DNA from: Lentzea atacamensis
Lineage (GTDB): Bacteria > Actinomycetota > Actinomycetes > Mycobacteriales > Pseudonocardiaceae
Assembly (NCBI RefSeq): GCF_003269295.1
Contig: NZ_QLTT01000002.1
Location: forward strand, 1,116,001-1,180,000
DNA: 64,000 nucleotides
Direction: 5' to 3'
Shown: one piece after another, positions 1 to 64,000 of the stretch
How positions within the stretch are numbered: position 1 is the first letter of the stretch
Layout: each line of letters opens with the position of its first letter
The notes under the pieces: generated by a model
What the model was told of the DNA's origin: nothing
Databases searched by the model: none
Seen by the model: the letters and a program-made list of their open reading frames with translations, nothing else
Program-made: the position numbers and the translations under genes

Positions 1-182
1 CCCCAGACGCCGGCGTCCTGGCCGCTCTCGAGCGCCCACGCGAGGCAGTCGGAGACGACGGGGCAGCGGCGGCAGACGGTCTTCGCCTCGGCGATCTGAA
101 GCAGCGCGGGACCACTGTTCCCAACGGGGAAGAACAGCTCGGGGTCCTCGTCGCGGCAGATCGCGCGGTGGCGCCAGTCCAT
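1..182 (-). CDS. whiB1: WhiB1-type iron-sulfur transcription factor (3' end cut by window edge)
   Basis: WhiB proteins are small cytoplasmic regulators that carry a nitric-oxide-sensitive [4Fe-4S] cluster and bind the housekeeping sigma factor. The 60 visible residues begin MDWRHRAICRDEDPELFFP and include four cysteines at 9, 37, 40 and 46, the same spacing as Mycobacterium tuberculosis WhiB1. The frame leaves the window before the C-terminal DNA-binding basic segment, just after the conserved GVWG turn. The ATG at 180-182 follows a GAGGAG ribosome-binding site. Two CRP-type sites lie upstream, again as in mycobacterial whiB1. The assignment to the WhiB1 subgroup rests on the N-terminus and is confident; the missing C-terminus is simply off-window. 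Confidence 0.95.
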   Translation of the reverse strand, partial: MDWRHRAICRDEDPELFFPVGNSGPALLQIAEAKTVCRRCPVVSDCLAWALESGQDAGVW

Positions 183-247
183 TGGAACTACTCCTCAGCT
201 AGGCGCGCACAAGGGCACGCCGGTTGTCAGCGGTCGTTTTGGGGTGC

Positions 248-281
248 TTGTGAATGCTTTCACGAACGGCTGGGATGTCAA
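248..281 (-). promoter_or_regulatory. whiB1 promoter with overlapping CRP-type site
   Basis: Reading toward whiB1, a perfect -35 hexamer TTGACA (276-281) is followed after 16-17 nt by a weak -10 (AAGCAT/AGCATT), which predicts a start of transcription near 247. A second element, TGTGA-N6-TCACG at 249-264, lies directly over the -10. A CRP dimer there would be expected to repress. Positions are read from the sequence; the function is inferred from the known CRP control of mycobacterial whiB1. Confidence 0.6.
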
Positions 282-298
282 GGGGTTAGCACTGACCC

Positions 299-314
299 GG
301 TGAGTGAACTCACC
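299..314. promoter_or_regulatory. CRP/Cmr-type operator upstream of whiB1
   Basis: GGTGA-GTGAAC-TCACC is a perfect 7-bp-arm palindrome fitting the actinobacterial CRP consensus (GTGA-N6-TCAC). Its centre is about 59-60 bp upstream of the predicted whiB1 transcription start, the usual class I activation position. The second site is 50 bp closer to the gene. Confidence 0.6.
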
Positions 315-426
315 CAAAAGATCGACAGCGTTCACCTGGGGTTTAACGCTCTGCTGTCGCTCGATTGCAGTACATCCCGGGTGGGTACCGAGACAGTCAC
401 GAACCGATCACGGACCGTCAAGCCGC

Positions 427-1368
427 TTATACGGCAACAGTCAACGCGTCCGGGACCGCCCGGAACTCCACCGCAGTGGTCGTGCCGAGGAAATCACCGT
501 CGACCTGGAGGTTGGCGGGCTCCTCGCACTTCACTCTTACATAACCGACGTCGTCGCGCCGAACGAGATTCCCGCCCTTGGGATTCCCGGTGGCGAGGAC
601 CTGGGCGATGTAGCGGCCGACGGTGGGCACGCGCAGGGTCTTGAGCGCGCTCAGACCCAGGCCTCCGTCGAACGACGTGCTGGGGTTGAGCTGGATCGCC
701 CTGTCGCCGAAGTACGTCCACGGGTCGGTGTTCGAGACGAACACCATGCCGACATCGCCGAACGGCGGCTCTCCGGGCACTTCGACGGTGAAGTGCTGCG
801 GCTTTCGGACGTTCTGCGCATAAGCCCTGACAGCGACGCTCAGATAGAGAGCAGGGCTCGCATTGCGGCCCTTGGCCCGCTTCTTCTCCACACCGGCGAC
901 GACGTCGGCGTCCAGGCCCATGCCCGCGTTGAAGGTGAACCAGCGGCTCTTGTCGCCCTCGATGACGTCCGCGAAGACCTGGCCGAGCCCGATCCGGCGC
1001 CGGGTGCCGTGCTCGATCGACTGAAGCAGGACGTGGGTGGCCTCGACGGGGTCGCGCGGGATCCCGAGGGCGCCCGCGAAGACGTTCGCCGAACCGCCCG
1101 GCACGACACCGATCATCGGCTTGTCGGGCCGTGGGCCGCCACGCAGGACGCCGTTGACCACCTCGTTGACCGTGCCGTCGCCGCCGTGGGCGATGACCAG
1201 GTCGAACCCGTCCTCCGCGGCATGGCTCGCGGCGTCCGCCGCGTGGCCGCGGTAGCAGGTTTCGATGATCTCCAGCTTCACGTCGCTGGCGAGTGCGTGC
1301 GCCAACACGTCACGGCCTGCCGGCGTGGTTGTAGTCGCCTGCGGGTTCACCACGAGAAGAGCGCGCAC
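427..1368 (-). CDS. Diacylglycerol kinase family lipid kinase
   Basis: This cytoplasmic or membrane-associated kinase is of the DAGK/YegS/BmrU type and phosphorylates diacylglycerol or another lipid. The nucleotide-binding signature HGGDGTVNEV sits about 55 residues from the start, followed by VVPGGSANVFAG, both diagnostic of the family. The total length of 313 residues is normal. The GTG at 1366-1368 is preferred because it gives the typical family N-terminus VRALLVVNPQAT, and a TACTCT -10 lies exactly 6 nt upstream, consistent with leaderless translation. An ATG at 1408-1410 behind GGGAGG is the alternative. The long open frame upstream of that is non-coding. The lipid substrate cannot be told from sequence. 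Confidence 0.85.
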   Translation of the reverse strand: MRALLVVNPQATTTTPAGRDVLAHALASDVKLEIIETCYRGHAADAASHAAEDGFDLVIAHGGDGTVNEVVNGVLRGGPRPDKPMIGVVPGGSANVFAGALGIPRDPVEATHVLLQSIEHGTRRRIGLGQVFADVIEGDKSRWFTFNAGMGLDADVVAGVEKKRAKGRNASPALYLSVAVRAYAQNVRKPQHFTVEVPGEPPFGDVGMVFVSNTDPWTYFGDRAIQLNPSTSFDGGLGLSALKTLRVPTVGRYIAQVLATGNPKGGNLVRRDDVGYVRVKCEEPANLQVDGDFLGTTTAVEFRAVPDALTVAV

Positions 1369-1618
1369 TACTGCAGAGTAAGACAGTGCGTGACCGTCAG
1401 CGGCGCGCATGTCCTCCCTCAGGGTGGCCCCAGCTTCACGAAAGTGGCGCAAATCTCCCTTCCGCTCGCACCGCGTAGGCCCGCAGCCGAGTGCACCCCG
1501 GACGACCGCCGGCTCGCTGAAGGCCCCTTGATCTTCCCTCGCCGGACGTGCCAAGTGAGACCTCCAACCGGGTGGCCTACGATCCGTGACCAGTACAGAA
1601 CGTGAGGAAAGGTCTCCT

Positions 1619-2038
1619 GTGACCACTGGGACCCCGGCGCCGCCGCGCGCTGTGCGCACCGCCGCCGTGCTCACCTTGCTGCAGGGCCTGGGCGGGATCG
1701 CGCTGGCCGTTGCGCTTGTCGTGCGGGTGATTCAGGGTGCCCCGTCCGCGGGCCCGATACTCGGGGCCGCCGGTGTGCTCGTGCTCTGGTTCGGCGGGGT
1801 GATCTTCGCGTCGGTCATGTTGTTCTGCGGTCACCACGGCGCGCGCACGCCCGTCATCGTCACGCAGCTGCTGCTTCTGGGCTGTGCCTGGTACGCGTAC
1901 GGGCCGTCCGAACAGCAGCTTCTCGGCTCGTTGGGCGGCATCTACTGCGTGGTCGTGCTCGTGCTGCTGTTCACCCGCGACGGTCGTCAGTGGGCCATGG
2001 GCCTGGCCGATGTGAACGAAGGCGACAAAGCCGACTAA
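1619..2038 (+). CDS. Small four-helix membrane protein, function unknown
   Basis: I do not recognise the family. The 139-residue product begins with a short polar, proline-rich N-terminus and then has four hydrophobic segments (about residues 11-35, 42-68, 76-96 and 103-124) before a charged tail ending in KAD. This points to a small integral membrane protein with both ends cytoplasmic. The GTG start at 1619 is chosen because GAGGAAAGG lies 6 nt upstream. The in-frame ATG at 1586 lacks a binding site. The gene is divergent from the lipid kinase and 82 bp ahead of the secreted protease. It has no obvious functional link to either. Confidence 0.7.
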   Translation: MTTGTPAPPRAVRTAAVLTLLQGLGGIALAVALVVRVIQGAPSAGPILGAAGVLVLWFGGVIFASVMLFCGHHGARTPVIVTQLLLLGCAWYAYGPSEQQLLGSLGGIYCVVVLVLLFTRDGRQWAMGLADVNEGDKAD

Positions 2039-2120
2039 CGGAGGGTGGTCACGGTCACACGATCGAGTGAAGCTGTGCGTGGTTGCTTAACCACTCCCTG
2101 CACTCAAGAGGTGACCAACC

Positions 2121-2834
2121 ATGCGTTTGTTGACCGCGATCGCGGGCGCCCTCCTGGCGGCGCTCTCCCTCGCCCCTGCTACGGCCTCGGCCGCCCCCGA
2201 GGACCCGGAAATGTCGCCGATGATCATCGGTGGCAGCTACGCGTCGAACTTCCCCTACGCGGCGCGTCTGTTCGCCAACGGGCGGGAGAACTGCTCGGCG
2301 ACGAAGATCGCACCTCAGTGGATCCTGACCGCTGAGCACTGCGTGGCGTCGACTTCCGCCAGGTACACGTTCCGCGCGGGCAGCCTGGACCAGACGTCCG
2401 GCGGCGAGATGGTGACCGGTACTCAGGTCATCAAGCATTCGTCGGCCGACCTGGCACTGGTCAAGGTGACGCCGTCGATGTCCGGCCCGTTCTCCCCGCT
2501 CGTCGCGAGCGTTCAGAACGGCCAGACCGTGCAGCTCTACGGCTGGGGCGCCACCTGCAGGAACCAGCCGGAGATCAACTGCCAGTCCCGCTACCTGAAG
2601 GTCGCGAACACGCGGGTCACGAGCACCAACGGTCGGGACTACCGCGGTGGCGTCGCGATCAGCGTGTACCGCATCGACGGCATCGCTGCAGGTGGAGACT
2701 CCGGCGGCCCGATGTTCGCCAACGGCCGTCAGGTCGGCGTGGCGTCGACCTCGAACCGTGAGACCGTCTCGAACTACACCAGCATCAACCACGCCCCCTA
2801 CCGCGACTGGATCCGGCGGACCGCGGGCGTGTGA
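2121..2834 (+). CDS. Secreted trypsin-like serine protease (S1A)
   Basis: This is an extracellular chymotrypsin-fold endopeptidase. Residues 1-24 form a clear signal peptide ending in ATASA, a short propeptide follows, and the mature enzyme starts near IIGGSYA. The catalytic triad is visible: His73 in LTAEHC (Glu in place of the common Ala), Asp110 in SADLALVKV and Ser194 in GDSGGP. Several cysteines can form the usual disulfides. The 237-residue length matches the small actinomycete trypsins. AGAGGTG sits 8 nt before the ATG. The protein ends shortly before a hairpin. The gene appears monocistronic and resembles Streptomyces trypsin-type exoenzymes. Confidence 0.93.
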   Translation: MRLLTAIAGALLAALSLAPATASAAPEDPEMSPMIIGGSYASNFPYAARLFANGRENCSATKIAPQWILTAEHCVASTSARYTFRAGSLDQTSGGEMVTGTQVIKHSSADLALVKVTPSMSGPFSPLVASVQNGQTVQLYGWGATCRNQPEINCQSRYLKVANTRVTSTNGRDYRGGVAISVYRIDGIAAGGDSGGPMFANGRQVGVASTSNRETVSNYTSINHAPYRDWIRRTAGV

Positions 2835-2864
2835 CACACCCTGATTGATCAGCGGTAACCCTGC

Positions 2865-2894
2865 GATGGCCCTCGGCTCCGGCCGGGGGCCATC
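2865..2894 (+). terminator. Hairpin terminator after the trypsin gene
   Basis: GATGGCCC pairs perfectly with GGGCCATC around a GC-rich 14-nt loop, 31 nt after the protease stop codon. There is no T tract, which is common for actinobacterial terminators. Confidence 0.55.
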
Positions 2895-2980
2895 ACCGTG
2901 CGTGTTCACTAAATGGTGGATGGACACGAACGGAGTAGCCGGTTACCGTGCTGCCAGCGTTCGCGCCGCTCGGGAGCAGG

Positions 2981-3796
2981 GTGAGGTGCGCAGTGCAGGA
3001 CGGCCCGAAGCGGGTGACGACAAACGGCGATTCAGAACGCCCAAATGTTGCCCGTCTGTTCGACTACTACCTCGGCGGCGCGCACAACTTCGCGGTTGAC
3101 CGCGCCCTGGCCGAGGAGAGCATCAAGCGCTTTCCGGTAGCCGAGATGGCCCGCACGATCCGCTCCTTCTCCCGCCGCGTCATACGCCTGTGCGTGGAGG
3201 AGATGGGCATCCGCCAGTTTCTGGACCTCGGCAGCGGCATCCCGACCGCCGGCAACGTCCACGAGGTCGCCCAGTCCATCGACCCGTCCTGCAGCGTCGT
3301 CTACGTCGACCACGACCCGGTTACCGTGGCCCACGCCCGCACGATGCTGCGCGACAACCTGAGTGCCGCCATCGTCCAGGCCGACGTGCGCGACGTGGGC
3401 GCGGTGCTCCGCCACCCGGAAACGCGCCGCCTGATCGACTTCACGAAGCCGACCGCCGTGCTGATGGTCGGCATCCTCCCGTACATCACCGACGAGCCCG
3501 CCGGGATGGTGGCGCGCTACCGGGCCGCCCTGTGCGAGGGCAGCGTGCTGGCGTTGACGCACCTGACGAAGGACGTCGAGCCGGGTCTGGTGGACCAGCT
3601 GGTCGACCTGTCCGACGGCATGGGCTCCGAGATCGTGCCCCGCACCAAGCAGGACGTGGCGGACTTCGTCTGCGGGCTCAAGCTGCTGGAGCCGGGGCTG
3701 GTGCTCGCCGCCCACTGGAGGGCGGACGGCGAGCTGCCCGGTACGTCTGCGGCGGCGGACGCCTCCACCTACGGCGCTGTCGGCGTCATCATCTAG
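2981..3796 (+). CDS. DUF574-type SAM-dependent methyltransferase
   Basis: The protein belongs to the actinobacteria-rich DUF574 (Methyltransf_19) family, whose targets are mostly unknown. Typical features are RPNVARLFDYYLGG near the start, the SAM-binding segment LDLGSGIPTAGNVHEVA, and a VVYVDHDP acidic strand end. The length of about 270 residues fits the family. The start is uncertain: GTG codons at 2948, 2981, 2993 and 3014 are in frame. I chose 2981 because GGGAG lies just upstream, but 2993 behind GAGGTG is equally possible. The stop TAG lies inside the left arm of an 18-bp inverted repeat shared with the convergent pectinase gene. Confidence 0.85.
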   Translation: MRCAVQDGPKRVTTNGDSERPNVARLFDYYLGGAHNFAVDRALAEESIKRFPVAEMARTIRSFSRRVIRLCVEEMGIRQFLDLGSGIPTAGNVHEVAQSIDPSCSVVYVDHDPVTVAHARTMLRDNLSAAIVQADVRDVGAVLRHPETRRLIDFTKPTAVLMVGILPYITDEPAGMVARYRAALCEGSVLALTHLTKDVEPGLVDQLVDLSDGMGSEIVPRTKQDVADFVCGLKLLEPGLVLAAHWRADGELPGTSAAADASTYGAVGVII

Positions 3797-3902
3797 TGGC
3801 GTGGCCCGGAGCGTTGCCGGGCGAATTCGCGGTCAGACGGGTGCCGCGAGGTGCCCTGCTGAGCGTGAATCACCCAGCCAACGGTCCGGGTCGCGCCACT
3901 AG
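3793..3902. repeat. 18-bp inverted repeat spanning two convergent stop codons
   Basis: Positions 3793-3810 and 3885-3902 are inverted copies that match at 16 of 18 bases, including perfect 9-bp ends CTAGTGGCG/CGCCACTAG. The left copy supplies the TAG of the methyltransferase; the right copy supplies the TAG of the pectinase on the other strand. The 74-bp interior has no coding potential that I recognise. It could be a bidirectional terminator or a small inverted-repeat element inserted between the two gene ends. Confidence 0.65.
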
Positions 3903-5374
3903 CTCGTCCTCGCCCGCAGCGCCTGCCCTGACGTCGACGTGCTGTCCGTGACCGACATTCCGCTGCTCTTGCGCCACAGCAGATCGCTCGCGCCGGTGCT
4001 CCGTTCCACCTTCACCCCGTTCAGGGAGATGCCGGAAACGCTGTCCGTCGTGAACGCGGGTCGCCCGTCGCCCCTGTCGAACTCCAGGGTGCTGTTCACG
4101 AACTTCACGTCGGAAGCGTTGCGGATCCAGAACCCGAACGCCGGTCGCACGCCGAAGATCCGCGGCGGGTACTCACCGGACACCTCCGGCGGCACGCGCG
4201 AGGCGTCCGACTCCTTGTGGTTGCCCGGCACCGTCAGCCGCACGTTGTCGAACGTCAGACCGGTGATCTTCGAGTCCGCGCGGCCGGAGATCGTCGACGC
4301 GTACTCGGGGTCGCCGGGGATGTCGCGCGGCGCGGTCAGGTTCGTGCCGGTGATGTTGCGGTAGGTGATGTTGCGGATCTTGCCCGCGGGAGGGTTGCCG
4401 GGGCAGCGGCCGCGTTTGCCGATGTGGATGAAGATCGGCGAGGCGGTCTTGGTGAGCTGGATGTTGTCGTAGAGCACGTCCTCGATGACCGCGCCGTCCA
4501 TCGACACCATGCCGAGGCCCGCCTTCGAGGCGCCGGTGACCTTGAGGTTGCGGAACTGGATGTTCTTGAAGCTGCCGCAGGTCTCCGAGCCGAACTGGAC
4601 GGCGTTGTTCTCCGTCGACTGGATGGTCGAGTCGCGGACGATGTTGTTCTCGCTCAGGAAGGTCTTGCCGGTCGCGTAGTCGCTCTTGAACGCCACCGCG
4701 TCGTCGCTGGAGATGATCGTCGAGTTCGACAGCTCGACGTTGGAGCTGTTGATGAAGTTGATGCCGTCGCGGTCGTCAGGGGAGTCGACCGTGATGCGGT
4801 CGAGCTTCATGCCGTTGCAGCCGTTGGTGATGATCGCGAAGTGGCCGGCCTCGCGGAACGTCACGTCGGTGATGTTGACGTTCTTGCAGAACTTGAGCGA
4901 CAGCATCTTGTCGCCCTTGCCCGCAGGGATGTTCTCGCCGGTTTCCAGCTTGTTGGCGCCGTCGATCACGCCCTTGCCGGTGAAGTTGATGTTCTCGACG
5001 TTCTCGCCCCACAGCAGTGCGTTGCGGAAGTGGCTGTGCCCGAAGTCCTGGTACTTGCGGTAGGTGGGGTTCGGCTCCGGCGCGTCGATGCCGCTGCCGG
5101 ACGCCACGATCCGCGCGCCCTGCTGGATGTTGATCGTGATGTTGCTCTTGAGGTGGATCGAGCGCGACAGGTAGGTGCCCGGCGGGATCTCGACCACGCC
5201 GTTGCCCGCCGCCGACGCCGCGGCGATGGCTTTGTCGATGGCGACCGAGTCGATCGCCTTGCCGTCGCCCTTCGCGCCGTAGTCCTTGACGTTGAAGCTG
5301 GCCGCCTTCGCCACGCCCACCGGTGCCACGACCACCGCTAGTGCGACGAACGCGCCGGTCAGTCGACGCCTCAT
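3899..5374 (-). CDS. Secreted glycoside hydrolase family 28 (polygalacturonase-like)
   Basis: GH28 enzymes hydrolyse pectic polysaccharides outside the cell. Residues 1-24 are a signal peptide (two arginines then a long hydrophobic run ending in VAKA). The mature protein opens with FNVKDYGAKGDGKAIDS, the hallmark N-terminus of right-handed beta-helix pectinases, and carries DGINF, SSDDAVAFKS and a later GSETCG corresponding to the active-site strip. The classic GHG and RIK motifs are altered, so the exact linkage cleaved is open (an exo-acting or rhamnogalacturonan enzyme is possible). The length of 491 residues is normal. The start ATG has GAGGAAGG upstream. LacI-type palindromes precede the gene, fitting sugar-responsive control. 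Confidence 0.85.
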   Translation of the reverse strand: MRRRLTGAFVALAVVVAPVGVAKAASFNVKDYGAKGDGKAIDSVAIDKAIAAASAAGNGVVEIPPGTYLSRSIHLKSNITINIQQGARIVASGSGIDAPEPNPTYRKYQDFGHSHFRNALLWGENVENINFTGKGVIDGANKLETGENIPAGKGDKMLSLKFCKNVNITDVTFREAGHFAIITNGCNGMKLDRITVDSPDDRDGINFINSSNVELSNSTIISSDDAVAFKSDYATGKTFLSENNIVRDSTIQSTENNAVQFGSETCGSFKNIQFRNLKVTGASKAGLGMVSMDGAVIEDVLYDNIQLTKTASPIFIHIGKRGRCPGNPPAGKIRNITYRNITGTNLTAPRDIPGDPEYASTISGRADSKITGLTFDNVRLTVPGNHKESDASRVPPEVSGEYPPRIFGVRPAFGFWIRNASDVKFVNSTLEFDRGDGRPAFTTDSVSGISLNGVKVERSTGASDLLWRKSSGMSVTDSTSTSGQALRARTS

Positions 5375-5426
5375 CGTTGAGATGTCCTTCCTCGTCCTGC
5401 GTCGAGGGCGGCGGCAACTCGGCGTC

Positions 5427-5450
5427 TGAAACGTTCTGAAAACGATTTCA
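5427..5450. promoter_or_regulatory. LacI-family operator upstream of the pectinase
   Basis: The 14-mer TGAAAACGATTTCA (5437-5450) is palindromic at 6 of 7 pairs around a central CG, the signature of LacI-family operators. A second, weaker half-match GAAACGTTCT adjoins it at 5428-5437. The site is about 55-75 bp upstream of the pectinase ATG. No LacI-type regulator gene is in the window. Confidence 0.55.
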
Positions 5451-5508
5451 TCACTGACCATAGTGAAGGCCGGGCCCGAAGTACAGACCCGGCCTGGTCG
5501 AGCTGTGA

Positions 5509-5871
5509 TCAGGCTGCGGCCGGGCCGCGGTACTGCGCGCTACCGAAGCCGAGCATCGGGTAGCCGACGAAGCCGAACAGCCACAGGCCGAAGAACCCGA
5601 ACACGCCGCTCTTGCCGAACGACTTCGCGACGTCCAGCGACACGATGATCGAGATCACGAAGTTCACGATCGGGATGAGCAGCAGGATCAGCCACCAGCC
5701 AGGACGGCCGGCGACCTTCAGCCACACGTAGATGTTGTAGAACGGGATGATGGCGGCCCAGCCAGGCTTGCCGGCCTTGCTGAACGTGGCCCACATGCCG
5801 GCGATGACGAGCAGGGCGAAAGCCAGGCTGAAGATCAGGGATCCGGTGCTCATTCCGGAGTCTTCGTACAC
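5509..5871 (-). CDS. DUF5684 family membrane protein
   Basis: This is a 120-residue integral membrane protein. The segment FSKAGKPGWAAIIPFYNIYVWLKVAGRPGWW is the signature of the DUF5684 family, found widely in actinobacteria and Firmicutes with no established function. Four hydrophobic stretches are visible. The GTG at 5869-5871 is preferred because AGAAGGAAG lies 4-6 nt upstream. The internal ATG at 5853 has no binding site. The gene stands alone between the pectinase and the acetyltransferase, both on the same strand but separated by more than 120 bp on each side. Confidence 0.8.
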   Translation of the reverse strand: MYEDSGMSTGSLIFSLAFALLVIAGMWATFSKAGKPGWAAIIPFYNIYVWLKVAGRPGWWLILLLIPIVNFVISIIVSLDVAKSFGKSGVFGFFGLWLFGFVGYPMLGFGSAQYRGPAAA

Positions 5872-5995
5872 GGTCTTCCTTCTTTCCACGCTTACTTGTG
5901 CCGGGGGATCGGCGTGCGGGGACGCTGCCAGCACCGTGCACTCGTCCTGTGTGGAATGACTGTTTCGTGAGCCTTTCGAGACCTTCTGTCAACCT

Positions 5996-6469
5996 TCAGA
6001 GTGAAGAACCGAGCTTTTGCAGCGCTTCATCGGCTACTCGCATCACTGTCCACTCGTCCATTGGGTTGGCACCAAGAGATTTGTAGAACTGGATACTAGG
6101 TTCGTTCCAGTTGAGCACCGACCACTGCAGACGCGTGTAGCCCTTGGCGACGCACTCCTGGGCAAGTGTTTCCAGAAGCTTCTTGCCCAGTCCGTTGCCG
6201 CGTTGCTCGGGCGTGACGTAGAGGTCCTCGAGGTAGATGCCGTGCACGCCGTCCCACGTCGAGAAGTTGAGGAACCACAACGCCATCCCGACGACCTGAC
6301 CGTCCACTTCGGCCACATGGCCGAACAGCGCCGGGGTCTCGTTGAACAGCGCGGTGTGCAACTGTTCCGAGGTGAGATGGCACTGCTCCGGCGCCCGTTC
6401 GTACAGCGCCAGCTCGTGCACGAGCTTCACGACCGCGTCGACGTCACTCGGTTCCACCCGCCGGATCAT
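5996..6469 (-). CDS. GNAT acetyltransferase of the SSAT (diamine/thialysine) type
   Basis: This 157-residue GNAT enzyme transfers acetyl from acetyl-CoA to an amine. GIYLEDLYVTPEQRGNGLGKKLL is the acetyl-CoA pyrophosphate loop in the arrangement typical of spermidine/spermine acetyltransferase relatives, followed by LQWSVLNWNEPSIQFYKSLGA, also characteristic of that group. A diamine or thialysine substrate is likely but not proven. The ATG overlaps the stop codon of the upstream phosphatase gene as ATGA, so the two are translationally coupled. The longer frame that reads through the phosphatase region is a shadow. Confidence 0.85.
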   Translation of the reverse strand: MIRRVEPSDVDAVVKLVHELALYERAPEQCHLTSEQLHTALFNETPALFGHVAEVDGQVVGMALWFLNFSTWDGVHGIYLEDLYVTPEQRGNGLGKKLLETLAQECVAKGYTRLQWSVLNWNEPSIQFYKSLGANPMDEWTVMRVADEALQKLGSSL

Positions 6470-7065
6470 CACACCTCCCAGGCAGGCACGTTGAGCCTGC
6501 GCACCTGCGGGTCGCCCCGCTCGTCGCCCAGCTGGCAGGTGCCGGCCGGGTCCAGTCCGAAGTGGACGCCCTGGTCGGGCGCCAGTCCCAGCCACGCCGC
6601 GATCAGCACTCGGCTGAAGTGGCCGTGCCCCACGAGCACCACGTCGCCGCCGGGCAGGATCTTGCGCACCTCGGCGAGCACGGTGCGGGCCCGTTCCTGG
6701 ACCTCGGCGTGCGTCTCGCCGTTCGGCATCGGGTGCGACCACACCGTCCACCCCGGCACGCGCTCGCGGATCTGCGGCGTGGTGATGCCCTCGAAGTCGC
6801 CGTAGTCCCACTCCGCGAGGTTCTCGGTCGTCGCGGTGATCTCGAGCCCGGCCAGCTCGGCGGTTCTGGTCGCACGTTGCCGCGGGCTCGTCAGCACGAG
6901 CGCGGGCGCCCGGTCCGTGCCCCGCAGCCGGGCGAGCGTGGCGCCCGCGCGGCGTGCCTGCTGCTCGCCCTCTGGCGTCAGCTCGATGTCAGTGCGTCCC
7001 GTGTGCCTGCCGCTCTCGGACCACTCGGTCTGGCCGTGACGCAGCAGGTAGAGGTGGGTGCTCAC
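6469..7065 (-). CDS. Histidine phosphatase (phosphoglycerate-mutase-like)
   Basis: This cytosolic branch-1 histidine phosphatase has the catalytic LRHGQTEW at residues 7-14, TSPRQRATRTAEL with the second phosphate-binding arginine, EWDYGDFEG with the acid, and the second histidine in VGHGHFSRVL. These mark a phosphomonoesterase of the GpmB/CobC type. The substrate is unknown. The length of 198 residues is normal. The start is GTG at 7063-7065, with a TAGGAT hexamer exactly 7 nt upstream and no ribosome-binding site, so the transcript is probably leaderless. It forms a two-gene operon with the acetyltransferase downstream. Confidence 0.9.
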   Translation of the reverse strand: MSTHLYLLRHGQTEWSESGRHTGRTDIELTPEGEQQARRAGATLARLRGTDRAPALVLTSPRQRATRTAELAGLEITATTENLAEWDYGDFEGITTPQIRERVPGWTVWSHPMPNGETHAEVQERARTVLAEVRKILPGGDVVLVGHGHFSRVLIAAWLGLAPDQGVHFGLDPAGTCQLGDERGDPQVRRLNVPAWEV

Positions 7066-7133
7066 CTGTTCGATCCTAGGGAGTGACGGGAACCACGTTT
7101 GGGGCAGTGCCCCTGCGAGGTATCCCGGCCGCC

Positions 7134-7289
7134 ATGACCGCCGATCACCCCGACCACGGCGCCCCCGACGAAGTAGATGCCCAAGAGATCCGCGAGGCCT
7201 TCGGGGTTCGCGTCGCTCGCATCAGAGCCGAACTGACCTCCACCTGGAACAAGCTGCGCCAGAACGAGCGTGACGTCAGGGACTACTGA
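7134..7289 (+). CDS. Hypothetical small protein (51 aa)
   Basis: The frame encodes a short, charged product with an acidic N-terminus and a likely helical segment (EIREAFGVRVARIRAELTS). I do not recognise it. The ATG at 7134 has a GCGAGGT about 12 nt upstream, which is a weak binding site. The gene is divergent from the phosphatase. A shadow of non-coding sequence cannot be excluded, but base composition at third positions is GC-rich as in real genes here. Confidence 0.4.
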   Translation: MTADHPDHGAPDEVDAQEIREAFGVRVARIRAELTSTWNKLRQNERDVRDY

Positions 7290-7463
7290 CCTCGTGCCGA
7301 GCTCCGCTGATGAGCGAGGGTGATCCCCGCCTGCTGGGCCGGACGGCGTAATACTCAGGTCGGGTTGTCGTTTTGATTGGCGGATTCCGGGCGAAACCGT
7401 GTGCCGCGTGCTGTGCGGCGTCGCTAGAACGGAGTGGATCGTCCTTCAGAGGGGGACCCACAC

Positions 7464-10130
7464 ATGCGCCGCACAGTCGCGCTTTTCACATCTGCTTTGC
7501 TCGTCGCGGTCCTACCGTCGTTGCCGGCTTCGGCCGCGCCGGAACCGCCGTCGCCCGCACCGGGATGGAGCGTCGCCGGCGACGTGATCCGGTGGACAGC
7601 TCCCGCTCCGATGCCACCGACGGACGCGGGCGTCGAGTTCTGGGAAGGTGACCGGATCCTCGGCACCGCCAGGGAGTCGGCGGACCTCCGCACGTTCACG
7701 CTGGACGCCAAGCCGGCGAATCCCGCCGCGCTGCAGGTGCGGTCGGCGGGGCGCCGGCTGGACGTCGCGGAGCCCGCGCCACCGGCGAGCCTCGCCGCGC
7801 CGGAGCTCCCCGCGTTGCTGCCGCAGGCACAGGCCGATCCCGGCAAGCCGGGCCCGTACGCCACGAGCACGGGCGAGTACGCACTCGACCCGATCAAGCT
7901 GCCCGAGTACGCGGCACCGATCGAGATGGACGCCGTCGTCGTCGCGCCCAAGGACGCTCCCGGCAAGCGGCCGCTGGTGCTGTTCCTGCACGGCAGGCAC
8001 TTCACCTGCTACAGCAAGACGAATCCCAACCAGATCGGCATGAGCTGGCCCTGCCCTGCCGGGCTGACCGCCGTGCCGAGCCACCGCGGTTACCTGAAGG
8101 CGCAGCAGCTGCTCGCTTCGCAGGGCTACGTGACCGTCTCGATCTCCGCCAACGGCATCAACGCCCAGGACGCCGCGACCATCGACGCGGGCGCGCAGGG
8201 TCGTTCCTCCCTGGTGCGCCACCACCTGACGAAGTGGGCGGACTGGGCAGGCGCAGCGCGTTCGTCCGCGCCCGCCGCAGTGAAGTCCGCGCCGCCGGCT
8301 GACATGTCGAAGGTGCTGCTCGTCGGCCACTCCCGCGGTGGCGAGGGCGTCAACCGCGCAGCGACCGACAGCCTCAACCCGCCGCCAGGCGACACCGGCT
8401 TCAGCGGCCCGGTGCGCTGGAACATTCGCGGTGACGTGCTGATCGGCCCGACGATCTTCGGCCACAACCCGCAGCCCGACGTGCCGTCCGTGACGTTCCT
8501 GCCCGGCTGCGACGGTGACGTGTCCGACCTGCAGGGGCAGATGTTCGTGGACCAGACCCGCGGCGTCAGCCGTGGTGCCGCGTTGCACAGCGCGCTGTAC
8601 ATGGTCGGCGCCAACCACAACTACTTCAACAGCGAATGGACGCCAGGCCAGGCCGAAGCGCCGGCGTTCGACGACTTCTGGCCGGGCGAGCAGCCGGACG
8701 CCGTGTGCGCGCCGGGAACCGCCACCCGCCTGACCGCGGACCAGCAGCAGACCGCGGGCGCCACCTACATCGCGGCGTCGGCACACCTGTTCCTCGCCCG
8801 CGACGAGTCGGTCCTGCCGCTGCTCGACGGCTCCGGCGTCCGCGCCCCGTCCGCCGACCCTGCGCGCGTCCTCTCGCACGCCGTCGGCGGCGACCGCAAG
8901 CCGTTCGTCGTGCCTTCGCTGGACACACAGGCTTCCGGCAGCGCAAGGGTGTGCGCCCAGGTCTCCACGGATCCGGCGGCCGCGTGCGGTGCAGTCCGCT
9001 CGCCGCACCTCGTCCGCTTCCGCTTCGCCTCCTCCCAGCCGGAGCGCCAGTCGATCGCGCTCAAGTGGACGGCTGCGGGTCAGGCGGCCGTGGTCAGCCC
9101 GGCCACGCCGGTGTCGCTGCACGGTTCGAAGGAACTCGCGCTGCGCTTGGCCGTTCCGGCAAACGCCCCGGCCACGCGTTTCGCCATCTCCGTGACCGAC
9201 CAAAATGGACAGAAGCGCTCGCTGGGCACGGTGTCGGTGACCGGTCTTCCCGGCACCGCGCGCCTCAGTGCGTTGTGGGCTCAGGAAGTCCGCGTCCCGC
9301 TGCCCGCGGGCGTGGGCAAGGCGACCGCACTGGAACTGGTCCCCGAGTCCGCCTCGGGCGAGGCGTTGCTCATCGACGCCCACGGCTGGGACAAGGGTCT
9401 CGTCCCGGTCGTGCCGGCCCGTCTCGGTCGCGTCGACGCCACCGTGACCTCGGTGGACGAGGGCAACTCGGGCACGGTGACGCACAACGTCGCCGTCACC
9501 GCCACCGGCAACGGCACCCGAACCGTCCGGCTCTTCTACAACGACACGACGAACACCCCGGTCACCAAGCTCGTGACGCTGAAGCCGGGTGAGCACCGCG
9601 TGGACGTGCCGATCACCTACACCGCCAACACGAAGTGGGGTCCCAGCACCCGCTATCCCGTCGGCGTGGTGGCGATCGACAACGCCGTGATCGGCGCCGC
9701 GTTCGGCGCCCTGCTGGTGCGCGACGACGACCCGGCCCCGAAGCTGACGGTGGCCCCGGTCGCCGACAGCGTGGGCGAGGGCGGTGCGCTGCGCTGGAAG
9801 CTGACCTTGTCGGAGGCCGCGGACTCGAGCTTCACCCTGGTCGGACTGCCGCTGGCACCTGGCGTCGGAGAACTGTCCACAACGGACGTTGATGCCGAGT
9901 GGTTCTTCCAGAACTCGGGCGAGGAAGCGCTGCCCTCGCGGCCGTTGTCCTCCACCGGGCTTCAGCTGTGGGTGTCCGTCCCGCCGGGGCAGACGAGCGT
10001 GGAGGTCGTCGTGCCGACTGTGACCGACGCCGAGGCCGAGGGTGAGGAGCAGGTCAAGCTGAAGTTCGAGGGGCGCTCGCCCACCGGTGTCGGGTTCGAG
10101 GTGACCGGCAAGGTGGCTGACGCCGCGTAA
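7464..10130 (+). CDS. Large secreted alpha/beta hydrolase with C-terminal Calx-beta-like domains
   Basis: The 888-residue product starts with a signal peptide (MRRTVALF to PASAAP). Residues of about 130-380 form an alpha/beta hydrolase: LVLFLHGRHF oxyanion region, nucleophile in VGHSRGGEG, acid in PGCDGDVSDLQG and a histidine in VGANHNYFNSEW. This suggests an extracellular esterase, lipase or cutinase-like enzyme. The C-terminal 250 residues contain two repeats, each beginning near VDEGNSGTVTHNV and VGEGGALRWKLT, that look like Calx-beta modules used for adhesion or calcium binding. AGAGGGGG lies 8 nt before the ATG. The gene ends at a strong bidirectional hairpin. The substrate is unknown. 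Confidence 0.85.
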   Translation: MRRTVALFTSALLVAVLPSLPASAAPEPPSPAPGWSVAGDVIRWTAPAPMPPTDAGVEFWEGDRILGTARESADLRTFTLDAKPANPAALQVRSAGRRLDVAEPAPPASLAAPELPALLPQAQADPGKPGPYATSTGEYALDPIKLPEYAAPIEMDAVVVAPKDAPGKRPLVLFLHGRHFTCYSKTNPNQIGMSWPCPAGLTAVPSHRGYLKAQQLLASQGYVTVSISANGINAQDAATIDAGAQGRSSLVRHHLTKWADWAGAARSSAPAAVKSAPPADMSKVLLVGHSRGGEGVNRAATDSLNPPPGDTGFSGPVRWNIRGDVLIGPTIFGHNPQPDVPSVTFLPGCDGDVSDLQGQMFVDQTRGVSRGAALHSALYMVGANHNYFNSEWTPGQAEAPAFDDFWPGEQPDAVCAPGTATRLTADQQQTAGATYIAASAHLFLARDESVLPLLDGSGVRAPSADPARVLSHAVGGDRKPFVVPSLDTQASGSARVCAQVSTDPAAACGAVRSPHLVRFRFASSQPERQSIALKWTAAGQAAVVSPATPVSLHGSKELALRLAVPANAPATRFAISVTDQNGQKRSLGTVSVTGLPGTARLSALWAQEVRVPLPAGVGKATALELVPESASGEALLIDAHGWDKGLVPVVPARLGRVDATVTSVDEGNSGTVTHNVAVTATGNGTRTVRLFYNDTTNTPVTKLVTLKPGEHRVDVPITYTANTKWGPSTRYPVGVVAIDNAVIGAAFGALLVRDDDPAPKLTVAPVADSVGEGGALRWKLTLSEAADSSFTLVGLPLAPGVGELSTTDVDAEWFFQNSGEEALPSRPLSSTGLQLWVSVPPGQTSVEVVVPTVTDAEAEGEEQVKLKFEGRSPTGVGFEVTGKVADAA

Positions 10131-10206
10131 CGCTGAAGAAGGACCCGGAACCCTGTGCGTCTGGTCACATCCCACGCCGCGACGCGCGGGTTGCCCGGAA
10201 AACGCA

Positions 10207-10245
10207 GAACGGCGCCGCTCCCTGCCCGGGGGAGCGGCGCCGTTC
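10207..10245. terminator. Bidirectional terminator between hydrolase and sodN
   Basis: A perfect 16-bp stem (GAACGGCGCCGCTCCC and its complement) closes a 7-nt loop. It is placed 77 bp after the hydrolase stop and 21 bp after the sodN stop on the opposite strand, so it can serve both convergent genes. Confidence 0.85.
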
Positions 10246-10265
10246 GCGAGAAAGCCAGGAAGGGC

Positions 10266-10673
10266 TCAGCCCTGCTTGGTCTCCCAGAAAATCTTGTCGA
10301 TCTGCGCGATCAGGTCGAGAAGCGCCTGACCCGACGCCGGGTCCATCGAGCCCTTGGTGCCCGCCGCACCCGCGGCCTTGGTGGCGCGGTTGAAGAGGTC
10401 GTGCAGCTCGGGGTACTTCTCGAAGTGCGGCGGCTTGAAGTAGTCCGTCCACAGCACCCACAGGTGGTGCTTGACGAGCTCGCTGCGCTGCTCCTTGATC
10501 AGGACGGCACGCTCCCGGAACTCCGGGTCCTCGTTCGCCTGGTACTTCTCCTGCACCGCCTTGATCGACTCGGCCTCGATGCGGGCCTGTGCCGGGTCGT
10601 AGACGCCGCAGGGCAGGTCGCAGTGCGCGGTTGCCTCGACGCGCGGGCGGAGAATGCGCGACACGAGTCGCAT
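10266..10673 (-). CDS. sodN: Nickel-dependent superoxide dismutase precursor
   Basis: SodN converts superoxide to hydrogen peroxide and oxygen in the cytoplasm. The 135-residue precursor has a 16-residue propeptide (MRLVSRILRPRVEATA) followed by the nickel hook HCDLPCGVYDP, whose His1, Cys2 and Cys6 are the nickel ligands in the mature enzyme. The rest is the helical bundle with conserved KHHLWVLWTDYFKP and HDLFNRATKAAG. GGGAGGAACG precedes the ATG. Its processing protease gene lies divergently 72 bp away. Activity requires removal of the propeptide so that His17 becomes the N-terminus. Confidence 0.98.
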   Translation of the reverse strand: MRLVSRILRPRVEATAHCDLPCGVYDPAQARIEAESIKAVQEKYQANEDPEFRERAVLIKEQRSELVKHHLWVLWTDYFKPPHFEKYPELHDLFNRATKAAGAAGTKGSMDPASGQALLDLIAQIDKIFWETKQG

Positions 10674-10745
10674 CGTTCCTCCCAGAATGAAAACAGTGGA
10701 TGCTCCGACAAGAAGACCCTACTCCGGCTGACCGAAGGGTGATCG

Positions 10746-11048
10746 TTGAGACCGCGCCTCTCCACCGTGCTCGTGAAAGGGCCGTCGATGGTCCCCGCGC
10801 TGCGCAACGACGACATCGTGCTGGTCAGATGGGGTGCGCGGGCCAAAGCCGGTGACGTCGTGCTCGTGAAATGGGCGCACCGGCCGGAGCAACTGTCCAT
10901 CAAGCGGGCCTCTCACCCAGTGGACGGCGGGTGGCACGTGGTGGGCGACAACCCCTTTGCGAGCACCGACTCCGAGCAACTCGGGCCGGCCGAGGTGCTC
11001 GGAGTCGTCAAAGCCCGACTGTGGCCGAGGCCCAGGCTCAGGCTTTGA
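10746..11048 (+). CDS. sodX: Nickel-type superoxide dismutase maturation protease
   Basis: This small S26 signal-peptidase relative cleaves the SodN propeptide. The catalytic serine is in KGPSMVP near residue 14, the catalytic lysine in SIKRA near residue 54, and the C-terminal GDNPFASTDS box is typical. There is no membrane anchor, consistent with cytoplasmic processing. The start is TTG at 10746 (the next in-frame GTG at 10767 would remove conserved residues) with GAAGG about 7-9 nt upstream. The gene is divergent from sodN. Its stop lies 11 bp inside the end of the convergent epimerase gene. Confidence 0.95.
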   Translation: MRPRLSTVLVKGPSMVPALRNDDIVLVRWGARAKAGDVVLVKWAHRPEQLSIKRASHPVDGGWHVVGDNPFASTDSEQLGPAEVLGVVKARLWPRPRLRL

Positions 11049-11637
11049 GGGACGCGTACAGCGCCAGGCAGTCCTCGTAGCGCGGCAGCACGCCCGCCTC
11101 GTAGGCCTCGGCCAGCGTCGGCGCGGCCGTGTCCTTCTCCGAGAGCAGGAATTCGAGCTCGCGCGGCCACGGGAGGTCCAGCGCGGGGTCGAGGGGGGTC
11201 AGGCCGTGCTCGCCGGACGGGTTGTAGACCGTGGAGCACAGGTAGTTCATCGTCGTGTCGTCCTCCAGCGCGATCATCGCGTGGCCCAGCCCCTCGGCCA
11301 GGTAGACGGCGTTGCACTTCTTGGAGTCGACCAGCACGGCCTCCCACTGGCCGAACGTCGGGGAGCCGACGCGGATGTCGACGATCACGTCGATGAACGA
11401 GCCGCGCGGGCAGAAGACGTACTTGGCCTGGGACGGCGGGACGTCCGCGTAGTGGATGCCGCGGATGGTCCCCGCACGGGAGACGCTGTGGTTCGTCTGG
11501 GCGACTCGGAGGGGGTGTCCGACCGCCTCGGTGAAGGCGGCCTCCTGGTACGGCGAGACGAACACGCCGCGGTCGTCGGGGAATGTCCGGGGGATGAACT
11601 CGAACGCGCCGTCAATTTTCAGCGAACTCGCCTGCAT
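11038..11637 (-). CDS. dTDP-4-dehydrorhamnose 3,5-epimerase family protein (RmlC-like cupin)
   Basis: RmlC-type cupins epimerise C3 and/or C5 of dTDP-4-keto-6-deoxyglucose for deoxysugar biosynthesis. Visible family marks are TIRGIHYADVPPSQAK with the catalytic histidine, GSFIDVIVDIRVGSPTFGQW, and YNPSGEHGLTPLDPALDLPWP. The length of 199 residues fits. No other dTDP-sugar genes are next to it, so it may supply a cell-wall sugar or a pathway encoded elsewhere. The ATG at 11635-11637 has a weak GAGTG site. A TetR-type palindrome lies 59-72 bp upstream. Confidence 0.88.
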   Translation of the reverse strand: MQASSLKIDGAFEFIPRTFPDDRGVFVSPYQEAAFTEAVGHPLRVAQTNHSVSRAGTIRGIHYADVPPSQAKYVFCPRGSFIDVIVDIRVGSPTFGQWEAVLVDSKKCNAVYLAEGLGHAMIALEDDTTMNYLCSTVYNPSGEHGLTPLDPALDLPWPRELEFLLSEKDTAAPTLAEAYEAGVLPRYEDCLALYASLKA

Positions 11638-11969
11638 GCCGTCACTCTAAGGCGTCAAAGTTTCTTGACCGATCGGGTGCTTCCTGCCTGCATAAACCGA
11701 CCGGTCGGTGCAGAAAACCGGACGGACGTCTTGCTACATGCCCTCTGACCTGCGGAAAAAGTGTGATCCCCGCCGCAGACAGCGGAGCGCGACCCTGCCA
11801 CACTTCCGTCACCCGCAGCACTCGGGAGGTTCTCCGACGCAACTCGTCGGAGGGCCTCGACCGAGTTTCCAGGCCCCGTGCACCCGGCGTGACAACGCTG
11901 GGCCGGTGCGCCGTCTGGTGATGAGCCCACGTTGGGCTACTACGCCGCCCGCACCGCAGGAGGGACCCC
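11638..11969. other. 332-bp divergent intergenic region
   Basis: This region lies between the epimerase and malic enzyme genes. It holds a 14-bp palindrome near the epimerase end and a strong GCAGGAGGG ribosome-binding site just before the malic enzyme start. Open frames crossing it in either direction have no recognisable protein similarity. Confidence 0.7.
11696..11709. promoter_or_regulatory. Perfect 14-bp palindrome, TetR-type operator candidate
   Basis: ACCGACCGGTCGGT is fully self-complementary and is centred on GACCGGTC, a form common for TetR-family operators. It sits 59-72 bp upstream of the epimerase start codon, in a region suited to promoter occlusion. No adjacent regulator gene is present. 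Confidence 0.5.
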
Positions 11970-13166
11970 GTGACAGCAGTGAACGAAGCCCGTACCGAGA
12001 ACTCCGATCCGACGCAGCTGACGGACGAGGAGATCTTCAACGCGCACCTGGGCGGGAAGCTCGAGGTCGGCGCGACCGCCTCGCTCGCTGACCCGAAAGC
12101 GCTGTCCATCGCCTACACCCCCGGTGTCGCCCGAGTGAGCAGGGCCATCGCCCAGGACGCGAGCCTCGCCGCGAAGTACACCTGGGCGCACCGCCTGGTC
12201 GTCGTCGTCAGCGACGGCACCGCGGTGCTCGGCCTCGGTGACATCGGCCCCAGCGCGTCCCTGCCCGTCATGGAGGGCAAGTCCGCGCTGTTCAAGACGT
12301 TCGGCGGCCTCGACTCCATCCCGCTCGTGCTCAACACGACGGACGTGGACGAGATCGTCGAGACCCTGGTCCGGCTGCGCCCGTCGTTCGGCGCGGTCAA
12401 CCTCGAGGACGTGTCCGCCCCGCGGTGCTTCGAGCTGGAACAGAAGCTGATCGAGGCGCTCGACTGCCCGGTCATGCACGACGACCAGCACGGCACCGCC
12501 GTCGTCTCGCTCGCCGCGCTCAACGGCGCGAACACGGTGCTCGGCAAGCACATCGGTGACCAGCGGGTGGTCATCTCCGGTGCGGGCGCCGCGGGCATCG
12601 CGATCGCCAAGATCCTCATCGCCGCCGGTGCCGGTGACATCACCCTCCTCGACTCGCGCGGCATCGTCCGCACCGGTCGCGCCGGTCTCAACCCGGTCAA
12701 GGAGGAGATCGCGGCGGTCACCAACTCCAGCAACCTCGACGGCGGCATCGACGTGGCTCTGCGTGGCGCGGACGTCTTCATCGGCGTGTCTTCGTCGAAG
12801 GTGTCCGAGGACCTGATCGCGAGCATGGCGAGCGACTCGATCGTGTTCGCTCTGTCCAACCCGGACCCCGAGGTGCACCCGGAGGTCGCCGCCAGGCACG
12901 CCGCGATCGTGGCGACCGGCCGCAGCGACTTCCCGAACCAGATCAACAACGTGCTCGCGTTCCCCGGCATTTTCCGCGGGGCGCTCGACGCGGGTGCGCG
13001 GCGGATCACCGAGGGCATGAAGCTCGCGGCCGCCGATGCCATTCTGGCCGTTGCGAAAGATGATTTGGGTCCAGACCGAATTGTTCCGTCCGCACTGGAC
13101 CCGCGGGTCGGACCCGAGGTCGCGGCGGCTGTGGCCGTGGCCGCGAAGGCCGACGGAGTCGCCTGA
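11970..13166 (+). CDS. NAD(P)-dependent malic enzyme
   Basis: This cytosolic enzyme decarboxylates malate oxidatively to pyruvate. The malic N-domain carries SIAYTPGVARVS and MHDDQHGTAVV. The NAD-binding domain shows GAGAAGIAIAKIL and the conserved ALSNPDPEVHPE. The length of 398 residues matches the short bacterial form without the phosphotransacetylase extension. The start is GTG at 11970 behind GGAGGG. Cofactor preference cannot be read with certainty. The gene is followed by a strong hairpin 112 bp after the stop and appears to be transcribed alone. Confidence 0.93.
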   Translation: MTAVNEARTENSDPTQLTDEEIFNAHLGGKLEVGATASLADPKALSIAYTPGVARVSRAIAQDASLAAKYTWAHRLVVVVSDGTAVLGLGDIGPSASLPVMEGKSALFKTFGGLDSIPLVLNTTDVDEIVETLVRLRPSFGAVNLEDVSAPRCFELEQKLIEALDCPVMHDDQHGTAVVSLAALNGANTVLGKHIGDQRVVISGAGAAGIAIAKILIAAGAGDITLLDSRGIVRTGRAGLNPVKEEIAAVTNSSNLDGGIDVALRGADVFIGVSSSKVSEDLIASMASDSIVFALSNPDPEVHPEVAARHAAIVATGRSDFPNQINNVLAFPGIFRGALDAGARRITEGMKLAAADAILAVAKDDLGPDRIVPSALDPRVGPEVAAAVAVAAKADGVA

Positions 13167-13278
13167 TCCAGCCCGAACATTTGCCACCCTTTTGCAAGTT
13201 GGTGGGTACCGGAACCACGAACGTGGTTTTTCGTTAACCCGTCAAGGGGTGGGCGATGACGCTCTGAAGCGCTACCGT

Positions 13279-13310
13279 CCCTCTCCTCGGGTGTTCACCC
13301 GAGGAGAGGG
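13279..13310 (+). terminator. Perfect 15-bp hairpin between malic enzyme and the PAS-GGDEF-EAL gene
   Basis: CCCTCTCCTCGGGTG pairs completely with CACCCGAGGAGAGGG around a two-base tip and is followed by TTCGTGTTTG. It can end malic enzyme transcription. Its right arm also contains GAGGAGAGGG just ahead of a possible GTG start at 13314, so a role in the downstream leader is the alternative. Confidence 0.6.
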
Positions 13311-13391
13311 TTCGTGTTTGCCGCCGTTCGGGTGCCGTTGTCGTGCCCACCCGAATTGCCGCGGGCGGCAGATGCGGGAGAGGGTGGGCCG

Positions 13392-16300
13392 GTGCCCAAG
13401 TGGGTAGGACGCGCGACGGTGGTGAACGGCCGTGCACGGACGGCTGCCAAGCCTCCGGTGACGCTGGACGGGTTGACCCTGCCCGACGCGCCGTCGTTGC
13501 TCGTCGACATCAAGGGCGTCGTCATGCAGGCCAATCCCGCCGCCGTGGAGCTGGCCGGCGCACAGGGAGCCGACGACCTCGTCGGGCACCCGCTGGGCGA
13601 GCTGCTCCTGGGCAACCAGTCTGACCTGCGGTTGTTGCGCTGCGACGGCACGGAACTGCCGGTGCGCGTGGCACGGCACGCCGTCCCGGGGACGGGACTG
13701 CAGGCCGTCCTCCTGATCGACGTCTCCGATCTCGCCGCCGCCGCGGACGCGTTGCGCGACGAACAGCGCCGGCTGCGCAAGGTTCAGCGGGTCGCGGAGC
13801 TGGGGTCGTGGGAGTACGACCCCGAGACCGGTCTGACCGTCTGGTCGGACACCCACTACGAACTTCTCGGCGTCGAACGCGGTGCGGTCGTGCCCGGCGC
13901 CCAGGCCGTCCTCGACGTGGTGCACCCGGACGACTACGACATGGTCGAGTCGTACTGGCAGGGCCGCGAGATCACCGGCGACCCGATCGACATCGAGTAC
14001 CGGATCGTGCGCCCGGACGGCCAGCTGCGGTGGATCCGCGGTGTCGCCGAGGCGAGACTGGACGACGACGGCCGCCTCGACAAGATCACCGGCTACATCC
14101 GCGACATCACCGAGTCCAAGCGCGCGGCCACCGAGCTCGCCCAGGAACGCGCGCGGCTGCTCGAAGCCCAGCGCATCGCCCGCATCGGCAGCTGGGCCTA
14201 CGAGACCGGCACGCGCGCGGTGCACCGCAGCGAAGTGTTGATGGAGATGTACGCCGAGCTGGGCATGACCCCGGACGACGACCTGCTGAGCGGCGTGCAC
14301 CCGGACGACAGGGAAGCCGTCAAGGACCTCCGCCACCGGCTGCTGCACACCCGTGACGACGCCCCGATCGAGGTCGAGGTGCGCAGCGAGATCGGCGACC
14401 GCGTCTACATCTGCCGCGCCCGCGCCGAGATCTCGTCCTCCGGACGGGTGGAGCGCTACCACGGCACCATCCAGGACGTCACCGAAGCCCGTGCGCTGGA
14501 ACGTCAGATGCGCGACGACCGCAGAAGACTGGCGGACGCGCAGCAGGCGGCCCGCCTCGGCATGTGGGAGTGGAACCCGGCGACCGGCGAGGTCGTGTGG
14601 TCGGACATGCTGCGCGAGCTCTTCGGCCTGCCCGCGGAACTCGACGGCAGCTACCAGGCGTACCTCGACCTGGTGCACCCGGAGGACCGCGGCTGGGTCG
14701 ACGACCTGTGCCGCCAGCTGATCGTGGACGAGATCGCGATGCAGTTCGAGCACCGTGTGGTCCGTCACGACGGCTCAACCCGGATCTTCCGCTGCCACGG
14801 CATGATCGTCCACGACCCGCGTGGCAAGCAGCTCGCGGTCGGCACCGCCCAGGACGTCACCGAACAGCGCGCGGCCGAGGCTCGCATGAAGCGTTCCTCG
14901 CAGCGCTTCACCGACCTGGTGTCGGTCACGCCCGTCGGCATCGGCCTGTTCGACGAGGCCGAGCGCCTGGTCGACGCCAACGACGCGTTGTGCGACCTCC
15001 TCGGCATGGAACTGGAGCAACTCCGCGGCATGACCGCGGAGCAGCTCACCCACCCCGAGGACACCTCACCGGGCCTGCAGTGGGCAGCCGAGCGCACGCA
15101 GAAGATCCCGCAGCGCATCCTCGTCCGCCCCGACGGCGAGAAGGTCTACTGCGAACTGCACATCGCGCTGTCGGTGCAGGACGACGGCCGCCGCTTCTGG
15201 CTGATCGTGTTCCTCGACATCACCGAGCGCCGCCGCACCGCGGAAGCCCTGCGCCACCAGGCAACGCACGACGAGCTGACCGGCCTCCCGAACCGCGCGC
15301 TGGTGAAGGAGATGCTGGGCAAGCTGCTGGACGGCCCGGGCCGGTCCAAGGTCGCCGTGTTCTTCTGCGACATCGACAACTTCAAGCGCGTCAACGACTC
15401 CCTCGGCCACGACGCCGGCGACGAGCTGCTGGTGGCTCTGGCACGCCGGCTGGAGGGCGGCCTGCCGGACGGCTGCACGGCCGCGCGTCTGTCGGGCGAC
15501 GAGTACGTGATCATCTGCGAGGACATCGACTCGGTCGGTGGCGTCGACGCTCTCGCGACCCGCGTGGCGTCGTTGTTGCGCACGGCCGTTCCGGTGCACG
15601 GGCAGCTCGTCCGGGTCTCCGCCTCGATCGGTGCCGCGGTGCCGAACGGGTCGCGGGCGAACGGTGCGGACCTGCTCCGCTTCGCCGACGCGGCGATGTT
15701 CGAGGCCAAGCGCAACGGTGCCGGGCGCGTGTCGCTGGCCTCGGCCGCGCTGATCGCTTCCGCGGACCGCCAGGTGCACCTCGAAGGCCAGCTGCGCGAC
15801 GCGTTGCAGCACGACGGTCTGGCGTTGCACTTCCAGCCGGTCGTCGGCGTCGACGGCGCGGTGCTGACCGCGGAGGCCCTGGTGCGCTGGCCGCACCCCG
15901 ACCGCGGTCTGCTGCCGCCGGACGTGTTCCTGCCGGTCGCCGAACAGGGCGACCTGATGCGCGAGCTCGACCGGTGGGTGCTGCGGACGGCGTTGAAGGA
16001 GGCCGCGACCTGGCCCGCGCCCGACGGCCGTCCCGTGTCGGTGGCGGTGAACCTGGCGGGCCTGGTGCCGGGTGACCCGGAGTTCGTGGACATCGTGTCG
16101 AACGCGATCCTGGAGTCCGGCGTGCCCTGGGACCGCGTGGTCCTGGAACTGGTCGAGACCGCCCTGGTCGACCTGCCGTCGCGCGTGCGGCAGTCGATGG
16201 ACGAACTGGTGCAGCGCGGCGTGCAGTTCGCCGTCGACGACTTCGGCACCGGCTACTCGTCGCTGGCCCGGCTGAAGGACCTGCCGGCGCAGATCATCAA

Positions 16301-16556
16301 GGTGGACCGGCGGTTCGTTTCCGGTGTGGGCAACGACTCCTCGGACTTCGCCGTTGCCCGCGCGGTGGTGGACATGGCTCGGGCGATGGGACGCAAGTGC
16401 GTCGCCGAGGGTGTGGAGACGGCGACGCAGTTCCACGTGTTGCGCGGTGTCGGCGTGGACGCGTACCAGGGGTGGCTGTTCTCACGTCCGGTGCCGCCGA
16501 AGGAGTTCCGCGCGGTGCTCGCCCTCGGTCCGCTGCACATCCCGCGGGCGGGCTAG
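13392..16556 (+). CDS. Multi-PAS diguanylate cyclase/phosphodiesterase (PAS-GGDEF-EAL)
   Basis: This large cytoplasmic signalling protein has about 1,050 residues. It has five PAS-like segments; three repeat the pattern LGSWEYDPETG...LVHPDD (PAS_3 with PAC). A GGDEF domain follows (HDELTGLPNRAL, CDIDNFKRVNDSLGHDAGD) and then an EAL domain. The GGDEF active-site loop is degenerate (RLSGDEY). The EAL domain keeps EALVRW, ELVETAL, DDFGTGYSSL and KVDRRF, so c-di-GMP phosphodiesterase activity is likely and cyclase activity doubtful. GTG at 13392 behind GGGAGAGGG is preferred; GTG at 13314 is possible. No membrane segment is present. Its stop overlaps the next gene's stop in CTAG. Confidence 0.9.
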   Translation: MPKWVGRATVVNGRARTAAKPPVTLDGLTLPDAPSLLVDIKGVVMQANPAAVELAGAQGADDLVGHPLGELLLGNQSDLRLLRCDGTELPVRVARHAVPGTGLQAVLLIDVSDLAAAADALRDEQRRLRKVQRVAELGSWEYDPETGLTVWSDTHYELLGVERGAVVPGAQAVLDVVHPDDYDMVESYWQGREITGDPIDIEYRIVRPDGQLRWIRGVAEARLDDDGRLDKITGYIRDITESKRAATELAQERARLLEAQRIARIGSWAYETGTRAVHRSEVLMEMYAELGMTPDDDLLSGVHPDDREAVKDLRHRLLHTRDDAPIEVEVRSEIGDRVYICRARAEISSSGRVERYHGTIQDVTEARALERQMRDDRRRLADAQQAARLGMWEWNPATGEVVWSDMLRELFGLPAELDGSYQAYLDLVHPEDRGWVDDLCRQLIVDEIAMQFEHRVVRHDGSTRIFRCHGMIVHDPRGKQLAVGTAQDVTEQRAAEARMKRSSQRFTDLVSVTPVGIGLFDEAERLVDANDALCDLLGMELEQLRGMTAEQLTHPEDTSPGLQWAAERTQKIPQRILVRPDGEKVYCELHIALSVQDDGRRFWLIVFLDITERRRTAEALRHQATHDELTGLPNRALVKEMLGKLLDGPGRSKVAVFFCDIDNFKRVNDSLGHDAGDELLVALARRLEGGLPDGCTAARLSGDEYVIICEDIDSVGGVDALATRVASLLRTAVPVHGQLVRVSASIGAAVPNGSRANGADLLRFADAAMFEAKRNGAGRVSLASAALIASADRQVHLEGQLRDALQHDGLALHFQPVVGVDGAVLTAEALVRWPHPDRGLLPPDVFLPVAEQGDLMRELDRWVLRTALKEAATWPAPDGRPVSVAVNLAGLVPGDPEFVDIVSNAILESGVPWDRVVLELVETALVDLPSRVRQSMDELVQRGVQFAVDDFGTGYSSLARLKDLPAQIIKVDRRFVSGVGNDSSDFAVARAVVDMARAMGRKCVAEGVETATQFHVLRGVGVDAYQGWLFSRPVPPKEFRAVLALGPLHIPRAG

Positions 16557-18100
16557 GCGGGCGGCTCCAGGTACTGCGCACTGCTCTCCGCCGCCTTCAG
16601 CACCGCCGCGACCCGGTGCTTGGGCAGATCGATCAGCCGCAGCTCCAGGTCCTCCTCGGTGACCCCGGCGTTGTCGACGATCTCCCTGGCCTGGTTCTTG
16701 GTCAGCAGCCCGGACGATCCGTTGATCAACGCCTCCCGCCACACGTTGCGCAACTTCCCGTGCGCCTTCATGAGAATCTCGCGCACCACCCGGTCGCCGA
16801 CCGACAACGTCCCGGCGAGCACCTGGTCGGCGACGACGATCGTCGTCTTGCTGTCCGGGTTGTTGCGCAGGAACTTGAGCGAGAACCGCGTCCGCACCAG
16901 CGACTGCAGCTCCTTCTGCCCGGCCTCCGAGGACACCGCCGGATGGTTGTTCGGCACCAGGCAGGCCAGGCGCGCCGGCGAGGAAGCCAGCAGCGTCCGC
17001 AACAGCCAAGGACCGGGATCCGCCGACAGGTCAACGGCCAACGAGGCCGCACCCTTGCCGACCGGCTCGGCCCACCCGGCCTGGCGCGGCTTCGGCGGCG
17101 GCGAGGACTCCGGCCGTGGCGCGAGTTCCGACAAGGCGGCGAGAGCTTCCTTGGACGGGCCAGAAGACTCCACGGACTGCGCGCCGTGCGTGTAGATTCT
17201 CGTGCCACCGGAGACCGCGCGGCGCCCGGTCGGCCGGCAGACGTACAAGTCGGCGGCGGATCCGATCGCCTGCGCACCGTCGAACCGGTGGAACGCGGGC
17301 AGGATCGCCTCGAACACGAGGCCGAGCTTCTGCAGTTCCTGCTGCACCTTCAAACCCAGCGCGGGCGTCCGGTCGGAGAACCCGTAGGCCAGCAGCAGCC
17401 GGCCGGCGGAGATGTCGGCCAGCGCCTCGATCGCCCGCCCGGCGAACAACCCCATGCCCTCCGGCGTGTAGGGCGGGTCGCTGAACACCAGGTCGAAGGA
17501 CTCCAGCACCGACGACGGCAGCCCGAAACGCATGTCGCAGTGCAACGTTCGCACGTCGAGCTTCCGTGCGGCCGCGCGAGAGTCGATGAACTCCAGCAGC
17601 CGCTCGTCCAGGTCCACGACCGTGATCGACACGTGCGGGTTGACCGCCGCGACGGCCAGCGACGTCAGGTCGTGGTCGCCGAGGCACAGCAAACGCTTGC
17701 CCGCGAGGTCGTAGGTGGAGTCCAGCCAGACCGCGCGGTTCAGCGCGGTCTCGGCGGTGGCCTGCACGTGGTCCAACGAGGACAGCGGCGGAGGGACGTC
17801 GGCGATGTCGACCAGGATCTGGCGCAACACGTCCGTGTGATCGCGGACACCGGGAACGCCGAACTCCGCGCGGTAGGAAGCGACGACACCGGGCGCGATG
17901 CGGTAACGATCCTCTGAAGATTCCGCGTCGTCGCCGAGTGCCTTGAGCAGGTCCTGGACCGTGCGGCGGGGGACCGCGGGCAGGCGCACGAGTTCGGCCA
18001 GCGGGTGCCAGTCCTCGCTGAGCAGGGACAACACCTCGCGGAGCTTGCGGGCGTGGATGCCGCGCTCCGTCACCAACTGGCGAACCTGGTCGATCGTCAC
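16553..18100 (-). CDS. Bis-aminopropyl-spermidine-synthase family protein (BpsA-like) with extended C-terminus
   Basis: The region of about residues 1-310 resembles BpsA/DUF43 enzymes, which transfer aminopropyl groups from decarboxylated SAM to make branched polyamines. Visible marks are an N-terminal winged-helix-like part, the nucleotide-binding loop CLGDHDLTSLA, VVDLDERLLEF and the active-site SDPPYTPEG. BpsA proteins of thermophiles are about 350 residues. Here a further 200 residues follow a low-complexity linker. A polyamine role is inferred from the family. The start is GTG at 18098-18100 with TATGGT 9 nt upstream and no clear ribosome-binding site. The gene converges on the c-di-GMP protein with overlapping stop codons. 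Confidence 0.75.
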   Translation of the reverse strand: MTIDQVRQLVTERGIHARKLREVLSLLSEDWHPLAELVRLPAVPRRTVQDLLKALGDDAESSEDRYRIAPGVVASYRAEFGVPGVRDHTDVLRQILVDIADVPPPLSSLDHVQATAETALNRAVWLDSTYDLAGKRLLCLGDHDLTSLAVAAVNPHVSITVVDLDERLLEFIDSRAAARKLDVRTLHCDMRFGLPSSVLESFDLVFSDPPYTPEGMGLFAGRAIEALADISAGRLLLAYGFSDRTPALGLKVQQELQKLGLVFEAILPAFHRFDGAQAIGSAADLYVCRPTGRRAVSGGTRIYTHGAQSVESSGPSKEALAALSELAPRPESSPPPKPRQAGWAEPVGKGAASLAVDLSADPGPWLLRTLLASSPARLACLVPNNHPAVSSEAGQKELQSLVRTRFSLKFLRNNPDSKTTIVVADQVLAGTLSVGDRVVREILMKAHGKLRNVWREALINGSSGLLTKNQAREIVDNAGVTEEDLELRLIDLPKHRVAAVLKAAESSAQYLEPPA

Positions 18101-18233
18101 AAGCGGTAAACCATACGGGCTGTCACATCATGGAACGCTGTGCCGGGGTACGCCGAACGAGTTAAGGTCACACTGATCTGCATCCAGGGCGGTCCGAATC
18201 GGGGAGACCGTCACGACCGGAGGGATCCGAAGG

Positions 18234-19316
18234 GTGATCGAGTTCCGGGCCGTCACCAAGCGGTTCGAGGACGGGACCATCGCTGTCGACGAGCTCGACC
18301 TCACGGTCGAGGCGGGCACCATCACGGTGTTCGTCGGTTCTTCCGGCTGCGGCAAGACGACCTCGTTGCGCATGGTCAACCGCATGATCGACCCCACCTC
18401 GGGCACGATCCTGGTGGACGGCAAGGACGTGCTGACCGTCGACCCGCCGACACTGCGGCGTGGCATCGGGTACGTGATCCAGCAGGCGGGGCTCTTCCCG
18501 CACCGGACCGTGCTGGACAACGTCGCGACGGTGCCGCTTCTGTCCGGTTGGGACAGACGAAAGGCCCGCACCCGTGCGGCGGAGCTGCTCGAGATCGTCG
18601 GGCTCGACGCCAACTTCGGCAAGCGCTACCCCGCCCAGCTCTCTGGCGGGCAGCAGCAGCGGGTCGGCGTCGCCCGTGCGCTCGCGGCGGACCCTCCGGT
18701 GCTGTTGATGGACGAGCCGTTCAGCGCGGTCGACCCGGTCGTGCGCGAGGACCTGCAGAACGAACTCCTTCGCCTGCAAGCGGAACTCGACAAGACGATC
18801 GTGTTCGTCACCCACGACATCGACGAGGCGCTCAAGCTCGGCGAGCGCGTCGCCGTGTTCCAGACGGGCGGGCACCTGGCGCAGTACGCGCGGCCGACGG
18901 AGCTGCTGGCCGCGCCCGCCAACGACTTCGTGGCCTCGTTCGTCGGCAGGGACCGCGGCTACCGCACGCTCACGTTCCTGCACGCCGACGTGCCCGTGCA
19001 CCCGATCGACACGGCCAAGCTCGGGCAGCGCATCAACGTCGCGGACTGGACCCTCGTCGTCGACGACGAGAACCGGCCCAAGGGCTGGCTGTCCGGTGTG
19101 GACGGTGAGATCGAGGTCAGCGAGAAGAACCTGATCTCCGGCGGCTCGCTGTACGACGGCAGCACGTTGCGCGGTGCGCTCGACGCGGCGCTCAGCTCGC
19201 CGTCGGCGCTCGGCGTGATGGTCGACGACAGCGGTGCCGTGATGGGTGTGGTGCGGGCCGACGACGTCATCAGGGCGCTCGCGAAGGCCCGCGCGGCGGG
19301 TGAGGTCCCGAAGTGA
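18234..19316 (+). CDS. opuCA: Glycine betaine/choline ABC importer, ATP-binding subunit
   Basis: This is the ATPase of an osmoprotectant importer. Walker A GSSGCGKTT, signature LSGGQQQRVGVARAL and Walker B VLLMDEPFSAVDP are intact. The C-terminal 80 residues contain a CBS-like segment ending GVMVDDSGAVMGVVRADDVI, as in OpuCA/ProV. This segment senses ionic strength in characterised members. The length of 360 residues is normal. The GTG start lies 10 nt after GGAGGG. The gene opens a four-gene operon and its stop overlaps the following start as GTGA. The exact solute (betaine, choline or carnitine) is not resolved. Confidence 0.93.
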   Translation: MIEFRAVTKRFEDGTIAVDELDLTVEAGTITVFVGSSGCGKTTSLRMVNRMIDPTSGTILVDGKDVLTVDPPTLRRGIGYVIQQAGLFPHRTVLDNVATVPLLSGWDRRKARTRAAELLEIVGLDANFGKRYPAQLSGGQQQRVGVARALAADPPVLLMDEPFSAVDPVVREDLQNELLRLQAELDKTIVFVTHDIDEALKLGERVAVFQTGGHLAQYARPTELLAAPANDFVASFVGRDRGYRTLTFLHADVPVHPIDTAKLGQRINVADWTLVVDDENRPKGWLSGVDGEIEVSEKNLISGGSLYDGSTLRGALDAALSSPSALGVMVDDSGAVMGVVRADDVIRALAKARAAGEVPK

Positions 19317-19951
19317 CCTGGATTTTCGAGAACTGGGAAAGGTTCTGGGAAGTCACCGAGGTGCACCTCCGGCTCTCGTTCGTGCCGGTGCTGATCGGGT
19401 TCGTGCTGTCCATCCCGCTGGGGTGGCTCGCGAGCCGGTCGCAGACGGCCCGCGCGATCCTCTTCCCGCTGGCCAACATCCTGTTCACGATCCCGTCCAT
19501 CGCGCTGATCGTGATCACTCCGGTGCTGCTCGGCGTGAAGATCCTCGACGAGATCAACGTCATCGTGCCGCTGGTGATCTACACGATCGCGCTGATGGTG
19601 CGCTCGGTCGCGGACGCGCTCTCGTCCGTGCCCGGTCACGTCACCGCCGCCGCGAACGCGATGGGGTTCCGGCCGCTGCGCCGGTTCCTCACCGTCGACT
19701 TCCCGCTGGCGCTGCCGGTCACGATCGCGGGCCTGCGCGTCGCGACGGTGTCGAACATCAGCATGGTGAGCGTCGGCGCGCTCGTCGGCCTCGGCGGCTA
19801 CGGCCAGCTCTTCACCGAGGGCTACCAGACCGACCACACCGAGAAGGTCCTCGCGGGTCTGATCGGCACTGTCGTGCTGGCGGTGCTCGCGGACGGTCTG
19901 CTGTTGCTGCTCGGACGGGTGCTCACGCCGTGGGCACGGGCGGGGAGGTGA
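19313..19951 (+). CDS. opuCB: Glycine betaine/choline ABC importer, permease 1
   Basis: This 212-residue inner-membrane permease belongs to the BPD_transp_1 family. It has about six hydrophobic segments and the ATPase-contact EAA-type loop around AAANAMGFRPLRRFLTVDFPLALPVTIAGL. ASRSQTARAILFPLANILFTIPSIALI near the N-terminus is typical of OpuCB/OpuCD. The GTG start overlaps the ATPase stop codon. Four bases separate it from the next permease, so the two are co-translated and probably form a heterodimeric channel. Confidence 0.92.
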   Translation: MTWIFENWERFWEVTEVHLRLSFVPVLIGFVLSIPLGWLASRSQTARAILFPLANILFTIPSIALIVITPVLLGVKILDEINVIVPLVIYTIALMVRSVADALSSVPGHVTAAANAMGFRPLRRFLTVDFPLALPVTIAGLRVATVSNISMVSVGALVGLGGYGQLFTEGYQTDHTEKVLAGLIGTVVLAVLADGLLLLLGRVLTPWARAGR

Positions 19952-19955
19952 CCTG

Positions 19956-20618
19956 ATGGGCTGGCTCTTCGACCCCGCGCACTGGTCCGGCACGACCGGG
20001 ATTCCGGTGCGGTTGCTGGAACACCTGCTCTACACGTTCGTCACCCTGCTGATCGCCGCGGCGATCGCGATCCCGCTCGGCGCGTTCGTCGGCCACACCG
20101 GCAGGGGCGGGTTCGTCGTCGTCGGACTCTCCAACGCCCTGAGGGCCCTGCCGACCACGGCGGTGCTGATCCTCGTGGTGCTGTGGGCGGGCCTCGGCGA
20201 CTTCCCGGTGTACGTCGCCCTGGTTCTGCTGGCGATCCCGCCGATCATGGCGGGCACCTACGCCGGCATCCGCGCGGTCGACCCGGTGACGGTAGACGCG
20301 GCACGGGGTGTCGGCATGCGCGAGTCGGGTGTGCTGCTGAGGGTGGAGATCCCGAACGCGCTTCCGTTGATCTACGGCGGTTTCCGCGGCGCCGCGCTGC
20401 AGGTGGTCGCGACCGCCACCATCGCCGCCTACACCGGCGCCGGTGGTCTCGGCAGGCTCGTCTTCGACGGCCTCGCCCTGCAGGAGTTCGGACAGATGCT
20501 CGCCGGCGCGGTGCTCGTGGCACTGCTAGCCGTTCTCGTCGACCTGGGGTTCGCCGGCCTGCAACGGCTGACGGTCTCGCCAGGGCTGCGTCCAGTGGGA
20601 ACCGGAGGAAAGAGATGA
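19956..20618 (+). CDS. opuCD: Glycine betaine/choline ABC importer, permease 2
   Basis: This second BPD_transp_1 permease has 220 residues, six predicted membrane segments, NALRALPTTAVLILVVLW and the EAA-like loop in AARGVGMRESGVLLRVEIPNALPLIYGGFR. It partners the preceding permease. Its stop codon overlaps the start of the binding-protein gene as ATGA, and the GGAGGAAAGAG binding site of that gene lies inside this coding sequence, indicating strong coupling. Confidence 0.92.
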   Translation: MGWLFDPAHWSGTTGIPVRLLEHLLYTFVTLLIAAAIAIPLGAFVGHTGRGGFVVVGLSNALRALPTTAVLILVVLWAGLGDFPVYVALVLLAIPPIMAGTYAGIRAVDPVTVDAARGVGMRESGVLLRVEIPNALPLIYGGFRGAALQVVATATIAAYTGAGGLGRLVFDGLALQEFGQMLAGAVLVALLAVLVDLGFAGLQRLTVSPGLRPVGTGGKR

Positions 20619-21514
20619 AGCGCATCGCCACGGCCGTTGCCGCGGTCATGGTTTTGTCGGCGTGCGGTGGTGACCCGCTGTCGAACGGCGGCGGCAACAA
20701 CCCGGCCCCGACGGACACCATCGTCGTGGGCTCCGCGAACTTCCCGGAGTCGCGCCTGCTCGCCGAGATCTACGCGGAAGCGTTGGCGGGCAAGGGGATC
20801 AAGGTCTCCAAGAAGATGAACATCGGCAACCGCGAGCTGTACTTCAAGGGCGTGCAGGACGGCTCGATCGACCTGATCCCCGAGTACTCGGGCGTGCTTC
20901 TCAAGCACGTCAACAAGGAAGCACCCGAGGTCGGCTCCGACGAGGTCTACGCGGCGCTCAAGAAGGCGCTGCCGCAGGGCCTCATCGTGCTCGAGAAGTC
21001 CTCGGCCGAGGACAAGGACGCGGTCGTCGTCACCAAGCAGGTGGCCGCCCAGTACAGCCTCAAGACGATCGACGACCTCGTGCCGTACTGCAAGGAGCTC
21101 GTCTTCGGCGGCCCGCCGGAGTTCCAGAACCGCCCCGACGGCCTGCCCGGTCTGAAGGCCAAGTACAACTGCGAGTTCAAGGAGTTCAAGGCGCTCGACG
21201 TCGGCGGCCCGCTGACCGTCGCGGGTCTGAAGGACAACACCGTCCAGGCAGCCGACCTCTTCACGACGGACTACGCCATCAAGGCCAACGAGTTCGTGGT
21301 GCTGGAAGACCCGAAGAACGTGTTCGCCGCGCAGAACGTGCTGCCGCTCATCAACGAGAAGAAGGCGTCGCAGCAGGTTCGCGACACCCTCAACGCCATC
21401 TCGAAGAAGCTCGACACGAAGACCTTGCTGGAGCTGAACCAGAAGCTCGCGGCGCCGGAGAAGCCGGAGCCCGACAAGGTCGCCAAGGAATGGCTCGCCT
21501 CGTCGGGCATCTGA
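20615..21514 (+). CDS. opuCC: Glycine betaine/choline-binding lipoprotein
   Basis: This extracytoplasmic solute-binding lipoprotein is 299 residues long. The signal peptide ends in the lipobox LSAC with Cys17, after which the mature protein continues with a Gly/Asn-rich tether. VVGSANFPESRLLAEIYAEALAGKG and IDLIPEYSGVLL are characteristic of OpuAC/QAT-type binding proteins. The ATG overlaps the permease stop and has an excellent GGAGGAAAGAG site. A longer frame starting within the permease gene is a shadow. Transcription ends at the hairpin 10 bp downstream. Confidence 0.94.
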   Translation: MKRIATAVAAVMVLSACGGDPLSNGGGNNPAPTDTIVVGSANFPESRLLAEIYAEALAGKGIKVSKKMNIGNRELYFKGVQDGSIDLIPEYSGVLLKHVNKEAPEVGSDEVYAALKKALPQGLIVLEKSSAEDKDAVVVTKQVAAQYSLKTIDDLVPYCKELVFGGPPEFQNRPDGLPGLKAKYNCEFKEFKALDVGGPLTVAGLKDNTVQAADLFTTDYAIKANEFVVLEDPKNVFAAQNVLPLINEKKASQQVRDTLNAISKKLDTKTLLELNQKLAAPEKPEPDKVAKEWLASSGI

Positions 21515-21523
21515 CCACGTGCT

Positions 21524-21566
21524 GATCGCTGACCTGCGGCCGTCTCAGGGCTGCAGGTCAGCGATC
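21524..21566. terminator. Terminator hairpin overlapping the end of the convergent acetyltransferase gene
   Basis: GATCGCTGACCTGC pairs perfectly with GCAGGTCAGCGATC over 14 bp and is followed by TTCTTCT on the plus strand. The right arm also encodes the last residues (IADLQP region) and lies across the stop of the minus-strand gene, so one sequence does both jobs. Confidence 0.8.
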
Positions 21567-22501
21567 TTCTTCTGCACGGCCATGTACGTGTAGAGGTCGG
21601 TGTAGCCGAGCGAGTGGTTCACGCGGAGCATGTGTTCGTTCTCGCTGCTGGTGCGCGTGTAGATGGTTTCGACGCCGTCCAGTTCGTGCAGCATGTGCGA
21701 CTTGATCAGCCGGCCGAGTCCTTTGCCGCGGTGGGCCGGCAGCACGACCGTGTGCTGTTGCTCGGCGATGTCGGGCTTGACGGAGTTCCGTTCCACCACG
21801 GTGACTCCGGCGAGTTCGCCCTTGTGCAGCAGGAGCACGACCCAGCGGTCCGAGAGCGCCTCGGCCTCTTCTTCCCGGATGCTTTCGACCGTGTTGTGCG
21901 CGTGGTCGAGCGCCGTCTCGCCGAACGGTGCGTCGGCGAGCGAGTTGAGCCCTTCGACGTACGCCCCGACGAACTCCTCCGGCGCCGCGCCCTTCCACGT
22001 CACCAGCTCGTACCCGTCCGGTAGTTCGCCCACCTCCGGCAGTTCGGTGAGCCGCAGCCGCTGTCTCGTCATGGACGTGACCGTCCGGAACCCCCGAGCG
22101 GCGGCGAAGTGCTCGCCCGGATCGCCCTCGCCGACGCTCCACGACTCGATGACGGTCTGCCCGTTCAGCAACGACTGTGCGGCGTGGAGCAGTGCGGTGC
22201 CGATGCCACGGCGGCGGTACCGCGGCAGCACCACGACGGTGACGAGCGCGAGGTGCGCGTTCGCCTCGGCCTTGGAGATCTCGGCCTGCGCGTAGCCGAC
22301 GATCTTCCCGTTCTCCCGTGCGACGACGAACCGCGCGGGCTCGAAACCGAGGTCGTTGCGGGACTCCCACATGGCGATGTAGGCCTCGACGGGCGCCGGG
22401 TCGCGGTTCGGTTCGTCCTCCGCCGCCCATGCCGACGCGACCTCGTAGAGCCCGTGCCGGTCTTCCGGGGATGCGGACGCGAAGTCCAGTTCCTCGATCA
22501 C
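21545..22501 (-). CDS. Double-domain GNAT acetyltransferase
   Basis: The 318-residue product has two GNAT folds. The first carries VTVVVLPRYRRRGIGTALLHA, the canonical acetyl-CoA loop. The second carries VVLPAHRGKGLGRLIKSHML and ends VNHSLGYTDLYTYMAVQKKI. The two-domain arrangement resembles actinobacterial mycothiol-synthase-like acetyltransferases, but the substrate is unknown. The GTG at 22499-22501 follows GCGGAGGTG and overlaps, as GTGA, the stop of a short upstream remnant of the same family. The longer frame running upstream is not the real start. Confidence 0.85.
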   Translation of the reverse strand: MIEELDFASASPEDRHGLYEVASAWAAEDEPNRDPAPVEAYIAMWESRNDLGFEPARFVVARENGKIVGYAQAEISKAEANAHLALVTVVVLPRYRRRGIGTALLHAAQSLLNGQTVIESWSVGEGDPGEHFAAARGFRTVTSMTRQRLRLTELPEVGELPDGYELVTWKGAAPEEFVGAYVEGLNSLADAPFGETALDHAHNTVESIREEEAEALSDRWVVLLLHKGELAGVTVVERNSVKPDIAEQQHTVVLPAHRGKGLGRLIKSHMLHELDGVETIYTRTSSENEHMLRVNHSLGYTDLYTYMAVQKKIADLQP

Positions 22502-22704
22502 GCCCGCACCTCCGCGGTCGGCGCGCTCACGGCGATCATGACGCTGACCGTCTCGTAGCCGATCGAGTGGTCGACCCGCGCCGGCACCACGGAGGTGTCC
22601 CGTTGGAAGGCCTTGCGCGGACTGCCGGACACGACCTCGTGGAACGCAAGGAGTCCGGCCTCGGACGCGTGTGCTGGATCGAACCTCTCGACTGTTACCC
22701 CCAT
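22498..22704 (-). pseudogene. Internally deleted GNAT paralogue remnant (68 codons)
   Basis: The frame from ATG 22704 encodes MGVTVERFDPAHASEAGLL, which looks like the N-terminus of a GNAT protein. After about 30 residues it moves directly into VDHSIGYETVSVMIAVSA, closely parallel to the C-terminal VNHSLGYTDLYTYMAVQKK of the next gene. The acetyl-CoA-binding core is absent. This is best explained as a tandem duplicate that lost about 250 codons in frame. Its stop overlaps the start of the intact copy, so it may now act only as a leader for translational coupling. A short functional peptide cannot be excluded. Confidence 0.55.
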
Positions 22705-22709
22705 GCACG

Positions 22710-23555
22710 CTATGCAACCAGGCCGTGGCGCTCCGCCCAAGCCGCGATCCCCGCCACGATCTCCTCCGGCCGGTCCTCCTGCGCGTGATGCCCGGCCTCA
22801 CCAGCGGCGACGACCTCGAGCGCTGCGATGTTCGCTTCGCACCACGTGCGCAACTGCGGCCCGATGAGCAACGTCGGCGCGTTTTCGAAGGTCAGCAGAA
22901 GCTTCGGCACCTCGGAAACAGCAAGCCACGCGTCGTAGGCCTCGATGCGCCCGATCAGCTCGGCCGGCGCGCCGTCGAACGGCATCTGCCGCGCCCACGC
23001 GAGCACGGGCCGCCTGCTCGCCGCGTCGGGGAACGGTGCCAGGTGAGCCGCCAGGTCCGGCTCCGCCACCGGTGTCAGCACACCACCGGTGTACGCCTGC
23101 CGCACGAACCCGTCACCCTCCAGAACCAGCGACTCACCCAGCCCCGGCGTGCGGAACTTGCGCACCCGTTCCTGTGCGGGCAGAGGCAGTTCCGAGCCGT
23201 TCATGGGCTTCACGATCGTCTCGAAGAACGCGATGCCCGCGACACGCGACGGATTCCGGGCCGCCCAGTCGAACGCCAGCGCACCACCCCAGTCGTGGCC
23301 GACGAGCACCACGCGGTCCAGGCCGAGGGCGTCGAACCACGCGTCGAGATAGCGGGCGTGATCGGCGAACGAGTACGAGATGTCCGGCTTGCCGGAGCGG
23401 CCCATGCCGATCAGGTCGGGAGCCAGGCCGCCCAGCTCCGGCAGCACGTTGCGCCAGCTGAACGACGAGCCGGGGTTGCCGTGCAGGAACACGAACGGCG
23501 CTGAGCCGGACTGCTCGTAGTGCATGGTCGAGTCGAGAACAGGGACCACGGGCAT
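22710..23555 (-). CDS. Haloalkane dehalogenase family alpha/beta hydrolase
   Basis: This enzyme hydrolyses carbon-halogen bonds. Signature residues are all present: halide-binding Asn27 in LHGNPGS, nucleophile Asp88 and halide-binding Trp89 in VGHDWGG, a glutamate near 112 (FFETIVKP) in the position used by subfamily II enzymes, and the catalytic histidine near 256 in GHHAQED. The 281-residue length is typical. The cytoplasmic product has no signal peptide. It follows the MarR gene by 12 bp and is almost certainly co-transcribed with it, which suggests induction by its substrate. The true substrate range is unknown. Confidence 0.88.
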   Translation of the reverse strand: MPVVPVLDSTMHYEQSGSAPFVFLHGNPGSSFSWRNVLPELGGLAPDLIGMGRSGKPDISYSFADHARYLDAWFDALGLDRVVLVGHDWGGALAFDWAARNPSRVAGIAFFETIVKPMNGSELPLPAQERVRKFRTPGLGESLVLEGDGFVRQAYTGGVLTPVAEPDLAAHLAPFPDAASRRPVLAWARQMPFDGAPAELIGRIEAYDAWLAVSEVPKLLLTFENAPTLLIGPQLRTWCEANIAALEVVAAGEAGHHAQEDRPEEIVAGIAAWAERHGLVA

Positions 23556-23567
23556 GACAGGAAGTCC

Positions 23568-23990
23568 TTAGTCGAGAGGGACGGCGAGCAGCTCGGTCAG
23601 CTCGCGGGAGAAGGCGCCGGTGCGCTCACCGAGGGGCGCGAGCAGGCGGTCCAGCAACGAACTGACCAGGGCCACGGCGGGCTCGACCGTCGAGCGTCCG
23701 CGCTCGGTCAGCTCCAGCCGCACGGTCCGGGTGTCCACGGTGTCGCGGGTGCGCGAGATCAACTCCGATGCTTCGAGCGCGCGCGCCAGCTTCGAGACGT
23801 ACAGAGGTTCAAGGCCGGTGTGGTCGGCCAGTTCGCGTTGCGACGGCCGGTCCAGGGCCAGCAACGACGCCAGCACGACGTACTGCGCGTGCGTCAGCCC
23901 GAGGGGATCCAACGCGCGGTCAACGGCCGTCCGCCACTTCATCGCCAACCGCCACACGAGGTGCCCAGGCGTCGGTTCTGCACTGCTCAT
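23568..23990 (-). CDS. MarR family transcriptional regulator
   Basis: This 140-residue winged-helix repressor has the recognition region PSQRELADHTGLEPLYVSKLARALEASELISRTRDTVDTRTVRLELTERG, giving helix and wing in the usual order. The ATG at 23988-23990 has TACTGT exactly 7 nt upstream and no ribosome-binding site, indicating a leaderless transcript. A GTACAT-N7-ATGTAC inverted repeat overlaps this -10, so self-repression is likely. The next gene in the operon is the haloalkane dehalogenase, whose expression it probably controls in response to a small ligand. Confidence 0.92.
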   Translation of the reverse strand: MSSAEPTPGHLVWRLAMKWRTAVDRALDPLGLTHAQYVVLASLLALDRPSQRELADHTGLEPLYVSKLARALEASELISRTRDTVDTRTVRLELTERGRSTVEPAVALVSSLLDRLLAPLGERTGAFSRELTELLAVPLD

Positions 23991-23997
23991 GACAGAT

Positions 23998-24027
23998 ACA
24001 GTACATGACTACTATGTACATGGCTAC
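23998..24027. promoter_or_regulatory. MarR operon promoter and operator
   Basis: The minus-strand -10 TACTGT (23998-24003) overlaps an inverted repeat GTACAT (24001-24006) and ATGTAC (24014-24019). The same stretch also contains a 15-bp-period direct repeat, TACATGACTACTATG followed by TACATGGCTACTAAG. The tail reaches the stop codon of the next gene upstream (IclR). Confidence 0.6.
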
Positions 24028-24809
24028 TAAGTGGCGGCGTGACCGCCGATGCGTGCCGTGAGCTCCTCGGCGGCCTTGCGGACCTCCTTGGCGAGCTCTG
24101 GCCACGCCTGCCCGCACGGTGTGTCGCAGACGTGCCGGAACGTCAGCGTGATGGCCGCGATCGGCCGCTCGCCGTGGTCGAACACCGGCGCGGCCACGGA
24201 CGCGAACCCAACCGTCACGAACCCGTCCTCGACCGCCCAGCCCTGCCGGCGCTCCGCGGTCAGCAGCCGGCGCAGCGCCGGCAGGTTGTGCGGTCCGCGC
24301 CCGGTCCGGTCGACGAACGACGCGACCGACGGGAACAGCGCCCTGACCTGTGCCGGGGGCACGTGCGCCAGCATCGCGCGGCCGGAAGCGGTCAGATGCG
24401 CCGGCAGGCGCACGCCGACGTCGGACACGATCGTCTGCGGCTGCCGCGGCTGCTCGCGCACCAGGTACAGCGCTTCTGCGCCGTGCAGCACACCCAGATG
24501 AGCGACCTTCTCCATCCGATCGGCGAGCTTGCGCAGCAGTGGGCGGGCCAGCCGTTCCAGCGGATCGTGGCGCAGGTAGGCGGACCCGAGCTCGAACGAC
24601 GCGACGCCCAGGCCGTACCGCTTCTCCTCCGGGAAGTGCGTCGCGAAGCCGGCCTCGGTCAGCTCCGACAGCAGGTGATAGGTCGTTGACCTGGGCAGAT
24701 TCAGCTCGCGCGCCACCGACGCCGCGGAGACTGGACCTGGTCTGCCCGCCAGCAGCCGAAGGACCGCGAGCCCTCGCCGCAGCGCGGGAACGTCACTGCT
24801 GCTGCCCAC
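24027..24809 (-). CDS. IclR family transcriptional regulator
   Basis: The N-terminal winged helix (ALRRGLAVLRLLAGRPGPVSAASVARELNLPRSTTYHLLSELTEAG) precedes the IclR effector domain (RLPAHLTASGRAMLAH; FVTVGFASVAAPVFDHGERPIAAITLTF). The length is 260 residues. GTG at 24807-24809 is chosen because it gives the normal short N-terminus before the helix-turn-helix; an upstream GTG at 24863 adds residues unlike the family. IclR-type regulators (HutR) control histidine-utilisation genes in corynebacteria, and a hut operon lies 1.7 kb away, so it may regulate that operon. That link is inference. Confidence 0.88.
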   Translation of the reverse strand: MGSSSDVPALRRGLAVLRLLAGRPGPVSAASVARELNLPRSTTYHLLSELTEAGFATHFPEEKRYGLGVASFELGSAYLRHDPLERLARPLLRKLADRMEKVAHLGVLHGAEALYLVREQPRQPQTIVSDVGVRLPAHLTASGRAMLAHVPPAQVRALFPSVASFVDRTGRGPHNLPALRRLLTAERRQGWAVEDGFVTVGFASVAAPVFDHGERPIAAITLTFRHVCDTPCGQAWPELAKEVRKAAEELTARIGGHAAT

Positions 24810-24922
24810 AACAGTGATTTTCCCACGTGATCCAGCCCACGCCGTTCGTCCATCAGTGCACACTCAACAGAACAGGCCGCACGTGCGTTGGAGTGGTGTG
24901 ACGGTTTTGAAGGGGGTCGGGA

Positions 24923-25450
24923 TTGACACCGAGTTTCGATGACTTCGTGGCAGAACAGGTGACCCCGTTGCTGCGCTACGCCACCGTGCTCACGTGTGAC
25001 CCGCACCTGGCCCAGGACGTGGTCCAGGAAGTGCTGCTGCGCGCGCAGCAGAAGTGGGATCGCATCGGTTCAGTCGACCTCCCTCACGCCTACGTCAAGC
25101 GCATGGTGACCAACGAGTACCTCTCGTGGCGCAGACGCAGGGCCGCCAAGGACGTCGCTCTCTGCATGACGACGCTGGAGTCCGTCACACCGCCCGTCGG
25201 AGACACGACGCACCACTTCGACGAGCGCGAAGCCATGTTGCAGCGGATCGCCAAGCTGCCCCGCAAACAGCGGGCCGCGATCGTGCTCCGCTACTACGAG
25301 AACTACGAGGACTCGGAGATCGCACAGATGCTCGGTTGTGCCGAGGGAACCGTGCGCAGCCACATCTCGCGTGCGCTGGCCACACTCCGCCTGGACCACA
25401 CGCCGGAGCCCGCAGGTGTCGGGTTGCGGCTCGGGGAGGGCCTGTCGTGA
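24923..25450 (+). CDS. ECF RNA polymerase sigma factor (SigE family)
   Basis: This 175-residue group IV sigma factor directs RNA polymerase to a small regulon. Region 2 contains VVQEVLLRAQQKW and YVKRMVTNEYLSWRRRR. Region 4 contains LPRKQRAAIVLRYYENYEDSEIAQMLGCAEGTVRSHISRALATLR, the complete helix-turn-helix. The start is TTG at 24923 with AGGGGG about 7 nt upstream. The stop overlaps the start of the following gene as GTGA, so the sigma factor and its likely membrane partner are co-translated. Confidence 0.93.
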   Translation: MTPSFDDFVAEQVTPLLRYATVLTCDPHLAQDVVQEVLLRAQQKWDRIGSVDLPHAYVKRMVTNEYLSWRRRRAAKDVALCMTTLESVTPPVGDTTHHFDEREAMLQRIAKLPRKQRAAIVLRYYENYEDSEIAQMLGCAEGTVRSHISRALATLRLDHTPEPAGVGLRLGEGLS

Positions 25451-26388
25451 ACGACACCGAACAGCTCATCAAGGAGGCGCTCGGCAAGGTCGCCGAACGC
25501 ACTCCGCACCCGGGGCCGACGCTCAACGCCCTGCGGCGCAAGCGCAAAAGGCACCACCGCAACGTCTTCCTCATCGCGACCGCCGGAATGGCCGCCGTCG
25601 CAGTCCTGATCTTCGCGGGCGTCATCGCCAGCGACAAGTACACGCCGCCGCGCGGTAACGACGCGGCCGCCGTGCTCATGTCGGGCAACGGCCAGAACGT
25701 CGCGCTCAAGTACGTGCCGCACTGGCTGCCGGACGGGTTCGTCGAGACCTTTCGCGCCGCGGACAACGACGGCACCACGCGCGTCTGGATGCTGTCGGAC
25801 GCCACCGCGAACCCCCTGAGCGGTGATGGGCCGCGGGTGCAGCTCAGCAGCGGTACGAACCACGCGGACGGCCCGGACGGATGGCAGGACGCCACGGTCC
25901 GAGGGCTGAAGGCCCGCGTCAAGGAGTTCGCCGGCCAAGCGGTCGTCGAGTGGAAGGCGCAGGTCACGCTGGTCGTCCGGGTGAGCGGCCTGGACGGTCT
26001 GAGGGAGACCGCTCTGCGCGTCGCCGACTCCGTCCGTGCGGACTCGAACGCGGTCTACCAGGCACCGTTCAAGGTGAAGGACAAGCACGCCAACGCATTC
26101 CACGGCACCAGTCCCGACGACTGGACCGCGCAGCTTTCGCCCGCTCCCGTCGACGTGACGGTGTTCTCCCGCGCGCCTGACCTCAGCGGCAAGCAGACCG
26201 CCCCGGTGACGGTCCGCGGCAAGCAGGGCGTCCTTCTCGAGGGCCGCGAGGTGCTGGTCCAGGAGGGCGGTCTCTGGATCGCCGCGATGAGCACCGAGCA
26301 GGGCAAGACGGTCGACGACCTGGTGGCGACGGTCAACGACGTCGAGATCGCACCGGACCTCGACACCGGCTGGATCCGCAAGAAGTAG
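25447..26388 (+). CDS. Single-pass membrane protein, putative anti-sigma partner
   Basis: The 313-residue product has a short cytoplasmic N-terminus (about 36 residues), a basic patch RRKRKRHHRN, one membrane span (VFLIATAGMAAVAVLIFAGVIA) and a 250-residue extracytoplasmic domain rich in beta-type sequence. Genes with this layout next to SigE-family ECF factors are usually their membrane anti-sigma or sensor partners. No zinc-binding HxxxCxxC motif is seen, so it is not a ZAS-type anti-sigma factor. The GTG start overlaps the sigma stop codon. Function is inferred from position. Confidence 0.75.
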   Translation: MNDTEQLIKEALGKVAERTPHPGPTLNALRRKRKRHHRNVFLIATAGMAAVAVLIFAGVIASDKYTPPRGNDAAAVLMSGNGQNVALKYVPHWLPDGFVETFRAADNDGTTRVWMLSDATANPLSGDGPRVQLSSGTNHADGPDGWQDATVRGLKARVKEFAGQAVVEWKAQVTLVVRVSGLDGLRETALRVADSVRADSNAVYQAPFKVKDKHANAFHGTSPDDWTAQLSPAPVDVTVFSRAPDLSGKQTAPVTVRGKQGVLLEGREVLVQEGGLWIAAMSTEQGKTVDDLVATVNDVEIAPDLDTGWIRKK

Positions 26389-26391
26389 GAC

Positions 26392-26455
26392 GTCTGGCAT
26401 CCCAGACACGATCGAGCGCTCCGGGGTCGCTGAGTCGGCCCTGGAGCGCTGTGAT
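26392..26455 (+). promoter_or_regulatory. Inverted repeats between the sigma operon and hutH
   Basis: Two symmetrical elements are packed into 60 bp: GTCTGG-CATC-CCAGAC (26392-26407) and a larger AGCGCTCC/GGAGCGCT (26415-26422 and 26443-26450). The second can end the sigma operon. Because hutH starts only 12 bp beyond it and has no ribosome-binding site, it may instead be an operator over a leaderless promoter (weak -10 TGTGAT at 26450-26455). Confidence 0.5.
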
Positions 26456-26461
26456 GTCTGC

Positions 26462-27966
26462 ATGCGACAACCGGTGGAGCTGGGTCCCAAGCCACTGACC
26501 CTCGAGGACGTGCACGCCGTCGCCCGCGACGGAGCCCCGGTGGTGATCACCGAGGCGGCCCGTGAGGCGGTCACCACCGCCCGCGGCCACATCGAACAGC
26601 TCGCCACGGCCGAACGCCCCACCTACGGCGTCTCGACCGGGTTCGGCGCGCTAGCCGTCCGGCACATCCCGCCGGACCGCCGTGCCCAGCTGCAGCGGTC
26701 GCTGATCCGCTCGCACGCCGCCGGTTCCGGTCCCGAGGTCGAGCGCGAGGTCGTCCGGGCGCTGATGCTGCTGCGGCTGCGCACCCTCGCGACCGGCCAC
26801 ACCGGCGTCCGGCTGTCCACTGTGGACGCCATGGCGGGCATGCTGAACGCCGGCATCACCCCGGTGGTGCACGAGTTCGGCTCGCTGGGCTGCTCCGGCG
26901 ACCTGGCCCCGCTGTCGGCCAGCGCGCTCGCGTTGATGGGCGAGGGCATGGTCCGCAACGCCCGCGACGAGCTCGTCCCCGCAGCCGAGGCACTCGCCGA
27001 AGCCGGCATCGAACCGGTGCAGCTGGCGGAGAAGGAAGGCCTCGCGCTGATCAACGGCACCGACGGCATGCTCGGCATGCTGTCGCTGGCGATCGCGGAC
27101 CTCACCAGGCTGCTCGACATCGCCGACCTCACCGCCGCGATGAGCGTCGAGGCACTGCTCGGCACGGATCGGGTCTTCGAACCGGAGCTGCACGCGCTGC
27201 GCCCGCACCCCGGCCAGGCCGTCTCCGCCGCGCGGATGCTCGCGTTCCTGCGCGACTCCGAGATCGTCGCCTCGCACCGCGGTCCCGACTGCACTCGCGT
27301 GCAGGACGCGTACTCGCTGCGCTGCTCCCCGCAGGTGCACGGCGCGGCCCGCGACACGGTCGCGTACGCGGCGACGGTGGCCGACCGCGAGCTGTCGTCG
27401 GTGATCGACAACCCCGTCGTGCTGGCGGACGGCCGGGTCGAGTCGAACGGCAACTTCCACGGTGCCCCGGTCGCCTACGCGCTGGACTTCCTCGCCATCC
27501 CGCTCGCGGACGTGGCCTCCATCGCCGAACGCCGCACGGACCGCATGCTCGACGTCTCGCGTTCGCACGGCCTGCCGCCGTTCCTCGCCGACGACCCCGG
27601 CGTCGACTCCGGCCACATGATCGCCCAGTACACCCAGGCGGCGATCGTCTCCGAGCTCAAGCGCCTGGCCGTGCCGGCGTCCGTCGACTCGATCCCGTCC
27701 TCCGCGATGCAGGAGGACCACGTGTCGATGGGCTGGTCCGCAGCCCGCAAGCTGCGCAAGGCCGTGGACGGCCTGACCACCGTGCTGGCCATCGAACTGC
27801 TCACCGCCGCGCGTGCTCTCGACCTGCGCGCGCCCCTCAAGCCCGCCCCCGCGACGGCCGCCGCCGTGGCGAAGCTCCGCGAGACGGTCCAGGGCCCCGG
27901 CCCGGACCGCCACCTCGCACCGGAGATCGCCGCCGCCGAGGCCCTGATTCGAAGTGGAGCCCTGTA

Positions 27967-27967
<1 letters not shown>
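26462..27967 (+). CDS. hutH: Histidine ammonia-lyase
   Basis: HutH removes ammonia from histidine to give urocanate, the first step of histidine catabolism. The electrophilic MIO cofactor forms from residues 144-146 in [13 protein letters not shown]; the first residue is Cys instead of the textbook Ala. [10 protein letters not shown] near residue 55 supplies the catalytic tyrosine, and [15 protein letters not shown] and the late [10 protein letters not shown] complete the family. The length of 501 residues is normal. The ATG lacks a ribosome-binding site and may be leaderless. The stop overlaps the next ATG by one base (TAATG), starting a tightly coupled five-gene operon. Confidence 0.95.
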
Positions 27968-29606
<1,639 letters not shown>

Positions 29607-29607
<1 letters not shown>

Positions 29608-30776
29608 TGCTCGACCAGATCGCGGACGTGGGGCGAGACCTCAAGCGCGGTGGCTACTCCCGCCACGCCTACGCCAAGCCCGAACTGGAGCTCCGGCACT
29701 GGTTCGTCGAGCAGGCCGTCAAACGCGGCCTGAACGTCGAGACCGATCAGAACGGCAACCTCTGGGCCTGGTGGGGCGAGCGCGGCGACAACGCGCTCGT
29801 CACCGGAAGCCACCTGGACTCCGTTCCCGGCGGTGGCGCCTTCGACGGCCCGCTCGGCGTCACGAGCGCCCTGGAAGCCGTCGATCTGCTGCAGGCCAAG
29901 GGGTTCACGCCCGGCAGGCCGTTCGCCATCGCGGTCTTCGCCGAGGAGGAGGGCGGCCGGTTCGGTGTCGCGTGCCTGGGCTCCCGCCTCCTCACCGGTG
30001 CGATCGAGGCCGGCAAGGCGCTCAACCTCAGGGACCCGGACGGCATCACGCTCGCCGAGGCCATGAAGGCCGCCGGCTACGACCCGGACCTGGTCGGCGA
30101 GGACGCGAGGACCCTGGGCCGCATCGGCCAGTTCGTCGAGCTCCACGTCGAGCAGGGTCGCGGCCTGACGGTCCCGGTCGGCGTAGCGTCCAGCATCCTG
30201 GCGCACGGCCGGTGGCGCTTCACGTTCAGCGGCGAGGGCAACCACGCCGGCGCCACCCTGATCGAGGACCGCAGGGACCCGATGCTCCCGGCGTCACAAC
30301 TCGTCCTGGCAGCCCGCAAGGCTGCCAGGGACGGCGGGCGTGCCACCGTGGGGAGGCTCGTCCCCAACCCCGGTGGCACCAACGTCATCGCGTCCACTGT
30401 GGACGTCTGGCTGGATGCGCGCGACACCGATGACGCGCGTACCCGTGCCATGGTCGCGGAGATCTCCGAGGCAGCCCACAAGGCTGCTGAGGAAGAAGGG
30501 TGCGAAGTGGTCATCACCGAGGAGTCGTACGGCGACACGGTGTACTTCGACAGCCGGCTGCGCGACGACATCGCGGGAGCGCTCGGCGGTGTTCCGGCGT
30601 TGCCGACCGGTGCGGGGCACGACGCGGGCATCCTCGCCGCGCACGTGCCGACCGCGATGCTGTTCGTGCGCAACCCCACCGGCGTGAGCCACGCGCCGGA
30701 GGAGTTCGCCGAGCAGGCCGACGTCGACGAGGGCGTCAAGGCGCTGGCCGCGACGCTCGAACACCTCGGCTCATGA
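29607..30776 (+). CDS. M20 amidohydrolase (allantoate amidohydrolase family) in the hut operon
   Basis: This zinc-dependent hydrolase of the M20/AllC/N-carbamoyl-amino-acid hydrolase family has 389 residues. Metal and catalytic motifs are complete: GSHLDSVPGGGAFDGPLGV, AEEEGGRFG, LHVEQGRGL, the dimerisation GEGNHAGATL and AGHDAGIL. It sits between hutU and hutF with one-base and four-base overlaps, and no hutG is present. The pathway encoded by hutH-U-I-F yields N-formylglutamate, so this enzyme most likely releases formate and glutamate from it. That replacement is an inference from position and pathway need. Confidence 0.9.
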
Positions 30777-32050
30777 ACTTCTGGTGCGAGCGGGCCTGGC
30801 TGCCCGGCGGGCTCGCCGAACGCGTGCTGATCAGGGTCGAGGACGGCAGGATCGCGAGCGTGTCCACAGTGGACACCATTCCGCTGGGCGTGCGGCGGCT
30901 GTACGGCGTCGTCGTGCCGGGCTTCGCCAACGCCCACTCGCACGCGTTCCACCGCGCGCTCAGAGGTCGCACGCACGACGGTGGCGGCACGTTCTGGACG
31001 TGGCGCGAGGGCATGTACGCGCTCGCGTCGAAGCTGACCCCGCAGTCGTACTACCGCCTGGCCCGTGCGGTCTACGGTGAGATGGCGCTCGCCGGCGTGT
31101 CAGCCGTCGGCGAGTTCCACTACGTGCACGACAGGTCGAACGAGTTCGGCCACGCGCTGCGCGAGGCGGCGAAGGACGCGGGCATTCGCCTCACCCTGCT
31201 CGACACCTGCTACCTCGCGGGCGGCATCGACCAGCCGCTCAACGAGGTGCAGCAACGCTTCTCCGACGGCACGGCCGAAGCGTGGGCGAGCCGGGTGGGT
31301 GAGCTCAAGTCCGACGACGTGATGCGGGTCGGCGCCGCGATCCACTCCGTTCGCGCGGTCCCACGCGACGAACTGCGCGTGGTGGCACAGGCGTTTCCGG
31401 ACGCGCCGCTGCACGTCCACCTCTCCGAGCAGCCCGCGGAGAACGAGGCGTGCCTCGCCGCCTACGGCCTCACTCCGGCCGGGCTGCTGAACGAGGCCGG
31501 AGCCCTGTCGCCGCGCACCACGGCGGTGCACGCCACTCACCTGACGCCGGAGGACATCGCGCTGCTCGGCGAGTCCGGCACTGGTGCGTGCTTCTGCCCG
31601 ACCACCGAGGCCGACCTGGCCGACGGCATCGGCCCGGCCCGCGAGCTCGCGGACGCGGGGAGCCCCATCTCGCTGGGCAGCGACCAGCACGCGGTCATCG
31701 ACCCGTTGCTGGAAACCCGTGCGCTGGAACACAACGAGCGCCTCCGCACGGGCCAACGCGGCCGGTTCTCGCCGCAGGAACTGCTCGAAACCGCCACCCG
31801 GCACTCCGCACTGGGCCGGCCGGAGGCGGGACGCATCGAGCCGGGCGCGCCGTGCGACCTCGTGGCGATCAGCTGCTCGACACCGCGCACCGCGGGTTCG
31901 TTGCCGCAGCAGGTGTTCCTGTCGGCGACGGCGTCCGATGTGGACACCGTGGTGGTCGGCGGCCGGGTGGTCGCCTCCGGAGGAGTGCACGAGACTCTGG
32001 GAGACGTCGGCAGGCTGCTGGCGGACGCGATCGAGGAGCTGTGGGCATGA
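30773..32050 (+). CDS. hutF: Formimidoylglutamate deiminase
   Basis: HutF hydrolyses N-formimino-glutamate to N-formylglutamate and ammonia. This amidohydrolase-superfamily protein of 425 residues has [14 protein letters not shown] (metal ligands), [44 protein letters not shown] and [13 protein letters not shown], the pattern of the HutF group. Its ATG overlaps the M20 stop codon as ATGA. The presence of HutF rather than HutG-type formiminoglutamase means the pathway runs through N-formylglutamate. Confidence 0.95.
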
Positions 32051-33180
32051 GCGTGCTGATCACCGGCATCGGTGAGCTGACGACGAACAGCGAGGCGGCC
32101 GGCGACGCGCTGATCGTCGACGGTGAGCAGATCGCCTGGGTGGGACAGGCGTCCAGCGCTCCGCCCGCTGACGAACGGATCGACGTCGAAGGCCGCGCGG
32201 TGCTGCCCGGCTGGGTCGACAGCCACACCCACCTGGTCTTCGCGGGTGACCGCACCGCCGAGTTCGCCGCCCGCATGGCCGGAAAGCCCTACACCGCGGG
32301 CGGTATCGCCGTCACCGTCAACGCGACCAGGCAGGCCACCGACGCCGAACTGGCGGAGGTCGTCCGCAAGCACGTCGCCGAGGCGTTGAAGCAGGGCACC
32401 ACGTTCGTGGAGACCAAGACCGGCTACGGCCTGAACGTCGCCGACGAGGTGCGCTCGGCCCGCATCGCCGCCGAGCACGTCGACGAGGTCACGTTCCTCG
32501 GCGCGCACCTCGTCCCGCCCGGCGAGGACGCGGACACCTACGTCGACCTGGTCCGCGGCGAGATGCTCGACGCCGTCGCGCCTCTCGTGCGCTGGGCGGA
32601 CGTCTTCTGCGAGAAGGGCGCCTTCGACTACGACCAGTCGAAGGCGGTGCTCGTCGCCGCCAAGGACAAGGGCCTCGGCCTGCGCGTCCACGGCAACCAG
32701 CTCGGCGAGGGCCCCGGCGTGCGGCTTGCCGTGGAGCTCGGTGCCGCGTCCGTCGACCACTGCACCTACCTGTCGCAGCAGGACATCGACGCGCTGGCGT
32801 CGTCCGGCACGGTCGCCACGCTGCTCCCGGCGTGCGACCTCTCGACCCGCCAGTCGCTGCCGCCGGCCCGGGCGCTCCTGGATGCGGGCGCCACGGTCGC
32901 GCTCGCCAGCAACTGCAACCCCGGTTCGTCCTACACCTCGTCGATGGCGTTCTGCGTGACGACAGCGGTCCTGCAGATGCGGATGAGCGTCGAGGAAGCG
33001 GTGTGGGCGGCAACTGCGGGTGGCGCACGAGCGTTGCGTCGCGACGATGTCGGCGTCATCAGGCCTGGTGCGCGCGCTGACCTCCACGTTCTGGACGCGC
33101 CTTCGATCACGCATCTGGCGTACCGGCCGGGCGTTCCGTTGACGCACTCGGTGTGGCAGCGGGGTGAACGAGCCATTTGA
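32047..33180 (+). CDS. hutI: Imidazolonepropionase
   Basis: HutI opens the imidazolone ring of 4-imidazolone-5-propionate to give formiminoglutamate. The protein has [12 protein letters not shown] with metal-binding histidines, [24 protein letters not shown] and [14 protein letters not shown], all typical; 377 residues is slightly short but complete. The ATG overlaps the hutF stop as ATGA. This is the last gene of the operon, followed 16 bp later by a terminator hairpin. Confidence 0.96.
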
Positions 33181-33195
33181 GACCGGCGGCTTCTG

Positions 33196-33225
33196 ACCCT
33201 CCGTGTGGGCCTACTGGCGGAGGGT
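33196..33225 (+). terminator. hut operon terminator
   Basis: ACCCTCCG pairs perfectly with CGGAGGGT across a 14-nt loop, 16 nt after the hutI stop. There is no T run. Confidence 0.65.
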
Positions 33226-33247
33226 GTCGCCGCCGTACGGTGCTGGC

Positions 33248-34126
33248 GTGGTGGACTTCGCGGAGGCGCTGACCAAAGCCGTCGACAACAGCGGTCTCAG
33301 CCTCGAACGCATCCAGCACCACCTGGCCGCCCGCGGCATGCAGGTGAGCCTCTCGACGCTCAGCTACTGGCGCCGCGGCCGCAGCCGTCCGGAGCGCCCC
33401 GAGTCGTTGAAGGTCGTCACCGCGCTGGAGGAGCTCCTCGACCTCGGCGAGGGCTTCCTCACCGACCGGCTCGGCGACAAGCGGCCGCGGGGCCGGTGGG
33501 TCGGGCAGGCGATGTCCCTGGAGGACATGTGGGACTCGCGGGCCACCGACCTCGGCGAGGTCATGGCGCGGATCGACAGGGCACCGGCGGCGTCGACCTA
33601 CCTCAGCGTGCGCGACCGGCAGGTGATCGGGCCGGACCGGCGTGAGGTCGAGATGCACTGCACCGGCATCGTGCAGGCGCTGGACGACGGCGTCGACAGG
33701 TTCCTGGCCATCCAGCTCGCCGACCCCGCGGACCTCGGCGTGCCGTCGATCGAGACGGGTGCGCCGTGCCGGCTGGGGCGGGTGCGCGGCGAGGACGCCA
33801 CGGGGTTCCTCGTCGCGGAGATCCTGTTCGACCGGATGCTCAGAGCGGGGGAGACGGCGCTCGTCGACTACCGCGTGCGGATGCGGCCCGGTGCGGACAG
33901 CGAGGTCTGCGACAGACGGTTCCTGCGGCCGGTCGGCGAGTACGTGCTGCAGATCGACTTCCACCCGGACGCCGTGCCCGCGCGGTGTTACGCGTTCACC
34001 CGGCCGTCGTTGCAGGAGCCGGAAACCGCGCTCAACGACCTGTGGATCGGAACCACCGCGTCGACGCACATCCACGTGCGGAACTCGAAGCCCGGAATCT
34101 ATGGAGTGCGGTGGGAGTGGGACTAG
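33248..34126 (+). CDS. Helix-turn-helix regulatory protein of unknown role
   Basis: The 292-residue protein starts with a helix-turn-helix (FAEALTKAVDNSGLSLERIQHHLAARGMQVSLSTLSYWRRGRSRPE) that resembles XRE-type domains. The remaining 220 residues contain no domain I recognise and are rich in beta-type sequence. The start is one of two adjacent GTG codons (33248 or 33251). TACGGT lies exactly 6 nt before the first, so leaderless translation is likely. It follows the hut terminator and is probably independent of hut. The final codons and the stop are part of a terminator hairpin. Confidence 0.75.
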   Translation: MVDFAEALTKAVDNSGLSLERIQHHLAARGMQVSLSTLSYWRRGRSRPERPESLKVVTALEELLDLGEGFLTDRLGDKRPRGRWVGQAMSLEDMWDSRATDLGEVMARIDRAPAASTYLSVRDRQVIGPDRREVEMHCTGIVQALDDGVDRFLAIQLADPADLGVPSIETGAPCRLGRVRGEDATGFLVAEILFDRMLRAGETALVDYRVRMRPGADSEVCDRRFLRPVGEYVLQIDFHPDAVPARCYAFTRPSLQEPETALNDLWIGTTASTHIHVRNSKPGIYGVRWEWD

Positions 34127-34142
34127 CTCCCACTCCCACCGC
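34108..34142 (+). terminator. Terminator hairpin containing a stop codon in its loop
   Basis: GCGGTGGGAGTGGGA pairs perfectly with TCCCACTCCCACCGC (15 bp) around the loop CTAGC. The TAG in the loop is the stop of the upstream regulator, and the left arm codes its last residues. It also lies downstream of the convergent subtilase gene. Confidence 0.8.
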
Positions 34143-34247
34143 GCGCGCCCCCAGTCGATCGACGTTCCGGCCGAGCCGCATTCGGCGGAGCGTCAAGGGC
34201 GCAGGATGGCCGTCACCGGTGCAGGGAGGCCGGTTCCGGCGTGCTTG

Positions 34248-35423
34248 CTAGACCTTCAGCAGCAGGTTCGGTGAACCCGTTTTGATGTCGGTCAGCTTGT
34301 TCGGCGTGGCCGCGCGGACGAGCGCGTCGCGCACCTGGGCGGGCGTCGCGTTCGGGTTGGCGTTCAGGTAGAGCGCCGCCGCGCCCGCGACGTGCGGGGA
34401 GGCCATCGACGTGCCACCCATCGAGCGGGTGCCGGTGTCGTTGCTGTGCGAGGCCGAGACGATCTCGCTGCCGGGCGCCCAGATGTCCAGGCAGCTGCCC
34501 CAGTTCGACGAGCCCGACGTGTAGATCGACCGCTTGTCGTTGCGGTCCGACGCGCCGACCGTGATCGCCTCGGGCGTGCGGGCCGGGGTGAAGTTGCACG
34601 CGTCCTGACCGCTGTTACCGCCCGCGAGCACGTACGTGAAGCCCGCGGTGATCGAGCGCCGCACGGCGTTCTCCAGCGAGCTGTTGGAACCGCCGCCACC
34701 GAGGCTCATGTTGACTACGGCGGGCTTCTTGCCGTTCGCCGTCACCCAGTCGATGCCGCGGATGATGCCGTCCCAAGCGCCGCTGCCGTCGCAGCCGAGC
34801 ACGCGGACACCGACGACCTTGGCCTTCTTCGCGACGCCGTACGTCTTGCCCGCGACCGTGCCGGCGACGTGCGTGCCGTGGCCCTGGCAGTCCTGCGCGA
34901 CGGCGTCGTTGTCGATGAAGTCGTAACCGTCTGACGCGCGGGTTTCGAATTCGGAATGCGTTTTCCTGATTCCGGTGTCGAGAACGTACGCCGTCACGTT
35001 GGAGGCCGTGTTCGGGTAGGTGAACTTCTGGTCCAGCGGAAGATTCGCCTGGTCGATCCGGTCGAGGCCCCACGTCGGGTTCGACTGGGTGTCCTGGATC
35101 GTCGCGACGGTGTTGCGTTCGACGAACTCGACGTCCGGGTCGGCCGCGAGCCGCCTGGCCTGGCGCTCGGACATCCCGGTGACGGAGAAACCGTTCAGCG
35201 CTGCGCTGAAGGTGTGCCTGACCGAGCCCTGGTAGTGGGACGCCAACGCACTGGCAGGGGTGCGCGCGCCGTCCTTGAGCACCACGATGTAGCTGCCCTC
35301 GACCGCCTGCGCGCCCGCACCGGGCAGCACAGCCTCCTCGGCCATCGCGGCAGGCGCCCACATCGCCGTGGAAGCGATGCCGAATGCCGCCGCGATGGCG
35401 ACATGACGCCGTAGTCGTGCCAT
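34248..35423 (-). CDS. Secreted subtilisin-like serine protease (S8, proteinase-K type)
   Basis: This is an extracellular endopeptidase. Residues 1-28 are a signal peptide, about 44-110 an inhibitor-I9 propeptide, and the rest the catalytic domain. The triad is Asp149 (VLDTGI), His182 (GHGTHVAGT) and Ser339 (GGTSMASPHVAG), with the oxyanion asparagine in LAGGNSG. The sequence is closest in style to the aqualysin/proteinase K group. Four cysteines in the mature part could form disulfides. The length is 391 residues. CCAGGAGGAACCC precedes the ATG. Together with the trypsin, pectinase and large hydrolase it shows a saprophytic secretome. Confidence 0.95.
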   Translation of the reverse strand: MARLRRHVAIAAAFGIASTAMWAPAAMAEEAVLPGAGAQAVEGSYIVVLKDGARTPASALASHYQGSVRHTFSAALNGFSVTGMSERQARRLAADPDVEFVERNTVATIQDTQSNPTWGLDRIDQANLPLDQKFTYPNTASNVTAYVLDTGIRKTHSEFETRASDGYDFIDNDAVAQDCQGHGTHVAGTVAGKTYGVAKKAKVVGVRVLGCDGSGAWDGIIRGIDWVTANGKKPAVVNMSLGGGGSNSSLENAVRRSITAGFTYVLAGGNSGQDACNFTPARTPEAITVGASDRNDKRSIYTSGSSNWGSCLDIWAPGSEIVSASHSNDTGTRSMGGTSMASPHVAGAAALYLNANPNATPAQVRDALVRAATPNKLTDIKTGSPNLLLKV

Positions 35424-35516
35424 GGGTTCCTCCTGGCAGGGAATGAACTGGGGAACACGACGAAACTAACGTGGGATGTGGGCCGGATAACAGGTTCGAA
35501 ACTTCAGTTCTCAATA

Positions 35517-35636
35517 CTGTCAAAACTGTGGCGAGCCTCGGTTTGTGCGCTCGCCGTGCCGGTGTTGACTCTCATCGAGTTCCCGCCGGCAGGGGAGAAA
35601 ATCTGGCCGTCAACCACTGTCGAATCTGTGGCGAGC
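35517..35636. repeat. 20-bp direct repeat, copies exactly 100 bp apart
   Basis: Positions 35517-35536 and 35617-35636 match at 18 of 20 bases; both begin CTGTC and end CTGTGGCGAGC. They occupy the intergenic region between the divergent subtilase and the aldo/keto reductase, the second copy ending about 50 bp before the reductase start. They may be paired binding sites. Confidence 0.6.
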
Positions 35637-35687
35637 TGGAGCAGCTCCACGTGGCACAATGCCGCCCCGCGAGGCAGGGTGGAAGGT

Positions 35688-36680
35688 ATGGAGTACACCC
35701 ACCTCGGCCGCAGCGGCCTGTCCGTCTCCCGCCTGTGCCTCGGCACGATGAACTTCGGTCCCGAGACGTCCGAGGCCGACAGCCACGCGATCATGGACCG
35801 CGCCCACGAACACGGCCTGAACTTCTTCGACACGGCCAACGTCTACGGCTGGAAGCAGGGCGAGGGCGTCACCGAGCAGATCATCGGCCGCTGGTTCGCC
35901 CAGGGCGGCAACCGTCGCGAAAAGACGGTCATCGCGACCAAGCTCTACGGCAGCATGGGGGACTGGCCCAACGCCAACAAGCTCTCGGCGCTGAACATCC
36001 GCCGCGCCGCCGACGCCTCGTTGAAGCGCCTGCAAACCGACTACATCGACCTCTACCAGATGCACCACGTCGACCGGGACACGCCGTGGGACGAGATCTG
36101 GGAAGCCTTCTCCGTGCTGCGCCAGCAGGGCAAGGTCATCTACTTCGGCTCGTCGAACTTCGCGGGCTGGCACATCGCCCAGGCCGCGGAGGCCGCCCGG
36201 ACCCGCGGGTTCCTGGGCCTGGTGTCCGAGCAGTCGATCTACAACCTGATGACCCGCTGGGCGGAGCTGGAGGTGCTGCCAGCGGCGAAGCACTACGGCC
36301 TGGGTGTGATCCCGTGGTCACCGCTGCACGGTGGTCTGCTGGGCGGCGTTCTGCGCAAGCAGCGTGAGGGTGGCGGCTCCCGCAGCTCCTCCGGTCGTGC
36401 GGCGGACGCGTTGGAGAAGCACCGCGACACGATCGATGCCTACGAGAAGCTCTGCGCGGAGTTGGGCGAGGACCCGGCGAACGTCGGTCTCGCGTGGTTG
36501 TTGCACCAGGACGGTGTGACGGCGCCGATCATCGGGCCGCGGACCGCGGAGCAGCTGGACAGCTCGTTGCGCGCCGCGGAGTTGAAGCTGGACGCGGAGG
36601 TGCTGGGCAAGCTGGACGAGCTGTTCCCGGCGCCCGGTCCCAACGGTTCCAAGCCGGCCCCGGAGGCCTACGCCTGGTGA
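35688..36680 (+). CDS. Aldo/keto reductase
   Basis: This 330-residue NADPH-dependent oxidoreductase of the AKR superfamily is probably a cytosolic TIM barrel. Catalytic Asp and Tyr are in FFDTANVYG, Lys in ATKLYG, and His in YQMHHVDRDTP. The NADPH-binding C-terminus has VTAPIIGPRTAEQLDSSL. MEYTHLGRSGLSVSRLCLGTM is the usual start of the YajO/YhdN-type group. GGTGGAAGGT precedes the ATG. The open frame extends 70 codons further upstream but that part is not protein-like. The substrate is unknown. Confidence 0.92.
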   Translation: MEYTHLGRSGLSVSRLCLGTMNFGPETSEADSHAIMDRAHEHGLNFFDTANVYGWKQGEGVTEQIIGRWFAQGGNRREKTVIATKLYGSMGDWPNANKLSALNIRRAADASLKRLQTDYIDLYQMHHVDRDTPWDEIWEAFSVLRQQGKVIYFGSSNFAGWHIAQAAEAARTRGFLGLVSEQSIYNLMTRWAELEVLPAAKHYGLGVIPWSPLHGGLLGGVLRKQREGGGSRSSSGRAADALEKHRDTIDAYEKLCAELGEDPANVGLAWLLHQDGVTAPIIGPRTAEQLDSSLRAAELKLDAEVLGKLDELFPAPGPNGSKPAPEAYAW

Positions 36681-36686
36681 GGCTCT

Positions 36687-36716
36687 GCCGGTGAGCACCT
36701 GGTGGTGCTCACCGGC
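36687..36716 (+). terminator. Terminator after the aldo/keto reductase
   Basis: GCCGGTGAGCACC pairs perfectly with GGTGCTCACCGGC over 13 bp around a TGGT loop, 7 bp past the stop codon. Confidence 0.8.
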
Positions 36717-36983
36717 ACACCGTTGCAGTCCCTGGTCGAACGCGATCTCGCCCCTTTCCCGCGTAGCAGTGGAATTCGGACAAGCGCAATTCTGATGTGT
36801 CCACGTGACGGGGAATTGTTGCAAAGCTGCCCGATGTTTTGAGCCCTCCCTTGGCGTGTGTCATTCCGGCGCTCGGTGACGGCAAGGAGCCGTTCAACTG
36901 ACGATCCGCCGTTCGCGTCAAGCCATGTAGCTTGATCGACGTCCGATAAGCGAGAGCGCATCGAATGGGCGAGAGCGCATCGA
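36717..36983. other. 267-bp intergenic region with tandem duplication
   Basis: No coding potential is seen here. The right end contains two direct copies of a 19-bp unit (GCGAGAGCGCATCGAATGG) at 36950-36968 and 36969-36986. Each contains an ATG, but in different frames. The second ATG (36984) is the possible start of the following membrane protein. Confidence 0.6.
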
Positions 36984-39224
36984 ATGTTCGGACTCGACTT
37001 GGGGGCTGTTGTGTTCTCGCGCGGTTTTCGTACCGTGCGCGCACCGTTCGCGGTGTGCGTGGTGACCACGGTGCTCGCGTTGTTTCCGTTGATCCACATC
37101 CAGACGTTCTACTTCTGGGATGACAGTGCCGCGGTGTTCGTGCCCGGCTGGTACCACATCGGCACCGAGCTGCTGGCCGGGCGGTTTCCCGCGCTTTCAC
37201 CGGACATGTGGCCCGGCGGCAACATCGCGGCCGAGGCCCAGCTCAGCCTGTGGAACCCGATCATGCTGGCCAACCACGTGCTGGTCGCGCTGATGCCCGA
37301 CGTGGCGGTGGCCGCCACAGTGGTCAAGATCGAGTTCATGGTGCTGATGGCACTCGGCGTCTACCTGCTGTGCCGCGAGTACGGCGCACGCCAGTGGCCG
37401 TCGGCGACGGTCGCGGTGCTGCTGCCGTTCGCGGGCTTCACGCTGTACTTCGACGCTTCCGCGTGGGCGATCAGCATGATCTCCTTCGCCTGGATCCCGC
37501 ACCTGTGGTGGGCGGCCCGCAAGTGCGCGGACGGCAGGCTGAACCCGGTGGTCCCGGTGTTCTTCGGAATCATGGCGATGACCTGCGGTAGCCCGTACGG
37601 CGCGTTGGGCGCCGCCGCGGTGGTGGCCTCCGTGCTCTTCGAACGGGCGGTGCAGCGCAGCTGGTCGTCGTGCGTGCGACTGCTGCTGATCGGCGTGGCG
37701 ATCGCGATGTCCGCCGTGGTCGTCTACGTCCCGCTCGTGCTCGCGGGCGAGGTCTCGTTCCGCGGCGACCGGTCGATCACCAACACCGGCTTCATGGTGG
37801 CCGCGCTCGGCGACCTGCTGAACCTGAGCTCGCCGACGTACACACCGAACGAGGCGTCGATCAACGGCCTGCGCCTGATGGTCCCCTACGCGTTCCTCGG
37901 CTGGTTCGTCCTGCCACTGCTGCCGTGGCTGCGGTGGTCCGCGGTCCGCGCGAACCTGCGGGCGAGGTTGGCGCTGTTCGCGTTCTGCGTCGGCTACGCG
38001 CTTTTCGCCACCGGTCCCGGTCAGGTGTGGCTCTTCCGCTGGCCCATGCGGGTCGTGGACTACGTGTACCTGCCGGTGTGCGTGTTCGTGGCGCTCGCGC
38101 TCTCGGCGGGCCTGCGCGCCGACCGGGTGCGCCGTCGTGCGTTCGGTACCGCGGTCCTGATCGGCATCCAGGCCGTGCTCGCCTTCTCCGCGACGCCGGA
38201 GCAGGCCGGGCGCCATGCCGCTGCCGCGGTGATCCTCGCCGGCCTGTCGGCGTCCGCGGTGTTCGTCGCCCTGCACCGGGAACGACTGCTGCCCGTCGTG
38301 CTGACGCTGGGCACCGCCGTGGTGCTCTTCGCACAGCTGACCTGGTACCCGATCAACGCGTCGTTCACCGCCTATCGGTTGCCGCACAACGTCCAGCAAC
38401 TGCGCGACCGGTTCGCGGGGTACGAGGGCAACACGTTCACCGTGTCCCACGTGTCGCCGGGTGACCCGCACACGCATCCTGACGGTCTGTGGCGCGACAT
38501 GCTTGTCGGCAGCATGTACGAGGTCGCCGGGGTGACGAGCCTGAACTCCTACACCGGCATGGGTTACGCGCCCCTCAACAACGGCCTGTGCATGCACCCG
38601 TCCGGCGCTACCTGTCCCGAGGCGTTCCACCGCCTGTTCGCGGTCGACCCCGAGACCGGGGTACCGGTCGCCGACCTGCTGCGAGTGCAGAACGTGGTGG
38701 TGCGCAACGGTTTCGTGCCCAACGGGGAAGCCGACGAGCCGCCCGCCGGCTGGCAGGTGCTCTCACGCGACGAGCACGCGACCGTGTTCCGCCGTGCCGC
38801 GCCGCTGCCGTGGCCGCAGGGCCGGGTGTCGTGGACCTCGCCCGGCCTCGAAGTTCTCGACGACCGCCGGCAACCGAGACGCCCGGACGAGGAGATCCAC
38901 TACCGGGGCGAGGGCACGGTAACCCTGGCCGCGCTCGCCTGGCCGGGCGTGACCGCCTCTGTCGACGGGAAGGACGTGCCGGTGCGGCGCGGTCCGATGG
39001 GCATCATCACCGTCGACCTGCCGAAGTCCAGCGACGGCGCGACGCTGCGACTCGGGTTCTCGCCTCCCGGGTTCTCCTACGGGATCCCGTTGCTCGCGGG
39101 TGCAGTGCTGCTGGGTCTGCTGCACGGTCTGGCGTACCGGATGAAGCGCCGCAGGCGGCCCGATGAGCTCGCGAGCACCACCGGGCCCGCACCCGCGCCA
39201 CGTGATCTGGTCACCACTCGCTAG
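36984..39224 (+). CDS. Large polytopic membrane protein (YfhO/GT-C-like)
   Basis: The 746-residue protein has about 12 hydrophobic segments in its first 470 residues, then an extracytoplasmic C-terminal domain and a last membrane span (GIPLLAGAVLLGLLHGLAY) before a basic tail. An acidic pair in an early external loop (FYFWDDSAA) and the overall layout resemble GT-C-fold glycosyltransferases or YfhO-type proteins, which act with lipid-linked sugars; this is a tentative match. The start is uncertain: ATG 36984 lies in a tandem repeat, while GTG 37011 has GGGGG 6 nt upstream. It is probably a single-gene unit involved in envelope glycan assembly. Confidence 0.7.
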   Translation: MFGLDLGAVVFSRGFRTVRAPFAVCVVTTVLALFPLIHIQTFYFWDDSAAVFVPGWYHIGTELLAGRFPALSPDMWPGGNIAAEAQLSLWNPIMLANHVLVALMPDVAVAATVVKIEFMVLMALGVYLLCREYGARQWPSATVAVLLPFAGFTLYFDASAWAISMISFAWIPHLWWAARKCADGRLNPVVPVFFGIMAMTCGSPYGALGAAAVVASVLFERAVQRSWSSCVRLLLIGVAIAMSAVVVYVPLVLAGEVSFRGDRSITNTGFMVAALGDLLNLSSPTYTPNEASINGLRLMVPYAFLGWFVLPLLPWLRWSAVRANLRARLALFAFCVGYALFATGPGQVWLFRWPMRVVDYVYLPVCVFVALALSAGLRADRVRRRAFGTAVLIGIQAVLAFSATPEQAGRHAAAAVILAGLSASAVFVALHRERLLPVVLTLGTAVVLFAQLTWYPINASFTAYRLPHNVQQLRDRFAGYEGNTFTVSHVSPGDPHTHPDGLWRDMLVGSMYEVAGVTSLNSYTGMGYAPLNNGLCMHPSGATCPEAFHRLFAVDPETGVPVADLLRVQNVVVRNGFVPNGEADEPPAGWQVLSRDEHATVFRRAAPLPWPQGRVSWTSPGLEVLDDRRQPRRPDEEIHYRGEGTVTLAALAWPGVTASVDGKDVPVRRGPMGIITVDLPKSSDGATLRLGFSPPGFSYGIPLLAGAVLLGLLHGLAYRMKRRRRPDELASTTGPAPAPRDLVTTR

Positions 39225-39234
39225 CGAGGCTTCA

Positions 39235-39417
39235 TCAGTCCTCGAAGTCGTCCTCGTCGTCGCGCGCCAGGTAGGTGGCGAGCCGTTCGACGGCCGTCTC
39301 GAAGTCCGGGTTGGCATCGACGAACGAGCGGAGCTTGTCGGCGAGCCACGCGAGGGTGACCTCCTCCTCGCCGCGCCGCTTCTCGAGCTCTTCGATGCCG
39401 CGATCGGTGTGGTACAT
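39235..39417 (-). CDS. DUF6104 family small protein
   Basis: The 60-residue acidic protein reads MYHTDRGIEELEKRRGEEEV and continues WLADKLRSFVDANPDFETAVERLATYLAR, the conserved pattern of the actinobacterial DUF6104 family. Its function is unknown. The ATG at 39415-39417 has AGGAGT 8 nt upstream. In many actinobacteria this family lies downstream of kgd, as here. A terminator with a T run separates the two, so it may depend on read-through or its own promoter. Confidence 0.88.
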   Translation of the reverse strand: MYHTDRGIEELEKRRGEEEVTLAWLADKLRSFVDANPDFETAVERLATYLARDDEDDFED

Positions 39418-39446
39418 GGCAGAAACTCCTGTGTGGGCTGAGAAAA

Positions 39447-39482
39447 CGAGCCGCCGGACCCTGTTCAGGGCCCGGCGGCTCG
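39447..39482 (-). terminator. kgd terminator with T tract
   Basis: On the minus strand CCGGCGGCTCG and its mate CGAGCCGCCGG form an 11-bp stem with an additional inner CCCTG/CAGGG pairing, followed by TTTTC. It is a classical intrinsic terminator starting 18 bp after the kgd stop. Confidence 0.85.
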
Positions 39483-39499
39483 TCTCGGTCAAACGGTGA

Positions 39500-42400
39500 T
39501 CACTCGAAGGCGCGGGTGATGATCTCGCGCTGCTCGACCTCGTGGACCTTGCTCGAGCCGGCCGACGGGGCGGCCATCGGACGGCGCGACACGCGGCGGA
39601 CGGTGCCCAGGTGCTCGGGCAGCAGCTCCGGCAGGGCCAGGCCGTAGAACGGCCAGGCGCCCTGGTTCGCCGGCTCCTCCTGCACCCAGCGGACGTCCTT
39701 CGCGTTCGGGTAGCGCTCCAGGGTCTCGGTCAGCTTGCGGGCCGGGACCGGGTAGAGCTGCTCGACACGCACGATCGCCACGTCGCCGCCGCCGCGCTTC
39801 TCGCGCTCGGCGTGCAGCTCGTAGGAGATCTTGCCGCTGCACAGCAGGACCTTCGTGACCGCGTTCGGGTCCTTGATCGTCGGGTCGTCGATCACGGACT
39901 GGAAGCGGTCGTTGATGAACTCGTCCGTCCCGCTGACCGCGGCCTTGAGACGCAGCATCGACTTCGGCGTGAACACCACGAGCGGGCGGTCGACGCCGTC
40001 GAGGGCGTGGCGGCGCAGCAGGTGGAAGTAGTTCGCCGGGGTCGACGGCACCGCGACGGTCATGGAGCCCTCGGCGCACAGCTGCAGCCAGCGCTCGATG
40101 CGGCCCGACGTGTGGTCGGGGCCCTGGCCCTCGTGGCCGTGCGGCAGCAGGATCACGACGTCGGAACGCTGACCCCACTTGGCCTCACCGGACGAGATGA
40201 ACTCGTCGATGATCGGCTGCGCGCCGTTGACGAAGTCACCGAACTGCGCCTCCCACAGCACCAGCGCCTGCGGGTTCGCGACCGAGTAGCCGTACTCGAA
40301 GCCGAGCGCGGCGAACTCCGAGAGCACCGAGTCGTAGACCATGAACTTGCCCTGGTCCGGCGACAGGTTCTGCAGCGGCGTGTACTCCTCGCCGGTCTTG
40401 CGGTCGATCAGGGTCGCGTGGCGCTGCACGAACGTGCCGCGGCGCGAGTCCTGGCCGGCCAGGCGGATCTTGCGACCCTCCAGCGCGAGCGAGCCGAACG
40501 CGAGCAGCTCGGCGAACGCCCAGTCGATGCCGCCCTCGCGCGCCATCTTCGCGCGGCGCTCCAGCACCGGCTTGACGCGCGCGTGCGGCGTGAAGCCCTC
40601 CGGCAGGTTCACGTGGGCGTCGGCGATGTGCTCCAGCACCTCACGCGTGATGCCGGTGGGCAGCTTCGCCGGGACCTGCTGCTCGGCCTCCACCGACGGG
40701 CTGACCGTCACCGGGTGCTTCTCGAGCTCGCGGACCTCGTTGAAGACGTGCTCCAGCTGGCTGGAGAAGTCCTGCAGCGCCTTCTCGGCCTCTTCGACCG
40801 TGATGTCGCCGCGGCCGATCAGGGCCTCGGTGTAGGTCTTGCGGACCGAGCGCTTCTGGTCGATCACGTCGTACATCGCCGGCTGCGTCATCGAGGGGTC
40901 GTCGCCCTCGTTGTGGCCGCGGCGGCGGTAGCAGACCATGTCGATCACGACGTCCTTGTGGAACGCCTGGCGGTAGTCGACGGCCAGCTTCGCGACCCAG
41001 TAGCAGGCCTCGGGGTCGTCACCGTTCACGTGGAAGACCGGCGAGCCGATCATCTTCGCGACGTCGGTCGAGTACTTCGAGGACCGCGAGTGCTCCGGCG
41101 CGGTGGTGAAGCCGACCTGGTTGTTGACGACGATGTGGACCGTGCCACCGGTGCGGTAGCCGCGGACGAGCGCGAGGTTCAGCGTCTCGGCCACGACACC
41201 CTGGCCCGCGAACGCCGCGTCACCGTGCAGGGCGACCGGCAGGACGGGGAAGAAGTCGCCGCCGCGGTCGATCAGGTCCTGCTTGGCGCGCACGATGCCC
41301 TCGAGCACCGGGTCGACGGCCTCGAGGTGCGACGGGTTCGCGGTCAGCGACACCTTGGTCTCGCCGTCACCGAACATGCGGAAGTACTTGCCCTCGGCAC
41401 CGAGGTGGTACTTCACGTCGCCGGAGCCGTGCGCCTGGCCGGGGTCGAGGTTGCCCTCGAACTCGCGGAAGATCTGCGAGATCGGCTTGCCGACGATGTT
41501 CGCGAGCACGTTCAGGCGGCCGCGGTGCGGCATGCCGATGACGACCTCGTCGAGCTCGTGCTCGGCGGCCTTGTCGAGCACCGCGTCGAGCAGCGGGATG
41601 ACGGTCTCGCCGCCCTCCAGCGAGAAGCGCTTCTGGCCGACGTACTTGGTCTGAAGGAACGTCTCGAACGCCTCAGCCGCGTTCAGCTTGCTGAGGATGT
41701 ACTTCTGCACGGTGGCCGGTGGCTTCTCGTGCGGAACCTCGACGCGCTCCTGGATCCACTGCCGCTCTTCCGGCTCCAGGATGTGCATGTACTCGACGCC
41801 GACCGTGCGGCAGTACGAGTTGCGCAGCACGCCCAGGATGTCGCGGAGCTTCATCCGCTCCTTGCCGGCGAAGCCGCCGACCGGGAACTCGCGGTCCAGG
41901 TCCCACAGCGTGAGGCCGTGGCTCAGGACGTCGAGGTCCGCGTGGCTGCGCTGGCGGTAGTTCAGCGGGTCCGTGTCCGCCATCAGGTGACCGCGGGTGC
42001 GGAACGCGTCGATCAGCTCGATCACGCGGGCGGTCTTGTCGACAGCGCCCTCTGGGATGTCGGCGACCCAGCGGATCGGCTCGTAGGGCAGCCGCAGCGA
42101 CGCGAAGATGTCGTCGTAGAAGCCGTCCTCGCCGAGCAGCAGCTGGTGCACGCGCTTGAGGAACTCGCCCGACTCCGCGCCCTGGATGATGCGGTGGTCG
42201 TACGTGCTGGTCAGCGTGATGATCTTGCTGACGCCCATGTCGGTGAGCGCCTGCTCGCTGGTGCCCTGGAAGTGCGCGGGGTACTCCATGGCGCCGACAC
42301 CGATGATCGCGCCCTGACCGGCCTGCAGCCGCGGCACCGAGTGGTTCGTGCCGATGGTGCCGGGGTTGGTCAGCGAGATCGTGGTGCCGGAGAAGTCGTC

Positions 42401-43177
42401 GGTCGTGAGCGAGCCTGCCCGAGCCTTGCGGATCAGGTCCTCGTAGGCCTGCCAGAACTGCGTGAACGTCATGTTCTCGCAGCCCTTGACCGACGCGACC
42501 ACCAGCGTGCGCTGGCCGTCCTTGCCGGGCAGGTCGATCGCGAGACCGAAGTTCACGTGCTCCGGCGTGACGACGAACGGCTTGCCGTCGACCTCGGCGT
42601 AGTGCCGGTTCATGTTCGGGTAGGCCTGCAGCGCCCGCACCACCGCGTAGCCGATGACGTGCGTGAAGGAGACCTTCCCGCCGCGCGTCCGCTTCAGGTG
42701 GTTGTTGATGACGATGCGGTTGTCGGCCAACAGCTTGGCGGGCACGGCGCGCACGCTGGTCGCGGTCGGAACGGTGAGCGACAGCTCCATGTTCTTCGCG
42801 ATCGCGGCGGCGGCACCGCGCAGCTGCTTCTGCTCGGGCTGCGCGCTCTGCGTGACCGGCTTGGCCTTCGCGGCCTGCTGGGGCGCGGGCTTGCCGGTCT
42901 GCGGCAGCGTGGCCGCGGGCTTGGGCTGTGCGGCCGGCTTGGACGCGGCGGGCGCTGCCTTGCCGTTGTCGGCGGCAGGCGGCGTCACGGTGGCGGTGGC
43001 CGTGGAGCCACCCGCGCTGGCCGTGGCGGTTCCGTTGCCGCCCGCACGCTTGTAGTCGGCAAAGAAGTCATGCCATGCCGGGTCTACGGATGACGGGTCC
43101 GCGAGGAACTGCTCGTACATCTCCTCGACGAGCCACTCGTTCGGCCCGAATTGTGACGCAGGACTGCTGCTGGACAC
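39500..43177 (-). CDS. kgd: Multifunctional 2-oxoglutarate decarboxylase / dehydrogenase E1-E2
   Basis: This is the actinobacterial TCA-cycle enzyme that fuses a succinyltransferase E2-like domain to a thiamine-diphosphate E1 domain. The first 40 residues ([19 protein letters not shown]) are the usual start. A long Ala/Pro/Lys linker replaces the lipoyl domain. The E2 core carries the catalytic [12 protein letters not shown]. The E1 part contains [26 protein letters not shown] and VNNQVGFTT for ThDP binding. The length of 1,225 residues matches Kgd/SucA of mycobacteria. The GTG at 43175-43177 is the start; the ribosome-binding site is weak. It works with E3 encoded elsewhere. Confidence 0.97.
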
Positions 43178-43505
43178 GGCTGGCGCTCGCCTCTATCCAT
43201 CTCGCTCTTGGTGTTGACTCATGCGGTAGTCAGGCTAGTCCCCCTGGCCCGGGCCTTCACACGCTGGAGGCATCTGGCAAGGAGTGCTCTGTCACAGGAT
43301 CGATCAGGACGGGCCCGTCGTCACCCGTAGTTGAGCAATTCTTGATGTGCGTCTCACTACGTCCCCCTCTCTTTCGGGCAATGCCCACGGAGCCGTTGGA
43401 CGGGCATACGCACCGAGTGCAGTGATCAGTTCACGATAGGTACAACAACCGCATCCCGCCGATTGATCCTGCCGACCAGGCCGGCCGATCTTGCCCGGCT
43501 CCCGG
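43178..43505. other. 328-bp intergenic region upstream of kgd
   Basis: This region lies between the end of the ATP-grasp gene and the kgd start, both on the minus strand. It should contain the kgd promoter, but I could not identify a convincing -35/-10 pair. No coding sequence or RNA is recognised. Confidence 0.5.
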
Positions 43506-44345
43506 TCAGGCCAGTGAACGCTCGATCGACGCGGTCATGGCTGTCACGAACTCCTCCCTGGTCCGTTCCGGTGTCCGGTCCAGCGACAGGTACGGGTTCA
43601 GGTCCTCCAGCTCGACCAGCAGCAGGTCTCCCGACTGCGTGCGGCACGCGTCCACGCGCTGGATGCCGTGGTCGAGGCTGTTCCAGTCGATGAACGTCTG
43701 CGCGAACTCCAGATCCGCGGTGGTGGGGGTGTACCAGGTGAGCTCCCAGCGGTGGGCCGGGTCCGGTGCGTGCAGGGCGTACTGGAAGTCGTGGTCGACG
43801 AAGTAGAACGACACCTCGTACCGGAAATCGATCTTGGGCTGGATGAGGACGTCGGCGTTGTCGATCGCTTTGTCCGCGAGCCTCGCCGGCAGGGCGTCGC
43901 GGGACACGAACTCCAGGCCGTGGGAGTCGGCGCCGGTTTTGGGCTTCACGACGTACTCGTCTGTCCGTGGGAGGCGGTCCAGGTGTTGCGGGGAGTCGAT
44001 CGTGGGGATGACCGGGTAGCCCTCGACGGTCAGGTCGACCAGGTACTGCTTGCCTGCCATGTCGGCATTGCCGGTCAGCGGGTTGTAGACGCGTTGGCCG
44101 GTGGTCCTGGCCTGCTCCCGGAAGTGGCGGTAGGCCTCCGGGTAGTCGATCACCGGGCCGCTGTTGCGGATTACGGCGGTGTCGAAGCCGGCCATGAGTT
44201 GCGCGGCGTCTGTCGGGTGGCAGATGGCCAGGTCGAAGGTCTTGCGGAGCTCTGAGGTCAGGTAGATGTCCTCGTCGCAGTAGCGCCTGCCCTTGGCCGG
44301 GTAGGTCAGGTCCGAGACGTAGAGGACGGTGGGGCGGGACGGCAT
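43506..44345 (-). CDS. ATP-grasp-like protein
   Basis: The 279-residue protein has the segment order of ATP-grasp ligases of the RimK/GshB type: an N-terminal Rossmann-like part (VLYVSDLTYPAKGRRYCDE), a nucleotide-binding strand TDEYVVKPKTGADSHGLEFV, and a metal-binding end in GDLLLVELEDLNPYLSL. Such enzymes join a carboxylate to an amine using ATP. The substrate is unknown. Actinobacterial relatives occur in small peptide or RiPP pathways, but none is seen here. The ATG at 44343-44345 has AAGGAG about 9 nt upstream. The long frame extending into the ABC transporter gene is a shadow. Confidence 0.75.
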   Translation of the reverse strand: MPSRPTVLYVSDLTYPAKGRRYCDEDIYLTSELRKTFDLAICHPTDAAQLMAGFDTAVIRNSGPVIDYPEAYRHFREQARTTGQRVYNPLTGNADMAGKQYLVDLTVEGYPVIPTIDSPQHLDRLPRTDEYVVKPKTGADSHGLEFVSRDALPARLADKAIDNADVLIQPKIDFRYEVSFYFVDHDFQYALHAPDPAHRWELTWYTPTTADLEFAQTFIDWNSLDHGIQRVDACRTQSGDLLLVELEDLNPYLSLDRTPERTREEFVTAMTASIERSLA

Positions 44346-44803
44346 GACGTGGGCTCCTTGACCTGGCTGGTCCGGGGAGTTGGTTTCTACGTCATGGGGT
44401 GGGGCGGTGACGAGGGTTCGTGGCGGGGGCCACGGTTGGCGACCGCGCGGGGTCGGCTTGTGGTGGGGTGCGCCAGGTGGCTCAGGTCGCGTTGCGAGTG
44501 TGGGTGCGTTGGTCGGGTTCGGCTTGTGGTGGCGGGTTTCGGTTGGCCACCTGTCCGGGGTCGGCTTGTGGTGGCGGGCGCCCGTTGGCAACCGCGCGGG
44601 TCGGCTTGGGCGGGCTGGCGCCGGTTCGCCTGCGTGCGTGGGCACGTCGGGGCGGCCGGGTTGCCGGACTACCGCGTGCGCGGCGGTGCAATGCCCTGTC
44701 CGGCTCGGCTTCGCCTTCGCGGTCGGGCAGCCAGGCTTCGCCTGCGCCGCGAGTTGGGGGTGGGGCTGCGCGGCTCGGCATCGCCGCCTGGGCGCGCGGT
44801 TGG
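44346..44803. repeat. 458-bp intergenic region with degenerate repeats
   Basis: No gene is seen. At least three imperfect copies of a unit containing GTTGGCnACC and GGTCGGCTTGTGGTGG occur near 44435-44480, 44515-44595 and 44585-44620, followed by GGCTTCGCC repeats near 44705-44755. On the minus strand this gives repeated His-His-Lys-Pro-Thr-Pro in a frame that is not a real protein. It looks like locally expanded GC-rich sequence. Confidence 0.55.
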
Positions 44804-47800
44804 TCAGGCGGCGGCTTCTGGGGTGCCGTGGCGCCAAAGGCGGGCGTAGGCGCCGTTGGATGCCAAGAGGTCGGCGTGGGTGCCCTGTTCGACTATGCGG
44901 CCGTTGGCCAGGACGACTATGCGGTCGGCTTTTGCCGCTGTGGCCAGGCGGTGGGCCACCACGAAGGTGGTGCGGGTGCCCGTCAGGTGGTCGCTGGCGG
45001 CCAGGACGGCGGACTCGGTGGCCGGGTCCAGGGCGGCGGTGGCCTCGTCCAGCAGGAGGAGGTCCGGGTTCACCAGTTCGGCGCGGGCCAGGGCCAGGAG
45101 TTGGCGTTGGCCCGCGGAGAGGTGGTTGCCGCGTTCGCCCACCGGTTGGTGGAAGCCGTTGGGGAGGGTGGCGACCATCGGGAGGGCGCCTACGGCTGCT
45201 ACGGCTTGCTGGATTTCTTCTCTTGTGGCGGTGGGGCGGCCGTAGGCGACGTTCTCGGCCACGTCGCCGCCGAAGAGGTGGGCCTCCTGGGGGACCACGC
45301 CCAGGCGTTGGCGGTAGGACGAGAGGTCGTAGGTGCGGATGTCCACGCCGTCGACCTGGACGGAGCCGGTGGTGGCGTCGTAGAAGCGGGCGATCAGCTT
45401 CACCAGGGTGGACTTGCCGGCGCCGGTTTCGCCCACGAGGGCGACGGTTTCGCCGGGGTTGACGTGGAGGGACACGTTGTCCAGGGCCGGGTGGTCGGCG
45501 CCCTGGTAGGTGAAGGAGACGTTGCGCAGTTCCACCTCGCCGCGCAGGCGGGGCGGGACCGGGATTGGGGTCGCCGGGGGTTCGACCGTGCTCGGGGTGC
45601 GCAGGAGGTCGCCGATTCGGCGCAGGCCCACGCGGGCCTGCTGGTAGCCGTCGAAGACGCCGGAGAGTTGCTGGATCGGGCTGAAGAACAGGCCCAGGTA
45701 GAGCAGGAAGGCCAGGAGGACGCCCGGAGTCAGCGTGCCGGTGGCCACCCGGTGGGCGCCTACGGCGAGGACCACGGCTTGGGCCACGCCGGAGAGCATT
45801 GCCACGAAGGGGAAGTAGGTGGCGATGTAGCGCTGGGCGCGCAGGCGGGTGCGGCGGTAGGCGTCGCTGCGTTCGGCGAAGGCTTCCGCCGAGTGGCGTT
45901 CGCGGGTGTAGGCCTGGGAGACGCGCAGACCCGAGACGTTCTCCTGGAGGTCGGCGTTGACGGCGCTCACCCGCTCGCGGGCTTCGGCGTAGGCGGTGGA
46001 GGCGAGGCGCTGGAAGATCACCGTGGCGACGGCCAGGAGTGGCAGGACGGACAGGGCGATCAGGGCCAGGGACGCGTCGGTGATCACCAGGGCCGCGGTG
46101 ATGCCCACGACCGTGATGAGGCTGATCACCGCGGTGACGAGGCCGGTCTGCAGGAACGTCGAGAGGGCGTCGACGTCCGTCGTCATCCTCGTCATGATGC
46201 GGCCGGCCATCTCGCGCTCGTAGTAGTCGAGGCCCAGGCGTTGCAGGTGGGCGTAGCTGCGGACGCGGAGCAGGTAGAGCAGGCGTTCGCCCAGGCGGGC
46301 GGCGAACACGGTGCTGCCCGTCGTGGTCAGCCAGCCGATCACCACCAGGCCCACGCCCATGGCGACCGCCTGCCACAGGGTGGAGGTGGTGCCTGTCACC
46401 ACGCCGCCGTCGACGCCAAGGCGGACCAGCGCCGGCAGGCCCATGCCCACCAGCGCGTCCAGCACGACCAGGGCGGCCACGGCGGCCAAGGCCCAGCGGA
46501 CCGGGCGCAGCAGGCTCGCCAGGCGGAAGCTCGGATCGGGTGCCTGCGGGTCTTCGCCGTGCAGGACCGGAGCCTCGGTGGCGGGCGGCAGCGCGCGCAC
46601 CTTGGCCAGCAGTTCCGGGGTGGGCGGGCCGCCCGCCAGTGCCGACATGCCGCCGCCACCGCCTCCCCGGCGGCCGGACGCGGCGGGAGCAGTGGTCCTG
46701 GCTTCGTCGATCAGGCGCTGGTCCAGCGTCTCCTGGGACAACGTGGGCCACAGTTCGCCTGTCGCCACGGGTGGGGTGGACTCGATCGCCTCGTCCGGGC
46801 CCGCCAGCAGGTCGCGGTAGAGGGGGCAGCGAGCGGTCAGCTCCTCGTGGGTGCCGACGTCGACCACGCGGCCCGCGTCGAGGACCGCGATCCGGTCGGC
46901 CAGGGACAGCGTCGAGCGTCTGTGGGCCACCAGCAGGGTCGTGCGGTTCGCCGTCACCGAGGCCAGCGTCGCGTGGATCGCGGCTTCCGTCGCGTTGTCC
47001 ACGGCGGACGTGGCGTCGTCCAGCAACAGCACCCGCGGGTCCGAGAGGAGAGCGCGAGCGAGGGCCACGCGCTGGCGTTGACCGCCGGAGAGGGTCAGGC
47101 CGCGTTCGCCCACCACCGTGTCGTAGCCGAGCGGCAGGGCCTCGATGAAGTCGTGCGCCTCCGCTGCCTTCGCGGCGCGCTCCACTTCCTCACGGGACGC
47201 GGTGGGGCGGCCGTACGCGATGTTCGCGAACACCGTGTCGGAAAAGAGGAAAGCCTCCTCGAAGACGACACCCACCGCACCGCGCAACGACTCCAGGCGC
47301 AGCGTGCGGACGTCGGCGCCACCCACCCGGACGGCACCGGAGTGCACGTCGTAGAAACGGGGCAGCAGCAACGAAACCGTGGACTTGCCGGAACCCGCGG
47401 TACCGACCAGCGCCAGCGTCTCGCCCGGCTCCACGGAGATCGAGAAGTCCTGCAGCACCGGCTCGCTGCGGGTGTAGCCGAACGTCACGTCCGAGAACGA
47501 GATGCCGAGCGGGCCGTCCGGCACCTCGTCGGGGCCGTCCCGCACGTCCGGCTGCGAGTCGATCAGCTCGTAGACCCGCTCCACCCCGGCGCGCGCCAGC
47601 TGCGCGGACACCACCAGGCCGGACAGGATCCTGGTCGGGCCTACGAGGTTCGCCACGTACGTCGTGAACGCCAGGAACGTGCCCAGCGTGACCTCACCGT
47701 GCAACGCCAGCCAGCCGCCCAGCGCCAGTACGCCGACCTGGCCGAGCAACGGCAGCGCGGTGACGGTCGCGAGCGGCCGCGACGTCAGCCGGGCAGCGCG

Positions 47801-48499
47801 CATCCGTTCCGCGAACAGCGCCCGAGCGTGCTTCTCCAGCCGTGCCACCTCGCGCGCCTCCTGGCCGAAGCCCTTCACCACGCGGACACCGGTGACGGTC
47901 TCCTCGACGTGCTGCGCGAGATCGGCGGCCCGCTGCTGCGCGGACCAGGTGGCGGGGAACAACGTCAGCCGCGTCCGGCCCGCGAGCCACGCCACCAGCG
48001 GCAGCACGATGATCGCGATGATCGTCAGCGGCACCGACAGGTAGAGCATCGCAGCCAGGGCGGCCACCGCGAACACCACGGTGCCGACCGCCAGCGGCGC
48101 CATCATCAGCAGCGACTGCACCAGCTGCAGGTCGGTGATCGACCGCGACACGATCTGCCCGGTCCGCAGCTCGTCCTGCTTCGCGCCGTCGAGCCGCTGC
48201 ACCGCCGAGAACACGCCGAGCCGCAGGTCGTGCTGCACGCCCAGCGCCAGCCGGCCGCCCAGATATCGCCGCAGGAACGCCGACCCGAACGTGAGCAGCT
48301 CCAGCGCGATCAACGCCACCATGAGCGCCCACAGCCGGTCGGTGCGGCCCTCCGTCGAGTCGTCGACCGCGGTCTTGAGCAGCAACGGGCCCGCCGCCTG
48401 CAGACCAACGCCGACGACCGCCGCCAGCACCGACAGCACCACCAGTCGGGGGTGCTGCCAGCAGGCGGCGGTCAGTCGGCGGATCCAGCCCTTCGTCAC
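44804..48499 (-). CDS. Fused full-length ABC exporter (TMD-NBD-TMD-NBD)
   Basis: This 1,231-residue single polypeptide has two complete ABC exporter halves, similar in layout to mycobacterial Rv0194, a multidrug exporter. The first half has Walker A GTAGSGKST, signature LSGGQRQR and Walker B LLLDDATSAVD, where the catalytic glutamate is replaced by Asp. The second half has GETGAGKST, LSAGQRQL and the normal LLLDEATAALD. The two ATP sites are therefore unequal, as in heterodimeric exporters. A poly-Gly linker (GRRGGGGGG) lies between halves. The GTG start has TAGTCT exactly 7 nt upstream, pointing to leaderless translation. Drug or lipid export is likely. Confidence 0.93.
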   Translation of the reverse strand: MTKGWIRRLTAACWQHPRLVVLSVLAAVVGVGLQAAGPLLLKTAVDDSTEGRTDRLWALMVALIALELLTFGSAFLRRYLGGRLALGVQHDLRLGVFSAVQRLDGAKQDELRTGQIVSRSITDLQLVQSLLMMAPLAVGTVVFAVAALAAMLYLSVPLTIIAIIVLPLVAWLAGRTRLTLFPATWSAQQRAADLAQHVEETVTGVRVVKGFGQEAREVARLEKHARALFAERMRAARLTSRPLATVTALPLLGQVGVLALGGWLALHGEVTLGTFLAFTTYVANLVGPTRILSGLVVSAQLARAGVERVYELIDSQPDVRDGPDEVPDGPLGISFSDVTFGYTRSEPVLQDFSISVEPGETLALVGTAGSGKSTVSLLLPRFYDVHSGAVRVGGADVRTLRLESLRGAVGVVFEEAFLFSDTVFANIAYGRPTASREEVERAAKAAEAHDFIEALPLGYDTVVGERGLTLSGGQRQRVALARALLSDPRVLLLDDATSAVDNATEAAIHATLASVTANRTTLLVAHRRSTLSLADRIAVLDAGRVVDVGTHEELTARCPLYRDLLAGPDEAIESTPPVATGELWPTLSQETLDQRLIDEARTTAPAASGRRGGGGGGMSALAGGPPTPELLAKVRALPPATEAPVLHGEDPQAPDPSFRLASLLRPVRWALAAVAALVVLDALVGMGLPALVRLGVDGGVVTGTTSTLWQAVAMGVGLVVIGWLTTTGSTVFAARLGERLLYLLRVRSYAHLQRLGLDYYEREMAGRIMTRMTTDVDALSTFLQTGLVTAVISLITVVGITAALVITDASLALIALSVLPLLAVATVIFQRLASTAYAEARERVSAVNADLQENVSGLRVSQAYTRERHSAEAFAERSDAYRRTRLRAQRYIATYFPFVAMLSGVAQAVVLAVGAHRVATGTLTPGVLLAFLLYLGLFFSPIQQLSGVFDGYQQARVGLRRIGDLLRTPSTVEPPATPIPVPPRLRGEVELRNVSFTYQGADHPALDNVSLHVNPGETVALVGETGAGKSTLVKLIARFYDATTGSVQVDGVDIRTYDLSSYRQRLGVVPQEAHLFGGDVAENVAYGRPTATREEIQQAVAAVGALPMVATLPNGFHQPVGERGNHLSAGQRQLLALARAELVNPDLLLLDEATAALDPATESAVLAASDHLTGTRTTFVVAHRLATAAKADRIVVLANGRIVEQGTHADLLASNGAYARLWRHGTPEAAA

Positions 48500-48555
48500 G
48501 CAGCCAAGACTACGGACGGGGTCTGACAGCTAAGTGGATCTTGGGAAGCCGCAGG

Positions 48556-49428
48556 TCAGGTGATGTCCTTGGACTGGGTGACCGCCCAGCCGCCCGCGAA
48601 CACGATCCCGGACCAGCCGAGGAACACGAGCCCCGACCACCACCAGTCGAGCGCCCCGCCCGCACCGGCGATCGCCCGCAGCACGTCCTCGACCTCCGGC
48701 GGCACCACACCCGCCGTCGACAGGAAGAGGTCGACCGCGACCGACCCGGTGAGCCCGTTGATCGACCCGTTCGGAAGGAACCCGATGATCGAGGGCACCT
48801 CCAGGTACGCGAGCACGAGGTGCAGCACGTTCTCGATCACCAGGAAGTACAGCAGCAGCAACACGACCGTGCCCGCCACGTTCGGGATCAGCGCGCCGAT
48901 GCCGACGCCGAACATCGTCATCAGGACCGACGACAGCACGCAGGCTAGCGTCAGCATCGCCCAGCCACCGGCGTCCGGCAGCTGCCCGGAATCGCTGGTG
49001 ATCACCACGCCGATGCCGAGGAACAGCATGATCGCGAGGCCGTAGATCGCGCCCCACAACACGTAGACCAGCATCTTCGCCAGCAACGCGTGCATGCGCG
49101 ACGGCGCGGTCAGGAACGTCGTCGTGATCGTCCGCCGGTTGATCTCACCGGAGATCGCCAGCGCACCGAAGACCATCGGGAAGATCGTCGAGATGTTGAT
49201 CGCCCGCGCCATGCCGAACAGCGACACCTTCCACTGGTCCGGCGTGACCCCGAGAAAGTCCGACACCTCGTCGACGTCGCTGGTCGACGCGAAGTCCACG
49301 AAGAACTGACCGAGCAGACCGGTGGCGAGCCCCCAGCCGAGCGCCAGCACCGCGGTCGGGATCAGCAGACCCCACCACAGCCCGGTCGTCGTCGTCTTGC
49401 GGAGCTCCGCCTGTACGAGGTTGCCCAT
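48556..49428 (-). CDS. ABC-2 type transporter permease
   Basis: The 290-residue integral membrane protein has six hydrophobic segments. The N-terminus MGNLVQAELRKTTTTGLWWGLL and the cytoplasmic NRRTITTTFLTAPSRMHALLAKM are typical of ABC-2 permeases that export drugs, lipids or peptides. The ATG at 49426-49428 overlaps the stop codon of the ATPase gene as TGATG. A TTG three codons upstream is less likely. It forms an exporter with the next gene; the substrate is unknown. Confidence 0.9.
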   Translation of the reverse strand: MGNLVQAELRKTTTTGLWWGLLIPTAVLALGWGLATGLLGQFFVDFASTSDVDEVSDFLGVTPDQWKVSLFGMARAINISTIFPMVFGALAISGEINRRTITTTFLTAPSRMHALLAKMLVYVLWGAIYGLAIMLFLGIGVVITSDSGQLPDAGGWAMLTLACVLSSVLMTMFGVGIGALIPNVAGTVVLLLLYFLVIENVLHLVLAYLEVPSIIGFLPNGSINGLTGSVAVDLFLSTAGVVPPEVEDVLRAIAGAGGALDWWWSGLVFLGWSGIVFAGGWAVTQSKDIT

Positions 49429-50384
49429 CAGGCCCAACCACCCTGCTGCTTGTACGGAGTCTGAGCCGGCGCGTACCCGGCGTACTGGCCGCTGGTGAGC
49501 TGGAAGAACAGCCGCTCGAGGTCGACCTGCTCCTCCTGGATGCCGTAGATCGACACGCCTGCCTTCAACGCGCTGTCGGCCACCTGCCTGGAGTCCACTC
49601 CGGACACCGCGAGCCTGCCGTCGGGCAGCTGCTCGATCGCCTGCACACCCTCAGCACGCAACGCCGTCGCGAGCGCGTTGATGTCCGACGGCTGGACGAG
49701 AACGCGCCGCTGCTGCGACTGCCGCAACTGCTCCAACGGCCCGTAGAACATCGTCTGCCCGCGCGAGATGATCACGACCTGGTCGACGGTCTGCTCGACC
49801 TCGGCCAGCAGGTGGCTGGAGATCAGCACCGTGCGTCCCATCCGCGCGTACGACTGCAGGAACGTGCGCAGCCACGCGATGCCCTCGGGGTCGAGGCCGT
49901 TCGCGGGTTCGTCCAGCACGAGCACCTGCGGGTCGCCGAGCAGCGCGGTGGCGAGCGCCAGCCGCTGCTTCATGCCGAGTGAGAACCCGCCCACCTTGCG
50001 ATCGGCCGCGGAGCCCAGGCCGACCAGGCCGAGGACCTGGTCGGCCTGCGCGTCCGGCACGCCGATGGCCGCCGCGTACACGCGCAGGTGGTCGCGGGCG
50101 GAGCGGGCGGGGTGGAACCCCTGTGCCTCCAGCACCGCGCCCACCACGCGGCCGGGCTGACCGAGCTGGTGGAACGGTCTTCCGTTGATCGTCGCCGTGC
50201 CGCTGGTCGGCTTCACGAGCCCGAGCAACATCCGCAGGGTCGTCGTCTTCCCCGCGCCGTTCGGGCCGAGGAAGCCCGTGACACTGCCGGGGGACACGGT
50301 GAAGCTCAGGTTCTGCACCGCGGTGACTGGACCGAACTGCTTGGTCAGGTTCTGCACCGCGATGAGGCCGCTGCCGTCATGCAT
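49428..50384 (-). CDS. ABC-2 type transporter ATP-binding protein
   Basis: The ATPase partner of the preceding permease has 318 residues. Walker A GPNGAGKTT, signature FSLGMKQRLALA and Walker B VLVLDEPANGLDP are intact. The C-terminal extension (GVSIYGIQEEQVDLERLFFQLTSG) is the usual tail of drug-type ABC-2 ATPases. The ATG at 50384 is preferred because GCAGGATGG lies about 8 nt upstream; ATG 50393 is three codons earlier. No dedicated regulator is adjacent. Confidence 0.92.
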   Translation of the reverse strand: MHDGSGLIAVQNLTKQFGPVTAVQNLSFTVSPGSVTGFLGPNGAGKTTTLRMLLGLVKPTSGTATINGRPFHQLGQPGRVVGAVLEAQGFHPARSARDHLRVYAAAIGVPDAQADQVLGLVGLGSAADRKVGGFSLGMKQRLALATALLGDPQVLVLDEPANGLDPEGIAWLRTFLQSYARMGRTVLISSHLLAEVEQTVDQVVIISRGQTMFYGPLEQLRQSQQRRVLVQPSDINALATALRAEGVQAIEQLPDGRLAVSGVDSRQVADSALKAGVSIYGIQEEQVDLERLFFQLTSGQYAGYAPAQTPYKQQGGWA

Positions 50385-50405
50385 GCGGCCCATCCTGCCT
50401 GAAGC

Positions 50406-50846
50406 TCAGTCCGGCAAGGCGTGCTTCGGGCGCGACACGACCGGCGCGCGGTGCACCACCGGCGGGAGGTCGCTCAAGATCGGCGGCAGCTCGGTGGTCA
50501 GCTCGACCGGTGTTTCCTCAGGGATCTCGATCGTGCCCGATCGGGTGAAAGGGTTGCGCAACGGCCTGCGGCGCTCCCGATGCGGCAGACCCTCGCCGAT
50601 CAGGTGCTGATGCGCCATGTTCCAGACCTGGCACGGCCACCGCCGTCGCCGCAGCCAGCCGGGACACGCCTTGCACCTGCCGTCCTCGTCCGGCTGGTGC
50701 ACCGTCAGCAGCAGTCGCCAGCCGTCCGCCAGGCGGTGGATCTCCGCGCGGGCCAGCGGGACCAGCGCGTCGGCTTCGCCGTGCTCGGCGACCTTGTCCA
50801 GCAGTGCCAGCCGTTGCAGCACCGCGTCTCGCAGCGCCTCGTCCAT
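50406..50846 (-). CDS. Hypothetical protein with Cys/Trp-rich centre
   Basis: I do not recognise this 146-residue protein. It has a helical N-terminal half (MDEALRDAVLQRLALLDKVAEHGEADALVPLARAEIHRLADGW), a central CKACPGWLRRRRWPCQVW that could bind a metal, and a proline-rich C-terminus. Its ATG overlaps the stop of the small gene upstream (TGATG), so the two are translationally coupled. It lies 21 bp ahead of the ABC-2 ATPase gene on the same strand, although it appears lineage-specific rather than part of the exporter. Confidence 0.65.
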   Translation of the reverse strand: MDEALRDAVLQRLALLDKVAEHGEADALVPLARAEIHRLADGWRLLLTVHQPDEDGRCKACPGWLRRRRWPCQVWNMAHQHLIGEGLPHRERRRPLRNPFTRSGTIEIPEETPVELTTELPPILSDLPPVVHRAPVVSRPKHALPD

Positions 50847-51028
50847 CACATCTTCGCCGTGGCCTGATCGAGCAAGGATCCCAGCCGGCGTGTCTGCGTG
50901 GCGGACATCACAGCGGTCTCGCCCGGTGGCGTGACCAGGAGGACTCGGTCGTTTTCGACCAGGACGGTCATCGATCTGTCCCGACCGAACGGGTCGTGGC
51001 AGTGGATCCATCCCTGTGGTTCAGCCAT
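50846..51028 (-). CDS. Hypothetical small protein coupled to the next gene
   Basis: The 60-residue protein starts MAEPQGWIHCHDPFGRDRSM and has a beta-rich middle (TVLVENDRVLLVTPPGETAVMS) and a helical end. I do not recognise the family. GGGAG lies 5-6 nt before the ATG at 51026-51028. The stop shares a base with the following ATG. The fixed pairing suggests the two proteins act together. Confidence 0.65.
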   Translation of the reverse strand: MAEPQGWIHCHDPFGRDRSMTVLVENDRVLLVTPPGETAVMSATQTRRLGSLLDQATAKM

Positions 51029-51278
51029 GGAATCTCCCTTCGAGGGACGCCCGACTCCGTGTTCATCGGCCGTCGGCCCTGCTCGCCGCACCGCGGACCG
51101 GTGAATTCACTCGTTTGCTGGACGGGCCGAACACGGGCAGTGGTCCAGTTGGGGAAACTTTTGGGTCGCGTTTCGGTGGGGGTGCTGGGCGCGCCCGCCC
51201 AAGGCCCGCTATATTTGTCCTCGGCGGCCCCGCTCCCAGTGACCCCCAGGCTGGTTGAGCGCGGCCGCCCTTTACGTG

Positions 51279-51326
51279 GCGGGCTCTGGCGCTCATCGGC
51301 CTTCGGTCGATTTCGCCAGAGCCCGC
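51279..51326 (+). terminator. Strong hairpin with T run upstream of the MFS gene
   Basis: GCGGGCTCTGGCG pairs perfectly with CGCCAGAGCCCGC over 13 bp and is followed by AGTTCTTTTTCGG. It has the form of an intrinsic terminator on the plus strand, 143 nt before the MFS start codon, with no gene on that strand upstream. It may end a small RNA or act as an attenuator. Confidence 0.6.
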
Positions 51327-51430
51327 AGTTCTTTTTCGGGGACGACCCCCGAAGCCCCGCAGGCTCAGGCGCTGAGCGCCTTCGCGATCCACGTCTCCCT
51401 CCGTGAAACCCGTTGCGCCCCGGTGTCTCG

Positions 51431-51457
51431 TACGCTGTAAGTTGCTCGTACACCGTA
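51431..51457. promoter_or_regulatory. Repeated TACNNNGTA element before the MFS/TetR operon
   Basis: TACGCTGTA (51431-51439) and TACACCGTA (51449-51457) are each near-palindromic and spaced 18 bp apart in a direct repeat (CTCGTACnnnGTAAG). They are 12-38 bp upstream of the MFS start codon, a good position for a repressor. The TetR protein encoded downstream is the likely ligand. Confidence 0.55.
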
Positions 51458-51468
51458 AGGGGGAGGAC

Positions 51469-52917
51469 ATGACTTCGACGACCGAGAAGGTCGGGGTGCA
51501 CCCGCACCCCCAGCGCTGGGCCGTGCTCGGCGTGCTCTGCCTGTCCGTGATGGTCGTGGTGCTCGACAACACCGTGCTGAACGTGGCGATCCCGTCGATC
51601 TCCACCGGCCTCGGGGCGAGCACCGCCGACATCCAGTGGATGATCAACGCGTACTCGCTGGCGCTGGCGGGTCTGCTGCTCACGACCGGTTCGCTGAGCG
51701 ACAGGTTCGGCCGCAGGAAGGCGTTGCTGGCCGGTCTCGCGCTCTTCGGTGCGGGCAGTGCCGTGGCGGCCTACGCGGGCTCGTCCGAGGCGCTGATCGC
51801 GGCACGCGGCTTCATGGGCGTCGGTGCCGCGATGCTGATGCCGGGCACGCTGGCCGTGCTGATGCAGTTGTTCGACGAGAAGGAACGCCCGAAGGCCATC
51901 GGCATCTGGGCCGCGGTCACGAGCCTCGGCTTCGCGGCCGGTCCGGTGATCGGCGGCGCGCTCATCAAGCACTTCTGGTGGGGTTCGGTGTTCCTCATCA
52001 ACGTGCCGGTGGCGATCCTCGCGATCGCGGCCGTCGCGGCGCTGGTGCCGGAGTCCAAGGACCCGACCGTGCGCAGGCCGGACGTCATCGGCTCGATCCT
52101 GTCGATCATCGGCATGGTTGCGCTGGTGTACGCGGTCATCGAGGTGCCGGAGCACGGGTTCGGCTCTGCGCAGTTCGGCGTGCCCGTGGCGATCGGGCTG
52201 GTCACCATGACGGCGTTCGCGTTGTGGGAACGGCACACCGCGGAGCCGATGCTGGACCTCGGCTTCTTCGCGGACCGGCGGTTCACCGGTGCGGTGGCGT
52301 CGGGAGTGCTGGCGTCGTTCGGCATGGCGGGCTCGCTCTTCCTGTTGACGCAACACCTTCAGGGCGTGCTCGGCTACAGCCCGTTGGAGGCCGGTCTTCG
52401 CGTGGCACCGATGGCGATCGCGTTGCTCGTCACCAGCAACACGCTGGGCCAGCTCGTGCTGAAACTGGGTGCCAGCAAGGCGATGCTGCTCGGCATGACG
52501 ATCGTCGCGGGCGGCGTGGTGCTGCTGTCGATCGGCAACACCTACCCGCCGACGCTGGCCGGTCTGATCCTCATCGGCGTGGGTGTCGGTGTGGCGCAAC
52601 CGGTTGCGGTCAACGCGCTGATGGGTGCCATCCCGCCGGAGCGCGCCGGTATCGCGTCGGGTCTGTCGAGCACGCTGACGGAGCTGGGCTCCTCGTTCGG
52701 CATCGCCGTGCTGGGCGCGCTGCTGTCCGCGCGGTTCGCGGCCTCACTGCCGGACGGAATCCCGTCGCGGTCGTTGAGCGACGCACTGCACAGCGGAGCG
52801 GACATCACGGTCGTGCGCGACGCGTTCTCGTCCGGCATGAGCGTGAGCCTCGTGATCGGCGCGATCGCGGTGTTCCTGGGAGGTGTTGTGGCCAGCGTGT
52901 TGCTGCGGCGTGCTTAG
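51469..52917 (+). CDS. MFS drug exporter, DHA2 (14-TM) family
   Basis: The 482-residue inner-membrane antiporter has 14 predicted segments. VVVLDNTVLNVAIPSI is motif C-like of DHA2 transporters, followed by SDRFGRRKALLAG (motif A) and AAMLMPGTLAVL. It is of the EmrB/QacA type and probably exports an antibiotic or other lipophilic compound with proton uptake. GGGGGAGGAC precedes the ATG. The stop TAG is part of a TAGGAT that serves as a -10 for the next gene, TetR. Control by that regulator is likely. Confidence 0.93.
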   Translation: MTSTTEKVGVHPHPQRWAVLGVLCLSVMVVVLDNTVLNVAIPSISTGLGASTADIQWMINAYSLALAGLLLTTGSLSDRFGRRKALLAGLALFGAGSAVAAYAGSSEALIAARGFMGVGAAMLMPGTLAVLMQLFDEKERPKAIGIWAAVTSLGFAAGPVIGGALIKHFWWGSVFLINVPVAILAIAAVAALVPESKDPTVRRPDVIGSILSIIGMVALVYAVIEVPEHGFGSAQFGVPVAIGLVTMTAFALWERHTAEPMLDLGFFADRRFTGAVASGVLASFGMAGSLFLLTQHLQGVLGYSPLEAGLRVAPMAIALLVTSNTLGQLVLKLGASKAMLLGMTIVAGGVVLLSIGNTYPPTLAGLILIGVGVGVAQPVAVNALMGAIPPERAGIASGLSSTLTELGSSFGIAVLGALLSARFAASLPDGIPSRSLSDALHSGADITVVRDAFSSGMSVSLVIGAIAVFLGGVVASVLLRRA

Positions 52918-52927
52918 GATCGCTGCT

Positions 52928-53611
52928 GTGGACAGCGTGTGGTTCAGCAAGCCCAGGCCCAGCAGCGGTCAGCCTCTCGGCCTGAGCCGGGAGGCGATCG
53001 TCTGCAAGGCGGTGGAGATGCTGGACGAGCACGGCATGCAGAAGCTGTCCATGCGCAAGCTCGCGGCCGCACTCGGTGCCGCACCGATGTCGCTCTACTG
53101 GCACGTGCCGACGAAGGACGCGTTGATCGAGCTCTGCCTCGACGAGGTCTACGGGGAGCTCGGGCGACCGGAACCGGACACCGACTGGGAGACGGCGCTG
53201 CGGCAGATGATGCACGCGTTTCGTCAGGTCGCGCACAGGCACCCGTGGTGGATCCGAGGCATCGGTGAGTTCAACTCCGTCGGGCCGAACGCGGTGGCGA
53301 TGGCGGACACGATGCTCGAAGCCATGCTGTCGGCCGGCCTGTCGACGTTCGCGGCGGCGCGGTCGGTGTCGGCGGTGTCGAGCTACGTCGTCGGATACGC
53401 GACGGCCGAGGTGAACTTCATCGGCCGCGGCGGGATGGATGCCGCGCCGCCGGACCTGGCGAAGATCGCCGACCTGTACCGGGACAGGCATCCCCGTTAC
53501 GTCGCGATGCTGGGCGAGCAGGAGCTGTGGTCGCTGGAGGGGCAGTTCGAGTTCGGGCTGGACTGCGTGATCGACGGCATCAGGGCGAGGGTCGCGGTGC
53601 TCCGGTCGTGA
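52928..53611 (+). CDS. TetR family regulator of the MFS exporter
   Basis: The 227-residue protein has an N-terminal helix-turn-helix (AIVCKAVEMLDEHGMQKLSMRKLAAALGAAPMSLYWHVPTKDALIELCLDEVYGEL) typical of the TetR class, and a ligand-binding C-terminal domain related to tetracycline-repressor types. The GTG start lies exactly 7 nt after TAGGAT, so it is probably also expressed from its own leaderless promoter inside the MFS stop region. Its stop overlaps, as GTGA, the start of a decayed frame. Confidence 0.92.
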   Translation: MDSVWFSKPRPSSGQPLGLSREAIVCKAVEMLDEHGMQKLSMRKLAAALGAAPMSLYWHVPTKDALIELCLDEVYGELGRPEPDTDWETALRQMMHAFRQVAHRHPWWIRGIGEFNSVGPNAVAMADTMLEAMLSAGLSTFAAARSVSAVSSYVVGYATAEVNFIGRGGMDAAPPDLAKIADLYRDRHPRYVAMLGEQELWSLEGQFEFGLDCVIDGIRARVAVLRS

Positions 53612-53948
53612 GCTGCAGCATCGACGGCCCGATCCGGCGCCCGATCGAGGTTTCCGCACTCCTGCAGCACACACGGGAGGTGCTGCGGGAGTTGCTGGCG
53701 ACCGACGAGGTCCCGGAACTGTCGAGCAACACGCGATCGCGCCGGCGGCCGCCGACCTCGGTGGTGGCGCCTTCTTCGACGAGAACCGCGGCATCGTGCG
53801 GCCGTTGATCTACGACCCGCGCGAGGTGATCGCGAAGACCCGACTCGCTCCGGGCGATCTCGGGTTCCTGGACCGGTGCGAGCGGTACCTGCGCCAGTTC
53901 GAGCACCTCAACGGCCGGCCGAGGACCGTCACGCTGGCCGGATGGACG
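53608..53948 (+). pseudogene. Frameshifted gene of unknown function
   Basis: The frame starting at GTG 53608 encodes VSCSIDGPIRRPIEVSALL and continues to about ATDEVPEL, then loses protein character. The frame one base earlier, from about 53720 on, continues with VEQHAIAPAAADLGGGAFF and RPLIYDPREVIAKTRLAPGDLGFLDRCERYLRQFEHLNG. Restoring one G after GAACT near 53720 would join them into EL-VEQH. No stop in the second frame occurs before the terminator, so the 3' end has also decayed. The family is not recognised. It was translationally coupled to the TetR gene. Confidence 0.5.
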
Positions 53949-53951
53949 AAA

Positions 53952-53978
53952 CCCCCGCAGCATGATCGCGTGCGGGGG
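53952..53978. terminator. Terminator after ald (and after the decayed gene)
   Basis: CCCCCGCA pairs with TGCGGGGG around an 11-nt loop. On the minus strand it starts 22 bp after the ald stop and is followed by GTTTCG. Confidence 0.7.
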
Positions 53979-53999
53979 CTTCTCTCATTCAGTTGGCTT

Positions 54000-55112
54000 T
54001 CAGACCACGGTCTCCAGCGGCGTGTGCGTGAGGCCGGTCGCCTCGGCCACCGGGCCGTTGGTCAGCTGCCCGGCGTGGACGTTGAGGCCCAGGGCGAGCG
54101 AACGGTCGTTCTTCAACGCCTTCTCCCAACCCTTGTCGGCCAGCGCGACCGCGTAGGGCAGCGTCACGTTGGTCAGGGCGTAGGTCGAGGTGCGCGGCAC
54201 GGCGCCCGGCATGTTCGCCACGCAGTAGAAGACCGAGTTGTGGACCTCGTAGGTCGGCTCGGCGTGCGTGGTCGGACGTGAGTCCTCGAAGCAGCCGCCC
54301 TGGTCGATCGCGATGTCGACGAGCACAGAGCCCGGCTTCATGTCGGCGACCAGTGCGTTCGAGACCAGCTTCGGGGCGGCGGCACCCGGCACGAGCACGG
54401 CGCCGATGACCAGGTCGGCCTCGCGGACGGCCTGTTCCACGGAGAACGCGTTGGACGCCAGCGTGCGCAGGCGGCCCTGGAACTGGGCGTCGATCTGGCG
54501 CAGGCGGTCGACGTTGGTGTCGAGGATCTGCACGTCCGCGCCCATGCCGACGGCGATGGTGGCGGCGTTGACGCCCGCCACGCCGCCGCCGATCACGACC
54601 ACGCGGGCAGGGGCGACGCCGGGGACGCCACCGGGCAGCACGCCGCGGCCACCGGACGGCTTCATCAGGGAGAACGCGCCGACCTGCGGGGCCAGGCGGC
54701 CCGCGACCTCGGACATCGGGGCGAGCAGCGGCAGCGCGCGGTTCGGCAGCTGCACGGTCTCGTAGGCGATGGCCGTGGTGCCGGAGGCCAGCAGAGCCTC
54801 GGTCAGCGGCTTGTCGGCGGCGAGGTGCAGGTACGTGAAGAGGGTCTGGCCGGCGCGGAGGCGGGGGTACTCCTCGGCGATCGGCTCCTTGACCTTGAGG
54901 ACCATGTCGCCTTCCGCCCACACGTCGTCGGCGGAAGCGAGGATCTTGGCGCCCGCGGCGAGGTACTCCTCGTCGGTGATCGCGGAACCCAGACCGGCGC
55001 CCCGCTCGACGAACACGTCGTGGCCGCGGCTGGTCAGCTCGTGAGCACCCGCCGGCGTGAGGGCGACGCGGTACTCGTGGTTCTTGATCTCGCGGGGAAC
55101 TGCGATCCGCAC
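54000..55112 (-). CDS. ald: Alanine dehydrogenase
   Basis: Ald interconverts alanine and pyruvate plus ammonia with NAD. The 370-residue protein starts MRIAVPREIKNHEYRVALTPAGAHEL, the family hallmark, with the pyruvate-binding lysine and arginine in that stretch and in LKVKEP. The NAD-binding fold is GGVPGVAPARVVVIGGGVAGVNAA, and CVANMPGAVPRTSTYALTNVTLPY contains the conserved C-terminal motif. GTG at 55110-55112 has GGAGGAG about 8 nt upstream. No AldR regulator is adjacent. Together with the neighbouring glycine/serine genes it serves amino-acid breakdown. Confidence 0.96.
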   Translation of the reverse strand: MRIAVPREIKNHEYRVALTPAGAHELTSRGHDVFVERGAGLGSAITDEEYLAAGAKILASADDVWAEGDMVLKVKEPIAEEYPRLRAGQTLFTYLHLAADKPLTEALLASGTTAIAYETVQLPNRALPLLAPMSEVAGRLAPQVGAFSLMKPSGGRGVLPGGVPGVAPARVVVIGGGVAGVNAATIAVGMGADVQILDTNVDRLRQIDAQFQGRLRTLASNAFSVEQAVREADLVIGAVLVPGAAAPKLVSNALVADMKPGSVLVDIAIDQGGCFEDSRPTTHAEPTYEVHNSVFYCVANMPGAVPRTSTYALTNVTLPYAVALADKGWEKALKNDRSLALGLNVHAGQLTNGPVAEATGLTHTPLETVV

Positions 55113-55215
55113 GATGACTCCTCCGTTCGGCTGGCCTCTGTCTCACAATGTGAGGCAGCCCGAAGGTCATGTCATCGTGCGGATCGCACTATCCGGTCAC
55201 TGTCGGGTTGTTCTG

Positions 55216-56504
55216 CTAGGACAAAGCCACCTTCAACACCCATGCGTGCCGGCCAACGCCCGCAGGCACGTCCACCACGAGTTTCCCGCCCGATCGGGTC
55301 CATTTCAGGGGCCTGTCGTGCCCCAGCAACGTCACCCTGTCGCCGTCCTTGATCGGTACTGGAGCGTCGACCACGAGCTGTGAGCCAGGCTGGGCCAACG
55401 AGGTGATGTAGAACGCCTCGTTCGGCTTCACCGTGAACCGCAGCGAACCCTGCTGGGCCATGCGCGACCAGTACGTCGTGCCGTAGATCGACTCGCCGTT
55501 GGTCTTCAGCCACGCGCCCGTCTCGCGGAGGCGCTGCTGCATGATCTCCGGGATCGAACCGTCCGCCCGCGGTCCGATGTCCAGCAGGAAGTTGCCGTTC
55601 TTCGACGTCGTGCCGACCAGCGTGTCGATCACCTCATCCGCGGTCATGTACATCGAGTCCGCGTCGCCCGGTTCCACCCGTACGAACACGGATCGAGGCC
55701 GCGCGAGGCCTCCCACTTCTTCACCACGGTGTTCGGGTACGTCGCGTACTCCGGCGTCGTGTAGATGTTCGACATCCACTGGTCGCCGAGATTCACGACG
55801 GTGGCCTCGATCGTCTGGCCACCCAGCCGCGGCGGCTTGTTCGTGCTGCGCGCGGACCGGACCGCGAGCACCTCGCCCTTGCCCGCCGGCTGCAGCGACA
55901 GGGCGAACACGTGCAACGACGACTTGCCCTCGGCCGCCGGGTTCGTCACGGGCAGCGTGAGGCCGACGGCGTCCTTCGACGGATCTGTCCACACCTGACC
56001 GGTGCCGATCGACTCCGGGTGCTGGTCGGTCCCGCCTGGGGAGTACCGGTAGGGCGCGGAGATCGGACCACTGCCCGAGTACCGGTCAGGTCCGGTGAGC
56101 GCGGCGGTGCTGGTCGAACCGTCCGCGTAGTGCACGGTCGCGGTGCCTCCCGCAGCGCCGTAGGACGACGCCACGAGGAAGTGCGCGGTCAGGTAGCGGC
56201 CGCTGGGCAGGTCGATCCGCTGGCCGGGTGAGACCGCGTTGTTGTTCTTCGACTGTGTGCTGCCTGGGAACAGATAGGGCACGCCATCGGCTGTGACCTG
56301 CCCGGACGGGAGTGCTTCCGCAGGGAAGGCGTAACCGGAGCCGTCGAAGTTCCCGGTCCGGTCCGCGGCTGTGTCGATGCCGTCGTTGTTGAGGTGGGAG
56401 TCGATCGGAACAGGGATGGGTTGAGGGACGTCCGCTGCGCTCGCGGTGGAGACCGAGGCGGTCAGAAGCGAGGCGAGCAGAGCGACGGTGAGCGCTGCCC
56501 TCAT
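55216..56504 (-). pseudogene. Decayed secreted alpha-L-fucosidase (GH29) gene
   Basis: The first frame, from ATG 56504, has a signal peptide (MRAALTVALLASLLTASVS), an N-terminal accessory domain, and then the end of a GH29 enzyme (NTVVKKWEASRGLDPCSYGWNRAT). A one-base deletion near 55665 shifts the frame: restoring a C gives RATPDSMYMTADEV, and the second frame then continues with SKNGNFLLDIGPRADGSIPEI to the true C-terminus. The catalytic barrel with KHHDGF and the nucleophile Asp is missing, so about 300 codons were lost before or with the frameshift. The GGAGG site remains intact at the start. Confidence 0.75.
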
Positions 56505-56645
56505 GAAACCTCCGATGTCTGGGTTTCAATCAGTGGTAGCGCTCTCCCGGCTGTCAACCATCTCGCGTTGACACTTGGCGGCGGACGCACATAGCGTTCG
56601 CGCCGAGAACTGAAGACCGGCCGCGGTGCCCGTGAGGCACCAGAA

Positions 56646-56730
56646 CCCGAGTGGGAGAGACCTCGACGAGCGAGTCGGGGCGCCGAAGGGGCAAGCTCCC
56701 GCACACTCTCAGGCAGCAAGACCGCTCGGG
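56646..56730 (+). ncRNA. Glycine riboswitch (single aptamer)
   Basis: The leader has the conserved glycine-aptamer order: P1 arm CCCGAG (56646-56651), GGGAGAG, GGCGCCGAAGGGGCAA, CTCTCAGGCAGCAAGACCG and the closing P1 arm CTCGGG (56725-56730). Only one aptamer is seen. The last part, GCTCGG (56724-56729), can instead pair with CCGAGC at 56772-56777, which may be the switching element before the gcvH ribosome-binding site. It precedes gcvH and sdaA, both glycine/serine genes. Confidence 0.9.
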
Positions 56731-56798
56731 GTAGGCAACTCTGCACGGCGGAGGGGGCGCAAGTTTCCTGACCGAGCCGTGAAGCCAGAGGAGTCGCC

Positions 56799-57179
56799 GT
56801 GGAGTTCCCCGAGAACCTGCTCTACACCGTCGAGCACGAGTGGGTCGACTGGACGCCGGGTACCCAGGACCCGTTGACCTGCGGAATCACCGAGTACGCC
56901 GCGGACGCCCTCGGTGACATCGTCTTCGTTCAGCTCCCCGAGGTCGGCGCGAAGGTCGTCTCGAACGAGGTGTGCGGTGAGCTCGAGTCCACCAAGTCGG
57001 TCAGCGACCTGTTCTCGCCCGTCACCGGTGAGGTGATCGAGGTCAACAGCGCGGTCGTGGACGACCCGGCGATCATCAACAACGAGCCGTACGGCGCCGG
57101 CTGGTTGTTCAAGGTGCGCGTCGAGTCGGCGGAGAACCTGCTCACGGCTGCCAAGTACGCCGAGCTCACCAAAGACTGA
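56799..57179 (+). CDS. gcvH: Glycine cleavage system H protein
   Basis: GcvH is the lipoylated shuttle protein of the glycine cleavage system. The 126-residue protein has [10 protein letters not shown] at the start, [22 protein letters not shown], and the lipoylation site Lys66 in ESTKSVSDL. The GTG start follows AGAGGAG. The glycine riboswitch immediately upstream would turn it on when glycine is abundant. The other subunits, T and P, are not in the window. sdaA follows 30 bp later. Confidence 0.97.
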
Positions 57180-57209
57180 CTGCAGACCACCACCGCGAAG
57201 GACTGATCA

Positions 57210-58574
57210 GTGGCGATCAGCGTTTTCGACCTTTTCTCCGTCGGCATCGGGCCGTCCAGCTCCCACACGGTCGGCCCGATGCGCGCGGCGGCGATGTTCG
57301 TCGAGAAGCTCGGGGCACGGGTGTCCGAAGTGGACCGCGTGCACGTCGAGCTGTTCGGCTCGCTCGGCGCGACCGGGCACGGTCACGGCAGCCCGAAGGC
57401 CGTCTTCCTCGGCCTTGAAGGGAATCTGCCGGAAGAAGTCGACCCGGCGATCGCGGCCGTCCGCGTCGAGGAGATCGTCGCGAGTGGACGCCTGAAGCTC
57501 GGTGGCACGCACGAGATCGGCTTCGTGCACGACCGCGACCTCGTCATGCACCGCCGCAAGTCGCTTCCGTTGCACCCCAACGGGATGAGCTTCGAGGCCT
57601 ACAAGGGCGAGGAGTCGGTCGAGCAGGCCGTCTACTACTCGATCGGCGGCGGGTTCGTCGTCGACGAGAACGCGAGCGGCACCGACCGGATCAAGCCGGA
57701 CACCACCCCGCTGCCGCATCCCTTCCTGACCGGCGACCAGCTGCTCGCGCGCACCCGTGAGACCGGCCTGTCGATCAGCGAGATCATGATGGCCAACGAG
57801 CTGTCGTGGCGGTCGGAAGAGGAAGTGCGCCAAGGACTTCTGCACATCTGGCAGGTGATGCAGGAGTGTGTGGAACGCGGCTGCAACGAGCACGGCGTCC
57901 TGCCAGGCGGCCTCAAGGTCCGCCGCCGCGCCGCCGAGATGCGCAAGCGGCTGGAGGGCGAGCACTTCGCCACCGACCCGCTGCGGGTCATGGACTGGGT
58001 GACGCTCTTCGCGTTGGCCGTCAACGAGGAGAACGCGGCGGGCGGCCGTGTCGTCACCGCGCCGACCAACGGCGCGGCCGGCATCGTGCCCGCGGTCCTG
58101 CACTACTACACGAGGTTCGTGCCGGGAGCCAGCGACGACGGCGTCGTCAGGTTTCTGCTCACCGCGGGCGCGATCGGCGTGCTGTTCAAGGAGAACGCCT
58201 CGATCTCCGGCGCCGAGGTCGGGTGCCAGGGCGAGGTCGGCTCGGCGTGTTCGATGGCCGCCGGTGGTCTCGCAGAGGTCCTCGGCGGCACCCCGGAACA
58301 GGTCGAGAACGCCGCCGAGATCGCCATGGAGCACAACCTCGGTCTGACGTGCGACCCGATCGGCGGCCTGGTGCAGATCCCGTGCATCGAACGCAACGCG
58401 CTCGCGTCGATCAAGGCGATCACCGCGGCACGCATGGCGTTGCGCGGCGACGGCTCGCACTTCGTGTCGCTCGACAAGGTCATCAAGACCATGCGCGACA
58501 CCGGCAAGGACATGTCGGTGAAGTACAAGGAGACCGCACGCGGCGGCCTCGCCGTCAACGTGATCGAGTGCTGA
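57210..58574 (+). CDS. sdaA: L-serine ammonia-lyase (iron-sulfur type)
   Basis: SdaA converts serine to pyruvate and ammonia using a [4Fe-4S] cluster. The single 454-residue chain carries both alpha and beta parts: [41 protein letters not shown], and [22 protein letters not shown] with two of the cluster cysteines, and a further cysteine in [19 protein letters not shown]. The GTG start follows AAGGA. It shares the riboswitch leader with gcvH. Glycine converted to serine by glyA elsewhere can be drained to pyruvate by this enzyme and to alanine by Ald. Confidence 0.97.
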
Positions 58575-58575
58575 C

Positions 58576-58929
58576 TCAGCGCGCGTCGTACGCGCGCTGC
58601 GCCTCCAGCACCTCGGGCATCCGCTCCTCCAGGAGATGGATCAACGAGAGCAGCCGCTCGGCCGTCTCGCGCCCGAGCGGCGTGAGGCTGTAGTCGACGC
58701 GCGGTGGGTTCGTGGGCTGCGCGTCGCGGTGCACGAGCCCGTCGCGCTCCAGCGCGTGCAACGTCTGGGACAGCATCTTCTCGCTGACCCCGTCGACCCG
58801 CCGGCGCAGCTCGTTGAACCGCAGCGGACCGTCCACGAGCGCGCCCATCGTCAGGCTGCCCCACCTGCCGGTGACGTGCTCCAGCGTCGGGCGTGACGGG
58901 CACGCCTTGGCGAACACGTTGAACTCCAC
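58576..58929 (-). CDS. HxlR family winged-helix regulator
   Basis: The 117-residue regulator has the conserved [59 protein letters not shown] of HxlR proteins, with Cys near residue 10, which in redox-sensing relatives is the reactive thiol. The GTG at 58927-58929 is chosen because TATGCT lies exactly 6 nt upstream, indicating a leaderless transcript. The frame is open further upstream into an HNH remnant, but that part is not homologous to HxlR. It converges on sdaA. The target gene is unknown. Confidence 0.9.
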
Positions 58930-59037
58930 GTCGTTAGCATACCTGGTCACAGCGCTAACCGTCAGATGGCGCAGCGTGCTGGTTAGTGCATGGTCGGCTG
59001 CCGATGTCGGATTCGGCGCATCGGCTGGGGTTGACTG

Positions 59038-59418
59038 GTAGCTGCCGAGGATCTCGTGCGCGAAAGCGACGAGATCGCGGACGCGTTGGCCGGACGGGTG
59101 GTTGCGAACCCGCATCTCCAGGTTCTCGGGCCGGTTGTCGTCGCGGATGCCGTTCTTGTGGTGCACGGTTTCGCGGGGGCTGAGCAGGCGGCCGAGCACC
59201 GCCTCCATTACGAGGCGATGCTCGCCCACTCAGCGTCCTTTGCCCACGTATCGAAAGCGGTAGCCATCTCGTCGCATGTGGCCTGTGCTGACGGGGCGAC
59301 CTCTACGAGGGCGGTTCTGCCGGTGCCTCTCGTGGTGGGTCCTGCACCATCCCCGTGCGCCGCCGAGAGTAAGTGCGGCGGACGGTGTTGAACTTCGCCA
59401 TCGGCTCTGCCCCCTCAA
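59038..59418 (-). pseudogene. HNH endonuclease remnant interrupted by an in-frame stop
   Basis: Minus-strand translation gives GHMRRDGYRFRYVGKGR, then TGA, then [16 protein letters not shown] and [41 protein letters not shown]. The whole matches phage-like HNH proteins, in which a Trp lies at the stop position (TGG to TGA is the simplest change). The HNH His-His-Asn core is intact. Beyond HEI the frame continues open into the HxlR gene with no stop. The N-terminus is degenerate. Confidence 0.6.
59303..59401 (-). pseudogene. Truncated reading frame with TROVE/Ro60-like first residues
   Basis: The ATG at 59399-59401 follows GAGGGGG with 8 nt spacing and begins MAKFNTVRRTYS, then stops after 32 codons. 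Actinobacterial TROVE (Ro60) proteins commonly start M-[AS]-[KR]-F-N. Similarity ends within about 6-12 residues at the junction with the HNH remnant, so this could be the stub of a Ro60 gene removed by recombination. The match is short and the call is tentative. Its position just downstream of the Y-RNA-like array supports it. Confidence 0.35.
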
Positions 59419-59454
59419 AGCAAAAGAAAGGGGAGCTCACGAACGACACGCGTG

Positions 59455-59581
59455 CCCGAGATCAGGGTCGCGGAAGGTACATGCTGCTCTGCCAGACTGA
59501 GCTGCAGCCGCAGTGGCTGGTGGGATTCGAACCCGCGACCCGCCCATTAGAAGTGGAAGTAACCCTCTGCTTCGCACCGGA
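59455..59581 (-). ncRNA. Y-RNA-like unit A with permuted tRNA-like module
   Basis: Read on the minus strand, this is the third and last unit of the array. The outer clamp TCCG/CGGG and the inner helix GCAGAGGGT (59562-59570) with ACCTTCCGC (59470-59478) enclose an asymmetric internal loop (GGTGCGAA / GACCCTGATCT). Between the helix strands lies a tRNA-like module in permuted order: an anticodon-arm-like CTTCTAA loop, a T arm with TTCGAAT, an acceptor-like hairpin CAGCC-ACTGC-GGCTG, then a D arm GCTC-AGTCTGGCA-GAGC. This order with a closed acceptor is that of bacterial YrlA RNAs. Confidence 0.6.
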
Positions 59582-59600
59582 CACGGTGAAGTTGTGCGCT

Positions 59601-59670
59601 CCCGAGATCAAGTTCGCCAACGGTGCATTTGCGTTTTGAAGACGAAGTAACCGTTGGCTTCGCATCGGGG
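59601..59670 (-). ncRNA. Y-RNA-like unit B, minimal, without tRNA-like module
   Basis: This middle unit is 70 nt. The clamp CCCCG/CGGG and a perfect 9-bp inner helix, GCCAACGGT (59650-59658) with ACCGTTGGC (59616-59624), enclose the loop strands GATGCGAA and GAACTTGATCT. The 3' strand ACTTGATC resembles the conserved ACUUGACU of vertebrate Y RNAs. TTACTTC follows the 5' helix strand as in the other units. The apical loop is a simple A-rich sequence. Confidence 0.6.
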
Positions 59671-59737
59671 TGCGATTGCTGTGCAACCACATCGCGCCAG
59701 CGATTTATCACCTCTGGTCGATGTGGAGCTGTGGACG

Positions 59738-59854
59738 CCCGAGATCAAGTCGCGGAAGGTGGCTGCTCACCGGAGTGGGCGAAGACCGGCCGAAGCCGGT
59801 CTCAGGAATCGAACCCGAGTGATCACCAGAAGTAATCCTCCGCTGCGCACCGGG
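59738..59854 (-). ncRNA. Y-RNA-like unit C with tRNA-like module closed by UUCG
   Basis: This is the first unit of the array on the minus strand, starting 38 nt after the dedA stop. The clamp CCCG/CGGG and the inner helix GCGGAGG with CCTTCCGC enclose the loop strands GTGCGCA and GACTTGATCT. The insert has a T arm TCGGG-TTCGATT-CCTGA followed by the acceptor-like GACCGGC-TTCG-GCCGGTC, a 7-bp stem with the stable UUCG tetraloop, then a weak D-arm-like segment ending GAGC. The sequence differs from unit A while the architecture is the same. Confidence 0.6.
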
Positions 59855-59891
59855 CGCACATCCTTACAGCCACACGGCCCCAGCGATTTTT

Positions 59892-60542
59892 CTAAGGTGC
59901 CGCCTTCACGAACCGGCGCAGCAGGTAGAACAATCCGACCGTCAGCAGCAATCCTGCCGCGCAGATCATCACGATCTCCTCAACCGTCTCCGCCTGCGAC
60001 CCGGCGAACACGTAGGCGGCACAAATCGGCACGGTTCCGGTGAGGGTGAACAACATGAAAGTCCGGAACGACACCCGTGACACCCCGGCGGACACGGACA
60101 CGGTCTCGGCCATCATCGGAATGCCGCGTGCCACGCCGAAGAACCAGGGGCCGAACTGACGGCCCCAGCGGCGCATTTCGGTCAGCTCGTCAATGGTCAC
60201 GACCTTGCGCACCAACCACGGGCGCGCAAACCTGCCGAGGGCGTACCCTGCGGCAGAGGAACCCAGGGATCCGATGACCGCGAGTGCCAGCCCCAGCGGC
60301 AGGCCGAGTGCCGTCCCCGCCAGCACGATGAGCGGGGTGGACGGCACGGGCAGCAGCACGTCCACGACGAGCAGGGCGAAGATCGCCACCGCCGCCCACA
60401 CCGGGTCGATGCCGCGCACCCACGTCACGACTCCCTCGAAGTCGATGAGGTCGAGTGCCTCGAACACGAGCCAGCTCAACAGCACGAACGCGAGCACGAC
60501 GAACGGTATCCACTTCCACCGAACGCCCGTCTCATAACTCAT
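59892..60542 (-). CDS. DedA/VTT-domain membrane protein
   Basis: The 216-residue inner-membrane protein has five to six hydrophobic segments. The VTT core PVPSTPLIVLAGTALGLPLGLALAVIGSLGSSAAGYALGRFA is present, and the re-entrant ARGIPMMAETVSVSAGVSRVSF. DedA-family proteins move lipid carriers (such as undecaprenyl phosphate) or phospholipids across the membrane. The start is ATG at 60540-60542, or possibly GTG at 60560; neither has a strong ribosome-binding site. The Y-RNA-like array begins immediately after its stop codon, so the array could be transcribed with it. Confidence 0.85.
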   Translation of the reverse strand: MSYETGVRWKWIPFVVLAFVLLSWLVFEALDLIDFEGVVTWVRGIDPVWAAVAIFALLVVDVLLPVPSTPLIVLAGTALGLPLGLALAVIGSLGSSAAGYALGRFARPWLVRKVVTIDELTEMRRWGRQFGPWFFGVARGIPMMAETVSVSAGVSRVSFRTFMLFTLTGTVPICAAYVFAGSQAETVEEIVMICAAGLLLTVGLFYLLRRFVKAAP

Positions 60543-60613
60543 CGGGTGATGGTCGCCCACCTCGATGCGCCGGACAATCCGCCAGTGGCACAGGTTCCGC
60601 GAAGGAGACACAC

Positions 60614-61018
60614 ATGAGTGACGACCTCGTGCCGTTCCTCGGGCACTGGGTGCTCGATCCGGCGCGTTCCGCGTACACCGGCGGCACCCCTCCCCGAAGC
60701 GGTCACTACGACCTCCGCCTGGAGGGCGAGCGGCTCGTCGTCATCATCGAAGGCGTGCTGGGATCCGGTGATCCCATCCGCACCGGGTACACATTGGACC
60801 TGTGGCAGGACACGCCGATGAACGTGGGCAAGGTCGATCGCGTGCGCACGGTCGTCGAGCCGAGGAAGTTCTGCACGATCGCCTTCGCGGGCTCGCAAGC
60901 GGTTGCGCGCGCGTGGCGGATTCTCGGCAACCTCAACGAGATGACGATCGTCCAGTCGGCGCCGGACCAGTTCGGCGTCTGGCGTGACGACGTTTCGGTC
61001 TACCGGCGCCAGTTCTAG
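60614..61018 (+). CDS. Hypothetical lipocalin-like protein (134 aa)
   Basis: The protein reads MSDDLVPFLGHWVLDPARSAYTGGTPPRSGHYDLRLEGERLVVIIEG and is rich in alternating beta strands with a start motif FLGHWVLDPARS typical of small lipocalin-like or DUF barrels. I cannot name the family. GAAGGAGA lies 7 nt upstream of the ATG. It is divergent from dedA and convergent with the winged-helix gene, with which it shares an overlapping CTAG stop. Confidence 0.75.
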   Translation: MSDDLVPFLGHWVLDPARSAYTGGTPPRSGHYDLRLEGERLVVIIEGVLGSGDPIRTGYTLDLWQDTPMNVGKVDRVRTVVEPRKFCTIAFAGSQAVARAWRILGNLNEMTIVQSAPDQFGVWRDDVSVYRRQF

Positions 61019-61323
61019 AGGTTGTCGTGCCGGTTCAGCAGTGCTCGCAAGGCCGCCATCTCCGCGGCGAGAGCGGAGCGGCCGGCTTCGGTGATGTGCA
61101 GCCAGGTCTTGGGCCGCTTGCCCTCGTAGCCCTTCTCCACCTCGACCAGCCCCGCCTGTTCCAGCACGGTGATGTGCCGCGACAGGTTGCCGGCGGTCAG
61201 CTCCAGCGCCGACTTCAGGTACGAGAACTCCACCCGTTTCGTCTCGGCGGCGATGGTCAGCACGCCCAGCCGATGTCGCTGGTGGACGGTGTCGTCCAGG
61301 CCGGCTGTGGGGTTCTCGCTCAC
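61015..61323 (-). CDS. Winged-helix transcriptional regulator
   Basis: The 102-residue protein has a MarR/ArsR-like winged helix: HRLGVLTIAAETKRVEFSYLKSALELTAGNLSRHITVLEQAGLVEVEKGYEGKRPKTWLHITEAGRSAL, which is the HTH_27 type. The GTG at 61321-61323 overlaps the stop of the membrane-protein gene upstream as GTGA. Regulators of this type commonly pair with a membrane protein and repress their own operon. The 19-bp palindrome at 62201-62219 upstream of the pair is the likely operator. Confidence 0.9.
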   Translation of the reverse strand: MSENPTAGLDDTVHQRHRLGVLTIAAETKRVEFSYLKSALELTAGNLSRHITVLEQAGLVEVEKGYEGKRPKTWLHITEAGRSALAAEMAALRALLNRHDNL

Positions 61324-62168
61324 CGGGTCATCTCCCGCCGCACGGACCCGATGATCCCGCCCACCAGCAGGACGAACGCGGGCACCGCCGTGCTCGCGAA
61401 GTGCTCCACTCCCCGCGGCCAGTAGAAGCCGAACCGTCCTGCCTCGTTCACGAACAGCACGGTAGCGGTGAAGATCGCCACGGTGACCGTGCACACCACG
61501 TTGCGCTCCAGGTGGGCGAGTCCGGCCAGGCCCGCGGCGAGCACGAACAGCGGGCCGTACTGGTAGACCGTGAGGAAGTGCGCGAGAGCGAACAGCACGA
61601 GCACCGCGAGCGTGAAGCCGACACTGCGCACGCGCCACGTCGCCGCCACGATCACCGCCACGGTGATCGGCAGTGCGATCTGCCAGCCCGCCCGGCCGAA
61701 GAACAGCTCGCTCAGCACCGGCACGCCGACCAGTGGCAGCACCAGCATGAAGATCGTGACCTGGGCGTAGAGCCTGGTGGGCGTCTCGACGCCGACCTGC
61801 GCCGCGCGCCACCGGTACCACCAGACGACCGCGAGATAACCGCACAGCAACGCGACGATCCAGTAGACGTCCGCGGCGATGTTCGGCTGGAAGTGGCTGA
61901 ACACCGGGCTGTTCATCACCTGGCCCGCGGGGTGCAGCCAGTGGTAGAGCCACGGCATCTCCGCCGAGTTCCACGAGCACGGCTGAGGCTCCACGAGCTC
62001 CGGGTTCTGCCCGCTCGGCACGCAGAACCTCGGCGCGTAGAACGGCGTCGCCGCCAGTGTGATCAAGCCGAACAGCAGGAACGGCAGCCAGTAGCCGTGC
62101 CGGTCGGCGCGGGCACGCTTGCGCATCGCCCCGAGCTCGACGAGCAGGCCCTTCGGATCCTCAGTCAT
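61320..62168 (-). CDS. Polytopic membrane protein paired with the winged-helix regulator
   Basis: The 282-residue protein has about seven membrane segments, one large external loop with four cysteines or histidines (APRFCVPSGQNPELVEPQPCSW), and a short basic tail. No enzyme motif is recognised. The ATG at 62166-62168 follows GGGGGAACTGTC. It is the first gene of a two-gene operon with the regulator, controlled from the palindromic operator 33-51 bp upstream of its start. Confidence 0.8.
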   Translation of the reverse strand: MTEDPKGLLVELGAMRKRARADRHGYWLPFLLFGLITLAATPFYAPRFCVPSGQNPELVEPQPCSWNSAEMPWLYHWLHPAGQVMNSPVFSHFQPNIAADVYWIVALLCGYLAVVWWYRWRAAQVGVETPTRLYAQVTIFMLVLPLVGVPVLSELFFGRAGWQIALPITVAVIVAATWRVRSVGFTLAVLVLFALAHFLTVYQYGPLFVLAAGLAGLAHLERNVVCTVTVAIFTATVLFVNEAGRFGFYWPRGVEHFASTAVPAFVLLVGGIIGSVRREMTR

Positions 62169-62200
62169 GACAGTTCCCCCAACTGTGCTCGACTGCAATC

Positions 62201-62219
62201 AGGTTTGCATTGCAAACCT
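62201..62219. promoter_or_regulatory. Perfect 19-bp palindromic operator
   Basis: AGGTTTGCA-T-TGCAAACCT has two perfect 9-bp arms and a single central base. It lies 33 bp upstream of the membrane-protein start and 8 bp beyond the end of the kinase gene, in the promoter of the two-gene operon. The winged-helix regulator is the likely ligand. Confidence 0.75.
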
Positions 62220-62226
62220 AAATCGG

Positions 62227-64000
62227 TCAAGGCCGGGGACGGAACACCGTCACGACGACGCGCAGGCCCAGCAGCACGCTGATGATCAGCAGGTTGTAGC
62301 CGAACACCTGGTAGAGGCCGATCTCCGGCACGACCTGCGGCCCACCGGAGGACCCGAGCAGCAGCACCGCCATCACGCCGGCGGTCGCACCCAGGACGGT
62401 CAGCATCACCTGGTGCAGCAGGCCGGTCACGAACGACCGGTCGCGTTCGTCGGCGAAGAGCCGCATCGACATGCTGAGCCGGCCCTGCTCCATCGCGCCG
62501 GTGATCCGGTCGATCCGCCTGGGCAGGCGGCGCAGCATCGGCAGCACGGCCTGGAGCTCCTCGGCCATCGTGCGCTGCACGGACTCCGGCGTCAGCCGCT
62601 CGGAGATCTGCTCGGTGGCGAACGCCCGTGACTCCACCACGATGTTGAAGCCCGGCGAGAGCACACCCAGCGTGCCCTCCAGCGTCGCCAGCGCCCGGAA
62701 CACCGCCGCGATCTCCGGCGGGACGCTCAGCCCGAACCGGGACACGATCAGGAACAGGTCGCCGAACATCTCCACGTCCGGCCGCATGCCCGCGCCGAGG
62801 TGCCGTGCCATGAACTGCCCGAGCGCGCGCTCCAGCCGTTGCTCGTCGATGTCCTCGGGCCGGGAGGTGAGTTCCAGCAACGCGTCCGTCAGCCCGGCGG
62901 GATCACCGCGGTCGATCGCGAGCAGGAGTCGTTGCAGCGCCGCCCGCAGGCTCGAGTCGATCCGCCCGACCGAGCCGAAGTCGAGCAGTCCGAGCCGTCC
63001 GTCGTTCAGCAACAGCACGTTGCCCGGATGCGGGTCCGCGTGGAAGACGCCGTCGAGCATCACCTGTCGCAGCACGAAGCGCAGCAACGTCCGCGCCAGG
63101 CCCTCGTCCTCAGCGGTACCGCGCAGGGGCACGCCGTCGAGCCGGTCCATGACGAGAACGCGAGAAGTCGACAGGTGGACGTGCGGCAGCCCGACGGAGG
63201 TGTCCGAAACAGCTGCCACCGCCGCGATGTTGCGTGCCTCGACCTTGAAGTCCAGCTCCTCCCGCAACGCCGCAGCGAACCCCGCCGCCAGGTCCCGCAC
63301 GCCCAGCGCCGAGCCCCACCGCGTGCGCTGCAACGTCTCAGCCAGCCGGGAGACGATGTCCAGGTCGCCCTCGGCCACCGCTCGCACGCCAGGTCGCTGC
63401 ACCTTCACCACGACCTCCGCGCCCGACTTCAGCACGGCCCTGTGCACCTGCGCGATCGAGGCGGCGGCCAGCGGCGTCTCGTCGACCGACGCGAACGCGT
63501 CCAGCCCGACCTCGGCGTCGAGCACCGCGCGGACGTCCGCCCACTTCGCCGGTGGAACCTTGTCCTGCAACAGGCTGAGCTCCTCGACGAACTCCTCGGA
63601 CAGGAGGTCGGCACGCGTCGACAACACCTGCCCGAGCTTCACGAACGTCACTCCGGCGTCCTGCAACGCGAGTCGCAACGACCTCGCCAGCCCGGCGGAC
63701 GACCGTTCGCGGCCGCGCAGGTAGGGCCCGAGGCCGTGCCGGAACGCGATCGCGGTGATCCGCGAGTACCTGCGCGTGCGGGCGATGCGGCGCCGCAGCA
63801 TGCCCCACCACTCCGTCGGCGGCGGGATCGAGCCGGTCGGCACGATGATCTCCGCGAACGCCAGCAGCCCGATCACCGTGAGGATCGACAGCCCGAGCTG
63901 GAGGGTCACCAGCCCGGCGGTCGGCTCGACCGTGGTCTCCCCGAAAGCGCTCGACGCGACCGACATGGCGAGCAGGCAGGCCAGCGCGGTGCGGATCAGG
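62227..64000 (-). CDS. ABC1/UbiB atypical kinase (5' end beyond window)
   Basis: This ADCK/UbiB-type kinase-like ATPase is linked to quinone or isoprenoid-lipid metabolism at the membrane. The KxGQ signature is in TFVKLGQVLSTRADLL; VVVKVQRPG gives the ATP-binding lysine, FHADPHPGNVLLL and LLDFGSVG the catalytic and metal-binding loops. Two hydrophobic segments at the C-terminus anchor it, and an N-terminal segment (LVTLQLGLSILTVIGLLAF) is also hydrophobic. ATG 63966 is a possible start, but the frame stays open to the window edge with hydrophobic residues, so the true start is probably off-window. Confidence 0.9.
   Translation of the reverse strand, partial: LIRTALACLLAMSVASSAFGETTVEPTAGLVTLQLGLSILTVIGLLAFAEIIVPTGSIPPPTEWWGMLRRRIARTRRYSRITAIAFRHGLGPYLRGRERSSAGLARSLRLALQDAGVTFVKLGQVLSTRADLLSEEFVEELSLLQDKVPPAKWADVRAVLDAEVGLDAFASVDETPLAAASIAQVHRAVLKSGAEVVVKVQRPGVRAVAEGDLDIVSRLAETLQRTRWGSALGVRDLAAGFAAALREELDFKVEARNIAAVAAVSDTSVGLPHVHLSTSRVLVMDRLDGVPLRGTAEDEGLARTLLRFVLRQVMLDGVFHADPHPGNVLLLNDGRLGLLDFGSVGRIDSSLRAALQRLLLAIDRGDPAGLTDALLELTSRPEDIDEQRLERALGQFMARHLGAGMRPDVEMFGDLFLIVSRFGLSVPPEIAAVFRALATLEGTLGVLSPGFNIVVESRAFATEQISERLTPESVQRTMAEELQAVLPMLRRLPRRIDRITGAMEQGRLSMSMRLFADERDRSFVTGLLHQVMLTVLGATAGVMAVLLLGSSGGPQVVPEIGLYQVFGYNLLIISVLLGLRVVVTVFRPRP

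Follow-up and report, generated by a model that had tools for sequence, protein, structure and literature searches.

Bacterial Y RNAs are encoded near Ro60, whose human counterpart is an autoantigen in lupus, in more than 250 species, and Chen et al. are said to have reported in 2014 that at least one Y RNA per species carries a tRNA-like domain. The ends of the vertebrate Y RNAs (hY1–hY5) pair in a bulged helix whose 3′ strand is CUUGA-like, a feature that by description rather than by alignment resembles the array considered here; to our knowledge, the upper parts of the vertebrate RNAs are unrelated to the units of this array and contain no tRNA mimic. The closest bacterial systems are those of Deinococcus radiodurans and Salmonella. 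In Deinococcus, a Y RNA tethers Rsr (Ro60) to PNPase and gates its substrates (PMC4726728, PMC8394870), and deletion of Ro60 lowers Y RNA levels in the organisms studied (PMC4726728). YrlA carries a tRNA-like domain (review PMC8394870), and this part of the molecule is a substrate of tRNA-modifying enzymes (PMC4726728, PMC8394870, PMC7790460, PMC6340977). Relatives of Lentzea atacamensis within its genus resemble the D. radiodurans RYPER system in having Y RNA genes beside a Ro60 gene (PMC4726728, PMC8394870) and the Salmonella rsr-yrlBA-rtcBA operon in having more than one such gene adjoining it (PMC7790460). Unlike the RYPER system, the Lentzea array consists of three unequal RNAs and has lost its Ro60 gene in L. 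atacamensis; unlike the Salmonella operon, the array lies upstream of Ro60, and rtcBA was unnoticed among the genes profile-searched beside it. A literature search, with most subscription papers outside its reach, found none that joins Lentzea with Ro60 or with the term "Y RNA."

The window, by which we mean the whole 64-kb stretch of L. atacamensis DNA that was analysed, contains three minus-strand units that share an end helix and a TACTTC motif. A preliminary description of this array gave the units lengths of 117, 70, and 127 nt; homology to relatives gives 118, 70, and 128 nt, and the strings it cited are present on the minus strand at the place it assigned them. Each unit has a CCGGTGCGAAG-like 5′ strand and a TGATCTCGGG-like 3′ strand, with TTACTTC following the 5′ strand of the inner helix in all three, and TACTT is invariant across all aligned copies of the units. 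Unit A (59737–59854, minus strand), the boundaries of which are set by homology, is composed according to alignment and pair counts of the end helix, an inner helix, a T-arm-like hairpin, an acceptor-like hairpin, and a short third hairpin that is D-arm-like and has a loop of four bases. Unit B (59600–59669, minus strand) aligns as the end helix and inner helix without a tRNA-like part. The end helix of unit C (59454–59581, minus strand), assigned to the YrlA type by alignment and model match, encloses a T-arm, an acceptor stem, and a D-arm in permuted order. Unit C has a permuted tRNA mimic and unit A a stiffened remnant of one, with none in unit B. That one unit lacks a tRNA module had been recognized before; because unit A also carries a tRNA-derived part, unit B is the only one to do so.

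Upstream of the array is a gene for a DedA/VTT-domain membrane protein (59892–60611, minus strand; PF09335, 66.7 bits, cut-off 33.9). Between this gene and unit A lies a leader (59855–59891, minus strand) with a GTGGTTGTA core that is conserved in relatives and altered in L. atacamensis, and a second leader that resembles it precedes unit B (59670–59708, minus strand). Both are possibly promoters. An assignment to a sigma factor was considered and dropped on inspection by eye.

The Rfam YrlA model (RF02553) matches unit C with 39.9 bits (E 7.1e-7), below its gathering score of 69, and leaves units A and B unmatched in the window. The best scores of the same model in six related loci range from 24.9 to 47.3 bits. 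Unit C is like YrlA in that the T-arm, acceptor stem, and D-arm follow in the same order inside an end-closing stem, but the alignment covers 61 of 114 model positions, whereas near relatives match the whole model. Thirteen weak YrlA matches elsewhere in the L. atacamensis genome, at E up to 10, are not taken as Y RNAs because 13 of 14 control genomes also match at that threshold. At the gathering threshold, Rfam identifies in the window only a glycine riboswitch (56642–56734, plus strand; 63.6 bits, gathering score 32), which precedes gcvH and a gene for an L-serine ammonia-lyase.

A sample of 24 Lentzea genomes, including that of L. atacamensis, was searched at the DNA level. The array is present in 21 of them (E ≤ 3.7e-58), with an identity of 75–87% in 19 other genomes and a piecewise alignment in a 20th; the remaining three (G003, G013, and G019) gave chance-level matches only (E 0.03–0.4). 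Units were extracted from all 21 array-bearing genomes, unit B being located by hand from the sequence in three, and entered alignments of 21 (A), 22 (B), and 23 (C) sequences. Both partners have changed in 4 of 34 pairs of unit A (shuffled mean 1.8; count reached by 3 of 500 shuffles), in 4 of 15 of unit B (mean 1.8, 11 of 500), and in 8 of 31 of unit C (mean 2.1, 0 of 500), where the T-arm, acceptor, and D-arm helices hold two such pairs each. Further pair types show no excess in unit A (353 of 500 shuffles reach the count) and a weak one in unit B (55 of 500). When the pairing partners are slid by 1–3 columns, paired cells fall from 98–99% to 29–55%. The preliminary description had noted that the inner helices differ among the units yet remain paired, and this compensatory variation is backed by the covariation in relatives. 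The end helix, common to all three units, has 99–100% of its cells paired across genomes; since it is nearly invariant, its support comes from conservation rather than covariation.

Models built from single units recover the other two in the window: a model from unit B alone matches units C (E 1.1e-9) and A (8.4e-8), and a model from unit C alone matches units A (2.2e-12) and B (2.4e-8), although these E-values are rough. This mutual detection suggests that the three units are paralogous.

The genus also reveals the partner. Twenty of the 24 genomes encode a TROVE domain, and in every one of these the gene follows the array on the same strand of one contig; in G014, 50 nt separate the end of unit C from the Ro60 start codon. 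Both array and TROVE are thus found in 20 genomes, neither in three, and the array by itself in one, L. atacamensis, which keeps only a remnant of the Ro60 start. Among the genomes with neither, G019 matches the DedA gene more distantly (72%). In G010, the main locus has a fourth, C-like unit, and units B and C recur at a second Ro60 locus (L068 4880–7264). Four tRNA genes adjoin this second locus and could be the sign of a mobile island; two unit C model matches there (L068 6770–7048) overlie the tRNA genes and were set aside.

By sequence profile and predicted fold, the partner protein of the relatives is Ro60. It shows TROVE (66.6 bits, cut-off 23) followed by vWA_2 (23.9 bits, below the cut-off of 27), and all five PDB sequences found by profile search at E ≤ 0.01 are TROVE/Ro60. 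A structure model of moderate confidence, built from 12 orthologues (mean pLDDT 70), has Ro60 or TROVE entries as its 13 best Foldseek matches, with E-values of 2.6e-14 to 1.5e-9 and TM scores of 0.39–0.52 to Ro60 chains. The NCBIfam equivalog RNA-bind_Rsr gives 37 bits against a cut-off of 900, and the relatives' Ro60 is therefore divergent. Its translation begins MAKFN in 18 of the 20 Lentzea genomes, the start pattern being unmatched in G016 and G010. Two genomes have an intein-like insert of 388 residues that splits Ro60 after residue 286 (L052 6870–8033, minus strand, and the corresponding position in L059); the insert contains a LAGLIDADG domain (46.9 bits, cut-off 22.5), and the Pfam intein splicing domain narrowly misses its cut-off. 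The Ro60 of Lentzea indica (G011; L069/L090) stops early, at 228 residues, through a frame change that represents either a real pseudogene or a sequencing error.

The linkage extends beyond the genus. The preliminary description proposed looking for the array beside TROVE genes in the family; among 200 Pseudonocardiaceae genomes, TROVE was found in 41, and in 38 of these a unit lies upstream on the same strand, 163–2371 nt from the TROVE match. On closer look at the other three, the loci of G048 and G087 have weak matches and that of G114 has no unit match. The unit A model finds 31 genomes (30 with TROVE), the unit B model 27 (25 with TROVE), and the unit C model 30 at E ≤ 1.2e-13 (29 with TROVE). 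At its full threshold (E 1e-4), the unit C model finds 86 genomes, 39 with TROVE; apart from L. atacamensis, the 46 TROVE-less genomes all match at E 1e-7 or weaker, likely through tRNA genes. A TROVE-less unit B match in G121 (E 0.004) was judged to be chance on reading the sequence. Strong unit matches without TROVE are thus confined to L. atacamensis among the 200 genomes.

With the G121 match removed from the 18 loci picked by the unit B model, 17 non-Lentzea TROVE loci could be sorted by arrangement. Twelve have a short unit, then a tRNA-mimic unit, and then Ro60, a share that may be lower in the family at large because only unit-B-model loci were sorted; four, all from one genus (g26), carry one 94-nt unit each; and one (G138) has three units, one mimic and two short. 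Such RNAs had been described as often single and three in tandem as unusual. Single units (4 of 17) and the scarcity of triplets (1 of 17) agree with this statement, but two units are the most frequent arrangement, and tandem precedents exist in Salmonella, with yrlB and yrlA beside rsr (PMC7790460), and in a mycobacterial prophage with three candidate units. In the prophage record (MW584167.1, Mycobacterium; L197), three tandem unit C model matches lie upstream of a "Ro-like RNA binding protein." The first, the end helix of which fits the model poorly, is overlapped by a tRNA-Thr annotation (MW584167.1 26001–26079, equivalent to L197 2469–2547) with which ARAGORN agrees; this gene is likely a Y RNA mistaken for a tRNA. 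Unit A appears specific to Lentzea in this sample because its model scores 123–140 bits within the genus and 37–75 bits elsewhere, where the matches sit at C-type or single-unit positions.

That the units are bacterial Y RNAs of the Ro60 type is well supported by this comparison with relatives. The earlier view of the locus as a Ro60-ligand array is sustained as to type, by linkage in 20 of 20 TROVE-bearing Lentzea genomes and 38 of 41 in the family, but in its present state the L. atacamensis array cannot function as a Ro60-ligand array, because neither TROVE nor a close Ro60 homologue is found there and a deletion scar marks the locus. Sequence homology to relatives continues past the array and into Ro60 as far as 59373, then picks up again between 58972 and 58928, according to the relative compared. 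The remnant (59373–59401, minus strand) comprises a start codon at 59401, the same place at which the relatives' Ro60 starts, and about 10 codons that read MAKFN before diverging. The scar (58973–59372, minus strand) stands where the remainder of Ro60 and the following gene would be; beyond its first 48 nt, this 0.4-kb segment has no match to the other fetched loci (E 1e-3). The counterpart interval in G014 spans about 2.2 kb, with Ro60 and one further gene that, as read from the DNA, looks like a flavodoxin-type oxidoreductase. The scar contains an HNH fragment (HNH_3, 36.1 bits, cut-off 24.8) that is fused in frame to an HxlR-type regulator in an ORF at 58576–59229 (minus strand), apparently a chimera created by the deletion.

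We consider it probable that the array is the relic of a Ro60 ribonucleoprotein locus from which Ro60 has been deleted and in which the RNAs are starting to erode. Five consensus pairs are broken only in L. atacamensis (three in unit A, one in the end helix of unit B, and one in the T-stem of unit C), compared with one such pair in the 20 relatives combined and 0.06 expected from the flanking branch length, in what is a post hoc test on one genome. Broken pairs common to several genomes also occur, with at most three in any one genome. Private changes at otherwise invariant unit columns number five against 1.05 expected (Poisson P 0.004) and no more than three elsewhere, and the leader before unit A has three private changes against 0–2 in other genomes. 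The spacer and leader before unit B are unexceptional, with two private changes compared with up to three elsewhere. Single-sequence minimum-energy folds of the L. atacamensis units A and C miss the consensus structure and are uninformative on decay. Taken as a whole, the orphan array has not evolved faster (array/flank ratio 1.04 on this branch, compared with 1.46 when the other branches are summed), and its model scores remain close to those of relatives; both results speak against decay. We read this pattern as a fairly recent loss of Ro60 with the array in early erosion.

It is also conceivable, if unlikely, that the array is still functional without Ro60, its RNAs being made and serving another partner, for example PNPase through the tRNA-like part, or acting as decoys for tRNA enzymes. 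The unraised substitution rate would fit such a role, as would the intact TACTTC and the preservation of most of the end helices. Covariance scores also stay high, at 83.0 bits for unit B (64–83 in relatives), 125.8 for unit A (123–140), and 138.6 for unit C, the lower edge of the relatives' range (138.6–159). Against continued function stand the five uniquely broken pairs, the end-helix and T-stem pairs among them, and the changed leader core. Persistence without Ro60 is also rare, since 30 genomes in the family match unit C strongly and all but that of L. atacamensis encode TROVE. A more specific proposal, in which the Y RNAs have outlived Ro60 as three distinct functional types (tRNA-less, stiffened mimic, and full mimic) of a Ro60-free particle, for instance on PNPase or tRNA enzymes, strikes us as doubtful.

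Still less credence attaches to the idea that Ro60 is present but was missed, through an assembly gap or misjoin or because an unrecognized replacement elsewhere in the genome serves the RNAs. The assembly, judged without reads, is in 32 contigs and 99.55% complete, which leaves some room for this explanation. The scar, however, has its own sequence inside a 1.19-Mb contig that runs on through it, and neither a TROVE profile search nor a query with a relative's Ro60 protein gives a match in the L. atacamensis genome at E up to 10, whereas the same searches succeed in 20 relatives. Ro60 has also been lost from the sister species G003 and G013, which a tree built on three flanking genes joins with 100% support. 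Their homology ends in both cases at one shared position just past the DedA gene, and fragments of the C-terminal half of Ro60 persist with stops; because what remains there is the opposite end of Ro60, L. atacamensis lost the gene in a separate event. G003 also has a degenerate unit-C-like sequence on the opposite strand (L104 6537–6665, minus strand; E 2e-5, rough), located between the DedA gene and what is left of Ro60. Finally, the T-arm and D-arm sequence in unit C and the weak YrlA matches in this genome (13) and most controls might suggest degraded or tandem tRNA genes rather than Y RNAs, but this is scarcely credible given that no tRNA gene was found in the 64-kb window, that the tRNA-less unit B has the same end helix, that the units detect one another, and that the genomic linkage is to TROVE.

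If the array is a relic of a Ro60 locus, its ancestor would have had three Y RNAs directly upstream of a Ro60 (Rsr) gene on the same strand. Once transcribed, the ends of each RNA would fold back to form the bulged helix, which Ro60 is expected to hold. By analogy with Deinococcus and Salmonella, the tRNA mimic of unit C could act as a tether by docking PNPase and could be modified like a tRNA; unit B, with only the Ro60-binding stem and loop, might by the same analogy have done no more than gate the Ro60 ring; and unit A may have been an extra, stiffened copy. A deletion would then have taken Ro60 from about codon 10 onward together with the next gene, leaving the HNH-containing scar. With Ro60 gone, the RNAs are predicted to be unstable, and their base pairing would begin to erode, which may be how the broken pairs arose.

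Overall, the Y RNAs of this locus are of a kind already known, and the preliminary description recognized them correctly; the loss of their partner is the most interesting feature and lies outside that description. That a Y RNA without a tRNA part and one with a tRNA mimic recur together before Ro60 suggests that the two divide the work between them. At its curated threshold the Rfam YrlA model overlooks these RNAs, and a likely prophage Y RNA is labelled tRNA-Thr, so that existing annotation under-counts such RNAs. In L. atacamensis, nature has deleted Ro60 and spared the RNAs, and this deletion stands among close relatives that keep both the RNAs and the protein, which makes it testable here whether bacterial Y RNAs do anything without Ro60.
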